From NCBI GenBank assembly GCA_944324655.1, contig CALUXF010000005.1, forward strand, positions 1 through 64,000: DNA of 64,000 nucleotides. Direction: 5' to 3'. This document shows positions 1-64,000 of the stretch, one piece after another. The first letter of the stretch is position 1. Each line of letters opens with the position of its first letter. The position numbers and the translations under genes were made by a program. The notes under the pieces are model-generated. The model was not told where the DNA came from. It did no database searches and saw only the letters and a list, made by a program, of their open reading frames with translations. The DNA is from Candidatus Avelusimicrobium aviculae. GTDB taxonomy: Bacteria > Elusimicrobiota > Elusimicrobia > Elusimicrobiales > Elusimicrobiaceae.

Positions 1-108
1 AAAAGAAGATTTGGGGCGAACAATGAAATTGTTCGTATAGAAAGAAACCCCGGGCGTAAGCCCGGGGAGTTTCATATGGGTCCTAGATGGGGCCTAGGCG
101 GGGAATAG
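1..108 (+). other. Possible C-terminal end of a CDS, with two hairpins
   Basis: Frame 1 is open from base 1 to a TAG at 106-108 (35 codons), so this could be the tail of a gene entering from the left. The peptide is Gly/Arg/Pro-rich and I do not recognise it. The same stretch contains a perfect 7-bp hairpin at 18-34 and a GC-rich hairpin at 48-67, which could instead mark a 3' UTR or terminator without a U run. An open frame this short is not strong evidence on its own. Confidence 0.25.
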
Positions 109-120
109 GTCTAAAGTCTC

Positions 121-149
121 TTGTTTCAAACGCGGCTAAATTTTATCCT
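121..149 (+). promoter_or_regulatory. Probable promoter of the exported repeat protein
   Basis: TTGTTT (121-126) and TATCCT (144-149) are separated by 17 bp, a sigma-70 type arrangement. The start codon follows at 185 behind an AAGGAG ribosome-binding site near 173-178. Confidence 0.5.
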
Positions 150-184
150 AATAGTAAGAAAGCTGTTAATTAAAAGGAGAATAT

Positions 185-967
185 ATGAAAAAAGGCTTAC
201 TGATGTCCGTTTTTAGTATGTTAGTGGCAACCGTTGTTTTTGCTGTTCCTAATGCGGCGCCTGCTCCGAAAGGGGCCGATTCCGTAGCTTCTGCTATTGC
301 AAAGGCGGTAGCTAACCAAAAGCCGGATCTCACCCAACTAAAACAAGCGGTTATCACTTCTTCCGTTTTAGCCAAAAACGAGATTGCCCGCATGAAAGAA
401 CCCAATTTCAGCTGGGCTTTCCAATCTTTGGTGAAAGTAATGGAAGCTTACCAAGAATTGCGGGAAATTTCTCCGGCGGCGGCGGTAGCGGTATCGGCCG
501 AAGTGAACGCTCCTTTTAAAGCGGGTTGGGGGGAAACGTTGACCGTTACCCAATTAATCAACCGTGAAAGCATTGTGTTGTATGGCTCTTTACAGGATGA
601 GTTTAACGCGTGGGGGGCCCAGCTGGAAGAAGACCAGGCCACCGCTTTAAAAAGCCCCGCTGCCCGCGCCGTATTAAGCCGCTTGGCCTCCAGCCGCAGT
701 TATATTGCTAAGGCGAAAGACTACAACGCTTCTATTATCTTGCAGTCTTTAACCGGCGTGATGGATGCGCATAATGCGCTTCGTAAAAATAACCCGGCTT
801 TAGCCGCTTTGCTCAGCCGTGAAATTAACAAACCCATTAAAACCGGTTTTGGCGGGGCGGATTTGGTGATATCCCGCTTTATCGCAATGGAGAGCATCAA
901 CGTATACGGCTCTTTGCAGTATGAGATGGACGCTTGGGCCCAAGCCATAGAAAAAGATCTTAAATAG
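185..967 (+). CDS. Exported protein with two copies of a ~100-aa domain
   Basis: Unrecognised 260-aa protein. Residues 1-20 form a signal peptide (MKKG start, hydrophobic core, small residues before cleavage near VFAVP), so it should leave the cytoplasm. The mature part is an internal duplication: about residues 50-148 and 158-258 align, sharing a helix with a QSL-x-V-MxA core, an 'EIN/EVN-P-K-GxG' stretch, and 'ES-I-YGSLQ-E-AW' near the end of each copy. No catalytic motif is visible. It is predicted helical and may be a periplasmic structural or binding protein. The gene is monocistronic, with its own promoter and a strong terminator right after the stop. Start chosen at the first ATG behind a good Shine-Dalgarno. 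Confidence 0.85.
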   Translation: MKKGLLMSVFSMLVATVVFAVPNAAPAPKGADSVASAIAKAVANQKPDLTQLKQAVITSSVLAKNEIARMKEPNFSWAFQSLVKVMEAYQELREISPAAAVAVSAEVNAPFKAGWGETLTVTQLINRESIVLYGSLQDEFNAWGAQLEEDQATALKSPAARAVLSRLASSRSYIAKAKDYNASIILQSLTGVMDAHNALRKNNPALAALLSREINKPIKTGFGGADLVISRFIAMESINVYGSLQYEMDAWAQAIEKDLK

Positions 968-984
968 CTAGTGTCTCTTTTGAT

Positions 985-1012
985 AAAAGCCGCCCGTAAA
1001 AGGGCGGCTTTT
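985..1012 (+). terminator. Intrinsic terminator after the exported repeat protein
   Basis: A 7-bp GC stem (989-995 with 1002-1008) extended by A-T pairs is followed by a T run. Confidence 0.85.
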
Positions 1013-1021
1013 ATTTTCAAT

Positions 1022-1043
1022 AAAAAACCCGCTGTAAAGCGGG
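1022..1043 (-). terminator. Intrinsic terminator of the nrd operon
   Basis: CCCGC/GCGGG stem at 1028-1043. On the minus strand it is followed by six U residues, downstream of nrdG. Confidence 0.75.
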
Positions 1044-1079
1044 AGTTGTTTTAAAAACATCCAATTTATTTACAAAGCC

Positions 1080-1703
1080 TTATAACTCTTTATGCATTAC
1101 TTTCAGGGCGGATTTTTCTTTTGCTACGGGCAGGCATTCCTGCACACGGTAATGGTTTTCATCCGTTAATGCGCGTATGGAGGCAATATCGTCATCGGTT
1201 AGCGCTTCTTTGTCATACGTGGTGCGGAATTGATAGGCAATGCCTGATTCTTGAATTATTTTCATGGATTCTTTTAGCACGGCCGGGTTAAAATCCACCC
1301 CGGTAATAACGGAGTATTTTTCTAGCGGGGCTTTTAAATCCATGGCTACATAATCTAATAAATGGCGGTTGTATGCTTCACGCAATACGTCGGGCCGGGT
1401 GCCGTTGGTGTCCCATTTAACGGCAAAGCCCATTTCTTTTATTTTAGAGGTAAAATCCAGAATGTCTTCGTGTAAGGTAGGTTCTCCGCCGGTGATTACA
1501 ACGCCTTCCAGCGTGCCTTGCCGGCGCTTGAGGAAAGAGAATAATTCTTCTTCGGGCATGGGTTCCAGAAATAAATGCGGATAAACCAATTCCGGGTTGT
1601 GGCAATAACGGCAGCGGAAATTGCACCCCTGCGTAAATACCACGGCGGCCGGCCGGCCCGGAAAGTCTATCAATGTAAATTTAATCAGCCCGCCTAACTT
1701 CAT
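1080..1703 (-). CDS. nrdG: Anaerobic ribonucleotide reductase activating protein
   Basis: Radical-SAM activase (207 aa) that installs the glycyl radical on the class III ribonucleotide reductase. The [4Fe-4S]-binding motif CNFRCRYC (CxxxCxxC) sits near residues 28-35, preceded by the family's 'DFPGRPAAVVFTQG' region, and 'TGGEPTL' follows near residue 72. Length is normal for the NrdG/PflA-like activases associated with NrdD. It is last in a minus-strand operon nrdD - glycyl-radical domain gene - nrdG, 32 bp after the small gene, which fits its job of activating that small domain. Confidence 0.93.
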   Translation of the reverse strand: MKLGGLIKFTLIDFPGRPAAVVFTQGCNFRCRYCHNPELVYPHLFLEPMPEEELFSFLKRRQGTLEGVVITGGEPTLHEDILDFTSKIKEMGFAVKWDTNGTRPDVLREAYNRHLLDYVAMDLKAPLEKYSVITGVDFNPAVLKESMKIIQESGIAYQFRTTYDKEALTDDDIASIRALTDENHYRVQECLPVAKEKSALKVMHKEL

Positions 1704-1735
1704 GGAAACCCGTGCCTTTAGAAAATAACCTTAAT

Positions 1736-1936
1736 TTATTCCCCGCAGCCGCATTCCACATGCATGTTTTTGCGCAGGGAGAATTCTTCTTTCTTGCCTT
1801 TGTTCCAGTTTTGTACCGGGCGCAAATACCCCACCACACGAGAGTAAACTTCACACTTGGAGCCGTGTACTTCGTTTAACTCTTTTTTGAGTTCGGAAAT
1901 TTTATTTTCAACTACTTGTCTTTCTTGAGCGGTCAT
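1736..1936 (-). CDS. Stand-alone glycyl-radical domain of class III RNR (split NrdD C-terminus)
   Basis: A 66-aa protein carrying the part of NrdD that normally forms its extreme C-terminus: 'CEVYSRVVGYLRPVQNWNKG', with the radical glycine in RVVGY and the downstream 'EEF..R' tail. Residues 1-25 are a charged helix with coiled-coil character that the usual domain does not have. The start is the ATG at 1936: a TAGGAG ribosome-binding site lies 8 nt upstream (1945-1950), whereas the longer upstream frame has none. The gene stands between the large nrdD and nrdG. The large protein stops just before this domain, so the two polypeptides presumably combine, with NrdG activating the small one. Family assignment is strong; that it works in trans is inference. 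Confidence 0.85.
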   Translation of the reverse strand: MTAQERQVVENKISELKKELNEVHGSKCEVYSRVVGYLRPVQNWNKGKKEEFSLRKNMHVECGCGE

Positions 1937-2028
1937 TTTCTTTTCTCCTAGTACGTCTACTTCTTGTTGGCCGCGCGCCAACCCTTATACTATAAAGCAT
2001 AGCGTTTTATACGCGCGGTTACAACTGC

Positions 2029-2056
2029 TTTTTTAGGTTATTTTTTGCCTAAAAAA
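2029..2056 (-). other. A-U-rich hairpin between the two nrdD parts
   Basis: TTTTTTAGG (2029-2037) and CCTAAAAAA (2048-2056) form a perfect 9-bp stem in the spacer downstream of large nrdD. No U run follows on the minus strand, so it is more likely an mRNA processing or stability element than a full terminator. Confidence 0.45.
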
Positions 2057-2063
2057 GGTAATA

Positions 2064-4124
2064 CTATTTACTGTAAAGCTGTTCTTCCAGCAGTTTGATT
2101 TGGTGTTCCAATTCTTGCATGCGTTCCGCTTTGCATTTGGGGCATTCAAAATGTTCACCCTCAATGTAGCCGCACTTGGGGCATACGCTGAACGTAGGCG
2201 TGATGGAAAAATAAGGCAGCGTGTATCTTTCGCACACGGTTTTGATGAATTTCTTCATCGCTTCCAAATCTTTTATTCTCTCACCCGTAAAGATGTGCTG
2301 TACGGTGCCGCCGGTGTATTTGGACTGGATGGTGCTTTGCAAGTCCAGCATTTCAAACACGTCGTCCGTATAGTTTACGGGCAGTTGGGAAGAGTTGGTG
2401 TAAAAAGGCTGATGGCCTTGTTTGTAAAGCGCTTCGTTGGCGCAGATGATGCCGGGATAACGTTCTTTGTCCAGTTTAGCCAAGCGGTAAGAGGTTCCTT
2501 CCGCCGGGGTGGCTTCCAGGTTATAGTTATTGCCCGTTTCTTCTTGGAATTTAACCAAGGTTTCACGCATGAAAGTAAGCGTTTTTTCGGCAAACGCGCG
2601 GCCTTTTTCGGTGCCGATGTCTTCCCCTATTAAATTAAGGGAAGCTTCGTTTAAACCCACAAGCCCAATGGTGGAAAAGTGGTTCTTCCAGTATTCGTTA
2701 AAACGCTGTTTAATTGTGCGCAGGTAAAAGCTCATATACGGGTACAAATTGCCCGAGGTAAAGCGCTCAATGATTTTGCGTTTGATTTCCAAGCTGGTTT
2801 TGGCCACTTCCATGCGGTCTTTTAAGTTTTTAAAGAATTCGTCTTCATTTTTGGACAGATACCCCAGCCGCGGCAAGTTGATGGTTACCACGCCGATGGA
2901 ACCCGTCAACGGGGCGGAGCCGAATAACCCGCCGCCGCGTTTTCTAAGCTCGCGGTTGTCAATACGCAAGCGGCAGCACATGGAGCGGGCATCTTCCGGG
3001 TTCATGTCGGAATTGATAAAGTTGGCAAAATACGGGATACCATACTTAGCCGTCATCTCCCACAGAGGGGTGAGCTTGGGGTTGTTCCAGTCAAAATCTT
3101 TGGTGATATTATAGGTGGGGATAGGGAAGGTAAATACGCGCCCTTTGGCGTCACCCGCCAACATCACCTCGCAGAAAGCGCGGTTAAGCATATCCATTTC
3201 CTCCTGGAATTCCCCGTACGTTTTATCCTGCAGTTTCCCGCCGATGATAACCGGCTGGTCTTTGTAATAAGAAGGAACAGTCAAGTCCAAGGTCAGATTG
3301 GTAAACGGCGTTTGGAAACCCACACGGGTGGGTACGTTTACGTTAAATAAAAATTCCTGCAGGGCTTGTTTTACTTCTTCATAAGTCAATTTGTCGTAAT
3401 AAATAAAAGGAGCCAACAGCGTGTCAAAATTGCTGAAAGCCTGCGCGCCTGCGCTTTCCCCTTGCAGCGTATAAAAGAAGTTTACCACCTGTCCCAACGC
3501 GGTGCGCAGGTGCTTGGCAGGTTTGCTTTCGGCTTTGCCCACCACCCCTTTAAAACCGCTGAGCAGCAAGTCTTGCAAATCCCAGCCCACGCAGTAAGCG
3601 CCCAACAGGCCTAAATCGTGCAGGTGAAAGTCCCCTTCGGAATGCATACGGCGTACATTTTCAGGATAAATTTTATTAAGCCAATACACCTTGCTGATTT
3701 CAGAAGAGATATAATTGTTCAGCCCCTGCAGGGAATACCCCATATTGCTGTTTTCATTTACTTGCCAGTCAATTTTTTGCAGGTATTGGTCTACCAAGTC
3801 TACATTAAACTTGGAAGATATTTCACGCATGCGGGCATGCTGGTCACGGTATAAAATATAGGCTTTGGCGGTTTTGTGGTAATTGGACGTAAGCAGTACG
3901 TCTTCCACGATATCCTGTACGTTTTCCACGTTGGGGATAGTGTCTGCGTAGAGCTGCTGAATAATGTTAATGGCGCGGATAGTCAGCTTTTTAGCGGTTT
4001 CCAAGTCAAATTCGCCCGTGGCTTCTGCCGCTTTGGCGATAGCCTTGGTAATTTTTTTAGGGTCAAATTGTTGGGTGGTTCCGTCTCTTTTTACAATACT
4101 GGTGATGACTTCTGCGTTTTCCAT
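2064..4124 (-). CDS. nrdD: Anaerobic ribonucleoside-triphosphate reductase, large part lacking the glycyl-radical domain
   Basis: Reduces ribonucleotides to deoxyribonucleotides without oxygen. An ATP-cone regulatory domain occupies about residues 5-95 (VKRDGT...FDPKKITKAI). The barrel follows, with 'GAYCVGWDL' and 'MCCRLRIDN' carrying candidate active-site cysteines. Near the end is a zinc motif, two CPKC pairs in 'VCPKCGY...FECPKCKAE'. At this point normal NrdD continues into the glycyl-radical loop. Here the protein ends after a ~20-residue charged helix, and the loop is encoded by the next gene. The ATG at 4124 is chosen with AGGA upstream; a TTG four codons earlier is almost on top of the Shine-Dalgarno. 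Promoter and structured leader lie upstream. Confidence 0.93.
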   Translation of the reverse strand: MENAEVITSIVKRDGTTQQFDPKKITKAIAKAAEATGEFDLETAKKLTIRAINIIQQLYADTIPNVENVQDIVEDVLLTSNYHKTAKAYILYRDQHARMREISSKFNVDLVDQYLQKIDWQVNENSNMGYSLQGLNNYISSEISKVYWLNKIYPENVRRMHSEGDFHLHDLGLLGAYCVGWDLQDLLLSGFKGVVGKAESKPAKHLRTALGQVVNFFYTLQGESAGAQAFSNFDTLLAPFIYYDKLTYEEVKQALQEFLFNVNVPTRVGFQTPFTNLTLDLTVPSYYKDQPVIIGGKLQDKTYGEFQEEMDMLNRAFCEVMLAGDAKGRVFTFPIPTYNITKDFDWNNPKLTPLWEMTAKYGIPYFANFINSDMNPEDARSMCCRLRIDNRELRKRGGGLFGSAPLTGSIGVVTINLPRLGYLSKNEDEFFKNLKDRMEVAKTSLEIKRKIIERFTSGNLYPYMSFYLRTIKQRFNEYWKNHFSTIGLVGLNEASLNLIGEDIGTEKGRAFAEKTLTFMRETLVKFQEETGNNYNLEATPAEGTSYRLAKLDKERYPGIICANEALYKQGHQPFYTNSSQLPVNYTDDVFEMLDLQSTIQSKYTGGTVQHIFTGERIKDLEAMKKFIKTVCERYTLPYFSITPTFSVCPKCGYIEGEHFECPKCKAERMQELEHQIKLLEEQLYSK

Positions 4125-4285
4125 AATTTTGTCCAATCCTAAATAATTTTACCGCTGCGCAATAAAACTTTATGCGTCACCCTCTCCGGTTTATTTCCGT
4201 CGGGTCGGAGGCGTTTTTAAAAGGGTGTTGTGTATGATTTTAACAACGAAGCCCTGTTTTGAAAGATGTTTTAAAACCGGGCTAA
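4125..4285 (-). promoter_or_regulatory. Structured 5' leader of nrdD
   Basis: From the predicted transcription start (~4284) to the ATG is about 160 nt with no gene. Two stems can be drawn: 4250-4283 (AGCCC-x-GTTTT with its near-perfect complement), and 4178-4227, where CACCC/GGGTG encloses CTCCG/CGGAG. This could be a riboswitch-like or protein-bound leader. I could not match it to a known class. Confidence 0.4.
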
Positions 4286-4290
4286 GAAAC

Positions 4291-4319
4291 ATTATTATTT
4301 ATAAAAAACATTTTGTCAA
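4291..4319 (-). promoter_or_regulatory. nrdD promoter
   Basis: On the minus strand TTGACA (4314-4319) and AATAAT (4291-4296) are spaced by exactly 17 bp. Confidence 0.7.
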
Positions 4320-4365
4320 ACATGGCGGCAAGAAGGGGTGGAAATTTGCTTTTTTTTGCTTAAAA

Positions 4366-4500
4366 TATAGTTAAAATTGCTTTACCAATCGGTAGATAAA
4401 AAAGGAGGGGTAAAAAAGACGAAAAATGTGGTTTTGGGGTTTTCTCTTCTAAAAAAGAAAAAAACACCCTAAGGCCTAGACAAAAAAATAGGTCTTTTTT
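4366..4500 (+). other. Possible short orphan transcript ending in a terminator
   Basis: The ~440-bp gene-free gap between nrdD and the next plus-strand gene holds, besides the nrdD promoter, a TATAGT (4366-4371), an AGGAGG (4403-4408), a tiny frame ATG...TAA at 4426-4452 coding for eight mostly aromatic residues, and a 7-bp hairpin (4472-4495, one G-T pair) followed by a T run. It resembles a leader peptide with an attenuator. However, the AGGAGG to ATG distance (17 nt) is too long and the next gene has its own promoter. Confidence 0.3.
4472..4500 (+). terminator. Terminator-like hairpin
   Basis: AGGCCTA (4472-4478) pairs with TAGGTCT (4489-4495), followed by a T run to 4500. Confidence 0.55.
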
Positions 4501-4511
4501 CTTGTTTCTAC

Positions 4512-4540
4512 TTGACGCTTTGGTGTGAAACTGGTTTAAT
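4512..4540 (+). promoter_or_regulatory. Promoter of the small membrane protein
   Basis: TTGACG (4512-4517), 17 bp, TTTAAT (4535-4540), 24 bp before the ATG. Confidence 0.65.
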
Positions 4541-4563
4541 TTAAAAAAATAAAAGGGGGCCTT

Positions 4564-4821
4564 ATGGATTTTTATCAATGGTGTGTTTTGGTGGCTGTAA
4601 TTGCTTTTGTGATTATGGTTATTTTTATTGTGCGGACTATGCTGCAGCTGTACCGCACGGCGGAGTCTGTGGAGTATTTGACCGTCATCACGGCGGAAAA
4701 TGTGGAAAAAACCCGCTCCGCTTTTGACTTGGTGGAAAATGTTTCTACTTTGTTAGACAGCACTTTTTACCGTGCCATGAAATTAGGGGTGGATTTGGTA
4801 AACAAATACCGCCGCCGTTAG
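4564..4821 (+). CDS. Small membrane-anchored protein, DUF948-like
   Basis: 85 aa: one N-terminal transmembrane helix (residues ~6-28), then an amphipathic helical region (AESVEYLTVITAENVEKTR...) and a basic end (KYRRR). This layout resembles DUF948-type proteins of unknown role, but the match is by overall look only. Shine-Dalgarno-like GGGGG is upstream. It is a single gene between its own promoter and a bidirectional terminator. Confidence 0.75.
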   Translation: MDFYQWCVLVAVIAFVIMVIFIVRTMLQLYRTAESVEYLTVITAENVEKTRSAFDLVENVSTLLDSTFYRAMKLGVDLVNKYRRR

Positions 4822-4844
4822 CGTTTTGATACTGCAATAAATAT

Positions 4845-4868
4845 AAAGGCCCGCGGCAGCGGGCCTTT
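4845..4868. terminator. Bidirectional terminator
   Basis: Perfect 10-bp stem AAAGGCCCGC/GCGGGCCTTT with a 4-nt loop between two convergent genes. Confidence 0.8.
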
Positions 4869-4874
4869 GTGCGT

Positions 4875-5345
4875 TTAATTCAACACGGCAAATCCTATAT
4901 TCAAATAACAGGCAAACAGCAGCCAGGCTATATAAGGAGTCAACAGCCAAGCGCTTAAGCAATGTTTGGCGCGGATGACTTTAAAAAGCCAGCCGGCTTC
5001 GGCCAGTAACAAAACAAGCAATACTAACGCAGGCCAAAGCATTTGTTTGCCAAAAAACAGGGGGGTCCATAAACTGTTTAACGCCAGTTGTATAATAAAT
5101 AAGAGAAGGGCTTTTGTCCGTTTTTGCCCGCCGGGTTTAAATACCAGCCAAGCGCATATTCCCAGCAATATATATAATATGCCCCAGGCCAATCCGAAGA
5201 CAGCGTCCGGCGGGGTGAACGGCGGGCGGCTAAGCGCATGGTACCAATCTAAATGATTTTTTACGCAACCCGCGCCCGCTAAACCGGGAAGCTGGCATAC
5301 AACCAGCCAAAAAAATAAATACAAGATTTGCCTGATTTTCTTCAT
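4875..5345 (-). CDS. tspO: TspO/MBR family membrane protein
   Basis: 156-aa, five-helix, tryptophan-rich membrane protein of the TspO family, which binds porphyrins or other hydrophobic ligands. Family marks are visible: 'WYHALSRPPFTPPD' in the first loop, 'WGILYILLG', 'QLALNSLWTPLFFG' and a final Asn-containing helix. Length is typical. It stands alone, divergent from accB, with the shared bidirectional terminator downstream. The role in this organism is unknown. Confidence 0.9.
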   Translation of the reverse strand: MKKIRQILYLFFWLVVCQLPGLAGAGCVKNHLDWYHALSRPPFTPPDAVFGLAWGILYILLGICAWLVFKPGGQKRTKALLLFIIQLALNSLWTPLFFGKQMLWPALVLLVLLLAEAGWLFKVIRAKHCLSAWLLTPYIAWLLFACYLNIGFAVLN

Positions 5346-5427
5346 ACACCAAGCACCTTAGCATTTTTTATCACGCCTGTGCTTATATATAAAAGGATTA
5401 GGCTCCGTGCGCTTAACGGATAAAAAA

Positions 5428-5436
5428 TGGTAAAAT
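5428..5436 (+). promoter_or_regulatory. Extended -10 promoter of accB-accC
   Basis: TGGTAAAAT. The same string precedes rlmN and def in this window. No convincing -35 is present. Confidence 0.5.
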
Positions 5437-5475
5437 AAAAAATAAGATTTTTTAACTTATTAACCAGAGGAAACC

Positions 5476-5850
5476 ATGGATACAAAGTTAATTAAAGAAG
5501 TAACCGATTGGCTTAAAACTACTGATTTGGCTGAATTTTGTTATGAAAAAGACGGAGACTCTATCGAAGTAAAAACGCGCGAAGCGCTGCCGGAACCGGC
5601 TCAGTTTACCTGTTCTTTGTCCGCCGTATGCGCTCCGGCCATTGGCATTTATAAAACGGCCGCCAAGGGTAAAAATCTGGTTTTGAAAGAAGGGGACGCC
5701 GTAAAAGAAGGGGATTGTTTAGGTATAGTGGAAAGCGTTTCCAAACAGCACGCCGTTACCGCTCCTGTATCGGGCAAGCTGCGCATTATCGCCGCCGAAG
5801 AGGGCAAGCCGGTGGAATTTAACCAGCCGTTGTTCTTTATTGAACCTTAG
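5476..5850 (+). CDS. accB: Biotin carboxyl carrier protein-like subunit without a lysine at the biotin position
   Basis: 124 aa with the AccB layout: an N-terminal segment (MDTKLIKEVTDWL...), a short linker, and a C-terminal biotinyl domain from about residue 50. A gapless comparison with the textbook 'VEAMKMMN...GQPVEF' stretch gives 'VESVSKQH...GKPVEF'. The biotin-accepting Lys is replaced by Ser89, and a Lys lies one place later (Lys90). The AMKM context is lost. Either the carrier is biotinylated at an unusual position, uses a different ligase, or has lost the function. Directly upstream of accC (11 bp), so it should act with biotin carboxylase. Start ATG has AGAGGAAA before it. Confidence 0.75.
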   Translation: MDTKLIKEVTDWLKTTDLAEFCYEKDGDSIEVKTREALPEPAQFTCSLSAVCAPAIGIYKTAAKGKNLVLKEGDAVKEGDCLGIVESVSKQHAVTAPVSGKLRIIAAEEGKPVEFNQPLFFIEP

Positions 5851-5861
5851 GAGCTTTGTTC

Positions 5862-7253
5862 ATGTCTACCCAAGTAACCATAACCCCTTTTAAAAAAATA
5901 TTAATTGCCAACCGCGGTGAAATTGCCCTTAGGGTTATTCGCACCCTGCGGGAAATGAATATCAAGTCTGTCGCCATTTATTCCGAGGCGGACCGCAACT
6001 CCCTGCATGTACGCATGGCGGACGAAGCCGTCTGCATCGGGGCGGCGCCTTCTCCGCTTAGCTATTTGGATATAGATGCCGTGGTAACCGCCGCCAAAGT
6101 AACAGGGGCGGACGCGGTACACCCCGGTTATGGCTTCCTTTCTGAAAATGCGGATTTTGCCCGCGCGGTAACCGAAGCCGGCATCATATTTATCGGGCCT
6201 ACGGCGCAAGCCATTGAAATGTTGGGTGTTAAATCCACCGCGCGCGAGATTGCCTTAAAAGGCGGCGTGCCCATCACCCCGGGGTCTGACGGCGTGGTGG
6301 GGAAGAATTACCACGAAGTGGCGCGCAAAATCGGTTTTCCCATTATGATTAAAGCGGCGCTTGGCGGCGGCGGGAAAGGCATGCGCGAATGCCTGCGCGA
6401 AGAAGACCTGGACCGCATGATGAAAACCGCCCAGGGCGAAGCCAAAGCCAACTTTGGCGACGACCGCATGTATTTTGAAAAATTGGTTTTAAACCCGCGT
6501 CATATTGAAGTGCAAATGGCGGCCGACAATTACGGCAACGTGGTTGCTTTTGCCGAGCGCGACTGCAGCATGCAGCGCCGCCACCAAAAATTGGTGGAGG
6601 AATCTCCTTCCCCGTTTGTGGACGAAGCCACCCGCGCCAAATTGCAGGAGGCCGCTTGCCGCCTGGCCAAAGCCGCCAACTACCGCGGGGTGGGCACGGT
6701 GGAATTTTTAATGGCGCAAAATAAAGAATTTTATTTCATGGAAGTGAACACCCGTCTTCAGGTGGAACACCCGGTAACGGAATCCGTTTGCGGATATGAT
6801 TTGGTAAAAATGCAAATACAAATTGCCCAAGGGGAGCCGCTGCACGTTACGCAAAAAGAGGCCGGCGCGGTAAAATGCCACGCCATTGAACACCGCATCA
6901 ATGCCGAAAACAGCGAACGCAACTTCACTCCCTGCCCCGGCACCATCACGGAATGGATTCCCGCCGGCGGTTTGGGCGTGCGGGTGGACAGCCATGTATA
7001 TACGGGGTACACCATTCCCAGCTATTATGACAGCCTGATTGCCAAACTGATTGTAACGGCGCCGGACAGAACCAAACTGCTGGCCCGCTGCCGCCGCTGC
7101 TTGGGTGAATTTCAAATAGGCGGGGTGGATACCACCATTCCTTTTCATCAGAAAATCGTAAATAACCCGGATTTTATTGCCGGGAATATGGATACCGGCC
7201 TGATTGAACGCATGATGGCTGAGGATAAAAAAGCCAGTGAAAGCAAAAAATAA
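5862..7253 (+). CDS. accC: Biotin carboxylase subunit of acetyl/acyl-CoA carboxylase
   Basis: 463 aa. ATP-dependent carboxylation of biotin on the carrier protein, the first half-reaction leading to malonyl-CoA (or methylmalonyl-CoA). The N-terminal domain starts 'KILIANRGEIALRVIRTL'; the ATP-grasp has the glycine-rich loop 'KAALGGGGKGMR', 'HIEVQ', 'RDCSMQRRHQKLVEE' and 'EVNTRLQVEHPVTE'. Complete length. The ATG at 5862 has AGGAG 8 nt upstream; a TTG two codons earlier is too close to it. Cotranscribed with accB. The carboxyltransferase partner is probably the gene at 55534. Confidence 0.96.
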   Translation: MSTQVTITPFKKILIANRGEIALRVIRTLREMNIKSVAIYSEADRNSLHVRMADEAVCIGAAPSPLSYLDIDAVVTAAKVTGADAVHPGYGFLSENADFARAVTEAGIIFIGPTAQAIEMLGVKSTAREIALKGGVPITPGSDGVVGKNYHEVARKIGFPIMIKAALGGGGKGMRECLREEDLDRMMKTAQGEAKANFGDDRMYFEKLVLNPRHIEVQMAADNYGNVVAFAERDCSMQRRHQKLVEESPSPFVDEATRAKLQEAACRLAKAANYRGVGTVEFLMAQNKEFYFMEVNTRLQVEHPVTESVCGYDLVKMQIQIAQGEPLHVTQKEAGAVKCHAIEHRINAENSERNFTPCPGTITEWIPAGGLGVRVDSHVYTGYTIPSYYDSLIAKLIVTAPDRTKLLARCRRCLGEFQIGGVDTTIPFHQKIVNNPDFIAGNMDTGLIERMMAEDKKASESKK

Positions 7254-7701
7254 AATCATGGGCCGCCGTGCCTTAAAGAAATTTGTGCAGGCCCAGCGCG
7301 CGGCAGGCCGAAAAGTTGTATTTACTAACGGATGTTTTGATATTTTGCATGCGGGGCACGTAAGCGTGTTGGAATTTTCCCGCTCTAAAGGGGACGTGCT
7401 GGTGGTGGGAATAAACAGCGATGATTCCGTACGCCGCTTAAAAGGGCCCACCCGCCCGGTAAACCCGCAGGGGGACCGCGCCTTGGTTTTGGCCGCGCTG
7501 GAAAGCGTTTCTGCCGTGTGTATATTTGAGGAAGACACCCCGTACAATTTGATTAAACTCCTGCAGCCGGACGTGCTGGTAAAAGGAGGGGACTACAAAC
7601 CTTCTGAAATCGTCGGGCGGGAGTTTGCAAAGAAAGTGGTTCGTTTTGCCCTTTTAAAAGGCCGTTCCACCACCAATATTATTAAAAAGGTAAGTAAGTA
7701 A
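7237..7701 (+). CDS. rfaE2: D-glycero-beta-D-manno-heptose 1-phosphate adenylyltransferase (stand-alone)
   Basis: 154-aa nucleotidyltransferase making ADP-heptose for the LPS core. The fold's HxGH motif is seen in 'TNGCFDILHAGHVSVL', followed by 'VGINSDDSVRRLKGPTRPV' and, near the end, 'KGGDYK', 'VVRF' and 'GRSTTNII', all typical of the HldE C-terminal domain. The kinase half is absent, as in organisms with split HldA/HldC. GTG at 7237 overlaps the accC stop and has GAGGA upstream; ATG at 7258 is the alternative. Indicates a diderm envelope with heptose-containing glycan. Confidence 0.9.
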   Translation: MKAKNKIMGRRALKKFVQAQRAAGRKVVFTNGCFDILHAGHVSVLEFSRSKGDVLVVGINSDDSVRRLKGPTRPVNPQGDRALVLAALESVSAVCIFEEDTPYNLIKLLQPDVLVKGGDYKPSEIVGREFAKKVVRFALLKGRSTTNIIKKVSK

Positions 7702-7760
7702 GGCCGCCCGCGCTGCGCTGCCGTGCGCGCGCGTGTGGTTTTTTGCTGAAGGGATAGAAA

Positions 7761-8951
7761 ATGTCTGATATTTTTGAGAAATGCAGGAATTATAAAGACG
7801 CCAAACTGGCCATGCGCATGGGCATTTACGGCTATTTTCAGCCGCTTGAATCCGCGCAGGGGCCGGAAGTGGTTATCGGCGGAAAGACGTATATTATGGC
7901 CGGTTCCAACAACTACTTGGGTTTGGCCAATGACCCGGAAATGAAAAAAGCCGCCTCCGAAGCCGCTTTAAAATACGGCACCGGCTGCGCGGGCTCCCGC
8001 TTTTTGAACGGAAACACCAAAGCGGCCGATGAGCTGGAACAGCGCATCGCGCGTTTTAAACGCAAACAGGCGGGGCTTATTTTTTCTACAGGGTACCAGA
8101 TGAATTTAGGGGTAGTTTCCTGCCTGCTTAAAAAAGGCGATTACGCCATTGTGGATAAGTTGGACCACGCCAGCATTTTAGACGGGGTAAAACTTTCCGA
8201 AGGGGAAATGGTTCGCTTTAAACACAATGATATGGCGGATTTGGAAAGAGTTTTATCCAAACTGCCGCAAGAAGCCGGTAAATTAATTATTGTGGACGGC
8301 GTATTTAGTATGGAAGGGGACATTTGCCCGCTGCCCGATATTGTCAAAATCGGCAAGAAATACGGGGCCCGCATTATTGTGGACGATGCCCACGCCACGG
8401 GCATTATCGGCAAAACGGGACGCGGCACCTGTGAATATTTTGGTTTGGAAAACGGCGAGGTGGACCTGGTGGTGGGCACCTGCTCTAAAACGTTTGCCAC
8501 GGTGGGCGGTTTTGTGGTGGGGGATGAAGACGTCATTCACTTTATTCGCCATAACGCGCGCAGCCAGATTTTTTCAGCGGCGTTGCCGCCGGCCTCGGTT
8601 GCGTCTATTACCAAAGCGCTGGAATTGATTGAGAACGACACTTCCCGCCGGGATAATTTATTCCGCATGACGGATAAGTTGAAAGCCGGTTTGCGCGCCC
8701 TGGGTTTTGATTTAGGGCACAGCACCACCCCGGTCATTCCGGTGCATGTGGGCAGCAATGAAAACTGCTTTAAGATGTGGCGCGCCTTGCACGAGCTGGG
8801 TATTTTCTCTAACCCGGTGGTCAGCCCGGCGGTGCCCCCCGGCCACGCGCTTATGCGCCTTACGCTGATGGCTACGCATACGGATGAACATGTTGAAAAA
8901 ATCATCAACGCGTTTGCCCAGGCGGGCCGCGCGGTGGGCATAATTAAATAA
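7761..8951 (+). CDS. Alpha-oxoamine synthase, serine palmitoyltransferase-like
   Basis: 396-aa PLP enzyme that condenses an amino acid with an acyl thioester. The PLP lysine is Lys243 in 'GTCSKTFATVGG'; 'DDAHATG' and 'STGYQMN' are other family sites. Among relatives (BioF, Kbl, HemA, SPT) the substrate-loop string GCAGSRFLNG and 'MGIYGYFQPLES' and 'HNARSQIFSAALPP' look most like bacterial serine palmitoyltransferases, so formation of a 3-keto sphingoid base is the best guess. No tdh is adjacent, as might accompany Kbl, and no bio genes. A terminator follows; the next gene is a GNAT protein that could be a partner. Confidence 0.75.
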   Translation: MSDIFEKCRNYKDAKLAMRMGIYGYFQPLESAQGPEVVIGGKTYIMAGSNNYLGLANDPEMKKAASEAALKYGTGCAGSRFLNGNTKAADELEQRIARFKRKQAGLIFSTGYQMNLGVVSCLLKKGDYAIVDKLDHASILDGVKLSEGEMVRFKHNDMADLERVLSKLPQEAGKLIIVDGVFSMEGDICPLPDIVKIGKKYGARIIVDDAHATGIIGKTGRGTCEYFGLENGEVDLVVGTCSKTFATVGGFVVGDEDVIHFIRHNARSQIFSAALPPASVASITKALELIENDTSRRDNLFRMTDKLKAGLRALGFDLGHSTTPVIPVHVGSNENCFKMWRALHELGIFSNPVVSPAVPPGHALMRLTLMATHTDEHVEKIINAFAQAGRAVGIIK

Positions 8952-8966
8952 ATTTATCAGACACGC

Positions 8967-8990
8967 AAAACCCCGCTTAGGCGGGGTTTT
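8967..8990 (+). terminator. Intrinsic terminator
   Basis: Perfect stem AAAACCCCGC/GCGGGGTTTT with loop TTAG. Confidence 0.85.
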
Positions 8991-9016
8991 GTACTTTTAA
9001 CAGGGGGCTTGCCCAT

Positions 9017-10123
9017 ATGGTTGAAATCAAAGAAGTAACTCAAGAGAACGTAACCGAATTTATTGATTTTCCTTTTCAGCTTTATAAAAAAAGCCCGTAT
9101 TGGGTGGGGGAGCTGAAAGCCGATACCCGCAAACTGCTTTCGCCGGATAACGCTTTTTGGAAGCATGGCGAAAATAAAATGTTTTTGGCGTATAAAGACG
9201 GTAAATTGTCCGGACGCATTATGGCGCTTATCAACCGCGCCCATAACGAGTACCATAACGAACACATCGGCTTTTTTGGTTTTTTTGACTGTGTGGAAGA
9301 TGACGATGTTTCCCACGTCTTGTTTGAAGCGGCGGAAAATTGGCTCCGCTCCCGTGGGGTGAACGCCATGCGCGGGCCGGCAAACCCTTCCAGCAACCAC
9401 GTATACGGCTTGTTGGTGGACAGTTTTGACAAAATGCCCGCTATCATGATGCCGTACAATTACCCCTATTACGCGGATTTGATTATGGCGGAAGGTTTTA
9501 GCAAAGTAAAAGACGTGTTGGCCTTTCACCGCACCAAAGAAGAAAAATTTTCCGAGCGGTTTTTAAAAGTATGCGCCCGCTGCGCGCGCCAGCCGGGTAT
9601 TACGCTTCGGCGCATTGATTTAAAAAACATTGAGAAAGAAGCGCAAATCATCCGGGATATTTACAATAAAGCTTGGGCGGATAATTGGGGTTTTGTTCCG
9701 CTTACCGCGCAGGAAATGGCCGACATGGTGCAAGAGCTGAAAATGGTGGTCCGCCCGGAAGGAACCTGTGTGTTGGAAGTAAACGGGGAGCCTGCCGGTT
9801 TTTATATTGCCATTCCCAATATGAACCATGCGTTAAAAGAGCTGAAAGGTTCTTTATGCAACCCGTGGCGCGTGTTAAAAGCGCTGTGGGCGTGGCGGCG
9901 GATTAAGGACGCGCGGCTGATTATGTTGGGCGTTTCGCCGCAGCACCGCCACCGCGGCATTGATTTAATTTTAATTAAGCATATTATAGACCATGGCGTC
10001 GCCATATGGAACGAGGCGGAACTGTCTTGGGTGCTGGAAGACAACCAAGGCATTATACGCGGTATTTTGGAATGCGGCTGCTGGCAAAGCAAACGCTACC
10101 GGCTGTATCAAAAAAGCCTGTAA
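9017..10123 (+). CDS. GNAT-superfamily acyltransferase-like protein
   Basis: 368 aa. The N-terminal half (DFPFQLYKKSPYWV...FFGFFDCVEDD..., RGPANPSSNHVYGLL) and C-terminal half (LEVNGEPAGFYIAIPN..., GVSPQHRHRGID) resemble a tandem GNAT N-acyltransferase. This is a widespread family usually left unnamed. A bacterial ceramide synthase described in Caulobacter is also a GNAT-type protein, and the gene here directly follows an SPT-like gene; so N-acylation of a sphingoid base is a testable idea, not a conclusion. Start ATG at 9017 with a GGGGG-rich Shine-Dalgarno. Confidence 0.7.
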   Translation: MVEIKEVTQENVTEFIDFPFQLYKKSPYWVGELKADTRKLLSPDNAFWKHGENKMFLAYKDGKLSGRIMALINRAHNEYHNEHIGFFGFFDCVEDDDVSHVLFEAAENWLRSRGVNAMRGPANPSSNHVYGLLVDSFDKMPAIMMPYNYPYYADLIMAEGFSKVKDVLAFHRTKEEKFSERFLKVCARCARQPGITLRRIDLKNIEKEAQIIRDIYNKAWADNWGFVPLTAQEMADMVQELKMVVRPEGTCVLEVNGEPAGFYIAIPNMNHALKELKGSLCNPWRVLKALWAWRRIKDARLIMLGVSPQHRHRGIDLILIKHIIDHGVAIWNEAELSWVLEDNQGIIRGILECGCWQSKRYRLYQKSL

Positions 10124-10142
10124 TTGCTATTTGGCGCAAGTA

Positions 10143-10169
10143 AAAACCCGGACGGACAGCCCGGGTTTT
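10143..10169 (+). terminator. Intrinsic terminator after the GNAT gene
   Basis: AAAACCCGG (10143-10151) pairs with CCGGGTTTT (10161-10169), followed by a T-rich run. Confidence 0.75.
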
Positions 10170-10217
10170 ATTTTTTATAGGTTGTTATTTGCAAAGTATA
10201 TTTATTCTTTGTCAGGT

Positions 10218-10239
10218 AAAACCCCGGGATTTGCCGGGG
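10218..10239 (-). terminator. Terminator of the pgm-eno-ftsB-lgt-rluD operon
   Basis: CCCCGG/CCGGGG stem, followed on the minus strand by UUUU, 13 bp after the rluD stop. Confidence 0.65.
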
Positions 10240-10251
10240 AATATACAAAGA

Positions 10252-11166
10252 CTATTTTTTAGTTTGGGCAACGTTTTCCCAGGCGGCGGTAAAGTCCGGC
10301 GGGACGGGTGCCTCAAATTTTAGCTTTTTGCCGGTGTAGGGGTGTTTAAATTCCACCTGGCGGGAGTGCAGCATCAGCCGCGGCGCGGTGGCCCCTTTAT
10401 ACAGCCAGTCCCCCAGTACGGGGTAACCCAGCCAGCTTAAGTGCACGCGCAGCTGGTTGGTCCGCCCGGTAACGGGGTGTAATTGCACACGGGTAAAGCC
10501 GTTTTTGCGTTCCAATACTTTATATTCGGTAACGGCTTCGCGCCCCAAGTCGGACGCTTTTATTTTTCCGCCGGCTACGCGGCCGATGGGTACGTCTATC
10601 ACGCCTTCATCATCGGGTATTTCCCCGCAGGCGATGGAATGATAGGTCTTGCGCACTTCCCGCTGGGCAAAAAGCTCGGTCATGCAGTTTTGAAAAATAG
10701 CGTTTTTAGCTACCAGCATTACCCCGCTGGTTTCCCGGTCCAAGCGGTGCACCAAGCCGGCGCGGGGGGTGGACATGTCAAACCCTTTGGGCGGATTAGC
10801 CAAAATAACGGATACCAACGTCTCTTCAAACGAGAAAGCCGCCTCCGGGTTAGTTTCCCAAATGGGGCTTTGCGGATGTACCAGCATGCCGGCCGGTTTA
10901 ACGATGACAAAAAAATCTTCATCGTCATAAATAAGTAAATCTTTTAAAGAGGCGGCGGTCTTTTGGTTGGAGGGCATTTCTATTTCCACCGTTTCTCCCG
11001 GCGTCAGCGGCCAAGACGGTTTTACCGCTTTGCCGTTTACGGTTACTTTGCCGTCTTTTATCAAACGTTGGATAAGGGAGCGGGGAAATTTTTCCAACTC
11101 GTTACACACAAAAATGTCTAACCGGCGGGAGTACCCGTCGAACACGATTTTCTTTTTTTCAGCCAT
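10252..11166 (-). CDS. rluD: RluA-family pseudouridine synthase (RluD-like)
   Basis: 304 aa. Converts uridines to pseudouridine in rRNA. An S4 RNA-binding domain spans residues ~8-75 (RRLDIFV...LIQRLIKDGKVTVNG). The catalytic domain has the signature HRLDRETSG with the active Asp, plus 'VTGRTNQLRVHL' and 'PRLMLHS' near the end. Last gene of the minus-strand operon; its start overlaps the lgt stop by 8 bp, implying translational coupling. RluD proper versus a sister RluA-type enzyme cannot be settled by eye. Confidence 0.9.
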   Translation of the reverse strand: MAEKKKIVFDGYSRRLDIFVCNELEKFPRSLIQRLIKDGKVTVNGKAVKPSWPLTPGETVEIEMPSNQKTAASLKDLLIYDDEDFFVIVKPAGMLVHPQSPIWETNPEAAFSFEETLVSVILANPPKGFDMSTPRAGLVHRLDRETSGVMLVAKNAIFQNCMTELFAQREVRKTYHSIACGEIPDDEGVIDVPIGRVAGGKIKASDLGREAVTEYKVLERKNGFTRVQLHPVTGRTNQLRVHLSWLGYPVLGDWLYKGATAPRLMLHSRQVEFKHPYTGKKLKFEAPVPPDFTAAWENVAQTKK

Positions 11167-11944
11167 GTTTCGGCTCCTTCATAAAAAACCAATATACCGC
11201 CGCCGCGGCGCACACCGTGCAAACCGCCAGCGCTTGGGAGGGGGACATTCCTAAAATATACGCCCCGCGGTAATCCCCGCGGAAAAACTCTATGATAAAG
11301 CGCATCGCCGCGTAACCGGTAACGTATTGCAGCAAAACGCTGCCGGGTTTGTGTTTCTTTTTATAGGCGTAATGCAGCCACATAAACAAGAGAATGTTGC
11401 CGGCTGATTCATATAATTGTGTGGGATGCAAAGGAATGCCGCGCAGTTCGGGAGGCACCAGCGTATCCGGGTTGGTAAAGACCACCCCCAAAGGGGAGCT
11501 GGTAGGCCGGCCGTAGCAACAGCCTGCCAAAAAACAGCCTATGCGTCCCAGCGCGTGTCCCAAAGGCAGGCCCACAATTAGAAAATCCGCCGTAGACAGC
11601 AGCGGTAATTTCTTTTTTCTTATATACCAAACTAACGCCCCCACGGAAGCAATCATTCCGCCAAAAAACACAAAGCCATAGCGGAAATTTTGCACAATAT
11701 TGGTTAGCTTTTGCGCCAGGGTATCTCCTAACAGCGGCCAGGATACAATAATATAAAGCAGTTTGCTGCCGGTCAAGGCGCCTACAAACGCGATGAAAAT
11801 CAAATTCCAAAAAGTGTCTTTGTCCAGCTGGATTTCTTTTAGCTTTCTTACCAAATACCAAGCCGCCGCCGCGTATCCGAGGGCGGTCATCAGGCCGTAG
11901 CTGGCCATTTCAAAAGAGCCTATTTTAAAAAGTACCGGGTGCAT
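11159..11944 (-). CDS. lgt: Phosphatidylglycerol-prolipoprotein diacylglyceryl transferase
   Basis: 261-aa polytopic inner-membrane enzyme that attaches diacylglycerol to the lipobox cysteine of prolipoproteins. The Lgt signature 'GRIGCFLAGCCYGRPT' is present, with 'ALGYAAAAWYL' at the N-terminus and 'HPTQLYES' later. Length is normal. Embedded in an overlapping operon between the MBL hydrolase and rluD. Its substrates within this window include the lipoprotein-type genes at 16832, 30951 and 57237. Confidence 0.95.
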   Translation of the reverse strand: MHPVLFKIGSFEMASYGLMTALGYAAAAWYLVRKLKEIQLDKDTFWNLIFIAFVGALTGSKLLYIIVSWPLLGDTLAQKLTNIVQNFRYGFVFFGGMIASVGALVWYIRKKKLPLLSTADFLIVGLPLGHALGRIGCFLAGCCYGRPTSSPLGVVFTNPDTLVPPELRGIPLHPTQLYESAGNILLFMWLHYAYKKKHKPGSVLLQYVTGYAAMRFIIEFFRGDYRGAYILGMSPSQALAVCTVCAAAAVYWFFMKEPKHG

Positions 11945-12552
11945 TAAATAAAATCCTCGTCTTTAATGGCGTTGCGCATAAAGGGGTTATGTTGGCGTTC
12001 ATACTGGATGAACGAACTGGACTTGCCCCCATAACTGTGCCCGGAAAAAATTTGCGTGTCGTCCGGCAGTTTGGATAATGTGAGCAGGCTTTTGCGCATA
12101 TCGCGCGGGTTAGAGGAGGGCAAATCCACCCGTCCGCACGCTCCCGGGAAAAGCGTGTCCCCCGTAAAAACCGCGTTTTGTATTTGTATGCAAACCCCGC
12201 CGGCTGTGTGCCCGGGGGTGGGGATAATGTGTACGGCAAACGGGCCGATTTGCAGATTTTGCTCGCCGCAGTAAGTATGCAAGTATTGCGGGTCTATGCC
12301 GCTTAAATTGGCGTCTTGCTCTTCAATATAGGCTTTTAAGCCGTACTCTTTTAATAATTCCTGTGAAAATTTGACATGATCAAAATGCCCGTGTGTAAAT
12401 AAAACGGCCAGCAATTTTAGATTTTTGGTTTTTAACGTATGGCTGATAAAATTCATGTCCCAGGCGGGGTCAATTAAAAGGGCTTGGTCTGCCTCGGTAA
12501 TTAAATAGGTGCAGTTATCCATAGGGCCCAGGTTTAAAATATCAATATTCAT
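11944..12552 (-). CDS. MBL-fold hydrolase, glyoxalase II-like
   Basis: 202-aa metallo-beta-lactamase-fold protein. The metal motif is HGHFDH (in 'VLFTHGHFDHVK'), followed by 'PGHTAGG', 'FTGDTLF' and a final 'SGHSYGG' histidine. This is the glyoxalase II / YcbL-type subgroup that hydrolyses thioesters; the real substrate is unknown. AAGGAG precedes the ATG. It shares one base with lgt downstream. Confidence 0.85.
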   Translation of the reverse strand: MNIDILNLGPMDNCTYLITEADQALLIDPAWDMNFISHTLKTKNLKLLAVLFTHGHFDHVKFSQELLKEYGLKAYIEEQDANLSGIDPQYLHTYCGEQNLQIGPFAVHIIPTPGHTAGGVCIQIQNAVFTGDTLFPGACGRVDLPSSNPRDMRKSLLTLSKLPDDTQIFSGHSYGGKSSSFIQYERQHNPFMRNAIKDEDFI

Positions 12553-12570
12553 AATTACTCCTTTAAGCGG

Positions 12571-12873
12571 TTAAGGCTGTTCAAAGCGAAATTCAATTTC
12601 CCCCGGCTTGGTCATATGGTAACGCGTGCGGGCCAAGTGTTCCAAGTAGTGGGGGTCTTCCTGTTTAAGCAGTTTTAAGCGTTTGGTTAGTTGCTGGTAT
12701 TCTTCGTCCAGCTGGATAGTTTGGCGGGTTAATTTTTTTAATTCCATTTTATTGTGAATTAAACTTAAAATGCTTCCGCCCAAAAAAGCAAGAACCACTG
12801 CCAGGAGTATCACCACTCCCAGCAGCGGTTTTTTGTTTTTGTGTATAAAACGGCGCAGTTCGTTGGAAATCAT
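12571..12873 (-). CDS. ftsB: Septum formation initiator FtsB/DivIC
   Basis: 100 aa: short cytoplasmic N-terminus, one transmembrane helix (residues ~15-38), then a periplasmic coiled coil (KMELKKLTRQTIQLDEEYQQL) and the family's 'EDPHYLEHLARTRYHMTKPGE' end. Divisome linker protein acting with FtsL and FtsQ. The start overlaps the enolase stop (ATGA, 12870-12873). The eno-ftsB order is common in bacteria. Confidence 0.92.
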   Translation of the reverse strand: MISNELRRFIHKNKKPLLGVVILLAVVLAFLGGSILSLIHNKMELKKLTRQTIQLDEEYQQLTKRLKLLKQEDPHYLEHLARTRYHMTKPGEIEFRFEQP

Positions 12874-14141
12874 TTTTTAAATACGGCGTTTTTTGCGTAT
12901 ATGGCCTGTTCGCCCAGTTCCAGTTCAATTTGCAGCAAACGATTGTATTTGGCCGTGCGTTCCGCCCGCGCGGGCGCGCCGGTTTTTATGGCGCCCGCGT
13001 TAACGGCTACGGACAAGTCCGCAATAAAACTGTCTTCCGTTTCGCCGGAACGGTGGGAAACGATAGCGGTATACCCGGCGGCGTGCGCTTTTTGTATTAC
13101 GTCTACCGTTTCCGACACGGTGCCTATTTGGTTTAACTTAATTAAAATAGAGTTGGCGGTTTTTTCTTCTATGCCTTTTTGCAGGCGCAGGGGGTTGGTA
13201 ACAAATAAATCATCCCCCACCAAATTGATTTTCTTGCCCAGTTTTTGGGTAATGTATTGCCAGCCGGCCCAGTCGTCCTCCTGCAAAGGGTCTTCTATGG
13301 AAAGAAGCGGATACTGTTTGCACCAGGAAGCGTAAATATCCGTCATTTGCCGGGCGGAATAAGAGGCGTGTTCAAATTGGTATTGGTTGTTTTTATAAAA
13401 TTCGCTGGCGGCGCAGTCTATCGCCAAGGCCATGTTGGGGTATCCCGCTTTTTGGGCGGCGGCAAGAATGACTTTAAATACGTCTTCATGCTGGGCGATT
13501 TTGGGGGCAAATCCGCCTTCGTCCCCCACGGCGATTACCATGCCTTGTTCTTTAAGAAGAGCCTTTAAGGCATGATATGTTTCACTGGCGGCGCGCAGGG
13601 CTTGCGCAAAAGTGGGGAAGGAAAGAGGAAGAATCATAAATTCCTGCACGTCTAAGCCGGAGTCCGCATGCTTGCCGCCGTTAATGATGTTTAGCATAGG
13701 GGCGGGGAGCAAATAAGTATCCAACCGCAAATCATACACGTTGCGCAGGTGCTTGTATAAAGGCAGGCGTGCGTGGTGGCACCCGGCGCGCAGCACCGCC
13801 ATGGAAACGGCCAACATGGCGTTTGCGCCCAGGTTGCTTTTGTTTTCTGTCCCGTCCAGGGCGAGCAGGCTGTCGTCAATCAAGCGGATGTCATACGGGT
13901 CCATCCCCGCCAGTTGTTGGGAAATACGCTCTACATTTTCCACCGCTTTCAAAACGCCTTTTCCGTTGTAACGGGGGCCGCCGTCTCTAAGTTCCAGCGC
14001 TTCATGGGAACCGGTGGAAGCCCCGCTTGGCACGCTGGCGGTTCCTACGGTGCCGTCGTCCAGCAACACGTCCGCCGCCACGGTGGGAAACCCGCGGGAA
14101 TCCAGTACTTCTCTTGCGTTTATTTTTTTAATGTGGGGCAT
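12870..14141 (-). CDS. eno: Enolase
   Basis: 423 aa. Converts 2-phosphoglycerate to phosphoenolpyruvate in glycolysis; cytoplasmic. Standard landmarks: 'REVLDSRGFPTVAADV', 'PSGASTGSHEALELRDGG', 'GDEGGFAP', metal ligands in 'SIEDPLQEDDW' and 'VGDDLFVTN', and the signature 'ILIKLNQIGTVSETVD' followed by 'VSHRSGETED'. Nothing unusual. Located between the phosphohexomutase and ftsB. Confidence 0.98.
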   Translation of the reverse strand: MPHIKKINAREVLDSRGFPTVAADVLLDDGTVGTASVPSGASTGSHEALELRDGGPRYNGKGVLKAVENVERISQQLAGMDPYDIRLIDDSLLALDGTENKSNLGANAMLAVSMAVLRAGCHHARLPLYKHLRNVYDLRLDTYLLPAPMLNIINGGKHADSGLDVQEFMILPLSFPTFAQALRAASETYHALKALLKEQGMVIAVGDEGGFAPKIAQHEDVFKVILAAAQKAGYPNMALAIDCAASEFYKNNQYQFEHASYSARQMTDIYASWCKQYPLLSIEDPLQEDDWAGWQYITQKLGKKINLVGDDLFVTNPLRLQKGIEEKTANSILIKLNQIGTVSETVDVIQKAHAAGYTAIVSHRSGETEDSFIADLSVAVNAGAIKTGAPARAERTAKYNRLLQIELELGEQAIYAKNAVFKK

Positions 14142-14170
14142 ACTTCCTCCCTCCCGCGTAAAAAGCGGGG

Positions 14171-15658
14171 CTAAATAATACTGTCTATAATTTTTTTGCC
14201 TTCTTTAATCAGCGCGGCGGGTGTTTTTTCTTCCGGCGCTTCGGCATACATGCGGATTAGGCGTTCCGTGCTGGAGGGGCGTATAGCCAGCCAGCTGCCG
14301 CCTTTTAAAATGAATTTGAATCCGTCGGTAGAATCAATGCGCCAAACGGAAGTTTTGTTAATGGAAAGCGGCGGCTTAATATCCAACCGTTCCATAATGC
14401 GGTTGATTTCCGTTTCCGTTTTGGGCATACTGACTTTTTGGTCATACAACGGTTTGTATTTTTTGTAGAAAGAGGCGCGCAGCTGTTTTAAGCTTTTGCC
14501 TTCTACCGCCAGCATATCCACAATCAAAAAACAGGCAAGCAAGCCGTCTTTATCCGGGATGTGGTTTGCAATGGCAATCCCGCCGGATTCTTCCATTCCC
14601 ATTAAATACTGTCCGGTGGTCATCAGTTCCGTAATATATTTAAAGCCTACCGGGGTTTCGCGCAGCATTAAACCGTGCGCTTTGGCCACTTGGTCTAACA
14701 GGTTAGACGTAATAACGCTGCGGCATACGCGCCCTTTAATGTTTTTGTTGCGTACAATGTGTTCCAACAACATGGGGATAATTTCATTAGGGGAAACCCA
14801 GTTTCCGTCGCTGTCTATAATGCCAAATTTATCGCAGTCCGGGTTGCAGGCAATGCCCAAATGCATTTTTTTGGAAAGAACCAACTTTTTTAATTCCTGC
14901 AGGCTGACCGGCCCCGCGTTGGGCACTTTCCCGCCGAAGACCACGTCCGTTTCTTCGTGAATGCCTTCCACGGTAACTCCGTATTTTTCCAGCAAATCGC
15001 GGAAGTAATTTTTTGCCGTCCCGTAAAGCGGGTCCACCGCTATTTTAAGTTTGGACTTTTTTAACGCTTTTATATCCAGCAGTTTTTCAATATGGGCAAT
15101 ATAGTCTTTGCGCATATCTTTGGTAACGATGACGGCCGCGTTTAAATAGTCAAACTCTGTGGATGAAGCTTTTAAAATTTGGGAAGACGGCGCCGGTATG
15201 CGGCGTTCAATATCGCTTACAATTTCATTGTTGGCGATGCCGCCGTAGTAAGAAATCCATTTAATGCCGTTTACATAATATTCGCTTTCGCTTCCGGTGA
15301 TAACAATGGCCCCCACGGCGCACTCATTGAGCACCGCCCATTCCGCCACTGGGGTGGGGAGGGGCAGCTCGGCCATTTTTACGGTAATGCCGCTTTGCAC
15401 CAACGCGTTGGCAGCCACCGCCGCGAACTGGCGGGAAAGAAAGCGCGTGTCATGCCCTACCAAAACCAATGGTTTTTTAGGTTTTTTACCCCGTTCCTGG
15501 CAGTGTTTTTGGTAACCGGTACCTTCAAAACCATAGAAGGGATGTTCCAAAATGTGTTCGGAAATCCCGTAAGCCAAACGTTGTACGGACTGGGCGGTCA
15601 TGCCGTCCGCGGTAACGGTCCGGAAACCGGCCGTGCTGAATTTAATTTCTTGGGTCAT
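14171..15658 (-). CDS. Phosphoglucomutase/phosphomannomutase family protein with altered active-site motifs
   Basis: 495-aa alpha-D-phosphohexomutase, first gene of the operon. All four domains are recognisable, but key motifs differ from the textbook: the phosphoserine loop reads ITGSESEYYVNGIKW (usual T-A-S-H-N-P), the metal loop reads NPDCDK (usual D-x-D-x-D-R, so the first Asp is Asn), the sugar loop is MEESGG, and the phosphate loop is RPSSTERLIR. Serine and two Asp remain, so catalysis is possible. Glucose-1-P/glucose-6-P or mannose isomers are likely substrates; which one cannot be told. Confidence 0.85.
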   Translation of the reverse strand: MTQEIKFSTAGFRTVTADGMTAQSVQRLAYGISEHILEHPFYGFEGTGYQKHCQERGKKPKKPLVLVGHDTRFLSRQFAAVAANALVQSGITVKMAELPLPTPVAEWAVLNECAVGAIVITGSESEYYVNGIKWISYYGGIANNEIVSDIERRIPAPSSQILKASSTEFDYLNAAVIVTKDMRKDYIAHIEKLLDIKALKKSKLKIAVDPLYGTAKNYFRDLLEKYGVTVEGIHEETDVVFGGKVPNAGPVSLQELKKLVLSKKMHLGIACNPDCDKFGIIDSDGNWVSPNEIIPMLLEHIVRNKNIKGRVCRSVITSNLLDQVAKAHGLMLRETPVGFKYITELMTTGQYLMGMEESGGIAIANHIPDKDGLLACFLIVDMLAVEGKSLKQLRASFYKKYKPLYDQKVSMPKTETEINRIMERLDIKPPLSINKTSVWRIDSTDGFKFILKGGSWLAIRPSSTERLIRMYAEAPEEKTPAALIKEGKKIIDSII

Positions 15659-15754
15659 CGTGCTGGTATTATACTAAAATAATGCCGTTTTTTCACCCTT
15701 GCTGAAGAACCCTATTAAAACTCCGTTTAAAACCGGTTTTTTACCTATATAAAA

Positions 15755-15772
15755 TGGTAAAATAAATATAAT
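15755..15772 (+). promoter_or_regulatory. rlmN promoter region
   Basis: Extended -10 TGGTAAAAT (15755-15763) and an overlapping TATAAT (15767-15772), no clear -35. Confidence 0.45.
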
Positions 15773-15792
15773 CTATATACAGGTGTAAACAT

Positions 15793-16812
15793 ATGAATTT
15801 TGAAGCCGTGAAAGAACACATTAAACAGCTGGGGCTGCCTAACTTCCGCATAGCGCAAGTGCAGGAGGCCGTTTTTAAAAAAGGCATTTCTTCCTGGGAT
15901 GAGGCCACCTCGCTGCCGGCGCCCGTGCGGGAAGAACTAAAGCAAAAATATCCCCTTTTAAGTTTTACAGTCAGCAAAATGGTTTTCTCCCAAAAAGACA
16001 AAGCCGCTAAGGCGTTGCTTACTTTGCGGGACGGGCTTCAAATAGAAACGGTGCTTTTAAAGCCGCAGGATACGTGGAGTGTGTGCGTATCCAGCCAGGT
16101 GGGGTGCCCTCTTAGGTGTTCTTTTTGCAGTACGGGTAAAATGGGTTTTAAGCGGGATTTGACCCAAGAAGAAATTACGGACCAGGTTTTAATGTGGTAC
16201 CAATACGTACGTAAAGAAAAACTGGCCGAGCGGATATCCAGCGTGGTGTTTATGGGTATGGGCGAACCGCTGTTAAACTATTTAAACGTTGTCAAAGCCG
16301 CGCGGGATTTATCCAACCCGGATTATTTAAATATCGGCGCGCGGCATATTTCCGTTTCCACCGCGGGTATAGCGGATAAACTGCATAAACTAGCGGTGGA
16401 CTTGCCGCAAGCCAATTTGGCTGTGTCTTTGCATAATGCAGACGACGGCGAACGCAGCAAGATGATGCCCGTCAACCGCCGTTTTAATTTGGACGAGCTT
16501 CAAAAAGCGGTGGAAGAATATATCGCCATGACGGGCCGGCAGGTATTTTTGGAATATTCCGTACTGGAAAATGTAAACAGCCGCCCGGAGCATATCCGCA
16601 AACTGGCCAAATGGATTTTTGGCATTAAAGACAATTATTTAATACACGTAAATTTAATAGCGTGCAATTTAGGGCGCGGCGCCAAAACGGATGATAAAAT
16701 AGTAAAAGATTTTGCCGCCGCCGTTAAAGCGATGGGAATTGGCGTTACCATACGCAAGAGTATGGGAAACGATGTTTTAGCCGCTTGCGGGCAGCTGGCT
16801 GCGCGCAAGTAA
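15793..16812 (+). CDS. rlmN: Dual-specificity 23S rRNA/tRNA adenine-C2 methyltransferase
   Basis: 339-aa radical-SAM enzyme that methylates C2 of A2503 in 23S rRNA and of A37 in some tRNAs. The cluster motif is CPLRCSFC (Cx3Cx2C), preceded by 'VCVSSQVGC'. 'MGMGEPLLNY' is the SAM region; the methyl-carrying Cys is near the C-terminus in 'NDVLAACGQL'. The N-terminal accessory domain (residues 1-90) is intact. Length is normal. Confidence 0.96.
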   Translation: MNFEAVKEHIKQLGLPNFRIAQVQEAVFKKGISSWDEATSLPAPVREELKQKYPLLSFTVSKMVFSQKDKAAKALLTLRDGLQIETVLLKPQDTWSVCVSSQVGCPLRCSFCSTGKMGFKRDLTQEEITDQVLMWYQYVRKEKLAERISSVVFMGMGEPLLNYLNVVKAARDLSNPDYLNIGARHISVSTAGIADKLHKLAVDLPQANLAVSLHNADDGERSKMMPVNRRFNLDELQKAVEEYIAMTGRQVFLEYSVLENVNSRPEHIRKLAKWIFGIKDNYLIHVNLIACNLGRGAKTDDKIVKDFAAAVKAMGIGVTIRKSMGNDVLAACGQLAARK

Positions 16813-16831
16813 ATAGATACAGGGGAGGCGT

Positions 16832-17269
16832 ATGAAAAAACTACTTTCATTATTTGTGATGTTGTTCGCATTAGCGGGCTGTGCCACGTTGGACCAGGTA
16901 AATATGGACTGGATTGCCATCGGGCCGGATTTTCCGCCTAACAAATCGGGCAAGGTGGAATTGGTAACCGGCCGGGATAGTATTACCCGCCCGTATGGGA
17001 ATTTGGGTTTGCTTCGCATTAAAAATGTAGACCCGGACCGGGAGTCTCTTCGCCGCGGGGTGGAAAGAGGACGTAAATTTGTAGCCTCCAAAGGGGCGGA
17101 CGCCATGCTGTTGGGCCAGTATAACAGCGCTGAAGACGGCGCCGCCGTACCAAAGGTAACGTTAATTATTTACGCAATTAAATATGTGGATGATTTGTCT
17201 GAGGAAGACAAAAAAGCCATTGAAGATTTTGAAGTGTTGGGGATTTTAAATGAACGTACTAATAGCTAA
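16832..17269 (+). CDS. Small lipoprotein of unknown function
   Basis: 145 aa. The signal peptide ends with lipobox LAGC (Cys ~18), so it should be lipid-anchored. The mature domain (~125 aa) includes 'VTGRDSITRPYGNLGLLRI', a basic helix (RESLRRGVERGRKFVASKG) and 'GADAMLLGQY', reminiscent of small outer-membrane lipoproteins with a ~100-aa alpha/beta domain, but I do not recognise the family. Its last 20 bp overlap the start of the ComB-QueC gene. Confidence 0.8.
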   Translation: MKKLLSLFVMLFALAGCATLDQVNMDWIAIGPDFPPNKSGKVELVTGRDSITRPYGNLGLLRIKNVDPDRESLRRGVERGRKFVASKGADAMLLGQYNSAEDGAAVPKVTLIIYAIKYVDDLSEEDKKAIEDFEVLGILNERTNS

Positions 17270-18965
17270 AACCAAAGACGAATGCAAACTGTGGAAAGAT
17301 TACATCGTGGTGGTGGACGTGCTGCGCAGCGCCACCACCGTTTGCCAGTTGTTGCAGGCGGGCAAACGCGATGTGCTGATTTTTGAAGATACGCAAACCG
17401 CCATGAAATTTAGGGAAGAACATCCGCAGTTTGAGGTATATTCTGAGCTGGAATTTCCTGCCGGGTTTGAACATAAAGACAATTCCCCCGCTTTGGCCGC
17501 CAAAGCAGACCCTAAAATTCCCGCCTTGGTTGTAACTACGGCCGGCACCAAAGCCGTATTTGCGGCCCAACAAGCTTGCGGTATTTTTATGGGCGGCTTT
17601 TGTAACTTTTATACATTGGCTACGCATTTAAAAAGTTTAAGCCGTGACGTGCTTTTAGTGCCCAGCGGTTTGTTCGGTGATCCGGAAGACGTGGAAGATT
17701 TTATGTGCGTTAGCGCTTTGAAAGATTTTATTCAGGGTTTTGGCAACGCGGAAAATACGGTTTCTGATATAAAAAACACATTGCGGTATATGGAGTTTTT
17801 AAAACAAGGGCCTAAAACCGCTAAAGAAGACGCCAAAATCGCTTTTCAAGTAAATTTTCTGCCGCTTATTCCTACTTTTCAGTTTGTGGAAGGGCAGGAT
17901 TTCGCGGTATGTTTCCCGTATGGGCAGCAGGCTCCCCGCCATTTAACGGGAGAAGATCCGCAGGAAGATTCCCTAGAGCCGCAAGTGAGTATGCCCTCCT
18001 TGGAAGAGGCCTCTATGGGGCCCGTCGTACAGCCGAAGCAGCCCGATCAGGCGCAGTCTAAAAACAGCACGTCCCATAAGTTATCGGGGCTTTTGCGCGG
18101 TTTTTTAAATACGGTACGCAAAGAGGAAGAAGAATTAAAAGAAGATTTGTTAAAAACCTTCAATAAAAAAGGGGAAAGGCCCGTTACCATAAAACCCGTA
18201 ATGGACCCGGTGGATGCTGTTTTACAAAGCGGGGAGCCCGCTGCGGAAACGGAAGAAAAAATGCCTGCCGTTCAAGAAGCCTCTTCCGGCGGAAAGAAGA
18301 AAGCCATTGTGCTTTTTTCCGGCGGGTTGGATTCCACCACCTGTTTGTATTGGGCGCTTAACCAGGGGTATGAATGCGAAGCCCTTACCATTACCTACGG
18401 CCAGCGTCATGACCGCGAAGTGGTTTCCGCTGAGTTTATCGCCAAGAAATTAGGGGTAAAATTACATAAAATAGAACTTCATTTCCCCTGGCTTAAAAGC
18501 AGTTCTTTGGTGGATAAAAACCAAGCATTGCCGGATTTAACGCTGGAACAAATAGAAGGGGGAAAAATTCCTTCTACGTATGTGCCGGGGCGCAATTTGA
18601 TGTTTTTGTCCATTGCGGCTTCTTTGATGGATTCAGTGGGAGCCAACGCCATAGTGGCAGGGCCGAACGCGGTGGATTTTTCCGGATATCCTGACTGCAC
18701 CCCCGCTTTTTTTAAAGCGGCGGGGGATGCCATTAACCGCGGTACTAAAATGGGAGTCAGTGAAGGGGTGGAAGTATTGGCCCCGTTGATGCGCTTGTCT
18801 AAAACGGATATTGTGCGTTTAGGCGCCAAACTGAAAGTTCCGTTTGAGTTAACGTGGAGTTGTTACGCCGGCGGGCAAAAACCGTGCGGGCATTGCGACT
18901 CCTGCAAATTGCGCGCCAAAGGCTTTGCCGAAGCCGGAATAAAAGACCCGGCTGTTGAAGATTAA
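17250..18965 (+). CDS. Fusion of a ComB-like phosphatase domain with 7-cyano-7-deazaguanine synthase (QueC)
   Basis: 571 aa. Residues 1-230 match the ComB / 2-phosphosulfolactate phosphatase family: 'VVVDVLRSATTV', 'DNSPALAA', 'VVTTAGTKAVF', 'EDVEDFMCV'. Residues 230-350 are an acidic/charged linker. Residues 350-571 are a full QueC: P-loop SGGLDSTT (357 onward), 'TITYGQRH', 'STYVPGRN', and the zinc motif 'CYAGGQKPCGHCDSCKLR'. QueC makes preQ0 for queuosine. The role of the ComB part is unknown. One continuous frame joins both, with no internal stop. Neighbouring queuosine genes are not seen. Confidence 0.9.
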   Translation: MNVLIAKTKDECKLWKDYIVVVDVLRSATTVCQLLQAGKRDVLIFEDTQTAMKFREEHPQFEVYSELEFPAGFEHKDNSPALAAKADPKIPALVVTTAGTKAVFAAQQACGIFMGGFCNFYTLATHLKSLSRDVLLVPSGLFGDPEDVEDFMCVSALKDFIQGFGNAENTVSDIKNTLRYMEFLKQGPKTAKEDAKIAFQVNFLPLIPTFQFVEGQDFAVCFPYGQQAPRHLTGEDPQEDSLEPQVSMPSLEEASMGPVVQPKQPDQAQSKNSTSHKLSGLLRGFLNTVRKEEEELKEDLLKTFNKKGERPVTIKPVMDPVDAVLQSGEPAAETEEKMPAVQEASSGGKKKAIVLFSGGLDSTTCLYWALNQGYECEALTITYGQRHDREVVSAEFIAKKLGVKLHKIELHFPWLKSSSLVDKNQALPDLTLEQIEGGKIPSTYVPGRNLMFLSIAASLMDSVGANAIVAGPNAVDFSGYPDCTPAFFKAAGDAINRGTKMGVSEGVEVLAPLMRLSKTDIVRLGAKLKVPFELTWSCYAGGQKPCGHCDSCKLRAKGFAEAGIKDPAVED

Positions 18966-18969
18966 CCGC

Positions 18970-19305
18970 ATGCTGAAATATTATGCCTTTTTAATGGGTG
19001 CCATTGTGTGTGAGATTATCGGCACCAACGCCTTAAAGGCTACCCAGGGTTTTACCCGCCTGTGGCCCGCCGTGTTGACGGTATGCGGGTATGCGGCTTC
19101 GTTCTATTTGTTGGGTATGACGTTGAAAGGCATGGCTTTAGGGGTGGCGTACGCCATTTGGGCCGGGGTAGGCATTATACTTACCGCTCTTTTGGCCTTT
19201 ATTGTTTTTCACGAAAAGCCGGACGCGCCCGCCATGCTGGGCATGGGGTTGATTATTGCCGGGGTGGCGGTGATTCATTTATTTTCTAAAACGGTGGGAA
19301 GTTGA
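18970..19305 (+). CDS. Small multidrug resistance (SMR) family transporter
   Basis: About 111 aa, four transmembrane helices. Family pattern: 'FLMGAIVCEIIGTNALK' in helix 1 with the conserved membrane Glu, 'YLLGMTLKGMALGVAYAIWAGVG' in helices 2-3, and helix 4 near the C-terminus. A proton-coupled dimeric exporter of small cations or metabolites. Start taken as ATG 18970, 3 bp after the queC stop; a TTG at 18955 would overlap it. Cotranscription with the QueC fusion is likely, but a functional link is speculation. Confidence 0.88.
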   Translation: MLKYYAFLMGAIVCEIIGTNALKATQGFTRLWPAVLTVCGYAASFYLLGMTLKGMALGVAYAIWAGVGIILTALLAFIVFHEKPDAPAMLGMGLIIAGVAVIHLFSKTVGS

Positions 19306-19314
19306 GGTGAAAAA

Positions 19315-19818
19315 ATGAAAAAATATTTGTTAATGGTTTTTCCGTTGTTCTGGGGTATTGTGTGTGTGGCGCAAGACGAATTAAAAACGAAGGAGGCGTC
19401 CTCCCAGTCTAAAGCGCAACAAAAGCAAGAAGCGCAGACAGAAAAAGTGTTGCCCGTTTTTGAGAGTGAAAAAGAAGCCAAAAAAGCTTTTAAACAGCGC
19501 CGCAAGCAAATTAATAAATTGGTAAAGCGTTACCGCAAAGCCTCCGCGGAAGAGAAACCGGCTATTAAAGAAGAACTATATCAAATTGTATCCGAAAGCA
19601 TGGATTTGGGCCTTTCCAGCATGAAGACCCGTATCGCCCAGCAAAAAGCTAACCTGGCCCATTGGGAAAGCAAATTGGCTGAAAGCGAAGCCCAGTGGGA
19701 CGATTTAAAAGCCCAGCGGGTGGAGGATTTGCTTTCCGGTGCGGCGGAGCGCAAATATAAGCTGGCCCAAAAAGCTTGGAAGCAGGAAATGAAAGACCAA
19801 AAACGGTTAATGCGTTAA
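19315..19818 (+). CDS. Exported Lys-rich coiled-coil protein
   Basis: 167 aa. Signal peptide residues 1-19 (MKKYLLMVFPLFWG, cleavage near CVAQ), then Lys/Glu/Gln-rich helix throughout, with long coiled-coil potential (EKEAKKAFKQRRKQINKLVK... and KANLAHWESKLAESEAQWDDL). No Cys lipobox spacing and no catalytic motif. Probably a periplasmic structural protein; family unrecognised. GAGGTG upstream of the ATG. Followed by a strong terminator. Confidence 0.8.
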   Translation: MKKYLLMVFPLFWGIVCVAQDELKTKEASSQSKAQQKQEAQTEKVLPVFESEKEAKKAFKQRRKQINKLVKRYRKASAEEKPAIKEELYQIVSESMDLGLSSMKTRIAQQKANLAHWESKLAESEAQWDDLKAQRVEDLLSGAAERKYKLAQKAWKQEMKDQKRLMR

Positions 19819-19830
19819 ATTTTAAAAATA

Positions 19831-19863
19831 AAATACCGCCGGATATTTCCGGCGGTATTTTTT
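19831..19863 (+). terminator. Intrinsic terminator
   Basis: Perfect 12-bp stem AAATACCGCCGG/CCGGCGGTATTT with a 6-nt loop, then a T run. Confidence 0.9.
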
Positions 19864-19922
19864 ATGGCTTCTCTTGCGGTATACCAAACGGTTCGCCGGT
19901 TTTACAATTTGGGGGCGGGAAT

Positions 19923-19959
19923 AAAAAAACGCTTCCGCAGAGGTGGCGCAAGCGTTTTT
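19923..19959 (-). terminator. Terminator downstream of the ACT-domain gene
   Basis: AAAAACGCTT/AAGCGTTTTT 10-bp stem with A/T runs on both sides, so it can work in either direction. It sits 20 bp past the ACT gene stop. Confidence 0.7.
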
Positions 19960-19978
19960 ATTGTTTGAAGATTGGGTA

Positions 19979-20389
19979 TTAGTTAAATTCTCCGCTGCTT
20001 TCCAAGGCGTTAAGCGCTTTGGTTATATCATTTACCACAATTACCCAGCGGCTCATGCCGTCTTCCATGGCGGAACCGTAAATGGTGGTAATGTTTATGC
20101 CTTGTCTAAAAAGTACCGCGCCAATGTCTCTGGCCAGGCCGGGGCGGTCTTGCACGTCCAAGCAGATAGCGTCCGTCTTTACGCTGGTAAAACCGGCTTT
20201 GGTAAGCGCGTGGCTGATTTCTTCATCGTATTTTACGGCAATGCGCACGACGGCCGCATCGTAACGGACGTCTTGGGAAATGGCAATAATGTTTACATTT
20301 TCCCGCACAAAAAGCTCGGCGAAGTTCTTCAGTGCGCCGGGTTCGTTAATTAAAAACACGCTGTATTGTTTAATAACGCTGATAGACAT
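19979..20389 (-). CDS. Tandem ACT-domain protein
   Basis: 136 aa consisting of two ACT domains (residues ~3-65 and ~70-135), with the typical 'EPGALKNFAELFVRENVNI' and 'DRPGLARDIGAVLFRQGINI' helices. No enzyme domain is attached. ACT pairs bind amino acids and regulate metabolic enzymes. The target is unknown; the window's aspartokinase lacks its own ACT domains, so partnership is conceivable but unproven. Extended -10 (TGC-TATAAT) upstream. Confidence 0.88.
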   Translation of the reverse strand: MSISVIKQYSVFLINEPGALKNFAELFVRENVNIIAISQDVRYDAAVVRIAVKYDEEISHALTKAGFTSVKTDAICLDVQDRPGLARDIGAVLFRQGINITTIYGSAMEDGMSRWVIVVNDITKALNALESSGEFN

Positions 20390-20433
20390 GCAAACCCCTT
20401 TTGGAACAATAAACGGCTGGTTCTCTACTTTCC

Positions 20434-20442
20434 ATTATAGCA
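20434..20442 (-). promoter_or_regulatory. Extended -10 promoter of the ACT gene
   Basis: On the minus strand TGCTATAAT, 45 bp before the start codon. No good -35. Confidence 0.5.
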
Positions 20443-20500
20443 CACATCGGGCAAAATAGCTTTATATTAAAAACGTTTATCAGCGTTTGGAAACATCTGT

Positions 20501-21277
20501 TCAGCGGGAGAGTATGGTTAGCATTTCCGCATGTATTTTGCCGTTGGAGGCCAACACCTGCCGCCCAAAGTTTTGCATTTTGGCCCATTTTTTTCCGCTA
20601 AAGTCGGTCACTTTTCCGCCGGCTTCGGTAAGTACCAGCGTGCCGGCGGCAACGTCCCAGGGGTTTAGGTTTTGTTCCCAGTATCCGTCCAAGCGTCCGG
20701 CGGCCAGCCAGCATAAATCCAACGCGGCCGAGCCTAGGCGGCGTACGTCATGCCCTGCGCGCAGGAAGTTTTCAAAGCGGTGTAAAAGTTCCGGCATGAT
20801 TTCGTTGCGGTTGTAGGGAAATCCGGTCACCAGCAGGGCCTCGTGCACTTTTTTTACGTTAGACACGTGTATTTTTTTACCGTTTAACGTGGCACCTTTG
20901 CCTTTTTGGGCCAGAAACATTTCATTGGTAATGGGGTTTAGCACCCCGCCCAGTATCACTTGGTTTTTGTAAAAAAGCGCAACGGATACGCTGCATTGGG
21001 GAAAAGTATGGGCGAAATTGGTGGTGCCGTCTATGGGGTCAATCACCCAGGTGTAGGGGGAACCTGTATTTTTGCGGGCATCTTCTTCCCCTAAAAAATC
21101 ATGGGTGGGAAACGCTTTTTTTATTACTTGAATGGCGGCTTTTTGGCTGGCCAGGTCCGCCTCTGTTACTAAATTGGCTTCCCCTTTTAAGCGGTAGCCC
21201 ACTTTGCCAAAGCGGCGGCGTACGGCGCGGCCGGCTGTTTCTAAAGCCAATTTAAGCGTTTGCATTTGAAGCGTCAT
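20501..21277 (-). CDS. suhB: Inositol monophosphatase family protein
   Basis: 258 aa. Mg-dependent phosphatase of the IMPase/SuhB family. Metal-binding motifs: 'GEEDA' (residue ~60), 'WVIDPIDGTTNFAH', and C-terminal 'NPWDVAAGTLVLTEAGG'. Substrate could be inositol-1-phosphate or another sugar phosphate; CysQ-type activity is also possible. The first 26 bp overlap the end of the upstream nuclease-like gene, so the two are coupled. Confidence 0.9.
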   Translation of the reverse strand: MTLQMQTLKLALETAGRAVRRRFGKVGYRLKGEANLVTEADLASQKAAIQVIKKAFPTHDFLGEEDARKNTGSPYTWVIDPIDGTTNFAHTFPQCSVSVALFYKNQVILGGVLNPITNEMFLAQKGKGATLNGKKIHVSNVKKVHEALLVTGFPYNRNEIMPELLHRFENFLRAGHDVRRLGSAALDLCWLAAGRLDGYWEQNLNPWDVAAGTLVLTEAGGKVTDFSGKKWAKMQNFGRQVLASNGKIHAEMLTILSR

Positions 21278-22751
21278 GTTTTAAATCCAATACTTCCGCG
21301 TTTTTTAATTTGTCTTCCAAATATAGCATGGCTACGCAGTCGTCCTCGTTATACATAAGCACTTTTTTAAGGAGGTCCTCATTGCCGGTTTTAAGCCAGT
21401 TGGTAAAATAGACCATGCTGTCCATGGCGCCGCAGTCGTCTTGGCGCCATTTAAAACCAAATGCCGGGGCCGCCGCTTTTAGTGAAAAGCTGGGGGCCGG
21501 CAGATAAAACGCTTTGTTTACGGCTACTTTTAAATCAAAACAAATATCACACAGGGCGTTTAATTTGGCCGCGTCCTGAGGGTATTTGGCGGCTAAATTG
21601 CGCATTTTTTTTACTTCATATTCCGTCCAGTGGTACAGAACGGTATTGTCAAAATCCTTAATATAATCGTAAAACTGTTCAAAAATGTGAATTTCTTCTT
21701 CCGGCGTTTTGGCCACAAAGCTGACGTATTTGTTTTCTTCTTTATCCCAAATGCCTATTAGATAGACAAAGGAAACATTATTCTTGGTGAAAGTTTCCGT
21801 AGCCTCAAAATCAAAATACAAATTGCGCTTTTTGACGGGAGGGGGAAAGTGCCCCGCTTCCCGCAGCACCGGTTTGTTATGCAGGTAAGCCAGGGAATTG
21901 TAATACGCGTCTTGGGCGTAGGGGTCTTCCAGAAAAGTTCTTAAAAAATTCAAATCCGCCTTGGCTAAATCATCCGTAGTAAAAATACCGTTAATTTTTA
22001 AGGCCTGGCGCATTTGCGCGCTTAAGGCCGGCAGCATCAATAAATCTTTGGTTTGGGCCACTATTTTATTGGCGTATACCCGCCAGGGGGAATTGGCCGC
22101 CTTGGGGGGTTTATGGGCTTCCGGGCGGGCTTTTCCGTCCCGTATCAAGCGCCAGAAAGCCAGTTCTTGGCTTAGGCGTTCTTCATGATCCCGGTAGTCT
22201 ACATCTATGGTTTTGTCTTTCAAAAATACGCGCGTTTGGTAAGGGGTGAAGCCCTGCACGCAGCCTAAAATGCGGTTAAGCAGGCTTGCCTGCAAAGCGT
22301 AATGTTCCTTTAAGTCATGCGCGCGCTTAAACTGGAAAATGCGGTAATACCAGCCTCCCAGTTTGCTTTTGGCGTCTGAGCTTTTTACCAAAAGGTTAAT
22401 GCTTCCGTATACGTTTTCCGGCAGGTTCCACAGTACGGCGTTGGCAATGGCGCTTTGGCCTTCCAACATGGCTTTTAAGGTGTTTTTAAAACGTTCGGAT
22501 TCGGTTTCCCCGGTAACAAAAACCACTTGCGGAAATTCTTCTTTAATCCATTCGTCGCGGGCGTTTCTGTCGGTACGCACTTTTAAATTTTCGTAACGGT
22601 TAATTTCGTTTACGGCTTCTTCTTTGGGGGCATGGAAGAAGCACCAAATGCCAAAGGGGTCTTCCAACAAAGAAAACATTTTGGAGGCGTTAAAATCTTG
22701 TTTGCCTGGCGTTCTTCCGGCAGAAAGGGTATTATATAGGCTTTCTAACAT
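21252..22751 (-). CDS. TM0106-type RecB-like/RNase H-fold putative nuclease, N-terminal site degenerate
   Basis: 499 aa. The C-terminal ~200 residues are an RNase H-like 3'-5' exonuclease-type domain: 'LYFDFEATETF', 'YHWTEYEVKKM', a D in 'CDICFDL', and 'YNEDDCVA'. The middle has helix-hairpin-helix-like segments. The N-terminal region corresponds to the PD-(D/E)XK part of this family, but expected acidic residues seem replaced (GSINLLV where D is usual, YYRIFQFK where a D-x-K is usual). So only the C-terminal active site looks intact. DNA/RNA processing is likely; pathway unknown. Confidence 0.75.
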   Translation of the reverse strand: MLESLYNTLSAGRTPGKQDFNASKMFSLLEDPFGIWCFFHAPKEEAVNEINRYENLKVRTDRNARDEWIKEEFPQVVFVTGETESERFKNTLKAMLEGQSAIANAVLWNLPENVYGSINLLVKSSDAKSKLGGWYYRIFQFKRAHDLKEHYALQASLLNRILGCVQGFTPYQTRVFLKDKTIDVDYRDHEERLSQELAFWRLIRDGKARPEAHKPPKAANSPWRVYANKIVAQTKDLLMLPALSAQMRQALKINGIFTTDDLAKADLNFLRTFLEDPYAQDAYYNSLAYLHNKPVLREAGHFPPPVKKRNLYFDFEATETFTKNNVSFVYLIGIWDKEENKYVSFVAKTPEEEIHIFEQFYDYIKDFDNTVLYHWTEYEVKKMRNLAAKYPQDAAKLNALCDICFDLKVAVNKAFYLPAPSFSLKAAAPAFGFKWRQDDCGAMDSMVYFTNWLKTGNEDLLKKVLMYNEDDCVAMLYLEDKLKNAEVLDLKHDASNANA

Positions 22752-22858
22752 CTTAATTCTATTTTATATCTTTTGCGGGCAGTAAGGAAACGCTTTTTTG
22801 TTTTTGGCGCGTCTTGCCAAGGGGAATAGATATTTGTTAACATAAAAATGCTATAGAT

Positions 22859-23338
22859 ATGTCAGTAAAAGAACCATATAAATTTAATTTAGGCCGTTTG
22901 CTTTCCCCAGCGGAAATTGTAGTGGAAAGGGGAAATGGTACCAAAACGGAGCTTATTAAAAAATTAGTAAGCGCCGTTTGCAAACAGGACCCCAAGCTGG
23001 ACGGGGCCGATATTTTGGCCCAAGTGTTAAAGCGCGAGGAAGGCATCAGTACCACTTTGGATACGGGGCTTTCTATTCCGCACGCACGCCTGGAAGAAAT
23101 TACCGATTTTAAAGCCGCCTTAGCCGTTTTGCCCAATGCGGCGCAGGACCCGGTAAATCCTAATTTGTCTATCAAAGCCATGTTTTTGTTTTTGTCTCCG
23201 GCTAAACCGGTGTTTTTTCAGCGCCATTTGCAGATATTGTCTTCCCTGGCGGAAACCTTTAAGCCGGAGTTTATAGACGAATTGGCTGCTTTAGGCAGCC
23301 CGGAAGAAATTTTAGCCCGTTTAAAAGGGCATCGTTAA
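22859..23338 (+). CDS. PTS fructose/nitrogen-type EIIA domain protein
   Basis: 159 aa. A single EIIA-Fru/Ntr domain with the phosphorylatable His in 'LSIPHARLEEI'. No sugar-specific IIB or IIC is fused or adjacent. Four bases before the next gene, an APC permease with a stress-protein tail, so it probably regulates that transporter. This recalls the PtsN-like regulators. No Shine-Dalgarno is apparent. Confidence 0.85.
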   Translation: MSVKEPYKFNLGRLLSPAEIVVERGNGTKTELIKKLVSAVCKQDPKLDGADILAQVLKREEGISTTLDTGLSIPHARLEEITDFKAALAVLPNAAQDPVNPNLSIKAMFLFLSPAKPVFFQRHLQILSSLAETFKPEFIDELAALGSPEEILARLKGHR

Positions 23339-23341
23339 GCC

Positions 23342-25369
23342 ATGTCTTCTTCTACACCTTCTGCGCAAAGTCCTTTGCGTGTTAAAAAAGTGGTTGTAAT
23401 TACTACAGCCATGTTAACCTTTATTCCTTTTTGGAAAGCAGCCGCTATTGTGCTGTGTGATTTTGGCTCCAGCGCGTTTTATGCGGGAGGCCTCGCCATG
23501 CGCGCGTTTGGGCCGGCCTTCCCGTGGTACATTTTGGCGGTGATGCTTTTTGCGGGGCTTTTGCTTATGTTGGAGCTGGAGGCCTGCTCCCTGTTTGTGC
23601 GCGGGGGCGCTTATAAAATTGTGCGGGAAGGGCTGGGGGACCGCATGGCCAAACTGGCCGCCTCCGCCCTGGTGTTTGATTTCCTTCTCACCGGGCCTAT
23701 CAGCGCCGTAACCGCCGGGCATTATTTGGGTGGGCTATTTAATTCTTTTTTGGCGCAGTTTGGGTTTTCTTTCCATCTGCCGGAAGGGGGATTTTCCGTA
23801 GCGTTTGGTTTATTGGTTACCGGATATTTTTGGCGTCAGAACGTAAAAGGAATAGAAGAATCCAGCTCTAAGAGCGCCAAAATCATCGCGTTTTCTTTGG
23901 CGGTTTGTTTTTTGCTGGCCATATGGTCTTTTATCACTATTGCTTTGCAGGGGGCGCATGTACCGCCCGCTAAGCTGCATTTTGCGCCGGACGCTTTGGG
24001 TTGGGCCGGAAAAATAGACTGGATGAAAGCCGTGGGGCTGCTAGGAATGATAATGGCTTTTGGGCACAGTATTTTGGCTTTGTCCGGTATTGAAACGCTT
24101 TCCCAGGTGTACCGGGAAATTGAATATCCCAAAGCGCAAAATTTAAAGAAAGCGGCCTTGCTTATTTTTATTTTCGCCCTGCTTTTTACAGGAGGGCTTA
24201 CCTTTTTATCCGCCGTTATTATCCCGCCGGATTTAATTGCCAGCAAATACGGGGACAATCTGCTTTCCGGGTTGGCTATGTCCATGGCGGGGCCCAACTT
24301 ATTAAAGCTGCTCATGCAAACCTTGGTGGTGGTGGCCGGCGTGGTGATGTTGAGCGGGGCGGTGAATACCTCTCTTATCGGCTCCAACGCGCTGATGAAC
24401 CGCATTGCCGAAGACGGCATTTTGACGGATTGGTTCCGCAAAATACACCGCAAGTACGGCACTACCTATCATGTGATACACCTGATTGCCGCGCTGCAGG
24501 CGGTGATTATTTTGCTTTCCGGCGGAAATGTGTATTTGCTGGGTGAAGCATACGCTTTTGGCGTGATGTGGTGTTTTGTGTTGGAGGCGGCCGCCATTAT
24601 GGCGCTTCGTTTTAAACGCCGCGGGGAAAAGCGGGATTTCTTATTCCCGCTGAACGTGCGTTATGAAAATTTTTATATTCCCGTGGGGTTGGGATTATTG
24701 TGTTTATTTTTGCTTTCGGTTGCGGTGGTAAACCTGTTTACCAAATCCATCGCCACGGTGGCGGGTATTTCTTTTACTATCTTTTTATATGCGGTGTTTA
24801 CGCTTTCGGAACGGTTAAACGCCAAAAAAGCCAACACCATGTTTGAGGAAGGCTACCGGGAGAGGGTGAATGCGGAAACGTCTTTGGATTTGAAAGACGC
24901 GCTGGAAGATTTATCCCAGCCTAACCGCGTATTGGTGGCGGTAAAGACGCCCGAACATCTTTATCACTTAGAAGAAACCCTGCGCACCGTCAACCCGGAC
25001 GATACCGACGTTATTGTGCTGTATTCCAAACCGGTGGAAAACTTGCTTTACCGGCAGGATATGCGCTCCGCCGCGGTGGACGAGCATGAACTGTTTACGC
25101 AAGTTATTTTCCTGGCGGAAAAATACGGCCTGCCTATTACGCCGGTGATGGTGCAATCCAACGATGCTTTTTACGCCATTGCCCAAGTGGCGGCGGTGGC
25201 GGACGCGAAAGAAATTATTATGGGTGTTTCCGGCCTGCACGGCGCGCAAACGCAAATGGAGCGCATTGTAATGGCTTGGGGCGCGGTAAAGGAAAGGGAA
25301 TTAAACCATCCCGTCAAAGTACGTATTATTTGGGAAGGACGGGAAATTTCCTACCGTTTTACCAATTAA
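23342..25369 (+). CDS. APC-superfamily permease with C-terminal universal-stress-like domain
   Basis: 675 aa. Residues ~10-490 carry about 12 transmembrane helices of an APC amino-acid/cation permease (WKAAAIVLCDFGSSAFYAGG in helix 1, 'GIETLSQVYREIEYPK' later). Residues ~510-675 form a soluble alpha/beta domain resembling UspA ('NRVLVAVKTPEHL', 'IIMGVSGLHGAQTQMERIVM'). Likely substrate is an amino acid or organic acid. Operon partner of the EIIA gene 4 bp upstream. Confidence 0.85.
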   Translation: MSSSTPSAQSPLRVKKVVVITTAMLTFIPFWKAAAIVLCDFGSSAFYAGGLAMRAFGPAFPWYILAVMLFAGLLLMLELEACSLFVRGGAYKIVREGLGDRMAKLAASALVFDFLLTGPISAVTAGHYLGGLFNSFLAQFGFSFHLPEGGFSVAFGLLVTGYFWRQNVKGIEESSSKSAKIIAFSLAVCFLLAIWSFITIALQGAHVPPAKLHFAPDALGWAGKIDWMKAVGLLGMIMAFGHSILALSGIETLSQVYREIEYPKAQNLKKAALLIFIFALLFTGGLTFLSAVIIPPDLIASKYGDNLLSGLAMSMAGPNLLKLLMQTLVVVAGVVMLSGAVNTSLIGSNALMNRIAEDGILTDWFRKIHRKYGTTYHVIHLIAALQAVIILLSGGNVYLLGEAYAFGVMWCFVLEAAAIMALRFKRRGEKRDFLFPLNVRYENFYIPVGLGLLCLFLLSVAVVNLFTKSIATVAGISFTIFLYAVFTLSERLNAKKANTMFEEGYRERVNAETSLDLKDALEDLSQPNRVLVAVKTPEHLYHLEETLRTVNPDDTDVIVLYSKPVENLLYRQDMRSAAVDEHELFTQVIFLAEKYGLPITPVMVQSNDAFYAIAQVAAVADAKEIIMGVSGLHGAQTQMERIVMAWGAVKERELNHPVKVRIIWEGREISYRFTN

Positions 25370-25388
25370 TTTTGCCGTTTATGTAAAA

Positions 25389-25420
25389 CAAAACCCCTTG
25401 GCCTGCGGGCGGGGGTTTTT
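25389..25420 (+). terminator. Terminator after the permease
   Basis: AACCCC/GGGGTT stem with a T run, just past the stop. Confidence 0.65.
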
Positions 25421-25425
25421 TGTTG

Positions 25426-25454
25426 AAAAAATATCCGGCCTTGGCGGGCCGGAT
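25426..25454 (-). terminator. Terminator after the DJ-1 gene
   Basis: ATCCGGCC/GGCCGGAT stem, followed on the minus strand by a U run. Confidence 0.75.
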
Positions 25455-25475
25455 GTTTTTGATTGCTTAAAGAAA

Positions 25476-26018
25476 TTACTTATAATAAATTTCTTTTTTG
25501 GTTTGGTCCGCCGTTTCTTTGCCGGCTACGGCTTCCAGCACCATAAAGGCAAAATCTATGGTGGCGGCGGCGGATTTACCGGTAATGACATTGCCGTCTT
25601 TTACGGCGTAATCTTCCTGATAAATTCCGCCAAAGTCTTGGTTCATGGCGGTGAAACAGGTGTATTTGCGGCCTTTTAAATAGCCCGCGCGTCCCAAGAT
25701 GGTGGGCCCGGCGCAGATGGCGGCGGTGATACGGCCGGTGTCCATAAAGTCCCGTATGGTTTGTTGGACGTGCGCGTCCGCCTCCAATTCTTTAAATTGC
25801 GGGCCGCCGGGGATAACCAGCGCGTCGTAATGGGCGGTGTCTATTTGGTTAAAAGGCGTTAATTTAGCGCAGGTTACGCCAAAACGGCCGGTGGCTTCAG
25901 AACCGGCTAAGCTGTAAATATCCACATCCAGTCCGCCGCGGCGCAAAATGGCATAAGTGCCGATGGCTTCAATTTCTTCAAACCCATTGGTTACAATCAT
26001 GCAAACTTTTTTTGTCAT
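25476..26018 (-). CDS. DJ-1/PfpI superfamily protein
   Basis: 180 aa. A Rossmann-like DJ-1 fold; the nucleophile is Cys in 'AAICAGPTILGRAGYL' on the nucleophile elbow, with an acidic residue near the N-terminus (GFEEIE). Matches the YajL/ThiJ branch implicated in protein and metabolite repair; exact activity is unknown. Cotranscribed after the C_GCAxxG_C_C gene, 2 bp downstream of it. Confidence 0.9.
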   Translation of the reverse strand: MTKKVCMIVTNGFEEIEAIGTYAILRRGGLDVDIYSLAGSEATGRFGVTCAKLTPFNQIDTAHYDALVIPGGPQFKELEADAHVQQTIRDFMDTGRITAAICAGPTILGRAGYLKGRKYTCFTAMNQDFGGIYQEDYAVKDGNVITGKSAAATIDFAFMVLEAVAGKETADQTKKEIYYK

Positions 26019-26020
26019 AG

Positions 26021-26476
26021 TTATTCCTCCTCGGGGGAACGTTCTTCGTATTTTTCAAACTGGCCGGGGAACAGGAAATCTTCCACCAGGCGGGCGCAGT
26101 CCGCCACGCAGCCGCGGCAGGAGCGCAGGCGGTCTGTTTTGCCGTCCGTGCCGCGCAGGTCGGCGCATTGGCAGGAGGTGTTCCACTTTTCAAATTGGTC
26201 CATCATTTTTCCGCCTAATTCAAAGGTGGAAAATTTAGACGCCGGGGCCTGCAAATTTGCGTCGCTGTTTTTAAGGCCGGCCAGCATAATCATCGCGCAC
26301 ACGGAGCCGCAGGTGGTGTATCTTTTGGATATTCCTAGCCCATAGGCCTCCGCCGCGCGGAAGGCGGTTTTTTCGTCCATGCCCAGTAAATCGCAATACG
26401 TACAGGCTACGGCCTGTGCGCAGTTATAACCGTTTTTATGGCGGTTTTTGGCGTCTTGTACTCTGGATTTAGTCAT
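26021..26476 (-). CDS. C_GCAxxG_C_C family redox-type protein
   Basis: 151 aa, eleven cysteines. Family features: 'GYNCAQAVACTY' at the N-terminus, 'YTTCGSVCAMIMLAGL' where the family's CGA-type glycine-rich segment sits, and Cys-rich C-terminal 'SCRGCVADCARLVEDFL'. Found mostly in anaerobes; probably binds a metal cluster or takes part in thiol redox, but biochemical function is not known. The gene follows the metK terminator and leads into the DJ-1 gene. Confidence 0.85.
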   Translation of the reverse strand: MTKSRVQDAKNRHKNGYNCAQAVACTYCDLLGMDEKTAFRAAEAYGLGISKRYTTCGSVCAMIMLAGLKNSDANLQAPASKFSTFELGGKMMDQFEKWNTSCQCADLRGTDGKTDRLRSCRGCVADCARLVEDFLFPGQFEKYEERSPEEE

Positions 26477-26490
26477 AAAAATTCCTCTTT

Positions 26491-26517
26491 AAAAAATATC
26501 CCGGAGTAACCCGGGAT
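26491..26517 (-). terminator. metK terminator
   Basis: ATCCCGG/CCGGGAT stem followed on the minus strand by six U residues, just after the metK stop. Confidence 0.8.
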
Positions 26518-26522
26518 AGAAA

Positions 26523-27683
26523 TTATTTAACCGCTTTTTGCAGGGCGGAAACTTTATCTGTGGCTTCCCAGGGCAGGCCTTTGCGGCCAAAGTGCCCGTA
26601 AGCGGCCGTTTGCAAATAAATGGGGCTGCGCAGTTTAAAGTGCTCAATAATGCCGCGCGGCGTGAGCGGGAAAATCTTTCTGGCAACGGCGGCCAGTTTC
26701 TCATCGGCCACTATACCGGTGCCGTCCGTATCCACATAAAACCCTACGGGTTCATCGCGCCCAATGGCATAAGCGATTTGAACGGTGCATTCGCTGGCCA
26801 GCTTGGCGGCCACAATGTTTTTGGCTATATAGCGCGCCATGTACGCGGCGGAACGGTCCACCTTGGTTGGGTCCTTGCCGGAGAAAGCTCCCCCGCCGTG
26901 CGGGCAGCGGCCTCCATAGGTGTCTACAATGATTTTGCGGCCGGTGAGGCCCGTATCGCTTTGCGGCCCGCCGATGACAAACTTGCCCGTGGGGTTAATG
27001 TAAATTTTGGTGTCTTTGTCTATCCATTTTTTGACGGCGGGCAAAATAGCCACGGCTTCAATTTCTTTTTTGGATTTTTCGGTAATTTTATTGCCGGTTT
27101 TATCCAAAATGTCTTCCGTGTGCTGGGTGGAAAGAACAATGGTGTCCACGCGCTGCGGTTTGCCGTCCACGTATTCCACGGTTACTTGGCTTTTTGCGTC
27201 CGGCCCCACATAGGGAAGAGTTTTGGTTTTGCGGGCTTTTTCCAAATTTTTCAAAATATCATTGGCCAATACCAGCGGCAGGGGCATATATTCCAGCGTT
27301 TCGTTTACGGCGTAGCCTACCATAAGACCCTGGTCCCCGGCACCGCCTACGTCCACCCCTTGGCTGATGTCCGGCGATTGTTTGCCGATTACGTTTACCA
27401 CGGCGCACGTATCGCCGTTAAAACCAAATTTGGAGTCGGTATACCCGATGTCCTTTATTACGTTGCGGGCAATTTGTTCAACATCTACCCAGGTGCGGGT
27501 GGTAATTTCCCCGCCTACCACAACCAGCCCCCTCGTGATGTACGTCTCGCAGGCAACGCGCGCGGTTTTGTCTTTGGATAAGATTTCATCTAAAATAGCG
27601 TCTGAAATCTGATCGCAGACTTTATCCGGGTGCCCTTTGGAGACGGACTCAGAAGTAAAATAGAACTTTCCTTTTCTAATCAT
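26523..27683 (-). CDS. metK: S-adenosylmethionine synthetase
   Basis: 386 aa. Makes SAM from methionine and ATP. Motifs: '[24 protein letters not shown]', '[12 protein letters not shown]', '[20 protein letters not shown]'. Full length. No SAM riboswitch could be seen in the 112-bp upstream region shared with the exonuclease III gene. SAM demand in this window includes rlmN and nrdG. Confidence 0.98.
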
Positions 27684-27795
27684 GGTTTGTTACTCCCGGC
27701 GGGTTTAATTTTGAGGGGGGATACCGCCTTATTTATGAAGTTTATTATAATAATTATTATACCAATTTACTTGCGGCTTATGCCGGGGGGACATT

Positions 27796-28566
27796 ATGTT
27801 TAAACGCTTTATTTCTTGGAATGTAAACGGCTTGCGGGCTATAGAAAAAAAAGGTTTTTTGGATTTCTTGGCTTTGTCTAAGGCGGATATTTTGGCCGTA
27901 CAGGAAACCAAGGCCGATCCGCAGCAGCTTTCCGCCGCTTTAACCCTCCCTCAGGGATACCACGCCTATTTTGCCAGCGCCCAGCGCAAAGGGTACAGCG
28001 GGGTGGCTTGTTACGCTAAAGAAAAACCCTTAAACGTAACGCCCGGTTTAGGTATAGAGGAGTTTGACGCCGAAGGCCGCACCCTGATATTGGAATACCC
28101 TGATTTTTATTTTTTAAATATTTATTTTCCAAACGGAGGGCAAGGGGAAGACCGCATAGATTTTAAACTGCGTTTTTACGACGCGTTTTTGAAAAAAAGC
28201 CAGGAACTTTTTGCCACCGGCAAAACCGTTATTGCTTGCGGGGACGTAAACACCGCCCATACCGAGCTGGACCTGGCCCGCCCTAAACAAAACGAAAACG
28301 TAACCGGATTTTTGCCCAAAGAACGCGCCTGGTTGGACAAATTTTTTACCCAAGGGTATGTAGACGCTTTCAGACTGTTTGAAAAAGAGGGCGGGCATTA
28401 TTCCTGGTGGGATTACAAAACCCGCGCGCGGGAACGCAACGTGGGCTGGCGGATAGACTATTTTATGGTGGACGCGCCTTCCGCCCCTAAAGTAAAAAGC
28501 GCGCAGATATTGACGGATATTTTAGGGTCAGACCATTGCCCCATAGATTTAAGTATAGAGCTGTAA
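27796..28566 (+). CDS. xthA: Exodeoxyribonuclease III
   Basis: 256 aa. AP endonuclease/3'-5' exonuclease for base-excision repair. 'ISWNVNGLRAIEKKGF' holds the catalytic Asn, 'VQETKA' the metal Glu, and 'CGDVNTAHTELDL' and 'GWRIDYFMV', 'GSDHCPI' complete the active site. Length is normal. Divergent from metK, with a GGGGGG Shine-Dalgarno. Confidence 0.95.
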   Translation: MFKRFISWNVNGLRAIEKKGFLDFLALSKADILAVQETKADPQQLSAALTLPQGYHAYFASAQRKGYSGVACYAKEKPLNVTPGLGIEEFDAEGRTLILEYPDFYFLNIYFPNGGQGEDRIDFKLRFYDAFLKKSQELFATGKTVIACGDVNTAHTELDLARPKQNENVTGFLPKERAWLDKFFTQGYVDAFRLFEKEGGHYSWWDYKTRARERNVGWRIDYFMVDAPSAPKVKSAQILTDILGSDHCPIDLSIEL

Positions 28567-28583
28567 AATCATTTTTCCTAAAC

Positions 28584-28616
28584 AAAAAACCCGGGTTTAA
28601 GAACCCGGGGTTTTTG
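28584..28616. terminator. Bidirectional terminator
   Basis: AAAAACCCGGGTT stem with its complement and a T run, between convergent xthA and the VIT1 gene. Confidence 0.8.
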
Positions 28617-28629
28617 TTTTAAGTAGTTT

Positions 28630-29505
28630 TTAAGCTTCTATGCCGGTTAATGTTTTTAACAGGTATCCTATAAAAAAGCTTACCCCGGCTACCCCAAAAC
28701 TAAGGCAGGCCATTTCCACAAAGCGGCGGCGGAAGTTTTCCCCGCGGGCTACGGAATAGTAAAAAGAGAAAGCCGCAATGAGCACCAAGGCCGCCCCCAG
28801 CATCACCCCCAGCGCCGCCAGCACATTGTGCATCAGCGCAAACGGGCTGACTAATGCGGCTACGGTGATTACATAAGCCGCCCCTGTGTAAAGGGCCGCT
28901 TTCACGGGGTGTTTGCCGGTGTCTTCTGACTTAGAGGATAAATATTCCGAAGACGCCATAGACAGCGCCGCCGCTATGCCCGTTATGGCCCCGGTAAGGG
29001 CGATGAGTTTAGGGTCCCGCAGGGCAAAAGTAAACCCGGCCAACGCGCCGGTAAATTCCACCAGCGCGTCCGATAATCCCAGCACCACGGACCCCATGTA
29101 CGCCAGGCGTTCTTCGTTAATTAAAGCGATGAGCTTTTGTTCGTGCGCGTCTTCTTCTTTGGCCAGTTCACAAATGGTGGGGTATTGGGTAAATTGGGAG
29201 TAATTTTTTACCGCTCCGTGTTCCCCGTTTTCCATTAGTTTAATGGCGAAAGTAAGGCCCAGCACGCAGGCCAGCAGGGAGTATATAAAAATTTTTAATT
29301 TATCCGGCCGGGCGGTTACGCCGCTTTCTTTATAAATAAGCTCATAATGTTTTTCTTCCTCGGCGGCTATTTGTTCCAGCACTTGGCGGTTTTGGGGGTT
29401 CTTTTCCCGCGCGGCTAAACGGCGGTAAATGCGGCTTTCGGTTATTTCGGCGCGCGCAAAAGCGCGCAGTTGCGCTAAGGTTTGTGTGTCGGGTGTGTTT
29501 GTCAT
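28630..29505 (-). CDS. Ferritin-like/VIT1 family membrane protein (MbfA-like)
   Basis: 291 aa. Residues 1-140 form a rubrerythrin/ferritin-like helical domain with repeated E-x-x-H elements (AAEEEKHYELIY, 'LAKEEDAHEQKLI'). Residues ~140-290 are a VIT1/CCC1 transporter core with several helices ('LGLSDALVEFTGALAGFTFAL', 'SMASSEYLSSKSE'). Proteins of this build export iron or manganese. Followed 9 bp downstream in the transcript by nothing on this strand except the terminator. Confidence 0.88.
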   Translation of the reverse strand: MTNTPDTQTLAQLRAFARAEITESRIYRRLAAREKNPQNRQVLEQIAAEEEKHYELIYKESGVTARPDKLKIFIYSLLACVLGLTFAIKLMENGEHGAVKNYSQFTQYPTICELAKEEDAHEQKLIALINEERLAYMGSVVLGLSDALVEFTGALAGFTFALRDPKLIALTGAITGIAAALSMASSEYLSSKSEDTGKHPVKAALYTGAAYVITVAALVSPFALMHNVLAALGVMLGAALVLIAAFSFYYSVARGENFRRRFVEMACLSFGVAGVSFFIGYLLKTLTGIEA

Positions 29506-29514
29506 AATGTCCTG

Positions 29515-30954
29515 TTATTTTTTGGCGGCGGGAGCCGCGTCATTGATGGGGAATTCCTGCCCGGCGGCAAAATCGTACACCACGCTGCCTACAAATTTTA
29601 ATTGGTCGGACAAATCCTGCAAACTGATAAACTCGTCCGCCGCGTGGGTGCGGTTTTCGCCGGTAGGGTCCATATTGGGGCCCAGGCCGTAAGTTATAAC
29701 GCCTAAGCGGCGTAAAAATTCACTGTCTCCCGAGGCGGGGCTCATGCCCGGAACGGTAATAGAATGGGGAACCAGGCGGTTGCCCGCTTTTTCTATGGAA
29801 ACAAAAAGTTCGTCAGAGCCGTCCATCGGTTCCGGGAACGGCATTTGCGGTTTTTCTATAATTTCCAGGCTGATGCTTTCGTCCCCTTCAAACAAAGATT
29901 TTAAATCGTCAAAGAAAGCGTCGGGGTCCGTTCCCGGCAAGAGGCGCGCGTTTAACACGGCGATGGCTTCCCCGCCGGAAGTGCCGGCGTCATTGCCGCT
30001 GGAAATAACGGTGGGGTTTACCGTGTCTTTTAATTGGGAGCGGAAGAACGGGTCTATGGCAATAATTTCCGCGGCCATTTGGCTGTTTTTTTCATTGCCG
30101 GATAGCAAAAAGTGCATGGTGGTGCGCCCGTCCTCATCTTGGAGGGGGGCAATGGTTTTGAAAAATTTTAAAGCGGTGGGTGTCATGCGCGCGGGGGGAT
30201 TGTACGCCGCTATTTTGGAAAGCGCTTGGGACAGGCGGTACACGGCGTTGTTTTCCGTGGGCATGGCGGCGTGCGTGGCTACGCCATAGGCCGTTACTTT
30301 GATGTCCATATACATTTTGGTGGACGCTTCGGCAAAGACAATGGACACCCCGTCTTTGTCTACAATAATTCCGCCGCCTTCGTTTAACGCGAAACCGGGC
30401 TTGATTTTATCCCAATGGTTGCTGGCCAGCCATTTTAGGCCGGTATCGCTTCCTACTTCTTCACCGGACGTAGCCAAAAAAATCACATCGCGCTTAAGCG
30501 GAACTTGCTGTTCTTTTAACCACGTAAATAAAGCCAAATAGACGGCGGTATAATTTTTGGCGTCTGTTGCGCCCAGACCGTAGATTTTGCCGTCCTCTAC
30601 CGTGGCTTTATAGGGGGGGTAGGTCCAGTTAGCCGCCGCGGAGGCCGTATCTAAATGAGATATGAGAAGCAACGGCTCTAGCTCCGGGTCCGATCCTTTG
30701 AGCCGAGCCAATAAGTTGGCGCGGTTTTTGCGCGGGATTAAAATATCCCAGTCTATACCGTATTTATTGAGCTGTTTGTAAATAAAACGGGCGGCTTGCA
30801 GTTCGTTGGGTTCCGGCTCGGAAGTGTCTATATTGATGAGGCCGACCAAATAATCCTGTGCGCGTTTTTCCAATTCCGGGAAAGCGTTTTTGTCTCCAAA
30901 CCCGGGCTGCCACAAGCAGAATAGGCTTAATAAAAGGGTGCACAGTTTTTTCAT
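29515..30954 (-). CDS. M20-family metallopeptidase, exported
   Basis: 479 aa. Signal peptide residues 1-20. Metal-binding motifs of M20 peptidases: 'LLLISHLDTASA' (His, Asp), 'GATDAKN', and the catalytic 'TSGEEVGSDTG' Glu pair. Probably a periplasmic carboxypeptidase/dipeptidase. Its start overlaps the stop of the DUF192 lipoprotein gene (ATGA). Confidence 0.9.
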   Translation of the reverse strand: MKKLCTLLLSLFCLWQPGFGDKNAFPELEKRAQDYLVGLINIDTSEPEPNELQAARFIYKQLNKYGIDWDILIPRKNRANLLARLKGSDPELEPLLLISHLDTASAAANWTYPPYKATVEDGKIYGLGATDAKNYTAVYLALFTWLKEQQVPLKRDVIFLATSGEEVGSDTGLKWLASNHWDKIKPGFALNEGGGIIVDKDGVSIVFAEASTKMYMDIKVTAYGVATHAAMPTENNAVYRLSQALSKIAAYNPPARMTPTALKFFKTIAPLQDEDGRTTMHFLLSGNEKNSQMAAEIIAIDPFFRSQLKDTVNPTVISSGNDAGTSGGEAIAVLNARLLPGTDPDAFFDDLKSLFEGDESISLEIIEKPQMPFPEPMDGSDELFVSIEKAGNRLVPHSITVPGMSPASGDSEFLRRLGVITYGLGPNMDPTGENRTHAADEFISLQDLSDQLKFVGSVVYDFAAGQEFPINDAAPAAKK

Positions 30955-31391
30955 TTTTCTTCCGCCGTAAATAGAATTTTAGAACCGGGTACTATGCCGT
31001 GGCGGGATATAGATCCGGCCGGCAATTCCAACACATACCGCCCAAAACCATACACAACGGCCACTTCCGCGTCCGGCGTGTAGGTGTAAGAATGGGGTAC
31101 ATACTCATGGGCTTGGTTTACAACGTGGTCCGCCCCTATGAAAATAATGTCTAAATCAATTAATGTATTTTTCATCCAGAAGGCCTGTTCTTCTTCTTTA
31201 TCCATCAGAAAAAGCATCCCGTCCCCTTCCGGCAATTTGGTAACAAACATGAGCCCCTTTTCTATTTTTTCCGGCGTATCAGCTATACGTGCGTTGAGGG
31301 TAAATCCGTCCGGCAGGGTAACCGGCGCGGTGGCGTGTTTCCCGCAGGCGCACAATAAAGCGGCCAAGAAAAAAAGAAAGATTTTTCTCAT
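30951..31391 (-). CDS. DUF192 family lipoprotein
   Basis: 146 aa when started at ATG 31391, which gives a lipoprotein signal peptide ending in LCAC; an upstream TTG (31421) would add 10 residues before it. The DUF192 domain covers residues ~30-145, with 'RIADTPEKIEKGLMF', 'MKNTLIDLDIIFI' and 'YVLELPAGSISRHGI'. Function unknown. Operon with the M20 peptidase downstream. No clear Shine-Dalgarno. Confidence 0.88.
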   Translation of the reverse strand: MRKIFLFFLAALLCACGKHATAPVTLPDGFTLNARIADTPEKIEKGLMFVTKLPEGDGMLFLMDKEEEQAFWMKNTLIDLDIIFIGADHVVNQAHEYVPHSYTYTPDAEVAVVYGFGRYVLELPAGSISRHGIVPGSKILFTAEEK

Positions 31392-31436
31392 ATTTAATAG
31401 TGTAGCAAAAATACGGCCCAATAGGAGTAGAAATGA

Positions 31437-31465
31437 TTGACGTTATAGACTCTTTTTGATAGACT
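31437..31465 (+). promoter_or_regulatory. Promoter of the pilin-like gene
   Basis: TTGACG (31437-31442), 17 bp, TAGACT (31460-31465). Confidence 0.6.
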
Positions 31466-31498
31466 GACAAACATAGTATGTATTTGTTGGGAGGGAAC

Positions 31499-32032
31499 AT
31501 GCGTAAAGGGTTTACTTTAGTAGAGTTATTGGTTGTTGTGTTAATTATCGCCATATTGGCGGCTATGGCGCTGCCGCAATATTTTAAAGCGGTGGAAAGA
31601 AGCCGCATGGCGGAAGCCCAAAATTTATTGGGTACATTGGCGGATACCCAGCGTCATAAATTTATGGAGTTTAACCGGTATGCTACGGATTACCGCGGGC
31701 TTTCCGTATCTCCTCAAGGAGCTCAGGGTAATGTTTACTATACGAAGGGGGATGTGGTAACGGGAGAGCACGGAAATGGTTTTGCTATTATTTTAGAGCC
31801 GGAGACCGAATTCCGTTTAGGCAGCGCCACCGCGCGCCGCCATGCATCGGAAGGGGAATTGCAGTATCAGTATGAGTTAATGCAGTTTTACCAAGCCAAA
31901 GACCTAACCTGCCACGGCATCAATTCTGCCGGACAGGAACTATGCACTGATTTCTGTGGTACGGATACCCCGGCGGAGTATTGTTGTACGGACGGACGGA
32001 TGGAAGCCTGTCCGGAACCAAGGGACAATTAA
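31499..32032 (+). CDS. Type IV pilin-like / pseudopilin
   Basis: 177 aa. Class III signal: MRKG^FTLVELLVVVLIIAILAAMALP, cleaved after Gly4 by prepilin peptidase, with Glu5 of the mature protein conserved. Then 'YFKAVERSRMAEAQNLLG' helix and a globular domain; two Cys pairs near the C-terminus (CHGINSAGQELC, 'CGTDTPAEYCC'). No pilus assembly genes are nearby, so it is one of scattered pilin paralogues. GGGAGGGA precedes ATG 31499, which is preferred over an upstream ATG at 31478. Confidence 0.92.
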   Translation: MRKGFTLVELLVVVLIIAILAAMALPQYFKAVERSRMAEAQNLLGTLADTQRHKFMEFNRYATDYRGLSVSPQGAQGNVYYTKGDVVTGEHGNGFAIILEPETEFRLGSATARRHASEGELQYQYELMQFYQAKDLTCHGINSAGQELCTDFCGTDTPAEYCCTDGRMEACPEPRDN

Positions 32033-32041
32033 TTTTTATTT

Positions 32042-32069
32042 AACCCCGCCGCATATCGCGGCGGGGTTT
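32042..32069 (+). terminator. Terminator of the pilin-like gene
   Basis: AACCCCGCCGC/GCGGCGGGGTT stem followed by TTT. Confidence 0.75.
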
Positions 32070-32094
32070 CTCTTCTAATATACAAGTATAAAAT

Positions 32095-32103
32095 TGGTAT
32101 AAT
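32095..32103 (+). promoter_or_regulatory. Extended -10 promoter of oppD (leaderless)
   Basis: TGGTATAAT with its last base 7 nt before the oppD ATG, so transcription should begin at or next to the start codon. No Shine-Dalgarno is present. Confidence 0.55.
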
Positions 32104-32110
32104 AGATACA

Positions 32111-33088
32111 ATGAATTCTTCCTCCGCTTTGTTGGACGTGCAGAACCTGCGCGTTTCTTTCTCTACCGAAGAAGGCACCGTACAAGTGCTTAAAGGCTTG
32201 TCCTACTCTTTACCTAAAGGAAAAGTGTTGGCTGTGGTAGGGGAATCCGGCAGCGGAAAAACGGTGCATGCGCTTTCTCTTTTGCGCTTGCTTCCTCCTA
32301 CCGCGGATATAGAAGAAGGGCATGTTTTATTTGAAGGGAAAGACTTGGTTTCTCTGCCGGAAAGACAGCTGCGCAAACTGCGCGGGGCGCGTATATCCAT
32401 GATTTTTCAGGATCCCATGTCCAGCTTAAACCCGGTGCTTACCGTGGGGGAACAATTAAAGGAAACCATTCTTGCCCACCGTAAAATTTCTAAATTGCGC
32501 GCCAAAGCCGCGGCCATACGCCTGCTTAAAAAAGTGGGAATTTCGGACGCCGCCCGGCGTTATGACCAATATCCTTTTCAATTTTCCGGCGGGATGTGCC
32601 AGCGTGTAATGATAGCCATGGCTCTTGCTTTAAAACCGCAAGTGCTTATTGCCGATGAGCCTACCACGGCGCTGGATGTAACCATTCAAGCCCAAATTTT
32701 GCGTTTAATAAAAAATTTACAGCAGCAGACCGGTATGTCTGCCGTATTTATTACCCATAATTTGGCGCTGGTTGCGGATGTGGCGGATGAGGTGCTTGTA
32801 TTATATGGCGGCTTATGTATGGAAAAGGCTTCCGTGCAGGCTATTTTTAAAAATCCGCTTCACCCGTATACGCAAGGTTTGTTAAATTCATTGGTGTCTA
32901 TCAACAAAAAAGAAGACCTGCTCCCCGCCATTGCCGGTAACCCTCCCGTGCCGGGAAAGGAATGCCCCGGCTGTCCGTTTGCGCCGCGCTGCCAGCGCGC
33001 GGAAAAAAGATGTTTTCAAACCCGCCCGCCGCTTTTTGGCAAGAGAGAACATCAAGCGGCTTGTTGGCTGCTGGAGGAAAAAGCGTGA
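32111..33088 (+). CDS. oppD: Oligopeptide/dipeptide ABC transporter ATPase (OppD-type)
   Basis: 325 aa. Walker A 'GESGSGKT', Q-loop '[10 protein letters not shown]', signature 'FSGGMCQR', Walker B '[11 protein letters not shown]', H-loop 'ITHN'. The C-terminal Opp extension (HPYTQGL..., 'CPFAPRC') has a Cys cluster typical of the family. First gene of an oppDF-peptidase-oppBC operon. No periplasmic substrate-binding protein is present in the operon. Its stop overlaps the oppF start. Confidence 0.93.
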
Positions 33089-34074
33089 ATCCGATAGAGA
33101 TTAAAAACGTATATAAAACCTATACGCGCAAGCGTTTTTTATCCTTTGGCAAGAGGGAAGAAACCCCCGTTTTGCAAGATGTATCTCTTTGCTTAAAAGA
33201 AAACCACGTATTGGGTTTGGTGGGGGAATCTGGCTGCGGAAAGACCACTTTGTCTAAAATTATTTTAGGTTTGGAAAAAGCTTCCAGCGGGCAAGTGATA
33301 GTGGACGGCAAAGAAATAAGCAAGTTAACGAAGCCCGCTTTTAAGAAGCTGCGCCGTTTAATGCAAGTAATTTTTCAGGACCCGTATTCCAGCTTAGACC
33401 CGCGCATGAACGTCGGCCAAATTATTGGGGAACCGCTGGATATACACGGTTTATACAAAGACAAACTTTCCCGGCGTAAAATATTGGAAGAACTGGTGAA
33501 ATCCGTAGGGCTATCTCCTGAGCATTTAACCCGCTACCCGCATGAGTTTTCCGGCGGGCAGCGCCAGCGCATTGCCATTGCGCGCGCCTTAGCGCTGGAC
33601 CCTAAAGTTCTAATAGCGGATGAGCCGGTATCGGCGTTGGATGTATCGGTGCAAGCGCAAATTTTGAATTTGTTGAAAGAAATAAAACAAAAAAGACGGC
33701 TTTCCATGCTGTTTGTGTCGCATGATTTTGCCGTGGCGCGTTTTTTGTGTGATGAGATAGCCGTCATGTATAAAGGCCGCATTATGGAATACGCGCCCGC
33801 GGAGGAATTGTTTTCCAACCCGCAGCACCCGTATACAGAGGCTTTGTTTTCTGCCGTGCCGGTGCCGGATCCCGTCCGTCAAAAAAAGAGGGAGGCTGTT
33901 TCTCTTACCGCCCGCCCTGGTATGGAAAATCATCCTTGTCCGTTTGCGCCGCGCTGCGCTTATGTGTGTGAAGCCTGTCACACTGCGCCGCTTCTTGCGC
34001 AAGTTCGCCCCGGCCATTTTTGCGCGTGTGCGGCTTTGCCGTTTAAGAATAAAAAAAGCTCTTTTGCCGTATAG
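33085..34074 (+). CDS. oppF: Oligopeptide/dipeptide ABC transporter ATPase (OppF-type)
   Basis: 329 aa from GTG 33085, which overlaps the oppD TGA (GTGA) and has GGAGG upstream; the frame is open further upstream inside oppD, but that has no start signal. Walker A 'GESGCGKTT', signature 'FSGGQRQR', Walker B 'LIADEPVSALD', and C-terminal Cys-rich 'CPFAPRCAY'. Second ATPase of the heterodimer. Confidence 0.92.
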   Translation: MNPIEIKNVYKTYTRKRFLSFGKREETPVLQDVSLCLKENHVLGLVGESGCGKTTLSKIILGLEKASSGQVIVDGKEISKLTKPAFKKLRRLMQVIFQDPYSSLDPRMNVGQIIGEPLDIHGLYKDKLSRRKILEELVKSVGLSPEHLTRYPHEFSGGQRQRIAIARALALDPKVLIADEPVSALDVSVQAQILNLLKEIKQKRRLSMLFVSHDFAVARFLCDEIAVMYKGRIMEYAPAEELFSNPQHPYTEALFSAVPVPDPVRQKKREAVSLTARPGMENHPCPFAPRCAYVCEACHTAPLLAQVRPGHFCACAALPFKNKKSSFAV

Positions 34075-34082
34075 GAGGAAGC

Positions 34083-35228
34083 ATGCAAGTAAATGAAAAA
34101 CGTTTGGTTGATACTTTTTTGGAACTGGTCCGCACGGACAGTGAATCCTTTCATGAAAAAAACATACAGGATTTATTGGTTAAGAAATTAAAAGCTTTAG
34201 GATGCAGCGTGTATGTGGATAACGCCGGCTCCAAGTATGAAACAGATGCCAAAGGCAATATTATCGCTTCCTTTAAAGGCACTAAAAAAAGCCGGCCGAT
34301 GATTTTATCCTGCCATATGGATACAGTTCCCCCCGGGTGCGGTATCAAGCCCATTGTTAAAAAAGACCGCATCACTTCTGACGGAACCACCATTTTAGGA
34401 GGGGACGACAAAGCCGGTATTGCCATTATTTTGGAAGTACTTGCCTCTTTAAAAGAACAAAAAATTCCGCATGCCCCATTAGAAGTAGTATTTACTCTTA
34501 CGGAAGAGAGCGGTATGCGCGGGGCAAAGAATTTGGATTATAAAAAAATAAAAAGCCGCGAAGGCCTTATCTTGGATAACGAGGAGTATGACGAGCTTCT
34601 CATCCAGGGCCCTTGCGTAAGCGATGTGGAAGTATGGATTAAAGGGGTGCCGGCGCATGCGGGCGTCTGCCCGGAAAAAGGCATTTCCGCTTTGGAATTG
34701 GCCGCCAAAGCGCTTGCTTCAATGAAACTGGGGCGCATAGACAAAGAAACCGTCGCTAATTTTGCCATTATTAAAGGCGGAGCCGCTTCTAATATAGTGA
34801 CCGAAGATATTTTTATCAAAGGGGAAGCGCGCAGCTTAAATGAGGCCAAATTAAAAAAACAGCTTGCCCATATGAAAAGCTGTTTTGATAAAGCAGCCAA
34901 ACTGTTCGTAAAAAAAGTGGACGGCAAAGTTTTGCGCCCTCAAATTAAATTTGTTACTTCCCGCCGGTATGGGGCGGTGTGTGTGGCAAAGAATGCGCCC
35001 ATCGTAAAATTAGTAACCCAGTCCGCCAAAGAACAGGGCGTAAAGCTGCGCGCTTGCGCTTCCGGCGGCGGTTGTGACGCCAACGTGCTGAGCGATTTCG
35101 GATTCACGCTTCCTAATTTGGGCGTGGGCGTGCAAAAATGCCATACTACGGCTGAATATTTGGAATTAAAACCCTTTTTTACGGCTTTTAAAATTGTAAT
35201 GGGCACCGTACTTAAATACCAAAAATAA
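34083..35228 (+). CDS. M20/M28-type peptidase, PepT-like
   Basis: 381 aa, cytoplasmic (no signal). Metal motifs 'LSCHMDTVPPG', 'GGDDKAGIA', 'TLTEESGMRGAKNLD', a dimerisation domain, and 'CHTTAEYLEL' near the end. Resembles the tripeptidase/PepT-like group (M20B). Embedded between oppF and oppB, so it probably cleaves peptides imported by this transporter. Confidence 0.85.
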   Translation: MQVNEKRLVDTFLELVRTDSESFHEKNIQDLLVKKLKALGCSVYVDNAGSKYETDAKGNIIASFKGTKKSRPMILSCHMDTVPPGCGIKPIVKKDRITSDGTTILGGDDKAGIAIILEVLASLKEQKIPHAPLEVVFTLTEESGMRGAKNLDYKKIKSREGLILDNEEYDELLIQGPCVSDVEVWIKGVPAHAGVCPEKGISALELAAKALASMKLGRIDKETVANFAIIKGGAASNIVTEDIFIKGEARSLNEAKLKKQLAHMKSCFDKAAKLFVKKVDGKVLRPQIKFVTSRRYGAVCVAKNAPIVKLVTQSAKEQGVKLRACASGGGCDANVLSDFGFTLPNLGVGVQKCHTTAEYLELKPFFTAFKIVMGTVLKYQK

Positions 35229-35255
35229 AAAACCAACAAAAGGAAAAAGCGTTTT

Positions 35256-36281
35256 ATGTTTAATTATGTTTTGCGTCGGCTTTTGTTATTGCCAGTAGTC
35301 ATACTGGGGGTAACTTTTTTGCTCTTTTTCCTTACCCAGCGCTTGAGCCCGGAGATGCGCGCTTCCTTATATATTAAAGATCCCCGCCAAATGGGCGCGC
35401 TGGAAGAAGTCATCCAAAAATATGGCCTGCGTGACAGCGTGTTTAAGCAATACGGCCATTGGCTGGCTAACGCGTTAAAAGGGGATTTGGGATACAGCCA
35501 AAGCGCCAATATGCCGGTAGGGCAGGCTATTAAAGCGTATTTGCCGGCCACGGTGCAGCTGGCGGTGGTAACCATTATTTTGGTAGTGTTTTTTGGCGTG
35601 TGGTTCGGGTGTGTATCGGCGGTAAAGAAAGATAAATGGCAGGACGTGGTGGCCAGATTGTTTTCGGTAGGGGGGTTTTCCCTGCCGATATTTGTGCTGG
35701 GGCTTTTGCTTTTAATGTTGTTTTACGGACGGCTGGGTTGGTTCTCACCGGGGGGATATTCCGTATACACGGATATGATTGTACACGGGGGGGACTTCCA
35801 CTCCTATACCGGGTTTTTGTTGGTGGACTCTTTATTAAATTTAAATTTCCGTGTGTTTGGGGACGTCCTTTCGCATTTGGTGTTGCCTGCGGTTACGCTG
35901 TGTATCGGCTCTTTTGCTTTAATGGTGCGGGTGATGCGTTCCAGTATGCTGGAGGAATTAGGAAAAGATTATGTGCGCACGGCGCGCGCCAAAGGGTTGG
36001 CCCCATGGCAAATTACCTATAAACACGCGGGGAAAAATGCCGTTATTCCCGTTATCACGCTGGCCAGTATACAATTTATCCGTTTGCTGGGGGGAACGGT
36101 TATTGTGGAAACGATTTTTGAATATCCCGGCATCGGGCGTTTCGGCGTAATTGCCGCGCAGCAGCTGGATATTGCGGGCATTATGGGGTTTTCGCTCATG
36201 GTGGCGGTTTTATTTGTGTTGGGGAATTTGCTTTCAGATGTTTTATATACCGCGGTGGATCCGCGCATCAGGCTGGACTAA
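35256..36281 (+). CDS. oppB: Peptide ABC transporter permease (OppB/DppB-type)
   Basis: 341 aa, six predicted helices. N-terminal 'MFNYVLRRLLLLPVVILGVTFL' is classic for DppB. 'LNFRVFGDVLSHLVLPAVTL' and the EAA-like loop 'RTARAKGLAPWQITYKHAGKNA' contact the ATPases. Upstream AAAAGGAAAAA serves as ribosome-binding site. Forms the membrane channel with the next gene. Confidence 0.93.
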   Translation: MFNYVLRRLLLLPVVILGVTFLLFFLTQRLSPEMRASLYIKDPRQMGALEEVIQKYGLRDSVFKQYGHWLANALKGDLGYSQSANMPVGQAIKAYLPATVQLAVVTIILVVFFGVWFGCVSAVKKDKWQDVVARLFSVGGFSLPIFVLGLLLLMLFYGRLGWFSPGGYSVYTDMIVHGGDFHSYTGFLLVDSLLNLNFRVFGDVLSHLVLPAVTLCIGSFALMVRVMRSSMLEELGKDYVRTARAKGLAPWQITYKHAGKNAVIPVITLASIQFIRLLGGTVIVETIFEYPGIGRFGVIAAQQLDIAGIMGFSLMVAVLFVLGNLLSDVLYTAVDPRIRLD

Positions 36282-36285
36282 TGAT

Positions 36286-37161
36286 ATGTTACAAAACCGT
36301 ATTTTTAAACGTTTTACCAGAAACAAAACTTCTTTAGTGGGGCTTTTACTGGTTTGTTTTTTTGCTTTTATCGCTTTGTTCGCGCCGGTATTGGCGCCTG
36401 TGGATAATGCGCGCAATCCGTATCAAATGCCCCAAAGCAGTTATGCTATTGAACCGCAAACGCCGTCTGCTTCCCATTGGTTTGGAACAACGGAACAGCA
36501 ATACGATTTATATTACGGCGTAGTGTGGGGGGCCCGGCTTGCGTTTAAGATAGGCATTACCGTTACGTTTTTTGCGTTTTTAATTGGGCTTTTGGTAGGC
36601 AGCGCGGCGGCTTATTTCGGCGGAAAAACAGACGAAGTAATCATGCGTTTAACGGATGTGGTTTTTGCCGTGCCTTCTTTGGTGTTGGCTATGGTAATTG
36701 CCGCTATGCTGGGGCCGGATATTAAAAATATGATGATAGCCCTTACCGCGGTGGCTTGGCCTTCCTACGCTCGTTTGGTAAGGGGGGATATTTTATCTGT
36801 TAAACAGCGGGATTTTGTTACCGCTGCCCGCGCGCTGGGCGCGGGAGGCCCCCGCATTATGTTAAGGCATATTTTGCCCAATTCCATTTATCCTTCCGTG
36901 GTGGTAGCCAGTTTGGATATAGGCTATATTGTGCTTACGGCGGCTTCTTTATCTTTCTTAGGATTGGGCGCCCAGCCCGGCACGGCGGACTGGGGGCAGC
37001 TGATTGCCATGGCGCGCAACTGGGTGTTGGGTACCAGCGGCAATACGCTGGCCTATTGGCATACGGTTTTTATTCCCGGCGGGGCGATTTTCTTTTTTGT
37101 ATTGGGTTGGAACCTGCTGGGAGACGCCTTCCGGGATATTTTAGACCCGCGCCAAGGCTAA
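36286..37161 (+). CDS. oppC: Peptide ABC transporter permease (OppC/DppC-type)
   Basis: 291 aa from ATG 36286, 5 bp after the oppB stop. N-terminal 'FKRFTRNKTSLVGLLLVCFF' is the DppC/OppC leader helix. The coupling loop reads 'FVTAARALGAGGPRIMLRHILPN'. Six helices. The longer frame starting inside oppB is not needed. Confidence 0.9.
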   Translation: MLQNRIFKRFTRNKTSLVGLLLVCFFAFIALFAPVLAPVDNARNPYQMPQSSYAIEPQTPSASHWFGTTEQQYDLYYGVVWGARLAFKIGITVTFFAFLIGLLVGSAAAYFGGKTDEVIMRLTDVVFAVPSLVLAMVIAAMLGPDIKNMMIALTAVAWPSYARLVRGDILSVKQRDFVTAARALGAGGPRIMLRHILPNSIYPSVVVASLDIGYIVLTAASLSFLGLGAQPGTADWGQLIAMARNWVLGTSGNTLAYWHTVFIPGGAIFFFVLGWNLLGDAFRDILDPRQG

Positions 37162-37209
37162 TTTTACTACAATAGAAAGAGAGTTTATCGTGTTACAGAG
37201 GTGCAGCGC

Positions 37210-38826
37210 ATGATTAGACGTAAAGATTTATATACCGCGTTGGCGGACAGTGCTTTCCGTTTCCCGGATAAAACCGCTTTGGTGGAAACCGGTACAAAAC
37301 GTTCGGTTACCTACATGGAACTTTTAATGAAAGTGGACCGTGCGGCTGATATGTTTTTTGAACACGGGGTCCGCAAGGGGGACCGCGTAGCCGTGGCGCA
37401 CCGCAATTCCATAGATACGGTAGTGGCCAATTTCGGTTTATATAAATTGGGCGCGGTATGCATTCCCATGAATTTTATGGTTACTAAGCCGGAGGAACTG
37501 GAATTTATTTTAAAAGATTCCGGCGCCAAAGCGGTGGTAACGCAGGCGGAGTTTATCCGCCATTATGTAAAAGTGCTGCCCAGTTTGCCGGATATCAAGT
37601 ATATTTTTTCCACGGATGAAATTCCTGTTTCCGTGCAGGATAACCCGGCCGTTCTTAAATTTTGGGACGAAGTGGAAAAATCCACTTATCACGAAGAAAC
37701 CTCCAACCCCGGCGCCGGGTTGGATGATTTGGCTTTTATTTTATATACTTCCGGCACTACCGGTCTGCCCAAAGGGGCTATGTTGACGCACGGAAATTTG
37801 GCCTCCAACGTAATTTCCGCCGCGCAGATTTTTAAAATAACCGACGAGGACGTGTTCTTGTGTCTGTTGCCTATGTTTCACTCTTTCGCGTGGACGACGT
37901 GCGTGGTTATCCCTCTATACCTTAACTTAAAAGTGGTTATTGTGGCTAACATCATGCCCGCCAGCCATTGGCTCAGCGCGATGGGTTCGGAAAAAGTAAC
38001 CCTTATTTTGGCGGTTCCGCAAATTTACGCCGTGCTGTCTAAAGAAGCCAAAGGTTTCAAACGGCTGTATTTACAGTTTTGGCCGTTTAAAGATGTGCGC
38101 TTTGCGGTATCGGGCGCGGCCCCGCTTACGCAAGAAATTAAAGACCGCTTTGAACAAAAAATAGGCGTACCCATATTGGAAGGGTACGGCTTAACGGAAA
38201 CCAGCCCGGTGGTAAGCGTGAATACGGAAGAACTTCAAAAAATCAAATCCGTGGGGCCGTCTTTGCCTGCCGTAAGCGTGATTGTACTGGATGATGACGG
38301 CAAAGAACTGCCCCGCAACCAGGAAGGGGAACTGTGTATTAAAGGCCCCAACGTGTTTAGAGGGTACTTTAACAATCCCAAGGCCACGCAGGACGCTTTT
38401 ACCCAGGACGGCTGGTTTAAAACGGGGGACATCGGCGTGATTGACGATGACGGTTTTATCTTTATTAAAGACCGCAAAAAAGACATGATTATCATCAAAG
38501 GGCTGAAAGTGTTTTCCGCCCAGGTGGAAGCCGTTATTTGCGAACACCCGGCCATTGAGGAGTGCGCCATCATCGGCGTGCCGGACGGCCGCGGCGGTGA
38601 ATTTGTAAAATGCTACGCGGTTAAAAAAGAAGGGGCGGAACTTTCGGACAATGACTTCCGCAAATTTTTAAAACAACATTTAGATACCTATAAACGTCCG
38701 CGTGATTTTGAATTTGTGGACGAACTGCCTAAAAACGCGCTTAAAAAGGTATTAAAGCGCGAGCTTCGCAAAGACGCGGTGGCTAAACTGGCCGAGCGTC
38801 AAGTAAAGACGGAGGAAACCCTTTAA
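37210..38826 (+). CDS. AMP-forming long-chain acyl-CoA synthetase-like enzyme
   Basis: 538 aa from ATG 37210 (AGAGG 9 nt upstream; an in-frame GTG lies three codons earlier). ANL-superfamily adenylating enzyme: 'YTSGTTGLPKGAMLTHGNL' (P-loop), 'GYGLTETSPV', 'TGDIG' and 'KDMIIIKGLKVF', with the catalytic Lys near 'KNALKKVLKREL'. Closest to FadD-like acyl-CoA ligases. Could feed acyl chains to the lipid pathways of this window. Translation of the next gene starts 3 bp after its stop. Confidence 0.88.
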   Translation: MIRRKDLYTALADSAFRFPDKTALVETGTKRSVTYMELLMKVDRAADMFFEHGVRKGDRVAVAHRNSIDTVVANFGLYKLGAVCIPMNFMVTKPEELEFILKDSGAKAVVTQAEFIRHYVKVLPSLPDIKYIFSTDEIPVSVQDNPAVLKFWDEVEKSTYHEETSNPGAGLDDLAFILYTSGTTGLPKGAMLTHGNLASNVISAAQIFKITDEDVFLCLLPMFHSFAWTTCVVIPLYLNLKVVIVANIMPASHWLSAMGSEKVTLILAVPQIYAVLSKEAKGFKRLYLQFWPFKDVRFAVSGAAPLTQEIKDRFEQKIGVPILEGYGLTETSPVVSVNTEELQKIKSVGPSLPAVSVIVLDDDGKELPRNQEGELCIKGPNVFRGYFNNPKATQDAFTQDGWFKTGDIGVIDDDGFIFIKDRKKDMIIIKGLKVFSAQVEAVICEHPAIEECAIIGVPDGRGGEFVKCYAVKKEGAELSDNDFRKFLKQHLDTYKRPRDFEFVDELPKNALKKVLKRELRKDAVAKLAERQVKTEETL

Positions 38827-38829
38827 CCC

Positions 38830-40326
38830 ATGTCTGTCAGTTTGGCCGCCGTTTTAAAAGAAGTAGCCCCGCAGGCCTTTTATGTAGGCGGTGCGGTGCG
38901 CAACAGTTTATTAAAACGGTGGTCTAGTGATGTGGATATAACCCTTCCCCAGCAAGACGTAAAAACCGTGGCCCTGGCTTTGGGCAAAAAACTAAATGCC
39001 GCCGTGTTTGAGATGGACCCCGCCTTTGGCGTTTGGCGTTTGGTAACCCGGCGGGAAGGGATTCAAATAGACGTGTGCGCCTGGCAAGGCAAAAATTTAA
39101 AAGAGGATTTGCTGCGGCGGGACTTTACGTTCAACGCCTTGGCTTACCCGGTTACCCAGCCGGTCTGCGTTGCCGTTAAAAAAGAAAATAAACAAACCAA
39201 GGTTTTACTAAAAGGATTGCGCCGCAGCCAAATTATAGATTTTTGCGGCGGTTTGCAGGCGGTGAAAGGACGTCAAATCCGTCTTACTTCCGCCAAAGTT
39301 TTTAAAGAAGACCCTTTGCGTATGTTAAGGGCTTTTCGCTGCGGGGCGGAATTAAATTTTAGTATAGACGTCTCCGTATTAAAACAAATAAAAAAAGACG
39401 CCCCTCTTATTTGGCAAAGTGCCGGGGAACGCATACAGGAAGAACTTACCCGCCTGTTTAATACCCCCAAATCCTATGAGAAATTGCTGTTAATGGAAAA
39501 AAGCGGTTTGCTTACGGCGCTGTTCCCGGTCTTGGAAGAACAACGCTCCTGCGCGCGGGTGTATTATGGTGCCGGCGGGGTGCTTTCGCATACGCTGGCG
39601 GTATTTAAGCGCATGGAGTATTTGCTGGAGCATTTGGATAAAGCTTTTCCTAAGTACGCCAAAAAGTTAAAACCCTATATTGCCAACAAAGCTTTGCTAA
39701 AAATGGCGGCCCTGTTGCATGATATCGCCAAACCCGCCACCGCCAAAAAAGTAGGGGACAGACTGCGTTTTTTTTATCATGAAGAACGCGGGGCCCGTAT
39801 GGCTAAAACCATTTTAGAGAAGTTACATTACAGCCGGGCGGATATACGGCTTATTTGCGCTATGATAGGGCAGCATTTGCGCCCCAGCAATTTAGCCAGC
39901 AACGACGTTATTACAGACCGTGGCGCCTACCATTTTTTTAAAGATTTGGCCGATGCCGCCCTTCCTTTATTATTATTATGCTGGGCCGATTATACCAGCT
40001 ATGTAACAGACTACCAGCTAAAACGCATTATTCCCCGCAGCGGGGAACGGATGATGAGTTTGGAACGCGCCAAAAAAACCGCCAACATCGGCAAAACGCT
40101 GCGGCATATGCAGGTGCTGTCTTTACTGCTTAGCAAATATTTTGACCAACCTAAAAAAATGAAGCCTTCCCGTTTGATTAACGGCAAAGACGTGATGGAT
40201 ACGCTGCATCTTCCGCCCGGCCCGCAAATAGGGGAAATATTGGAAAAAGTGGCGGAAGCGCAGGCGGAGGGCAAAGTCCTCACGCGGGAGGACGCCTTGG
40301 CGTTTCTTGCCCATCTAAGCAAATAG
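38830..40326 (+). CDS. cca: CCA-adding enzyme / poly(A) polymerase family with HD domain
   Basis: 498 aa. Class II nucleotidyltransferase: 'FYVGGAVRNSLLKRWSSDVDIT' holds the metal-binding DxD, 'LRRDFTFNALAY' and 'FKEDPLRMLRAFR' follow. An HD phosphohydrolase domain is near residue 295 (LLHDIAKPATAKK). Adds CCA to tRNA 3' ends (or poly(A)); tRNA-Arg here lacks an encoded CCA, which fits a need for it. Terminator follows. Confidence 0.9.
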   Translation: MSVSLAAVLKEVAPQAFYVGGAVRNSLLKRWSSDVDITLPQQDVKTVALALGKKLNAAVFEMDPAFGVWRLVTRREGIQIDVCAWQGKNLKEDLLRRDFTFNALAYPVTQPVCVAVKKENKQTKVLLKGLRRSQIIDFCGGLQAVKGRQIRLTSAKVFKEDPLRMLRAFRCGAELNFSIDVSVLKQIKKDAPLIWQSAGERIQEELTRLFNTPKSYEKLLLMEKSGLLTALFPVLEEQRSCARVYYGAGGVLSHTLAVFKRMEYLLEHLDKAFPKYAKKLKPYIANKALLKMAALLHDIAKPATAKKVGDRLRFFYHEERGARMAKTILEKLHYSRADIRLICAMIGQHLRPSNLASNDVITDRGAYHFFKDLADAALPLLLLCWADYTSYVTDYQLKRIIPRSGERMMSLERAKKTANIGKTLRHMQVLSLLLSKYFDQPKKMKPSRLINGKDVMDTLHLPPGPQIGEILEKVAEAQAEGKVLTREDALAFLAHLSK

Positions 40327-40344
40327 AAAACAGGTTTTGTTATT

Positions 40345-40377
40345 AATCCGTTTGGGTTTCCCAAACGGATTTTTTTG
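40345..40377 (+). terminator. Intrinsic terminator after cca
   Basis: Perfect 12-bp stem AATCCGTTTGGG/CCCAAACGGATT, then TTTTTT. Confidence 0.9.
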
Positions 40378-40393
40378 TTTGTTTAAATAGGGC

Positions 40394-40421
40394 TTGACTT
40401 GTTTTTTTTTTTTGCTACAGT
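40394..40421 (+). promoter_or_regulatory. T-tract promoter of the Cys-rich exported protein
   Basis: TTGACT (40394-40399), a 16-bp spacer containing 12 consecutive T, and TACAGT (40416-40421). A near-identical promoter with 13 T and a 17-bp spacer is at 62660-62688. Confidence 0.65.
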
Positions 40422-40506
40422 GGGTTTTGAAATAACCGTGTATAGGGGGACACGGGGTCTTGTTTTTGCTGTTTAAAAGGCAGTTACGCCCCTAAGGAGG
40501 GTGAAT

Positions 40507-41652
40507 ATGAAACATTTAATAATGACAGGAATGTTTTTTGTTTTGGCTTTTGCGCCCTTAAGTGCAGAAGTCATCCAAACCATTAACTTTAACCCTGCAC
40601 GTTTAGGCCAATATGAACGCTTGAAAGTGTCTGAAAAGGCAACTTTCCAAGGGGGCTTGACGGCGCAGTCCATGCAAGTACGTTCCGCCGGAACAGTCAG
40701 CATTAACGAAAGCGAGTCAGACGCTTTAGCCTATGACATTCCGTTATTGGACGGCCGCAAAGGAAAAAATGACGGAGCCGCAGTGTTAAGCACTTTTCCA
40801 GCGACGCCTACATTGGATTTTGGCGGAGCCTGTTTTTCTTCTTTAGAAAACTGCGTTTCTTCCAGCAGCACGGGGAACTTAAACGTTAAGTTCAACGGGG
40901 GCGCCGCCCGGTTTGCAGGCCCCAGCGGGTATAACGATCCGGCCAGCCGCATTAACCAAATTACCACGAACGCAAATCAGCTTCGTTTGGAAAGCGTATA
41001 CGCCACGGTAAAAGGGAAATTAAACATTACCGGTGTGGGGACGTATTCCTACCGCAATCTAGACAGGCCCACTACTCCGCTTCGTTTGGCGGGCAACTGG
41101 GTGCCGCTTCCCAGCACGGACGGCGTAGGTGCCAAAACGTTAAAATGGGAAACCCGCAAAACGGTAAAACACCCGGATAAGGGCGGCGAAAGCGTGAAAA
41201 TTTTAGTATTGGCTGGTAAAAATCCCCCACCACCCCCCTGTACGGCCCAAACTTGCAGTCCTCAGCCGTGCCCAAGCGGGCAGACGGGGCAGATTAACTA
41301 CACCTGGAACCAAAGCCAGTGCAAATGTGTAGAAAGTTCCAGAACGTGTAAGACGCCAGGATCTACTGAATGTACTCCGGGTGCAAAAGAAAATTGTGGT
41401 GACTATAAAACCTGCCTTGGAACTCGTATATGTGGCAGTAATGGAAAATGGGGCGATTGTAAACGTGGTCGCGCTATTGATGGTCGTTTTATTGATACAT
41501 ATTGTGGAATGGATGGGACTTTCTATTGGTGTGGTCCAAATTGTGTGTGGAGTGATTCTAGTAATTCTTGTGTCTATTATACTGGCCCACAAGGATGCCC
41601 GGATAATGCAACTGCCCATAACAAAGCGTGTGCTATTACTGACATGTGTTAG
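40507..41652 (+). CDS. Exported protein with Cys-rich C-terminal modules
   Basis: 381 aa from ATG 40507 (AAGGAGG ends 6 nt upstream). N-terminal signal peptide (LIMTGMFFVLAFAPLSAEV). Residues ~20-245 are a Ser/Asn-rich globular domain; residues 245-381 hold over 25% of all Cys in modules such as 'CGDYKTCLGTRICGSNGKWG', separated from the rest by a Pro stretch (PPPPP). The modules resemble those in the Cys-rich pilin at the end of the window. No pilin signal here. Likely surface-exposed; family unrecognised. The Cys-rich part has lower GC than the rest. Confidence 0.82.
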   Translation: MKHLIMTGMFFVLAFAPLSAEVIQTINFNPARLGQYERLKVSEKATFQGGLTAQSMQVRSAGTVSINESESDALAYDIPLLDGRKGKNDGAAVLSTFPATPTLDFGGACFSSLENCVSSSSTGNLNVKFNGGAARFAGPSGYNDPASRINQITTNANQLRLESVYATVKGKLNITGVGTYSYRNLDRPTTPLRLAGNWVPLPSTDGVGAKTLKWETRKTVKHPDKGGESVKILVLAGKNPPPPPCTAQTCSPQPCPSGQTGQINYTWNQSQCKCVESSRTCKTPGSTECTPGAKENCGDYKTCLGTRICGSNGKWGDCKRGRAIDGRFIDTYCGMDGTFYWCGPNCVWSDSSNSCVYYTGPQGCPDNATAHNKACAITDMC

Positions 41653-41700
41653 TTTTATAAATTCGGACTGCCTTTTGTAATACAAAGGCACTTCCTGTCA

Positions 41701-41730
41701 AGGGTCTGCCCGTAAGGGCAGGCCCTTTTT
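41701..41730 (+). terminator. Intrinsic terminator
   Basis: CTGCCC/GGGCAG core with GGG/CCC flanks, then TTTTT. Confidence 0.8.
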
Positions 41731-41747
41731 ATAGGGGCCTTGCAATA

Positions 41748-41756
41748 TGGTAAAAT
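41748..41756 (+). promoter_or_regulatory. Extended -10 promoter of def (leaderless)
   Basis: TGGTAAAAT ends 6 nt before the def ATG; no room for a Shine-Dalgarno. Confidence 0.5.
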
Positions 41757-41762
41757 AAGTTT

Positions 41763-42290
41763 ATGGCAATACGCAAAATTGTAAAATACGGCGATGATAT
41801 CCTGCGCCAAAAATTAAAACCGGTGGACTACAACGCCCTGGCGCCGGAACTGCCCCTATTATTAAAAGATATGGAAGAAACCTGCCTTTCCGTTCGCGGG
41901 GTGGGTTTGGCGGCCAACCAGATTGGTTTGCCGTACCGGTTGGCGGTTATTTTAATACCGGATACTTCTTCTAAAGATGAAAACGCCTACAAGCGTTATG
42001 TGATTATTAATCCGCAGATTATTTCCATGCGGGGGGAAAAGCTGGAGGAAGAGGGGTGCCTGTCCCTGCCCGGTTTATGGGCGGAAGTAACCCGCGCCAC
42101 AGATGTTACCGTTTCTTTTTTGGATGAAAACGGAAAAGAACAAACCTTGCGCGCGCGCGGCTTGCTTGCCAAGGCCTTCCAGCACGAGGTGGACCATTTA
42201 GACGGAAAATTGTTTATAGATTTGGTGGACCCCACTTTAAAGCCGGAACTAAAAAAAGCCATTAAAAAATTGCGTAAAGATTGGAACTAG
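41763..42290 (+). CDS. def: Peptide deformylase
   Basis: 175 aa. Removes the formyl group from nascent chains. All three motifs: 'GVGLAANQIGL', 'EEGCLSLPG', 'QHEVDHLDG' (metal Cys and two His). ATG at 41763 directly follows the extended -10, so the mRNA is probably leaderless. Confidence 0.96.
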   Translation: MAIRKIVKYGDDILRQKLKPVDYNALAPELPLLLKDMEETCLSVRGVGLAANQIGLPYRLAVILIPDTSSKDENAYKRYVIINPQIISMRGEKLEEEGCLSLPGLWAEVTRATDVTVSFLDENGKEQTLRARGLLAKAFQHEVDHLDGKLFIDLVDPTLKPELKKAIKKLRKDWN

Positions 42291-42347
42291 CGGATTGGCT
42301 CAAAAAGCGATTTGCGCCTGTTGCTTCTTTGCCGTAATAAATATTTC

Positions 42348-42376
42348 TTGCATCGTTCGTTTTTTTTTAATACACT
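42348..42376 (+). promoter_or_regulatory. Promoter of the lysA leader
   Basis: TTGCAT (42348-42353), 17-bp spacer with nine consecutive T, TACACT (42371-42376). Start point predicted near 42383. Confidence 0.5.
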
Positions 42377-42382
42377 AAGCGT

Positions 42383-42475
42383 ATGTTGATTATTTCTTTT
42401 GTTAAACGCGCAGCTAAACAGAACAAGAGCAAAAAGTGCTCTTGCGGTTTGGCTTGTGCTTTAGCGGAAAAATAA
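42383..42475 (+). CDS. Lysine-rich leader peptide of the lysA operon (candidate)
   Basis: 30 codons (too short for a usual ORF list). Lys at 8, 12, 15, 17, 18 and 30, including the pair at 17-18; three Cys follow. It sits 70 bp before lysA and ends 25 nt before a terminator. The mRNA can fold GCTAAA (42413-42418) with TTTAGC (42460-42465); a second hairpin CAAGAGC/GCTCTTG (42424-42444) has Lys17-18 in the loop. CTTTAGCGG (42459-42467) can alternatively pair with CCGCTTAAG (42504-42512) in the terminator's 5' arm, one mismatch. That is the logic of ribosome-mediated attenuation. The ATG is at the predicted transcription start, so it would be leaderless. It could instead be an unrelated small Cys-rich peptide. 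Confidence 0.5.
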   Translation: MLIISFVKRAAKQNKSKKCSCGLACALAEK

Positions 42476-42500
42476 GAAACCACTTTATTGTTTAGTTAAA

Positions 42501-42529
42501 CCCCCGCTTAAGTACAAGCGGGGGTTTTT
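42501..42529 (+). terminator. Terminator upstream of lysA (attenuator)
   Basis: Perfect 9-bp stem CCCCCGCTT/AAGCGGGGG, 6-nt loop, five T. It lies between the leader peptide and lysA with no promoter after it, so lysA-aspartokinase transcription probably must read through it. Confidence 0.8.
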
Positions 42530-42545
42530 AATTTAAGGAGAAATT

Positions 42546-43796
42546 ATGTGTTTTACCTACCATAACGAAGAATTATTTGCCGAAGGAGTGGCCTTACATA
42601 AACTGGCCGAAGAAGTGGGCACCCCGTTTTATTGCTATTCTTCCGGCAAACTGGCCGGCAATTTTCAAGCCTATCAAAATGCGCTTGGGAATTTTAACCA
42701 TACGGTTTGTTATTCCGTAAAAGCCAACCCCAATTTGGGCGTTTTAAAAACGCTTGCGCGGCTGGGCAGCGGGGCGGATGTGGTGTCTGCGGGGGAAATG
42801 TACGTGGCTTTAAAAGCGGGTATCCCGGCGGATAAAATTGTGTTTTCGGGGGTAGGTAAAACCAAAGAGGAGCTGGAAGAAGCCATCAAAACCCAAATTT
42901 TGCAAATTAATGCCGAATCCATAGCGGAAGTGGAAACCATCAACCGCCTAGCTATTGATTTGGGTTTAAAAGCCAATGTGGCGTTGCGCGTTAATCCGGA
43001 CGTGGACGCCCTCACCCATGTAAAAATATCCACCGGTAAACAAGGAGATAAATTCGGCGTGGATTGGGACGACGCCCTCCCGCTTTACCGCGCGGCCGCC
43101 CGTATGCCGGGTATCCGCTTGGCCGGGATAGCGGTACATATTGGTTCCCAATTATTGGACTTGCAGCCGTTTCGTTTGGCTTTTACCAAAATTGCCCAAA
43201 TGGTGCGTGAACTGGAAAAAGAAGGCATTGTATTACAAAATATAGACCTAGGCGGCGGCTTGGGCATTAATTATAATGTGGAACTCCCTCCCACCTGTGA
43301 GGCGTATGCCGAGGTGGTGCGTGAAACCCTGGGCGATTTAAACAAACATATTATTGTGGAGCCTGGCCGCAGCATTACCGGCAATATGGGTATTTTGGTT
43401 ACCCAGGTGCTGTATACCAAGCAAATGGGGGAGAAAAACTTCATTATCGTGGACGCGGGCATGAATGACTTGGTCCGCCCCGCTATGTATGACGCGTGGC
43501 ATACCATTTTACCGGTGGAACGCCGCGGCATCGCCCCGATTATTGCCGATGTGGTGGGGCCGATTTGCGAGTCCAGCGACGTGTTTGCCAAAGACCGCAT
43601 TATAGAGCCTGTCCAACAAGGCGAGCTACTTGCTATAATGTGTGCTGGGGCCTATGGGGCGGCCATGTCTTCCATATATAATTTCCGCCCGTTAGTGCCT
43701 GAGGTAATGGTGCACGGCGAAGAGTTTTGCGTTGTTCGCCGCCGTACTTCTTACGAGGAAATGCTGTCCGGCCAGCACGTGCCGCAGTGGATATAA
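42546..43796 (+). CDS. lysA: Diaminopimelate decarboxylase
   Basis: 416 aa. Last step of lysine biosynthesis. PLP Lys in 'CYSVKANPN', 'HIGSQ', 'LGGGLGI', 'EPGRSI', and the active-site 'CESSD' and 'GAYGAAMSSIYN'. Normal length. AAGGAG precedes the ATG, just after the terminator. The next gene, an aspartokinase, starts about 10 bp after its stop. Confidence 0.97.
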   Translation: MCFTYHNEELFAEGVALHKLAEEVGTPFYCYSSGKLAGNFQAYQNALGNFNHTVCYSVKANPNLGVLKTLARLGSGADVVSAGEMYVALKAGIPADKIVFSGVGKTKEELEEAIKTQILQINAESIAEVETINRLAIDLGLKANVALRVNPDVDALTHVKISTGKQGDKFGVDWDDALPLYRAAARMPGIRLAGIAVHIGSQLLDLQPFRLAFTKIAQMVRELEKEGIVLQNIDLGGGLGINYNVELPPTCEAYAEVVRETLGDLNKHIIVEPGRSITGNMGILVTQVLYTKQMGEKNFIIVDAGMNDLVRPAMYDAWHTILPVERRGIAPIIADVVGPICESSDVFAKDRIIEPVQQGELLAIMCAGAYGAAMSSIYNFRPLVPEVMVHGEEFCVVRRRTSYEEMLSGQHVPQWI

Positions 43797-43805
43797 AGGA
43801 TGAAT

Positions 43806-44534
43806 ATGAAAAAAATTTGCATTATGAAATTTGGCGGCAATACGCTGGCTAACAAACAAAAACTGCTGCAAGCGGCGCAGTTGATTAAATCCCGCTATGA
43901 GTCGGGCTTTATTCCGGTGGTGGTGGCTTCAGCCAACGGCAACTTGACGGACGTTTTGCTGGACCACGCTTACAGCATTGCCGCCAACCCGGAAAAGAGA
44001 GAACTGGATATGCTGGTTACCACCGGGGAGCGGGTCAGCGTGGCGCTGTTATCCATCGCGCTTAGGGCGGTAGACGTGCCCGCCATATCGCTTACGGGAA
44101 GCCAAATCGGTCTGATTACCACTGGCACGCATACCGGGGCGGATATTCTTTCTTTGAAAGGGGACCGCTTGGTGCGGGAAATCCAGCAAGGGCATGTGCC
44201 GATAGTGGCCGGCTTTCAGGGGATAGGGGAAAATAAAGAAATTACCACATTAAAACGCGGCGGGAGCGACGTGTCTGCCGTGTTTTTGGCCAGCCAGCTG
44301 GGCGCCAATCACGTGGAAATGGTGAAAGACGTAGACGGAGTTTACTCCGCCGACCCTAATAAAGACGTAAAAGCCCAGCGCTATGAAGTGCTTGATTTTG
44401 ATGAAATGTATAAACTGGCGTTAAACGGGGCCAATGTGCTGCATCCGGACGCCGTCCTTTTGGCTAAGGCCAAAGGGGTGGAAATACGCATTGTGTTTTA
44501 TCAAACCGGGCAAACGGGAACCGTGATTAAGTAG
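43806..44534 (+). CDS. lysC: Aspartokinase, catalytic domain only (no ACT domains)
   Basis: 242 aa. Phosphorylates aspartate, the first step toward Lys, Thr, Met. Kinase motifs 'MKFGGNTL', 'TTGERVSVALL', 'GFQGIGENKEITTLKRGGSD', 'KDVDGVYSADP'. The protein stops right after the catalytic domain; the ~150-residue tandem ACT part that gives feedback inhibition in most aspartokinases is absent. ATG 43806 has AAAGGA 5 nt upstream. Cotranscribed with lysA. Confidence 0.9.
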   Translation: MKKICIMKFGGNTLANKQKLLQAAQLIKSRYESGFIPVVVASANGNLTDVLLDHAYSIAANPEKRELDMLVTTGERVSVALLSIALRAVDVPAISLTGSQIGLITTGTHTGADILSLKGDRLVREIQQGHVPIVAGFQGIGENKEITTLKRGGSDVSAVFLASQLGANHVEMVKDVDGVYSADPNKDVKAQRYEVLDFDEMYKLALNGANVLHPDAVLLAKAKGVEIRIVFYQTGQTGTVIK

Positions 44535-44553
44535 TTTTAAACAGGGAAGGAAA

Positions 44554-44715
44554 ATGAAATTAAAATTCGGCTGGCTGGGTATAGTGTCTTTTGTATTGTT
44601 GGGTGCCTGTGTGTATTTATGGGGGCCGGGTTTTGGCGGCTATGTGCGCACGGCGGCCACTTTATTGCTGTATCTGGTTATTTTTGGCGCCTGCTTTGTG
44701 GTAATACGCAAATAA
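44554..44715 (+). CDS. Small two-helix membrane protein
   Basis: 53 aa: MKLKFGW start, two hydrophobic helices (residues ~8-24 and ~33-50), basic C-terminus. GGAAGG lies just upstream. It follows the aspartokinase by 19 bp. No recognised family. Confidence 0.6.
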   Translation: MKLKFGWLGIVSFVLLGACVYLWGPGFGGYVRTAATLLLYLVIFGACFVVIRK

Positions 44716-44740
44716 AGCCTGCTAACACGCCCTAAAAATA

Positions 44741-44749
44741 TGGTATGAT
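44741..44749 (+). promoter_or_regulatory. Extended -10 promoter (near-leaderless gene)
   Basis: TGGTATGAT ends 10 nt before the ATG of the next gene. Confidence 0.45.
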
Positions 44750-44758
44750 ATATTACCT

Positions 44759-45193
44759 ATGGAACACACATTAATTTTATTATCTGCCGGGTTTGTAGTA
44801 TGTTTTGTTTTGCTGTTTTGGTTTACGGCAAAATACCGTGCCGCTTTAGCCGGAGAAACGGATTTTGATTCCCCTGTGGAAGATTTAACCATGATGACGG
44901 TCTCAAAACCTGCCGCCTTTCCGTCCCGCGCTTCTATTTTGGGATCGTTGCAGAATACGTCCGCATTGGAAATGGCTGATTTAAAAGAAAAGGTGAAAGA
45001 TTTACATTACCGTTTGGAAGAAATGAAAACCACTGATGATAAAACGTTGGCGGAAATGGCCAAGCAAATGGGCCGATTGGAACAACGCTTGACCACCTTT
45101 GAGCAAGAATACATTACCAAACTGCAGCCCACTTTGCTCAGCCTGATAGAAGAACTGGAAAACATGAAAGTGGACGGAGAAAAGGAAGCTTAA
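44759..45193 (+). CDS. Membrane-anchored coiled-coil protein
   Basis: 144 aa. One N-terminal transmembrane helix (residues 5-24), a linker, then a coiled coil (residues ~75-135, 'MADLKEKVKDLHYRLEEMK' ...). No recognised family; may be a structural or scaffolding protein. No Shine-Dalgarno is visible and the extended -10 is only 10 nt upstream. Confidence 0.75.
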   Translation: MEHTLILLSAGFVVCFVLLFWFTAKYRAALAGETDFDSPVEDLTMMTVSKPAAFPSRASILGSLQNTSALEMADLKEKVKDLHYRLEEMKTTDDKTLAEMAKQMGRLEQRLTTFEQEYITKLQPTLLSLIEELENMKVDGEKEA

Positions 45194-45212
45194 TTTTGCT
45201 GGGATATTGCGC

Positions 45213-45241
45213 AAAAGCCCCGCTTTTTTTGCGGGGCTTTT
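45213..45241 (+). terminator. Intrinsic terminator
   Basis: AAAAGCCCCGC/GCGGGGCTTTT 11-bp stem with a T7 loop. Confidence 0.85.
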
Positions 45242-45422
45242 GATTTATAAGCCAAAAATGAAGCGGCGGTTTAAAAAAACGGCTTCGAAAAATCTAACAT
45301 ATCGGCTTAGATTTTGCAAGTGTTTTTTATAAAAAGGTTGCTCTTAATTTGTTTTGGCTCCCCAAAATTTAATATCATATACCTATATAGTATTTTGTGG
45401 GAACCATTGATTAGGAGACCAA

Positions 45423-48400
45423 ATGAAAAATAAAAACCTTGAACCTATAGCCATAGTGGGCATAGGCGCTATCATGCCCGGAGCTTTAAATAAAGACGAG
45501 TTCTGGAACAATATTAAAGAAGGAAAAAACTGCATTACCGAAATCCCCAAATCCTACTGGGACTACAACCTGTTTTACAGTCCTGACCACAAAGCCGAAG
45601 ACAAGACCTATTCCAAAATCGGCGGTTTTATACCTGAAACGTTTAAATTCAACTCTATTAAATACCGCATTCCTCCGCAAGTGGCCAAACAAATGGACAC
45701 GGTGCAACACTTAGCCGTGGAAACCACCCGCATGGCGCTGGAAGACGCCGGTTATGACAAAAAAGAATTTGACCATAACCGCACCGCGGTTATTATCGGC
45801 AACTCTATGGGCGGCATGAAGAACGAGATGTCCAACACCCGTTTAAACCGCCCCTTTTTATATGAAATTTTGAAAAATACGGAAACGTTCAAACACTTAA
45901 ACCCGGCGGACGCCCAAAAAATGATGGACGAAATGGACGCCGGCGTGCGCGAACGTTTTATCCCTATTACCGAAGACTCCATGCCCGGAGAGTTGGCCAA
46001 CGTTATTCCCGGCCGCGTAGCCAATGTGTTTGATTTGCACGGAACCAACTTTGCCGTAGACGCTGCCTGCGCCACCTCTTTGGCGGCTATTGACCAAGCC
46101 GTAAACGGTTTGCGCATGGGTAATTTTGATATGGCCATAGCGGGCGGTGTGGACCAGATGATGTCTCCCTCCGCTTACATTAAATTTTGCAAAATCGGTG
46201 CTTTGTCTGAAACGGGTTCTTATCCGTTTGACGCTCGCGCCAACGGATTTGTTATGGCGGAAGGCGCCGGCATGGTGATTTTGAAACGCTTGTCCGACGC
46301 GGTAAAAGACGGAGACAGAATTTACGCCGTCATCCGCGCGGTGGGAGCTTCTTCCGATGGGAAAGGCAAAGGCATCACCGCCCCCAACCCCAAAGGGCAG
46401 AAACTGGCGGTGGAAAAAGCCTTTGAACAGCTGGACTATACCCCCGGCGAAGTGGGTCTTTTGGAAGCCCACGGTACCGGCACCCGCGTGGGTGACGCTA
46501 CCGAGCTGAACGCCTTAAACGAAATTTTTGCCCCGTATGCTAAACCCGGCAGCATTGGCTTAGGCAGCGTGAAGAGCCAAATCGGCCACGCCAAAGCGGC
46601 GGCGGGTATCGCTTCCTTAATTAAGACCTCCTTGGCCTTATATAATAAGGTATTGCCCCCTTCCATCAATTTTGAAACCCCCAACCCCATTGTGGATTGG
46701 GCCACCTGTCCCTTCCGCGTAATTACCAAAACGCAGGACTGGACCAGCGACAAAGTGCGCCGCGCCAACGTTTCCGCCTTCGGTTTCGGCGGGACGAACT
46801 TCCACGTAGCTATGGAAGAAATGAACGACGCCTTACTCAAAAAAGAAGAAACCAAAGTTTGTGCCTCAGCCGTAACCCCTACTAAACAGGAGAATGTAAA
46901 CATGACCAGCAGTAATTCCTATACGCTTCACGTTCCGGGGGAGAAAATCCAAGGTGACGTTTTGACCTTCTCCGCCGCAACAAAGCAGGAACTTTTTGAC
47001 GTTTTGGACAAAGCCGTGGTGGCCATTCAGTATGACCCGGCCTACTTGCCCAGCATTTCTTATAAAAACCACGTAACCAAACCGCAGAAGTTTGCCGTAA
47101 CCATTAACGTGGAAAGCCCGGAAAAATTAAAAGAAAAAATTGAATTTTTCAAAAAAATCGCCGGTACGCAGGACGTATGGGAACAAGAATCTCTGTATTT
47201 AAGAATGAAAGGCATTTATCCGTTTACTCCTACGGAAATTAAACCCAAAGTATGCTTTATGTTCCCCGGCCAGGGTTCCCAATATGTGGACATGATGAAA
47301 GACTTGGCCTCCAAATACAAAGTAGTGCAGGATACGTTTGACGAGGCTGACCGCCTGCTTATGGGCATTATCGGCCAAACTTTAACCGAAACGTTATGGA
47401 GCAAACCCGGCGAAACCAAAGAACAAATTGCCGTGCGTGAAGCCGCCATTAAGAAAACCGAAATGACCCAGCCCGCCGTGCTGACGGCGGATATCGCCAT
47501 GATGCGCTTGCTGTCTTCCTTTGGCATTAAGCCGGATGTGGTCATGGGCCACAGCTTGGGCGAATACGCCGCCGCGGTAGCCGCCGGTATCTTTGATTTT
47601 GAAAACGGCTTAAAAGCCGTATGCACCCGCGGGAAGGTAATGTCTGAAATTAAAGTGGAAGACAACGGCAAGATGGCTTCCATCGCCGCCCCGGTGGAAC
47701 GGGTGGAACCGGAATTGGCCCGCATCAGCGGTTATGTGGCCGTAGCCAACAAAAACTGCCCCACCCAAACGGTTATTGCCGGCGCCAGCAAATCTATTGA
47801 CGATGCCATTAAAATGTTTACCGATATGGGCATACAGGCGGTACAAATCCCGGTGTCTCACGCTTTCCACTCCGCCATTGTGCGCCCGGCTATGCCGCAG
47901 TACCGCGCGTTTTTGGATACGCTTACTTTCCATGCGCCCACCATGCCCATTACCACCAACGTTACGGCGGAATTTTATCCCAGCGACCCGGAAAAAATCA
48001 AAGACCTTATGGTCACGCAGATTTCCCACTCCGTGGAATGGATTAAACAGCTTAAGACCACCTATGATTCCGGCGTTCGCTTATTTGTAGAATGCGGCCC
48101 TAAACGCGTGCTTTCCGCCTTGGCTTCCAGCACCTTGTCTGACAAGAAAGACATTAAAGTGCTGGCTTCCAACCATCCTAAAAAAGGCGGCATTTGCGAA
48201 TTTAACGACCTATTTGCCAACTTAATTTCTTCCGGCATCGGTTTAAATTGGACTGGAACCGATATGTATGGGGACCATTCCACTTATAACCCCGCTTTTG
48301 TAAACTGGGTAACCGGTACGGCTACACCAGTGGAAAAAGAGCTGGGCGCTTCCTGCTCCTGCCAGGCTGCCCCTGCCCAAGCTTCCGGCAAGAACTGCTG

Positions 48401-51400
48401 TGATAAAGAAGTAGTAATCAGCGGTATTGCCGCCGGCGGCCCCGGCAGCTGGGACCGTATCTTCCGCGACGGAGTATTGGACGAAATCCTCTCCGGCCGT
48501 AACTTGATTGAGCCCGTTTCCGCCGATATCCAACAAAAACAAATTGATAAACACGTAGAATTTGTTATCAAATCCAAAGACGGAAACCACCGCTTTGAAC
48601 GTTTGACTTCTCCCAGCCAAGCCATTAAATTGGCAGCCAAGGGCGGCGCGTTTGACGCGGAAAAAGAATTTGGCCTGCCGGCCAAATGGGTGCGCTCTAT
48701 GGACCGCTCCTTCCAGCTGGCTATTGCCGCCGGCATTTTGGCTTTGAAAGACGCCGGTATTCCGCTGGTGCTTTACTATAAACCCACCTCCACGGGCGGC
48801 TATTTGCCGGACCGCTGGGGTCTGCCGGCGGATATGATTGATGACACCGGCGTCATCTTTACTTCCGCTTTCCCCGTGGCCAACAGCATGATGGGGGATT
48901 TATCCAAACGCGTGGCCGGTTTGCTTAACAACAAAACCGCCAAAGAAGTACGCGCTTTCTGCGATAAATTTATCGCCCAAATTTCGGACCCGGCCCTCAA
49001 AGCGGAAATTGAAGCCTGGTATAATGAAAACTTTAAAGACAAAGAAGTGGAACCCCAGTCTTTTACGTCTGAATTTGTCTTAAAAACCATTATTATTGCC
49101 CACTCTCACTTCTGCCAGTGGATTCGCGCCCGCGGGCCGGCCACTTCCATGAGTGCGGCCTGCGCCTCCACGGCTCAAGCCCTTGCCGTAGCGCAGGACT
49201 GGATTAAGCTGGGCCGCGCAAAGAGAGTTATTGTCATCAGCGCGGACGATATTACCAATGACAATGTATCCGAATGGATTTTAACGGCTTTCTTAGCCTC
49301 CGGCGCCGCCACCACGGAAGCCGATGTAACCAAAGCCGCCCTGCCTTTTGACCGCCGCCGCAACGGCATGATTGTGGGTATGGGCGCCGTGTCTTTAATT
49401 GTAGAAGACGCGCAGGAAGTAGCCAAACGCGGCATGAAGCCGCTTGCTAAAGTGTTGGCTACGGAAATCCGCAACAGCGGTTTCCACGTAACCCGTTTGG
49501 ACGTAGGCCACGTGGCCCAGGTAATGAATGACTTGGTGACCGAGGCCGAACGCAAGAGCGGCGTTTCCCGCGGCGATATCGCCAAACAGTTGGTATTTAT
49601 CTCTCATGAAACGTATACCCCGGCCCGCGGCGGTTCCGCCAGCGCGGAAGCGTATGCGCTTAAATCCACCTTTGGCAAAGATGTCAGCAGTGTCATCGTC
49701 AGCAATACCAAAGGGTTTACCGGTCACTCTATGGGCGCCGGGTTGGAAGACGCCATTGCCGTACATTGTTTAAACACGGGTTTGGTGCCGCCTATCGCCA
49801 ACTTTAAAGAAGCGGACCCGGAACTGGAAGGCATTACCCTTAGCAAAGGCGGGCATTATAACTTTAAATACGCGCTTAGATTGGCGGCCGGTTTCGGCTC
49901 TCAGCTGGGTATGACTTTGTTGGAAAAAGTGTGGGACGTAAAAGAACCCCGCATTGTAGACGCCGCCCGCCACGAGGCTTGGCTGAAAGAAATTTCCGGT
50001 CAGCAAGCCCCGGTGTTGGAAGTGGTGCAGAACACCCTGCGCGTAAAAGATAATTATAAACACGGTGTGAAACCTTCTTTAATTATGGAAGGTTCCCAAG
50101 CGTTTGTGGATAAAGTAAATTCCATTCATCACACCGCTCCTGCTGTAGCCGCCCCTGCGGCTCAGCCTGCGCCGGCTTCTGTACAAGCGGCCCCGGCCGC
50201 TCAACCGGCTCCTGCGGCTCAAGCCGCTCCTGTTGCGGCTTCTAAGCCTATGCCGTCTTTGAACGAAGCCGATGTGCAAGCCAATATCTTAAACATCATT
50301 TCCGAAAAAACCGGCTACCCGCAGGACATGTTGGACTTGGATTTAGATATGGAAGCGGACCTGGGCATTGATACGGTAAAACAAGCCGAACTGTTTGCCA
50401 TTATGCGTGAGACGTATCATATCGCGCGTCAAGAAGGCGTACAGCTCAAAGACTACCCGACCATTCGCTCCATTATTAAATACGCTATGGCCAATGCGGG
50501 AAGCGAAGGCACTGCCGCCGCGGCTCCCGCCGCTCAGCCGGCCCCTGCGGCTCAACCCGCTGCCGCGCCTGTACAGGCTGCTGCGGCCCCGGCTTCTAAA
50601 CCGATGCCTTCTTTGAACGAAGCCGATGTGCAAGCCAATATTTTAAACATCATTGCCGAAAAAACCGGCTACCCGCAAGACATGCTGGACTTGGACTTAG
50701 ACATGGAAGCGGACCTGGGCATTGATACGGTAAAACAAGCCGAACTGTTTGCCATTATGCGTGAGACGTATCACATCGCGCGTCAAGAAGGCGTACAGCT
50801 CAAAGACTACCCGACCATTCGCTCCATTATTAAATACGCTATGGCCAATGCGGGAAGCGAAGGCACTGCTGCCGCCGCTCCTGCCGCTCAGCCTGCTGTA
50901 GCCCCTGCGGCTCCCGCTCCGGCGGCCCCGGCCCCCGCGGCTCAGCCTGCGCCAGCTCCTGTACAAGCGGCTCCTGCCGCGGCTTCTAAGCCGATGCCGT
51001 CTTTGAACGAAGCCGATGTGCAAGCCAATATTTTAAACATCATTGCCGAAAAAACCGGCTACCCGCAGGACATGCTGGACTTGGACTTAGATATGGAAGC
51101 GGACTTGGGTATTGATACGGTAAAACAAGCCGAACTGTTTGCCATTATGCGTGAGACGTATCACATCGCGCGTCAAGAAGGCGTACAGCTCAAAGACTAC
51201 CCGACCATTCGCTCCATTATTAAATACGCCATGGCTAACGCGGGAAGCGAAGGCGCTGCCGCCGCTCCTGCTGCTCAGCCCGCTGTGGCGGCTCCGGCCC
51301 CTGCTCCGGCTGTGGCTCAGCCCGCGCCGGCTCCTGCGGCGCAAGCGTCCGCCATGCCTTCTTTGAAAGAAGAAGACGTAACCAATAATATCCGCTCTAT

Positions 51401-54400
51401 TATTGCCGAAAAGACTGGTTACCCGCAAGACATGTTGGACTTGGATTTAGACATGGAAGCGGACTTGGGTATTGATACGGTAAAACAAGCCGAACTGTTT
51501 GCCATTATGCGTGAGACGTATCACATCGCGCGTCAAGAAGGCGTACAGCTCAAAGACTACCCGACCATTCGCTCTATTATTAAATACGCCTTGGCCAACG
51601 CGGGAAGCGAAGGCGCTGCCGCCGCGGCTCCCGCCGCTATGCCCGTTGCGGCCCCTGCGGCCCAGCCCGCGGCTCCGGCTCCTGCCGCTCAACCCGTGTC
51701 TGTTGCGGCGCCGGCTCCTGTATCGGCTCCGGCCGCTAAACCGGCCGCCGGCAAGTTAGACCCGGCCCAAGTGACCGAAGAAATCGTAGCCATGGTAGCG
51801 GAAAAGACCGGCTATCCCAAAGACATGCTGGATTTGGATTTAGACATGGAAGCGGACCTGGGCATTGATACGGTAAAACAAGCCGAACTGTTTGCCGCTA
51901 TGCGCGAACATTACGGCATTGCCCAGCAGGAAGGTATCCAACTGAAGGATTATCCTACCATCCGCCACTGCATTAACTTTGCGTTGAACGCGGTAAATAA
52001 TCCGTCCGCTCCTGCCGCTGCGGCCGCACCTGCGGCCCCTGCGGCTCAAGCCCCGGCGGCCCCCGCTGCGCAAGCCCCGGCTGCGGCTGTGGCCGCGCCT
52101 GCCGCCCCGGCCAAACCGGCCGCGGCAAAACCGGCTGTTGTCAGCAAGCCTACGGCGGAACACATCGGCAAACCGGCTGAAGACGCGTTAACCACCAACC
52201 CCACGGCGCCTATTGTACGCCATGAGTCTTTGGCGGAACGCCCAGAAGCCCCCGGTTACAAAGGCGAACACTGCCACGAAAAGAAACTTCGTTATGTAAC
52301 CATGGCGGCCGATGCCCCGCTGACGGAACGCGAAAACCGCCGCCTGTCTAAGGACCGCACCGTACTCATTTTTGCCGATAACTCCCAGCTGATTAAAGCC
52401 TATCAGGAAGAATTTAAAGAACTGGGCGTTAAAACGCATGTATTCACCACGCTTAAAACCCGCAGCAAAAACACCACCATTGTAAATTGGGAATCCTATG
52501 AGGAAACCGAAGCCGCTTTGAAAGAATACGCGGCCGAAGATCCAAACATACAGGGTATTGTGTACTTGCTGGGGGCCAGCGTAAAGAAATTTGACAAAAA
52601 AGCCAGCCCGCACGCTGAACTGACCAAATACGTCATGCCGTTGTTTATTGCCTTGCGCGTGTTTGAAAAAGGCCTGTCTAACCGTCAGGACGCGGACACG
52701 TTCTTTGCCGTAAACACCAAGATTGACGGTAACTTTGGTTACAGCACCAAAGAAGAGTTCAACCCCATTGTGGGCGCGTTGACCGGCGGCACCACCTGCT
52801 ACCGCAAAGACGTGTATGAACGCACCGGCGCTATTTCCAAGTTAATAGACTTTGAAAGTGATGCCACCCCGGACGATATGGCCCAAATCACCATGGACGA
52901 AGTACTCCACGGCGATATGCGCCTGATGATCGGCACCAAAGACAAAGTGCGTTCCACCATCTTGTCCGTGCCCATGCAGCTGGACCGCAGCGTAAAACAC
53001 TTTGACTTAGCCGGCAAGACCATTATCTTCACCGGTTCGGGCCGCGGTATCGGGGCGATGCTTGCGCAAAAGATTGCCGCCCAGTACCACAGCAAAATCA
53101 TCGTGCTGGATATTATTGAAATCCAGGAAAAAACGCCGCTGTGGGCCACGATGAACGAATCCGAATTGGCCGCGCTTAAGAAACAAATGTGGGAAGACAT
53201 GCGCGCCGACCATACCCAAAAAGCCACTCCCGTGATGTTGGAACGCGCTTTTGGCCGGGTGAAAGATTCCGTAACGCTCTACAACAACCTGCAGAAACTG
53301 CGCGAGTTGGGCAGCGAAGTGGAATACTATCACTGCGACGTGATGAACTCTTCCATGATGAAAGAAGTCTGCACCAAGATTAAGGCCAAAAACGGCCGTG
53401 TGGACGGACTCATCCACTTTGCCGGGTTGGAACGCTCCAAACTGATTTATGACAAAGACCCCATGGAATATTACCGCATTTTTGACGTGAAGGCCACCAG
53501 CTTTGCTTCCTTCTTGGCCAATAATGTGGTGAAAGATAAAGGCTTCTTTGCCTTTGCCTCTTCCATCGCGGGCAAATACGGCAACTTGGGCCAGAGCGAC
53601 TACGCCAGCGCCAACGACTACTTGGCTAAGTCCGCCTTGTCCTTGTCCAACCAAGGTTACCGCGCTATCAGCATTGCCATGAGCGCCTACAAGAACGTAG
53701 GCATGGGCGTGCGCGCCGGTGTGGAAACCTTCCTGCGCTCCAACGGCGTAGACTTTGTGGACCCGGAAGACGGTATGCAGATTTTCTTGGACGAAATCGT
53801 CTACGGACGCGTGCCGGAAATCGTGCTCACCGGTTCTTTGGGCCGCTTGGATTGGGACCATCAGCTGCTGTTTGAAATGGACGAAATCGGAGCCGAACAA
53901 TCGTTCGGTTCCGATGATTCGGACGATAACAACACGCCGCAAAGCCCGGCCCCGGATGCCGGCTCTTCTTCCGCCCCTGCCGCCGCTCAACCCGCGGGGG
54001 ACGCCACCCACTTTTTGGGTGAAGTAAAAAAATTACAGGCCGGAAAAGAATTCCACGGGGAAAAAGAATTTAATTTAAAATCTGACCCGTACCTTTCTGA
54101 CCACGCCATTGAGGGCACCCCCTATGTACCGGGCGTAATGGGCATAGAAACCTTTATGGAAACGGCCGCCGCTTTAACGGGCAATGTGCCGCAAGGGTTG
54201 AAAGACGTACACTTCTTCCTGCCTATTAAGCTGCTGCGCAACCGCCCGCAGGCCGTGCGCGTGATTGGTGTTTCTGACGGGAAAAACGCCAGCATGGAAA
54301 TAGAGTCTGACTTTATTAACAGCAAAGGCGTTAAAATGGGCAATACCCGCCGCCATTTTACGGCTAAGACCTTGTCTTCTTTCACCTCTACTTGGGACGA

Positions 54401-54848
54401 AGTAAAAAACAACATCAATTTGGATGTGAACGCCGCCCCGGTGGTAACCAAAGAAGAAATTTATAAAAAATATTTCCACGGGCCCAGCTTCCAGGTTTTG
54501 GGAGGGATTTTGCGTGTGAACGAAAAGGAATCCCTGGCCGTTTACAACACCACCCCCAAGCCGCAGTGGCCGGCGCCTAAAGCCTTGTTGGCTAACCCCA
54601 TGCTGATTGAGGCCGCTTTCCAATGCTGCGGTTTCCAGGATATGAGCGTTGCCAACAAAATGACTTTGCCGGACGGCATTAAAGAAGTGGCCGTGTTTAA
54701 GCGGGATGTTCCTCCGCAGACGCTGTACCTCTACGGCGTAAACAAAGGGCTGACGGCTGACGGCAAAACCCTGCATGACGCTTATGTGTTTGACGAACAG
54801 GGCAACGTGTGGGTTGAATTCCACGGTTACCAGGCTATCGGCCAGTAA
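45423..54848 (+). CDS. Multidomain polyketide/secondary-lipid synthase KS-AT-KS-ACPx5-KR-DH
   Basis: 3141 aa, PUFA-synthase/HglE-like iterative type. KS1 residues ~5-465: Cys216 (DAACATS), His350 (EAHGTGT), His389 (GHAKAAAG). AT ~605-930: Ser711 in GHSLGEY. KS2 ~990-1510: Cys1247 (SAACASTA), with 'SHETYTP' and 'GHSMGAG' supplying the two His. Five ACPs, whose attachment position is Thr at 1651, 1769, 1899, 2019 and 2150 (LGIDTVKQ), joined by Ala/Pro linkers. A structural region ~2230-2520, then KR ~2528-2810 with 'TGSGRGIGA', Ser in 'SSIAG' and Tyr in 'SDYASAN'. DH ~2865-3141: 'DHAIEGTPYVPGV'; the second acid is Glu (LIEAAFQ) where modular DHs have Asp. No ER domain. Start ATG has TAGGAG upstream. 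The PPTase and a carboxylase subunit follow. The product is unknown. Confidence 0.93.
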   Translation: MKNKNLEPIAIVGIGAIMPGALNKDEFWNNIKEGKNCITEIPKSYWDYNLFYSPDHKAEDKTYSKIGGFIPETFKFNSIKYRIPPQVAKQMDTVQHLAVETTRMALEDAGYDKKEFDHNRTAVIIGNSMGGMKNEMSNTRLNRPFLYEILKNTETFKHLNPADAQKMMDEMDAGVRERFIPITEDSMPGELANVIPGRVANVFDLHGTNFAVDAACATSLAAIDQAVNGLRMGNFDMAIAGGVDQMMSPSAYIKFCKIGALSETGSYPFDARANGFVMAEGAGMVILKRLSDAVKDGDRIYAVIRAVGASSDGKGKGITAPNPKGQKLAVEKAFEQLDYTPGEVGLLEAHGTGTRVGDATELNALNEIFAPYAKPGSIGLGSVKSQIGHAKAAAGIASLIKTSLALYNKVLPPSINFETPNPIVDWATCPFRVITKTQDWTSDKVRRANVSAFGFGGTNFHVAMEEMNDALLKKEETKVCASAVTPTKQENVNMTSSNSYTLHVPGEKIQGDVLTFSAATKQELFDVLDKAVVAIQYDPAYLPSISYKNHVTKPQKFAVTINVESPEKLKEKIEFFKKIAGTQDVWEQESLYLRMKGIYPFTPTEIKPKVCFMFPGQGSQYVDMMKDLASKYKVVQDTFDEADRLLMGIIGQTLTETLWSKPGETKEQIAVREAAIKKTEMTQPAVLTADIAMMRLLSSFGIKPDVVMGHSLGEYAAAVAAGIFDFENGLKAVCTRGKVMSEIKVEDNGKMASIAAPVERVEPELARISGYVAVANKNCPTQTVIAGASKSIDDAIKMFTDMGIQAVQIPVSHAFHSAIVRPAMPQYRAFLDTLTFHAPTMPITTNVTAEFYPSDPEKIKDLMVTQISHSVEWIKQLKTTYDSGVRLFVECGPKRVLSALASSTLSDKKDIKVLASNHPKKGGICEFNDLFANLISSGIGLNWTGTDMYGDHSTYNPAFVNWVTGTATPVEKELGASCSCQAAPAQASGKNCCDKEVVISGIAAGGPGSWDRIFRDGVLDEILSGRNLIEPVSADIQQKQIDKHVEFVIKSKDGNHRFERLTSPSQAIKLAAKGGAFDAEKEFGLPAKWVRSMDRSFQLAIAAGILALKDAGIPLVLYYKPTSTGGYLPDRWGLPADMIDDTGVIFTSAFPVANSMMGDLSKRVAGLLNNKTAKEVRAFCDKFIAQISDPALKAEIEAWYNENFKDKEVEPQSFTSEFVLKTIIIAHSHFCQWIRARGPATSMSAACASTAQALAVAQDWIKLGRAKRVIVISADDITNDNVSEWILTAFLASGAATTEADVTKAALPFDRRRNGMIVGMGAVSLIVEDAQEVAKRGMKPLAKVLATEIRNSGFHVTRLDVGHVAQVMNDLVTEAERKSGVSRGDIAKQLVFISHETYTPARGGSASAEAYALKSTFGKDVSSVIVSNTKGFTGHSMGAGLEDAIAVHCLNTGLVPPIANFKEADPELEGITLSKGGHYNFKYALRLAAGFGSQLGMTLLEKVWDVKEPRIVDAARHEAWLKEISGQQAPVLEVVQNTLRVKDNYKHGVKPSLIMEGSQAFVDKVNSIHHTAPAVAAPAAQPAPASVQAAPAAQPAPAAQAAPVAASKPMPSLNEADVQANILNIISEKTGYPQDMLDLDLDMEADLGIDTVKQAELFAIMRETYHIARQEGVQLKDYPTIRSIIKYAMANAGSEGTAAAAPAAQPAPAAQPAAAPVQAAAAPASKPMPSLNEADVQANILNIIAEKTGYPQDMLDLDLDMEADLGIDTVKQAELFAIMRETYHIARQEGVQLKDYPTIRSIIKYAMANAGSEGTAAAAPAAQPAVAPAAPAPAAPAPAAQPAPAPVQAAPAAASKPMPSLNEADVQANILNIIAEKTGYPQDMLDLDLDMEADLGIDTVKQAELFAIMRETYHIARQEGVQLKDYPTIRSIIKYAMANAGSEGAAAAPAAQPAVAAPAPAPAVAQPAPAPAAQASAMPSLKEEDVTNNIRSIIAEKTGYPQDMLDLDLDMEADLGIDTVKQAELFAIMRETYHIARQEGVQLKDYPTIRSIIKYALANAGSEGAAAAAPAAMPVAAPAAQPAAPAPAAQPVSVAAPAPVSAPAAKPAAGKLDPAQVTEEIVAMVAEKTGYPKDMLDLDLDMEADLGIDTVKQAELFAAMREHYGIAQQEGIQLKDYPTIRHCINFALNAVNNPSAPAAAAAPAAPAAQAPAAPAAQAPAAAVAAPAAPAKPAAAKPAVVSKPTAEHIGKPAEDALTTNPTAPIVRHESLAERPEAPGYKGEHCHEKKLRYVTMAADAPLTERENRRLSKDRTVLIFADNSQLIKAYQEEFKELGVKTHVFTTLKTRSKNTTIVNWESYEETEAALKEYAAEDPNIQGIVYLLGASVKKFDKKASPHAELTKYVMPLFIALRVFEKGLSNRQDADTFFAVNTKIDGNFGYSTKEEFNPIVGALTGGTTCYRKDVYERTGAISKLIDFESDATPDDMAQITMDEVLHGDMRLMIGTKDKVRSTILSVPMQLDRSVKHFDLAGKTIIFTGSGRGIGAMLAQKIAAQYHSKIIVLDIIEIQEKTPLWATMNESELAALKKQMWEDMRADHTQKATPVMLERAFGRVKDSVTLYNNLQKLRELGSEVEYYHCDVMNSSMMKEVCTKIKAKNGRVDGLIHFAGLERSKLIYDKDPMEYYRIFDVKATSFASFLANNVVKDKGFFAFASSIAGKYGNLGQSDYASANDYLAKSALSLSNQGYRAISIAMSAYKNVGMGVRAGVETFLRSNGVDFVDPEDGMQIFLDEIVYGRVPEIVLTGSLGRLDWDHQLLFEMDEIGAEQSFGSDDSDDNNTPQSPAPDAGSSSAPAAAQPAGDATHFLGEVKKLQAGKEFHGEKEFNLKSDPYLSDHAIEGTPYVPGVMGIETFMETAAALTGNVPQGLKDVHFFLPIKLLRNRPQAVRVIGVSDGKNASMEIESDFINSKGVKMGNTRRHFTAKTLSSFTSTWDEVKNNINLDVNAAPVVTKEEIYKKYFHGPSFQVLGGILRVNEKESLAVYNTTPKPQWPAPKALLANPMLIEAAFQCCGFQDMSVANKMTLPDGIKEVAVFKRDVPPQTLYLYGVNKGLTADGKTLHDAYVFDEQGNVWVEFHGYQAIGQ
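50233..52000 (+). repeat. Five tandem acyl carrier protein repeats in the synthase
   Basis: Five ~75-85 aa ACP units spaced 118-131 residues apart by Ala/Pro-rich linkers. Units 1-4 are almost identical at the DNA level over ~190 bp (for example the stretch after each GATACG codon), while unit 5 is clearly diverged. Such direct repeats can expand, shrink or be homogenised by recombination. They are also an assembly hazard. Confidence 0.93.
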
Positions 54849-54859
54849 CTTTGGACGGC

Positions 54860-55480
54860 ATGAAGTATCAAATAAAGTTTGTTGATTTAACAAATCTGCC
54901 CCCGGCTGAGCGGATTCTGTCTGCAAGGGAGTTGGCTTTTTACCAAACGCTGAAACTTCCCAAGCGCAGGACCGAGTGGCTTGGGGGCAGATTTGCGTTA
55001 AAACAGCTGCTGCTCCCCCAGCCGGGGGCGGATGTGGGCCGGGTGGAAATTCTGCCGCATGAGGGGGGAAAACCGCAGGTCTATGTGGATAACGCCCTGT
55101 ATACGGGTGCTTTTAGTATTACGCACAGCCATGGCTGGGCGGCCGCGGCAATAAGCCAAGAGTGCCGTTTTTTGGGGATTGATTTAGAAAAAGTGGAACA
55201 CCGCATTAATGCCTGGGCGGAAGATTTTTTCCACCCGCAGGAGCGCCAGTCTATGGACGACTCTTTTTTAACCGCCTTATGGACCAAAAAGGAAGCGGTG
55301 GTGAAACTGCTGGGCACAGGCCTTAGTTTAAACAGTTTTGACGTGCGTTTTGTGGGGGATAAGATTTCTTTTTACGGGGAAGCGCTTCAGGTATACCGCT
55401 CTTTGGGGGAGCCGGAAATTAAGCTGGAGCTCTCTTCCCGCCCGCAGGGGTTTATGTTGTGCGTGGCTTGGGCGCGCTGA
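54860..55480 (+). CDS. Sfp-type 4'-phosphopantetheinyl transferase
   Basis: 206 aa. Transfers the phosphopantetheine arm to carrier proteins. Motifs 'FSITHSHGWAAAA', 'GIDLEKVEHR' and 'WTKKEAVVKLLG' are the metal-binding and catalytic parts of the Sfp/AcpT superfamily. Starts 12 bp after the synthase stop (ATG; a TTG three codons earlier is possible), so it is almost surely the dedicated activator of its ACP repeats. Confidence 0.93.
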   Translation: MKYQIKFVDLTNLPPAERILSARELAFYQTLKLPKRRTEWLGGRFALKQLLLPQPGADVGRVEILPHEGGKPQVYVDNALYTGAFSITHSHGWAAAAISQECRFLGIDLEKVEHRINAWAEDFFHPQERQSMDDSFLTALWTKKEAVVKLLGTGLSLNSFDVRFVGDKISFYGEALQVYRSLGEPEIKLELSSRPQGFMLCVAWAR

Positions 55481-55533
55481 ACGCAAGGGCCTAAGTTTGC
55501 TAAAATATAAGCATAATAGATTTTGGAGGGCAC

Positions 55534-57138
55534 ATGATTGAATTGTTTGAAGACCCTAGAGAAGATAAAAAATCGGACCGTCCCGCTCCGGCCAGTTTAG
55601 TTAAATTCCGCCAGGTTTCCCAAGACGCGCAGAAAGGCGCGGGCGAGGCCCGCATTAAAGCCCAAAAAGACAAGGGCAAGTTCACCGCGCGCGAACGCAT
55701 TTCTTATCTATTAGACCAAGACAGCTTTTTTGAAATCCGCAGTTTGATGGAAAGCTCCTGCAGTGATTTCGGAGTAAAAGACAAACATATTAAGGGTGAC
55801 GGCGTTATCACCGGCTTTGGCCGCATCAACGGCCGGGAAGTGGCCGTTTACGCGCAGGATTTCACCCAGCTGGGAGGTTCTTTAGGGTTGGCCCATGCCC
55901 GCAAAATTGCCGATTTGATGGACCGCGCTTTAGAAGCCAAGGTGCCCGTTATCGGATTGTTGGATTCCGGCGGCGCCCGCATCCAGGAAGGGGTGGACAG
56001 CTTAAACGGTTACGGGGAAATTTTCTACCGTAACGTAAAAGCTTCCGGCGTTATCCCGCAGATTTCCGTTATTTTAGGTCCGTGCGCCGGCGGGGCGGTG
56101 TATTCTCCCGCGCTGACGGATTTTATTTTTATGGTGGAAGGCATCAGCCATATGTTTGTAACCGGTCCCAGCGTGGTGAAAGCGGCCACCGGTGAAGAAG
56201 TGGATTTTGACACATTGGGCGGTTCCCACCCTCACAGCGAGAAAAGCGGCGTGTGCCAATTTGTGGCCAAGTCCGAGCAGGACTGCTTCCGCCAAGTGCG
56301 CGAGCTGCTTACCTTCCTGCCGCAAAACTGCTATGAAAAAGCCCCGCTGGAGTCTACCTCTGACGTGTTTGACCGCCCTGTACACGTGTTGGAACGCGTG
56401 TGCGAAATGGACCCTAAAAAAGCGTTCCGTATTCATCACGTTATTTGGCGTTTGGCCGATGATTTCGGCTTTTTTGAAATTCACCAAAACTTTGCCAAAA
56501 ACGTGGTTACCGGTTTTATCCGCTTAGGCGGAGAAGTGGTGGGCGTTGTGGCCAACAACCCGGCCTGCTTAGGCGGCGCGTTGGATTGTGACGCCAGCGA
56601 CAAAGCCGCCCGCTTTATCCGCTTTTTAAACGCCTTTAATATCCCGCTTCTTACGCTGGTGGATATTGGCGGTTATTTGCCCGGCGTGCAGCAGGAACAC
56701 GGGGGCATTATCCGCCACGGCGCCAAATTGCTGTATGCGTATTCCGAGGCGTCTATTCCTAAAGTAACGTTGGTTTTGCGCAAAGCGTACGGCGGGGCGT
56801 ATATTGCGATGGGTTCTAAATATTTGCGCGGGGATTTTAACTTCGCTTTCCCCAGCGCGGAGATTGCCGTTATGGGCCCGCGCGGCGCGGTGGATATTTT
56901 GTATTCGCGCGATTTAAAAGCCGAAACCGACGAGCAGAAAAAAGAACTTCTGAAAGAAAAACTGACGAAGGAATATTCGGACAAGTTTGCCTCCCCGTAT
57001 CAGGCCGCTTCCAACGGTTCTATTGATGAAATTATTGAGCCGGCCGAAGCGCGCGCCAAAATTATACGGGCTTTCCAGGTGCTTCGCAATAAGCGCAACC
57101 CGAAGGAAAACCCGCATAAGGGAAATATTCCGCTGTAA
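55534..57138 (+). CDS. Acyl-CoA carboxylase carboxyltransferase subunit (PccB/MmdA type)
   Basis: 534 aa, two crotonase-fold halves. 'LLDSGGARIQEGVDSL' and 'GPCAGGAVYSPALTDF' bind acyl-CoA; 'VATGEEV'-like 'KAATGEEVDFDTLGG' and, in the C-terminal half, 'VDIGGYLPGVQQEHGG' and 'ALRKAYGGAYIAM'-like 'RKAYGGAYIAMGS' bind biotin. Transfers carboxyl from carboxybiotin to acetyl- or propionyl-CoA. With accC at 5862 it could form the carboxylase supplying the synthase; a decarboxylase alpha subunit is the alternative, but no mmdB or mmdC is nearby. Confidence 0.88.
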   Translation: MIELFEDPREDKKSDRPAPASLVKFRQVSQDAQKGAGEARIKAQKDKGKFTARERISYLLDQDSFFEIRSLMESSCSDFGVKDKHIKGDGVITGFGRINGREVAVYAQDFTQLGGSLGLAHARKIADLMDRALEAKVPVIGLLDSGGARIQEGVDSLNGYGEIFYRNVKASGVIPQISVILGPCAGGAVYSPALTDFIFMVEGISHMFVTGPSVVKAATGEEVDFDTLGGSHPHSEKSGVCQFVAKSEQDCFRQVRELLTFLPQNCYEKAPLESTSDVFDRPVHVLERVCEMDPKKAFRIHHVIWRLADDFGFFEIHQNFAKNVVTGFIRLGGEVVGVVANNPACLGGALDCDASDKAARFIRFLNAFNIPLLTLVDIGGYLPGVQQEHGGIIRHGAKLLYAYSEASIPKVTLVLRKAYGGAYIAMGSKYLRGDFNFAFPSAEIAVMGPRGAVDILYSRDLKAETDEQKKELLKEKLTKEYSDKFASPYQAASNGSIDEIIEPAEARAKIIRAFQVLRNKRNPKENPHKGNIPL

Positions 57139-57151
57139 GTTTTATGTTTTA

Positions 57152-57181
57152 AAAAAGCCCCGTTTAAAGCGGGGCTTTTTT
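57152..57181 (+). terminator. Terminator of the synthase operon
   Basis: GCCCCG/CGGGGC stem with A and T flanks and a T run. Confidence 0.85.
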
Positions 57182-57236
57182 ATGCTAAAATTTGATTTTA
57201 AAGCGGTACAATAAAATTACCTCTAAAGGATAATTT

Positions 57237-57737
57237 ATGAAAAAAATTCTTTTTTTATTTATAGCCGTTCTGGCTGCGCTTCAAGGATGTAATACGGTTT
57301 TTGTGTCTAAGGGAGACGAGATAAGCAAAGCCCGGGAAGAAGCTGCTTTATTAGAAAAAATTTCCGCACGTATGCACCAGTATTATCATAATACGGATAA
57401 TGTACTGTTTGAAAGTTCCGCCCGGAATGTGCTTCGGTTAATAGATATGCAGCTGCCGGGGTATGCTTTTAGCGGGGCGGACGCGTATAATATGGATTTT
57501 GTGGTTAGTTTAAACATACAAACCGCCAGCGGGAATTTAGTGGGGGGAACCACCGCCACCGCTTGGCGCAGAAACCCTGGAAATAACGGAGGGGAATCGT
57601 TAAAAGAGCTCTATTCGTTGGGCGTGCAAACTATTCCCAGCCCGCATATTGTGTATAAATATTGCCGCCCGCAAAGTTCTATAGGCCGGCGCGTGTGCGA
57701 AGCGCTAAAAGAAGACGGTTATGAATATAAAGAGTAA
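57237..57737 (+). CDS. Small lipoprotein of unknown function
   Basis: 166 aa. Signal peptide with lipobox LQGC (Cys 18). Mature part starts with a charged helix, then a mixed domain ending '...HIVYKYCRPQSSIGRRVCEALKEDG'. Two further Cys could form a disulfide. I do not recognise the family. AAAGGA upstream of the ATG. Confidence 0.75.
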   Translation: MKKILFLFIAVLAALQGCNTVFVSKGDEISKAREEAALLEKISARMHQYYHNTDNVLFESSARNVLRLIDMQLPGYAFSGADAYNMDFVVSLNIQTASGNLVGGTTATAWRRNPGNNGGESLKELYSLGVQTIPSPHIVYKYCRPQSSIGRRVCEALKEDGYEYKE

Positions 57738-57770
57738 GGTGTTTACTCGTGTATTAAAAAAATAATTTGA

Positions 57771-57793
57771 CCCCGGCGTTTGCCGGGGTTTTT
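57771..57793 (+). terminator. Intrinsic terminator
   Basis: CCCCGGC/GCCGGGG stem, loop GTTT, then five T. Confidence 0.85.
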
Positions 57794-57824
57794 CTTCTGT
57801 ATTTCCCTTTGTGAGGTTTTCTTT

Positions 57825-57854
57825 TTGGCTTTGATAGAGTTGCCAAAGTATGAT
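57825..57854 (+). promoter_or_regulatory. Promoter of the sigma factor gene
   Basis: TTGGCT (57825-57830), 18 bp, TATGAT (57849-57854). The ATG is only 12 nt past the -10, so the 5' UTR should be about 5 nt or less. Confidence 0.45.
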
Positions 57855-57865
57855 ATCATGTATGT

Positions 57866-58951
57866 ATGGAAAACGAATCCTTAGACAGTGTAAACGAATA
57901 TTTCAAGCATTTGGGCCAAGTAACGCGCGAAATGAACCGCGAAGAAATCGCCCAGCTTTGGAAGCAAGTTAAAAAAGGCGATAAAGACGCCAAAAATAAA
58001 ATGATGGAAATTAACTTGCGTTTGGTAATCCCTACGGCAAAACGTTTTCAGCGCCCGGGTATGGAACTAATGGATTTGATTGAAGAAGGCAACTTGGGCC
58101 TTATGCAGGCCATTGAAAAATTTGAGCCTGAAAAAGGATACCGCTTTTCCACCTACGCTATTTACTGGATTGAGCAGTATATCCGCAAATATATAGAAGA
58201 ACAATCCGGTTCTATTAAAATACCTTCCCACGCATGGGGCAATTTAAAGAGATGGTTCCGCGCTTGGAACGCGTTAAAAGAAGCCAACGGAAGAGACCCT
58301 TCTTTAAATGAAATGGCCAAAGAACTCAATTTAACCGCCCGGCAGGTAAAATCCATCATGGATACGCTAAGCGCGGCCAAGGGGGTGGATTCGTTAACCT
58401 CTTTAGTACATGATGAGGAAGATCTTACTTTGGAAGACATGATTTCAGATGACGGAAAAGGAAATCCGCACGATGTATTTATGAAAGCGGAAAACCAAGA
58501 CACTATTAAAAAAAGTATGGCGGAGTTAAACCCGCGGGACCGGGAAGTACTTATCATGCGCTATGGACTGGCGGATAATGACCCCAAAACACTGGGGGAA
58601 GTGGCTGATAAATTAGGTCTTTCCCGTGAACGGGTGCGCCAAATAGAAGAGCGCGCCGTAATGACTTTGCGCCGCGCCGCGCAAAAAGCCGGCATTTTGG
58701 AAATGAACCCGGTGGATTTCCGCACACGTAAATTGCACAGTGCCATGCGGCCCCGTCAGAAAACAAACATTTTAGGGGAAGTAATTGGCAAGAGCCCGCT
58801 GGAGCGGCTGTTAAAAAAACGCTTGCAGGAAGTGCGCAGCGCCAAAGAACAAGCCTCTAAAAAACGGAAAGCAAAAGCTAAAAAAGCAGGGGCAAAAGCT
58901 GTTACGGCTAAAAAGAAGTCTTCCGTAGGCAAGAAGAAATCTCAAAAATAA
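57866..58951 (+). CDS. Sigma-70 family factor (RpoD/SigA-like) with Lys-rich C-terminal tail
   Basis: 361 aa. Region 1.2 starts at residue ~5 (DSVNEYFKHLGQ); region 1.1 is missing. Region 2 'DLIEEGNLGLMQAIEKFEPEKGYRFSTYAIYWI' with the -10-reading helix, region 3 (residues ~130-210), region 4 'RDREVLIMRYGLADNDPKTLGEVADKLGLSRERVRQIEERA'. After residue ~290 there is an unusual tail ending with a ~45-residue Lys/Ala-rich stretch (KKRKAKAKKAGAKA...) like histone H1 or HU tails. Probable housekeeping or close group-2 sigma. No Shine-Dalgarno. Confidence 0.9.
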   Translation: MENESLDSVNEYFKHLGQVTREMNREEIAQLWKQVKKGDKDAKNKMMEINLRLVIPTAKRFQRPGMELMDLIEEGNLGLMQAIEKFEPEKGYRFSTYAIYWIEQYIRKYIEEQSGSIKIPSHAWGNLKRWFRAWNALKEANGRDPSLNEMAKELNLTARQVKSIMDTLSAAKGVDSLTSLVHDEEDLTLEDMISDDGKGNPHDVFMKAENQDTIKKSMAELNPRDREVLIMRYGLADNDPKTLGEVADKLGLSRERVRQIEERAVMTLRRAAQKAGILEMNPVDFRTRKLHSAMRPRQKTNILGEVIGKSPLERLLKKRLQEVRSAKEQASKKRKAKAKKAGAKAVTAKKKSSVGKKKSQK

Positions 58952-58957
58952 ATTTAC

Positions 58958-59031
58958 GCCCCCGTAGCTCAAATGGATAGAGCGATTCCGTCCTAAGGAA
59001 GAGGTTGCGAGTTCAACTCCCGCCGGGGGTA
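58958..59031 (+). tRNA. tRNA-Arg (CCT anticodon)
   Basis: 74 nt, cloverleaf drawn by hand. Loop GTCCTAA gives anticodon CCT (reads AGG). D arm GCTC...GAGC, T loop TTCAACT. The acceptor pairs GCCCCCG with CGGGGGT (G1-U72); no encoded CCA. Apparent A-G at 27-43 and A-C at 52-62 mismatches make it slightly degenerate. Seven nt after the sigma factor stop. Confidence 0.85.
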
Positions 59032-59054
59032 AGTTTTGTATAGTACAAACTGAC

Positions 59055-59094
59055 AAAAATGCTGACAGGTTTTCTTGTTGGCATTTTTTATTTT
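59055..59094 (+). terminator. Intrinsic terminator
   Basis: AAAAATGC/GCATTTTT stem with an 18-nt loop and T-rich tail, downstream of tRNA-Arg. Confidence 0.6.
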
Positions 59095-59183
59095 AACCGG
59101 CGGGGTTTTTATTTTTCAATAAACCGGGGTAATCCGGCGTACTGGCGGCAGGATATCTTCGCTTGTGAGTGGAATTCAATTTT

Positions 59184-60077
59184 ATGAAAATGCAAAAATG
59201 GCCTATATTGTTCGCCGTGTTGGCTGCGGTTTTATACGCGTTAAGCGCGCCGGTATCTAAATTGTTGCTGCGGGAGGTGCCCCCTGCCGTTTTGGCGGGA
59301 TTATTATATTTGGGGGCGGGCATAGGCATGGGGCTATTGCGGGCGGCGGGTTCCTGCTGCCGCTTAAAAAGCAAGGCGCCGGGCCTTTCCCGGCGGGATT
59401 TGCCCTATACGGTGGGCATGGTTGTGTTGGATATTGCCGCGCCGCTTTTGTTGCTGGCGGGTTTGCTGAAGACCAGCGCGGAAAATGTATCCCTAATGAA
59501 TAATTTTGAAATTGTAACCACGGCGGTTATCGCCTTATGTATATTTAAAGAACGTATTTCCGGCCGGTTATGGGTGGCTATTGGGCTGATTACGGCGGCC
59601 TGTATGTTGCTTTGCGCCGGGGAGAGGGAAGGGTTTTCTTTTTCCGTGGGTTCGCTATATGTGTTGGGGGCGTGTGTTTGCTGGGGGTTTGAAAATAATT
59701 GCACGCGCATGATTTCCAATAAAAACCCGTTGGAAATTGTAATGGTAAAAGGAATTGGGGCCGGTGCGGGGGCTTTGCTGATTGCCAGTCTGCTGGGGGC
59801 AAAATTACCAAGCGCAAAATATATGGCGTGCTCTTTAGCGCTGGGGTTTGTTTCTTATGGGTTAAGTCTATTTTTTTATGTATTGTCCCAGCGGTATTTG
59901 GGGGCAGCAAAAACCAGCGCTTATTATGCGGCCTCTCCTTTTGTGGGGGTTCTTTTGTCTTTAGTGATTTTTAAAGAACCTCCTCCCGTTTTATTTTGGG
60001 CGGCGTTGGGGCTTATGCTGGCGGGGGCGTATCTTTCCGCTACGGATACCCGCTACGAAGCGGTAAATAAGAAATAG
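59184..60077 (+). CDS. EamA/DMT-family transporter
   Basis: About 297 aa, ten predicted helices in two EamA repeats. Start ATG 59184; a GTG five codons upstream is the alternative. 'ALSAPVSKLLLREVPPAVLAGLLYLGAGIG' and 'ASPFVGVLLSLVIFKEPPP' mark the two halves. Metabolite exporter; substrate unknown. No operon partners. Confidence 0.88.
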   Translation: MKMQKWPILFAVLAAVLYALSAPVSKLLLREVPPAVLAGLLYLGAGIGMGLLRAAGSCCRLKSKAPGLSRRDLPYTVGMVVLDIAAPLLLLAGLLKTSAENVSLMNNFEIVTTAVIALCIFKERISGRLWVAIGLITAACMLLCAGEREGFSFSVGSLYVLGACVCWGFENNCTRMISNKNPLEIVMVKGIGAGAGALLIASLLGAKLPSAKYMACSLALGFVSYGLSLFFYVLSQRYLGAAKTSAYYAASPFVGVLLSLVIFKEPPPVLFWAALGLMLAGAYLSATDTRYEAVNKK

Positions 60078-60115
60078 CCGTATTTAAGAAGTCTGTTAAT
60101 CATTTGTTTTACGCA

Positions 60116-60151
60116 TAAAAAATACCGCCAAACCGATTTGGTTTGGCGGTA
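60116..60151 (-). terminator. Terminator after tRNA-Gln
   Basis: Perfect 12-bp stem TACCGCCAAACC/GGTTTGGCGGTA; on the minus strand a U run follows. Confidence 0.8.
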
Positions 60152-60161
60152 CCCCAGTATA

Positions 60162-60235
60162 TGGTTTCCGGACTAGGATTCGAACCTAGAATAACTGGAC
60201 CAAAACCAGTGGTGATACCATTTCACTATCCGGAA
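60162..60235 (-). tRNA. tRNA-Gln (TTG anticodon)
   Basis: 74 nt including an encoded CCA. Acceptor TTCCGGA/TCCGGAA, anticodon loop TTTTGGT giving TTG, T loop TTCGAAT. Sits 56 bp downstream of spoVG on the same strand, with no promoter seen between, so it may be processed from the ispE-spoVG transcript. Confidence 0.93.
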
Positions 60236-60291
60236 TTAAAACTTTCATAACCGTTTAGAAATTTCTTCTAAACTGCTCTGAAAACCCTTTT

Positions 60292-60627
60292 TCAGTGCGC
60301 ATCATTACCCGTGTTGTCTGTCCCTGTTTCTTGTTCAAGAACGGTGGTGTTTTGCGTAGCCCCGGTGGGATTCTTAGCTAGTTCGGCCTGATAGGCTTTC
60401 AAAACGTTCTCTTCCAAGTACTGCCTGAATTCCTGGTTGATGGGATGAACCATGTCTTTATGGGTACCATCCGGTAATTTGCGGGAAGGCATACAAAGAA
60501 AAACGCCTTTTGTCCCTTCAACTACCTTCATGTTTCTTACAACGAACGAATCGTCAAAAGTAACGCTGGCAAACGCCTTAAGACGGTCCTCCCCCATAAG
60601 ATGTATCCGTATTTCCGTTATTTTCAT
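60292..60627 (-). CDS. spoVG: SpoVG-family regulator
   Basis: 111 aa. N-terminal 'MKITEIRIHLM' through 'FVVRNMKVVEGTKGVFLCMPSRKLPDG' and 'DMVHPINQEFRQYLE' are hallmark SpoVG. Binds nucleic acid and regulates genes in many phyla, including non-sporulating ones. The start lies inside the end of ispE (50-bp overlap). Confidence 0.95.
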   Translation of the reverse strand: MKITEIRIHLMGEDRLKAFASVTFDDSFVVRNMKVVEGTKGVFLCMPSRKLPDGTHKDMVHPINQEFRQYLEENVLKAYQAELAKNPTGATQNTTVLEQETGTDNTGNDAH

Positions 60628-61516
60628 CCGTCTCCCTCCGAAATGCCGAAAAGAATACTAATCTTTCTTTATTTCTGATATTATTTACCAAATCGGTGGC
60701 TTGTTCTTGGGTATCCACTAAAGCAAATACCGTAGAACCGGAGCCGGACATTAACACCGCCTCCGCATTGGTTTTACAAATATCTTCTCTGGCGTTTCTG
60801 ACGGAGATTACATAAGGAAACACGCACGTTTCCAGCCTGTTAAAAAGAAACTTTTTCCAGGCGGAAAGTCCCTTACCGCATCCTATGTATGATATCAATT
60901 TATCTAAATTAGAGCAGTTTGTCAAGACTTCTTTTTTATCCGGCAGCCGCAGGCGTTTAAAAACATCTTTGGTGGGAACCACCGTACACGGATAAACCAA
61001 CACCACATAGGGCAACGGGCCAGGAGCGGGCAGCGGGGTGAGTATTTCCCCTATGCCTTCCCCTTTTAAGAACGTTTCATCATACATAAAAACGGGTACG
61101 TCCGCCCCCAGTTTGGCGGCCAGTTCCATTACGCTTTGGCGGGGTTTGTTAAAAATTTGGCATAACGCGCGCAATACCCCGGCCCCGTCGGAGCTTCCAC
61201 CTCCTAAACCAGCCCCCATGGGGATGTTTTTTTCCAAATTTATTTGGCAATGGGCCGTGATGCCAAATTGCTCAAAAAAGCGCGCGGCCGCTTTATAGGC
61301 GATGTTGGTTTCATCTGCCTCCAGTTTGTCCCCCAGCGGGCCGGTAATGTTTAACTGGATATGCGTTTGAGCGGCGGTTTCGGCCGAAACCGTCAGATTA
61401 TCTCCCAGCGTTAATTTGGCAAACAGGGTGGCTAATTCATGGTAACCGTTTGCCCGTTTGCCCGTTACTTCTAAAAATAAATTTATTTTAGCGGGGCAAA
61501 ACTGCTTACTTATCAT
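60578..61516 (-). CDS. ispE: 4-diphosphocytidyl-2-C-methyl-D-erythritol kinase
   Basis: 312 aa GHMP kinase of the MEP isoprenoid pathway. 'CPAKINLFLEVTGKRANGYHEL' at the N-terminus, ATP motif 'IPMGAGLGGGSSDGAGVLRAL', and 'VLMSGSGSTVFAL' at the end. The last 16 codons overlap spoVG. Confidence 0.95.
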   Translation of the reverse strand: MISKQFCPAKINLFLEVTGKRANGYHELATLFAKLTLGDNLTVSAETAAQTHIQLNITGPLGDKLEADETNIAYKAAARFFEQFGITAHCQINLEKNIPMGAGLGGGSSDGAGVLRALCQIFNKPRQSVMELAAKLGADVPVFMYDETFLKGEGIGEILTPLPAPGPLPYVVLVYPCTVVPTKDVFKRLRLPDKKEVLTNCSNLDKLISYIGCGKGLSAWKKFLFNRLETCVFPYVISVRNAREDICKTNAEAVLMSGSGSTVFALVDTQEQATDLVNNIRNKERLVFFSAFRRETDENNGNTDTSYGGGPS

Positions 61517-62585
61517 GTATTTTTCTCCGTTCGGTGTTGTGGGTTAAAGTGCCCCAGTGGTAGTCTTCGTTTGTAAGGATTTCGCCCGTTTCGGAATAGA
61601 TTTTACGGCTGCCTTCCAACATGCCGTCTACGTAAAATTCTTCCAGCCGTTTTGCCCCGTTGGTGAAGTAGCTCAAACGTTCTCCTTCCAATCTGCCGGC
61701 TTTATAGTTTTCTTTATACCACAATTCTCCGGTAGGAAAGTATACGGTGCGCTCTCCGGAAAGTTTGCCTTCTAAGAAATTTTCCCTGGTTTCTAATTTC
61801 CCGTTGCTGTAATAGCTGGAACGTACGCCGCTTAATTTTCCATGGCGGTAGTTTTCCTCCAGCTTTAGGGTGCCGTCCTCATAATAGGCGGTGCGGGGGC
61901 CGTGCAAGAGGGAGTTTTTATATGTGCATTCCGCTTTTAATTTTAAGCCGTTGCGGTATTGATAGTATTTGGCGGCGCCCTGCAGCATGCCTTCGCTGTA
62001 AGTTTCGCGGGAGATGATTTCTCCGTCTTCGTTATAACGGATCATTTCCCCGTTTAACTTATTGCCTTTATACTCGGCTTCCATAATTACTTGGTCGTTT
62101 TCATTAAATTCTTTTACTTGTCCGTCGGGGATTTGGCCTAGTAATTCTAAAGTCGTTCCATTAGAAGAAACCGTTTCTTCCGCCACTTCCTTGCCTTGTA
62201 CATAAAAAGAGCGGCTGCCTTTGCTGGTTTTTACCACCGTGCCGGGATATAAGGACGCTTTAGGTACCAAAAGCGCCGGTTTAATATGGCGCCCGTGTTC
62301 GGTGCGGTCTTTTACGTCTATGAGTTTGCCGTCTTGGTAAAGTTCGCTGAAAGTAACCACATTTTCTTCCAAGTTAATTACTTCCAATACGCCGTCAATC
62401 TTTCCGTTTTTAAGGGTTTTAACGGTTTTATTGCTTACTTCTACCTGCTCTATTTGTCCTTCCGGCAATTGGCCGGCCATATTAATAACATTATGGTCTT
62501 TGTCCAAATATTCTTTGGCCAAAGGGATAGCGCGGTAATAAGTGCGGCTGTCCGGCGTAACGATACAAATGGTTTTTTCTTTCAT
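61506..62585 (-). CDS. MORN-repeat-variant protein (YwqK-like)
   Basis: 359 aa. Residues ~160-345 hold at least seven ~22-residue repeats of the form 'YYEDGTLKLEENYRHGKLSG', the MORN_2/YwqK antitoxin-like repeat. The N-terminal 150 residues contain weaker copies. No signal peptide. Often surface- or effector-associated; precise function unknown. Overlaps ispE by 11 bp; head of the operon. Confidence 0.88.
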   Translation of the reverse strand: MKEKTICIVTPDSRTYYRAIPLAKEYLDKDHNVINMAGQLPEGQIEQVEVSNKTVKTLKNGKIDGVLEVINLEENVVTFSELYQDGKLIDVKDRTEHGRHIKPALLVPKASLYPGTVVKTSKGSRSFYVQGKEVAEETVSSNGTTLELLGQIPDGQVKEFNENDQVIMEAEYKGNKLNGEMIRYNEDGEIISRETYSEGMLQGAAKYYQYRNGLKLKAECTYKNSLLHGPRTAYYEDGTLKLEENYRHGKLSGVRSSYYSNGKLETRENFLEGKLSGERTVYFPTGELWYKENYKAGRLEGERLSYFTNGAKRLEEFYVDGMLEGSRKIYSETGEILTNEDYHWGTLTHNTERRKIHDK

Positions 62586-62659
62586 AATCGGTACCTTTTA
62601 GATAGACTTGCCCTTATTTTACATAATTATGGCCTTTTTTATTGGCTTTTATATACCGC

Positions 62660-62688
62660 TTGACTTGTTTTTTTTTTTTTGATACAGT
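62660..62688 (+). promoter_or_regulatory. T-tract promoter of the Cys-rich pilin gene
   Basis: TTGACT (62660-62665), 17-bp spacer with 13 consecutive T, TACAGT (62683-62688), then GG-TTTT. Matches the promoter at 40394-40421 except for one T and a C/A change. Confidence 0.65.
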
Positions 62689-62718
62689 GGCTTTTAGTTA
62701 AAACCAATGGAGGGGATT

Positions 62719-64000
62719 GTGTCTAAAATTAAAAAGCAAAATAGGCGTGCTTTTACGCTTACAGAGCTGCTTATCGTGGTAATTGTAATAGGCGTATTGT
62801 CCGCCGTTACATTACCCAAATTCAACCGCGTGATAGAAAACCGCAAAGTAACAGAAGCGGAAGAGATGATGTCCGCGGTTCGTACGGAACAGGAAAGACG
62901 TTGTACGTTGGACCAGAACTACACGACGAACTTTTCCGCGCTGTCTGACGTCATAGCGTCTGCGAATACAAAGAACTATACGTATAGTTTACAAGCTCAG
63001 GGTATTTCGGCCAAGAGTACCAGTGGGGACTATACGCTTAAGATTTTGTCCTATGAGGACGGCAGCTACTGCTGCACTGGGGACGGGTGTAAGAAATTAA
63101 ACAAAAACTACCCGGATTGTGATACGCTTACCTTCCCCACTTCCAACTGTGCTGGGACGGAAGGGGAGACCACTCCTCCCGGAACGGAGCCTACGCCTGT
63201 GGAGCCGGAAGAACCGGAATGCGTAAACGGGCAGGTAACCGGCAACCAGGTATGTAACGGGTGCGGGACGCAGACGACGAAGGCTTGTGTAGGGGGGAAA
63301 TGGGTCAATAGTTTAGGAGCCTGCTCCAAGACGGCGGAAGAATGCGCGCCGGACCCTGAATGCAGCGGGACGCAGCCTGCGGACGCTGTAAAACAGTGTG
63401 AATGCGGAACGGTAAAAGCTTCTTATAAATGTGACGCTTCCACCAACTACCAATGGGTACAGGAAGAATTCCCCGAATGTCCCGCCAAGCCGGCCGATAT
63501 AACGGAAACGTGTTCAGACGGGAAGACGGAACGCACGAAAGCCTATACCTGTGTGAATAATGTATGGACGGAAGGCGACTGGGACAAAGAATGCCCGGCA
63601 GAAGAAAAATGTACAGAAGGGGAAACCCGCAATGGTACTACGCCCTGTCTTAATGGCTGCGGCGTAGAGTTGCAACAATGTGTCAACGGGGAATGGAAAG
63701 CTATCAACTGTGTGTTAAAACCCGGGGCGGAATGTCCTGTCGGATATGAACAAAAAACGAAGTGTTCTGATGGAAAGAGCTTTAGCATTAAACGTTGCAA
63801 TGCTTCTTGTAAGTTTGAAGAGGTTCAGGCCTGCCCCGAGTTGGATTGTTCTGACCCTTCTTACAAAGCCAGCCATAAAGCGGAATGTTGTCCTGGTACT
63901 CCTAATACAGATACTGTTTGTTGGACCCCCGGCCCTTTGCGTTGGGGAACTATGGTGAGCGCAACAGATAATGACGCTCTTTTCCGCTGTAATCAGAAAA
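62719..64000 (+). CDS. Type IV pilin-like protein with long Cys-rich tail (partial, runs off the window)
   Basis: 427 codons visible, no stop before the end. Start GTG 62719 with GGAGGGG just upstream; an ATG at 62707 would place the Shine-Dalgarno inside the gene. Prepilin signal 'NRRA^FTLTELLIVVIVIGVL' (Ala where Gly is usual before Phe). Residues ~30-145 form a pilin-like globular domain. After a Pro/Glu/Thr linker come at least five Cys-rich modules (e.g. 'CVNGQVTGNQVCNGCGTQ', 'CTEGETRNGTTPCLNGCG'), each with C, GxW and C marks. Likely a surface adhesin-type pilin. Confidence 0.9.
   Translation, partial: MSKIKKQNRRAFTLTELLIVVIVIGVLSAVTLPKFNRVIENRKVTEAEEMMSAVRTEQERRCTLDQNYTTNFSALSDVIASANTKNYTYSLQAQGISAKSTSGDYTLKILSYEDGSYCCTGDGCKKLNKNYPDCDTLTFPTSNCAGTEGETTPPGTEPTPVEPEEPECVNGQVTGNQVCNGCGTQTTKACVGGKWVNSLGACSKTAEECAPDPECSGTQPADAVKQCECGTVKASYKCDASTNYQWVQEEFPECPAKPADITETCSDGKTERTKAYTCVNNVWTEGDWDKECPAEEKCTEGETRNGTTPCLNGCGVELQQCVNGEWKAINCVLKPGAECPVGYEQKTKCSDGKSFSIKRCNASCKFEEVQACPELDCSDPSYKASHKAECCPGTPNTDTVCWTPGPLRWGTMVSATDNDALFRCNQK

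What the first reader, a model, noticed from the sequence alone, without database searches (positions are those of the whole stretch)
42383..42545. Candidate lysine leader-peptide attenuator in front of lysA-aspartokinase
Seen: a 30-codon frame with six Lys (a Lys-Lys pair in a hairpin loop), then a perfect terminator just before lysA. GCTAAA (42413-42418) can pair with TTTAGC (42460-42465), and the same segment (42459-42467) can instead pair with the terminator's 5' arm (42504-42512) with one mismatch. Stalling at Lys codons would cover GCTAAA, free the antiterminator and allow lysA expression; with lysine plentiful the ribosome would cover it and the terminator forms. Known: lysine genes are usually controlled by the L-box riboswitch or T-boxes, not by leader peptides. 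No L-box is visible.
Basis: partly seen in the sequence, partly recalled or inferred. Interest (0 to 1): 0.75.

Follow-up and report, generated by a model that had tools for sequence, protein, structure and literature searches.

The report
Lysine-codon leader-peptide attenuator before lysA
In a family of gut bacteria (Elusimicrobiaceae), the lysine-making genes are switched by a short Lys-rich peptide whose translation senses whether lysine is scarce; the switch design is the textbook one for tryptophan or histidine, but lysine genes are usually controlled by a lysine-binding RNA (L-box) instead.

Summary
Window 42383-42545 carries a 30-codon ORF, a strong terminator and three mutually exclusive pairings (protector 1:2, antiterminator 2:3, terminator 3:4) in front of lysA and the genome's only recognised aspartokinase, which lacks its C-terminal ACT region. 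In the same genus, 34 of 35 genomes with lysA have the leader (the 35th has lysA cut at a contig end); none of 31 genomes without lysA has it. In 24 distinct leaders the only invariant residues besides Met are five lysines (K8, K12, K15, K17, K18), changing only AAA<->AAG. RNAalifold finds the antiterminator unprompted: 97.3% of cells paired, 5 pairs changed on both sides. Three leaders from two other genera, including a probable Elusimicrobium minutum, have diverged peptides yet keep many lysines and the antiterminator. Folding with the ribosome parked on a Lys codon gives antiterminator (34/34); ribosome at stop gives terminator (34/34). An orphan leader not before lysA has lost the antiterminator pairing. 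No L-box passes cut-off in 248 phylum genomes. New member of a known mechanism class (ribosome-mediated attenuation) with an uncommon specificity. From memory, one lysine precedent exists (Thermus). No expression data.

The parts
42348..42376 (+). Promoter: -35 TTGCAT (42348-42353), 17-nt spacer, -10 TACACT (42371-42376)
   Evidence: Same geometry (TTGC - about 17 nt - TATACT-like) in all 29 relatives aligned, with always 6 nt between the -10 hexamer and the leader ATG; pattern found only twice in the genome, controls 0
42383..42475 (+). Leader-peptide ORF MLIISFVKRAAKQNKSKKCSCGLACALAEK*, apparently leaderless (ATG at the predicted +1)
   Evidence: ORF in 29/29 relatives with complete upstream DNA; in-frame 3-nt deletion in L025-L028; codon differences conservative in frame 0 only (BLOSUM 0.96 vs -0.18 and -0.59; 3/200 column permutations as high)
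42404..42436 (+). Control Lys codons K8 (42404-42406), K12 (42416-42418), K15 (42425-42427), K17 (42431-42433), K18 (42434-42436)
   Evidence: Only residues besides Met invariant in 24 distinct leaders; every change there is AAA<->AAG
42397..42429 (+). Segment 1 (protector 5' strand, inside the Lys-codon region)
   Evidence: Duplex search and MFE fold; helix 1 of A1 83.6% paired with compensatory changes at 2 pairs
42424..42444 (+). Inner hairpin 42424-42431/42437-42444 with the Lys17-Lys18 codons in and next to its loop (possible pause hairpin)
   Evidence: 95.2% of cells paired over 24 sequences
42445..42468 (+). Segment 2: pairs with segment 1 (protector) or segment 3 (antiterminator)
   Evidence: RNAalifold consensus picks 2:3 unprompted; 97.3% cells paired, 5 pairs changed on both sides, 0/500 shuffles reach covariation score
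42503..42526 (+). Segment 3: 5' arm, loop and much of the 3' arm of the terminator, pairing partner of segment 2 in the antiterminator
42501..42529 (+). Intrinsic terminator (3:4): stem 42501-42509/42516-42524 and T-run 42525-42529
   Evidence: 92.6% of cells paired over 24 sequences
42535..42540 (+). Shine-Dalgarno AAGGAG of lysA
   Evidence: sequence
42546..43796 (+). lysA, diaminopimelate decarboxylase
   Evidence: TIGR01048 487 bits, cut-off 297.9
43800..44534 (+). Aspartokinase catalytic domain only (244 aa, no C-terminal ACT region); the only recognised aspartokinase of the genome
   Evidence: matches 1-241 of 407 in NF005154; single above-cut-off TIGR00657 locus; about 242-aa ORF follows lysA in relatives wherever complete

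Best explanation
It is a ribosome-mediated transcription attenuator of the trp/his type with lysine as the sensed amino acid. Transcription starts at or next to the AUG of the leader ORF, so a ribosome loads at the 5' end. If Lys-tRNA is charged, the ribosome runs through the five Lys codons to the stop codon and covers segment 2; the terminator (3:4) forms and RNA polymerase stops before lysA. If Lys-tRNA is uncharged, the ribosome stalls at one of the Lys codons, which all lie where a stalled ribosome covers segment 1 but not segment 2; segment 2 then captures segment 3 as it emerges, the terminator cannot form, and lysA and the aspartokinase gene are transcribed. Without translation the 1:2 protector forms and the terminator wins in most species. 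Shown by sequence comparison and computation: ORF, Lys conservation, the alternative pairings, link to lysA, geometry. Inferred: promoter and start site, translation, stalling, read-through, response to lysine.
For: Leader present in 34 of 35 genus genomes with lysA (35th truncated) and in 0 of 31 without. Five Lys invariant with synonymous changes only, while neighbours Q13, N14, S16 vary. L022 is frameshifted and L029 stops early after the Lys codons, yet segment 2 survives at RNA level. Antiterminator covariation. Diverged leaders in other genera keep Lys and pairings: MVNLISLKKAGIKIMGIKKSPYLSACDFVGK, MLTATVLKKAGKMTMGLKKAPYTFACDFADR, MLKNAKKTDSVKKGSKKTLGA. Folding with a parked ribosome as the terminator emerges (6 nt short): best Lys position 0.82-0.99 antiterminator in 34/34, at stop at most 0.06 in 34/34, no ribosome 0.10 or less in 29/34. 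The orphan leader in G038 contig 23, no lysA downstream, has no antiterminator pairing beyond chance, 156/500 shuffles. No L-box over cut-off in 248 phylum genomes.
Against: No expression, start-site or ribosome-profiling data. The low antiterminator value with the ribosome at stop is partly built in, because the model hides segment 2 there. In the complete RNA at equilibrium the terminator still wins in several leaders, including the window's own and L025-L028, so the model needs the antiterminator to form first during transcription. In G305, G095, G304, G048 and L015 the protector is weak before the terminator is complete. Lys enrichment by count alone is modest (P about 0.02 for the window's leader). 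Lys codons are dispersed, not a long run. G303 and the ~54%-identical lysA clade lack the leader.
Confidence: 0.9

Rival explanations
1. Nascent-chain sensor (arrest peptide): the peptide KRVSKQNKSKKCSC stalls the ribosome in response to free lysine or another small molecule, as TnaC or SpeFL do, and the same RNA switch follows.
For: Within the genus the peptide around the lysines is well conserved, more than a pure codon counter needs; the stall would use the same pairings.
Against: In the other genera (G268, G305, G095) the peptide has changed and mainly the lysines persist; conservation within the genus is explained largely by the RNA strands the codons must form.
Confidence: 0.05
2. RNA-only switch: an undescribed lysine riboswitch or a protein-bound antiterminator in which the ORF is incidental.
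For: Strong, covarying RNA structure.
Against: Conservative codon changes in one frame, in-frame deletion, ATG always 6 nt after the -10, invariant Lys with synonymous changes; no conserved multi-helix pocket; no match over cut-off to any Rfam family.
Confidence: 0.03
3. Ordinary terminator of the upstream def gene followed by a fortuitous short ORF.
For: def ends at 42290 and no other strong terminator lies between it and the leader promoter in the window.
Against: Leader and its promoter are conserved where the upstream sequence differs, including relatives with a separate terminator before the leader promoter, for example L007 and L014; segment 2 covaries with the terminator.
Confidence: 0.02

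Closest known systems
Ribosome-mediated attenuators of trp, his, leu, ilv, phe, thr operons in proteobacteria and actinobacteria (for example Vitreschak 2004, cited in PMC1273637; PMC1262725; PMC2659441)
   Same: Leader ORF with control codons for the pathway's product, protector/antiterminator/terminator series, terminator just before the first structural gene
   Different: Lysine is the control amino acid; Lys codons dispersed through segment 1 and the inner hairpin loop; Elusimicrobiota. PMC1262725 reports no conserved RNA element for lysine operons in Actinobacteria and assigns lysine to the L-box elsewhere
Lysine leader-peptide attenuator of the Thermus thermophilus lysine cluster (Tsubouchi et al. 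2005, J Biol Chem; from memory, paper not held)
   Same: Leader peptide with Lys codons controlling lysine biosynthesis by attenuation
   Different: Alpha-aminoadipate pathway (homocitrate synthase cluster) in Thermus, not diaminopimelate decarboxylase; homology not tested
Sinorhizobium meliloti trpL attenuator (PMC7298713)
   Same: Leader ORF starts at the 5' end of the transcript (leaderless)
   Different: Tryptophan; alpha-proteobacterium; its terminated RNA and peptide also act in trans, not known here
L-box lysine riboswitch (RF00168)
   Same: Controls lysA or lysC type genes by lysine supply
   Different: Binds lysine directly; absent here

Membership tests
Ribosome-mediated (trp-type) transcription attenuator | Short translated leader ORF before the operon | tested here: met
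   ORF conserved with coding signature in relatives; translation itself not shown
Ribosome-mediated (trp-type) transcription attenuator | Control codons for the end product placed so that a stall frees the antiterminator | tested here: met
   Five invariant Lys, ribosome-parked folding
Ribosome-mediated (trp-type) transcription attenuator | Mutually exclusive antiterminator and terminator, with protector | tested here: met
   protector weaker in five leaders
Ribosome-mediated (trp-type) transcription attenuator | Read-through responds to amino-acid starvation via tRNA charging | not testable with these tools
   needs experiment
L-box lysine riboswitch RF00168 | Match to the aptamer covariance model | tested here: not met
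   none in window or genome; none over cut-off in 248 phylum genomes while 4 control genomes ring
T-box leader | Match to the Rfam T-box model | tested here: not met
   no Rfam T-box over cut-off in window; none listed at E up to 1 in 42300-42600
Known Rfam amino-acid leaders (His, Leu leader) | Match over gathering score | tested here: not met
   His_leader 22 bits (needs 49), Leu_leader 17.7 (needs 50)
Arrest-peptide sensor (TnaC/SpeFL-like) | Conserved peptide sequence needed for stalling | tested here: inconclusive
   peptide conserved inside the genus, diverged except Lys in other genera
Thermus lysine attenuator | Sequence homology and pathway | not tested

The most novel reading that the evidence does not exclude
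A leaderless, lysine-codon leader-peptide attenuator is the main or only feedback on lysine synthesis by the diaminopimelate route in Elusimicrobiaceae: no L-box is found and the single aspartokinase has lost its regulatory ACT region, so sensing of charged tRNA-Lys stands in for both the riboswitch and enzyme feedback.
Probability: 0.4. Interest if true: 0.65.

Novelty: new member of a known kind. Interest (0 to 1): 0.58.

Why it matters
Lysine operons are the standard example of riboswitch control. Here is a family in a little-studied phylum that solves the same problem by ribosome stalling, on an operon joining the first and last steps of the pathway, with an aspartokinase that has no C-terminal ACT region. 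It supplies a clean comparative data set (34 leaders with covariation, loss of the leader with lysA, an orphan copy) and, if G095 is Elusimicrobium minutum as its size suggests, a cultured species in which to test it. It also adds to the short list of attenuators whose leader ORF starts at the 5' end of the RNA.

Tried and rejected
Second model hit in the window's genome (G000 contig 2, 29553-29690, E 8e-4): two ordinary terminators, no Lys ORF; rejected as chance. G304 (MNTNIKPFAKQLKDKSSIKRLDFLRS, not leaderless): pairing weaker (z -2.6) and no switch in the full-length equilibrium fold; kept only as a weak candidate. Lysine leaders upstream of 60 lysA genes outside the family: Lys-rich short ORFs occur, but none with a convincing terminator between the ORF and lysA (those flagged in L144 and L154 are not good terminators); my filter (at least 4 Lys and 17%) would miss some real leaders. 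Low-score Rfam matches (PyrR, His and Leu leader): far under cut-off, driven by terminator shape. Equilibrium folding of the full leader does not switch in every species; co-transcriptional truncation does. Literature searches found no report of this element in Elusimicrobiota, but the library lacks most subscription papers.

Full report
What is there. The window is contig C5 of a 1.62-Mb, 53-contig genome. Contigs carrying the same leader motif are mostly titled uncultured Elusimicrobiales or Elusimicrobium, a few only 'uncultured bacterium' and one a Bacteroidia bin, so I place the window in Elusimicrobiaceae. Downstream of def (41763-42290) lie a promoter, a 30-codon ORF, a strong terminator and lysA (TIGR01048), then a 244-aa aspartokinase that matches only the catalytic part of the family and is the only above-cut-off aspartokinase locus of the genome. 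The leader folds far better than its shuffles (z -7.0).

Conservation. lysA was sought in the genus and family and the DNA before it read. All 29 loci with full upstream DNA (the window's own included) have the ORF, always with 6 nt between a TATACT-like hexamer and the ATG. A covariance model of 24 leaders finds it in 34 of 66 genus genomes; these are 34 of the 35 with lysA, the 35th having lysA cut at a contig end, and none of the 31 lacking lysA. In a sample of 295 phylum genomes it is found only in this genus and in G268 of a sister genus.

Lysine codons. In the 24 distinct leaders K8, K12, K15, K17 and K18 are the only invariant residues besides Met; all changes at those codons are AAA<->AAG, while Q13, N14 and S16 between them change to H, I/D and G/A. 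Codon differences are conservative only in this frame. L025-L028 carry an in-frame deletion; L022 is frameshifted after the Lys codons and L029 stops early, but segment 2 is kept as RNA. In G268, G305 (another genus) and G095 (a third genus) the peptide is different but Lys-rich: 6/31, 5/31 and 7/21, the last with three Lys-Lys pairs.

Pairings. RNAalifold, given no structure, chooses the antiterminator (segment 2 with segment 3). Counted on the alignment it is 97.3% paired with 5 of 14 pairs changed on both sides and no shuffle reaching its covariation score; sliding it by one to three columns drops it to about 40%. Terminator and inner hairpin are 92.6% and 95.2% paired, the 1:2 protector 83.6%. 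Antiterminator energies beat shuffles in 18 leaders tested (z -2.6 to -6.2). The orphan leader in G038 contig 23, which has promoter, ORF and Lys codons but no lysA, has no such pairing beyond chance: the complementarity exists only where there is lysA to control. G038 has 6% contamination, so that contig may come from another species.

Mechanism. With a ribosome parked on Lys codons, and the terminator's last 6 nt not yet out, the antiterminator is the favoured structure in 34 of 34 leaders (best Lys position 0.82-0.99); [quoted passage not shown] with no ribosome it is 0.10 or less in 29 of 34. At equilibrium on the complete RNA the terminator wins back in some leaders, so timing matters, as in classical attenuators. 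The stop result is partly geometric: the stop codon sits so that a terminating ribosome covers segment 2. The leader appears leaderless; def and two other genes of the window look leaderless too, and a leaderless leader peptide is known in Sinorhizobium meliloti trpL (PMC7298713).

Where it is missing. G303 and a second, ~54%-identical lysA clade that mostly sits behind an ABC-transporter ATPase gene lack it, and 60 lysA genes of other families in the phylum show no convincing Lys ORF plus terminator. No L-box passes cut-off in 248 genomes of the phylum.

Known or new. The mechanism class is textbook. Lysine as the control amino acid is rare: from memory one case is published, in Thermus, for a different lysine pathway; that paper is not in the library. 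I found no report for Elusimicrobiota. I therefore file it as a new member of a known kind with unusual specificity. Everything about expression remains to be measured.

Noticed in passing
L065 (G038 contig 23, 12279-12414): Orphan copy of the leader (MVSLFFVKRVSKQSKSKKRFCVPACGN*) with promoter and a terminator but no lysA downstream; its upstream neighbour resembles that of the lysA locus of G048, suggesting lysA was lost and the leader remained (or a contaminating contig).
   Followed up: partly
genus g1: About half of the genomes of the genus (31 of 66) have no lysA, and none of those has the leader: repeated loss of lysine synthesis in gut lineages.
   Followed up: partly
43800-44534: Aspartokinase reduced to the catalytic domain (about 242 aa) and still following lysA in all relatives where the gene is complete; no other recognised aspartokinase in the genome.
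   Followed up: partly
41763, 32111, 57866 and G000 contig 8 near 55365: Genes without Shine-Dalgarno whose ATG lies 6-7 nt after a -10 hexamer: leaderless mRNAs seem to be in use in this genome.
   Followed up: partly
45423-54848: A 3141-aa multidomain polyketide or polyunsaturated-fatty-acid-synthase-like protein with several near-identical acyl-carrier repeats, downstream of the lysA operon (from reading the translation).
   Followed up: no
L093 (G304 contig 109): A different lysA clade with its own Lys-containing leader ORF (MNTNIKPFAKQLKDKSSIKRLDFLRS*) and terminator: possibly an independent lysine attenuator.
   Followed up: partly
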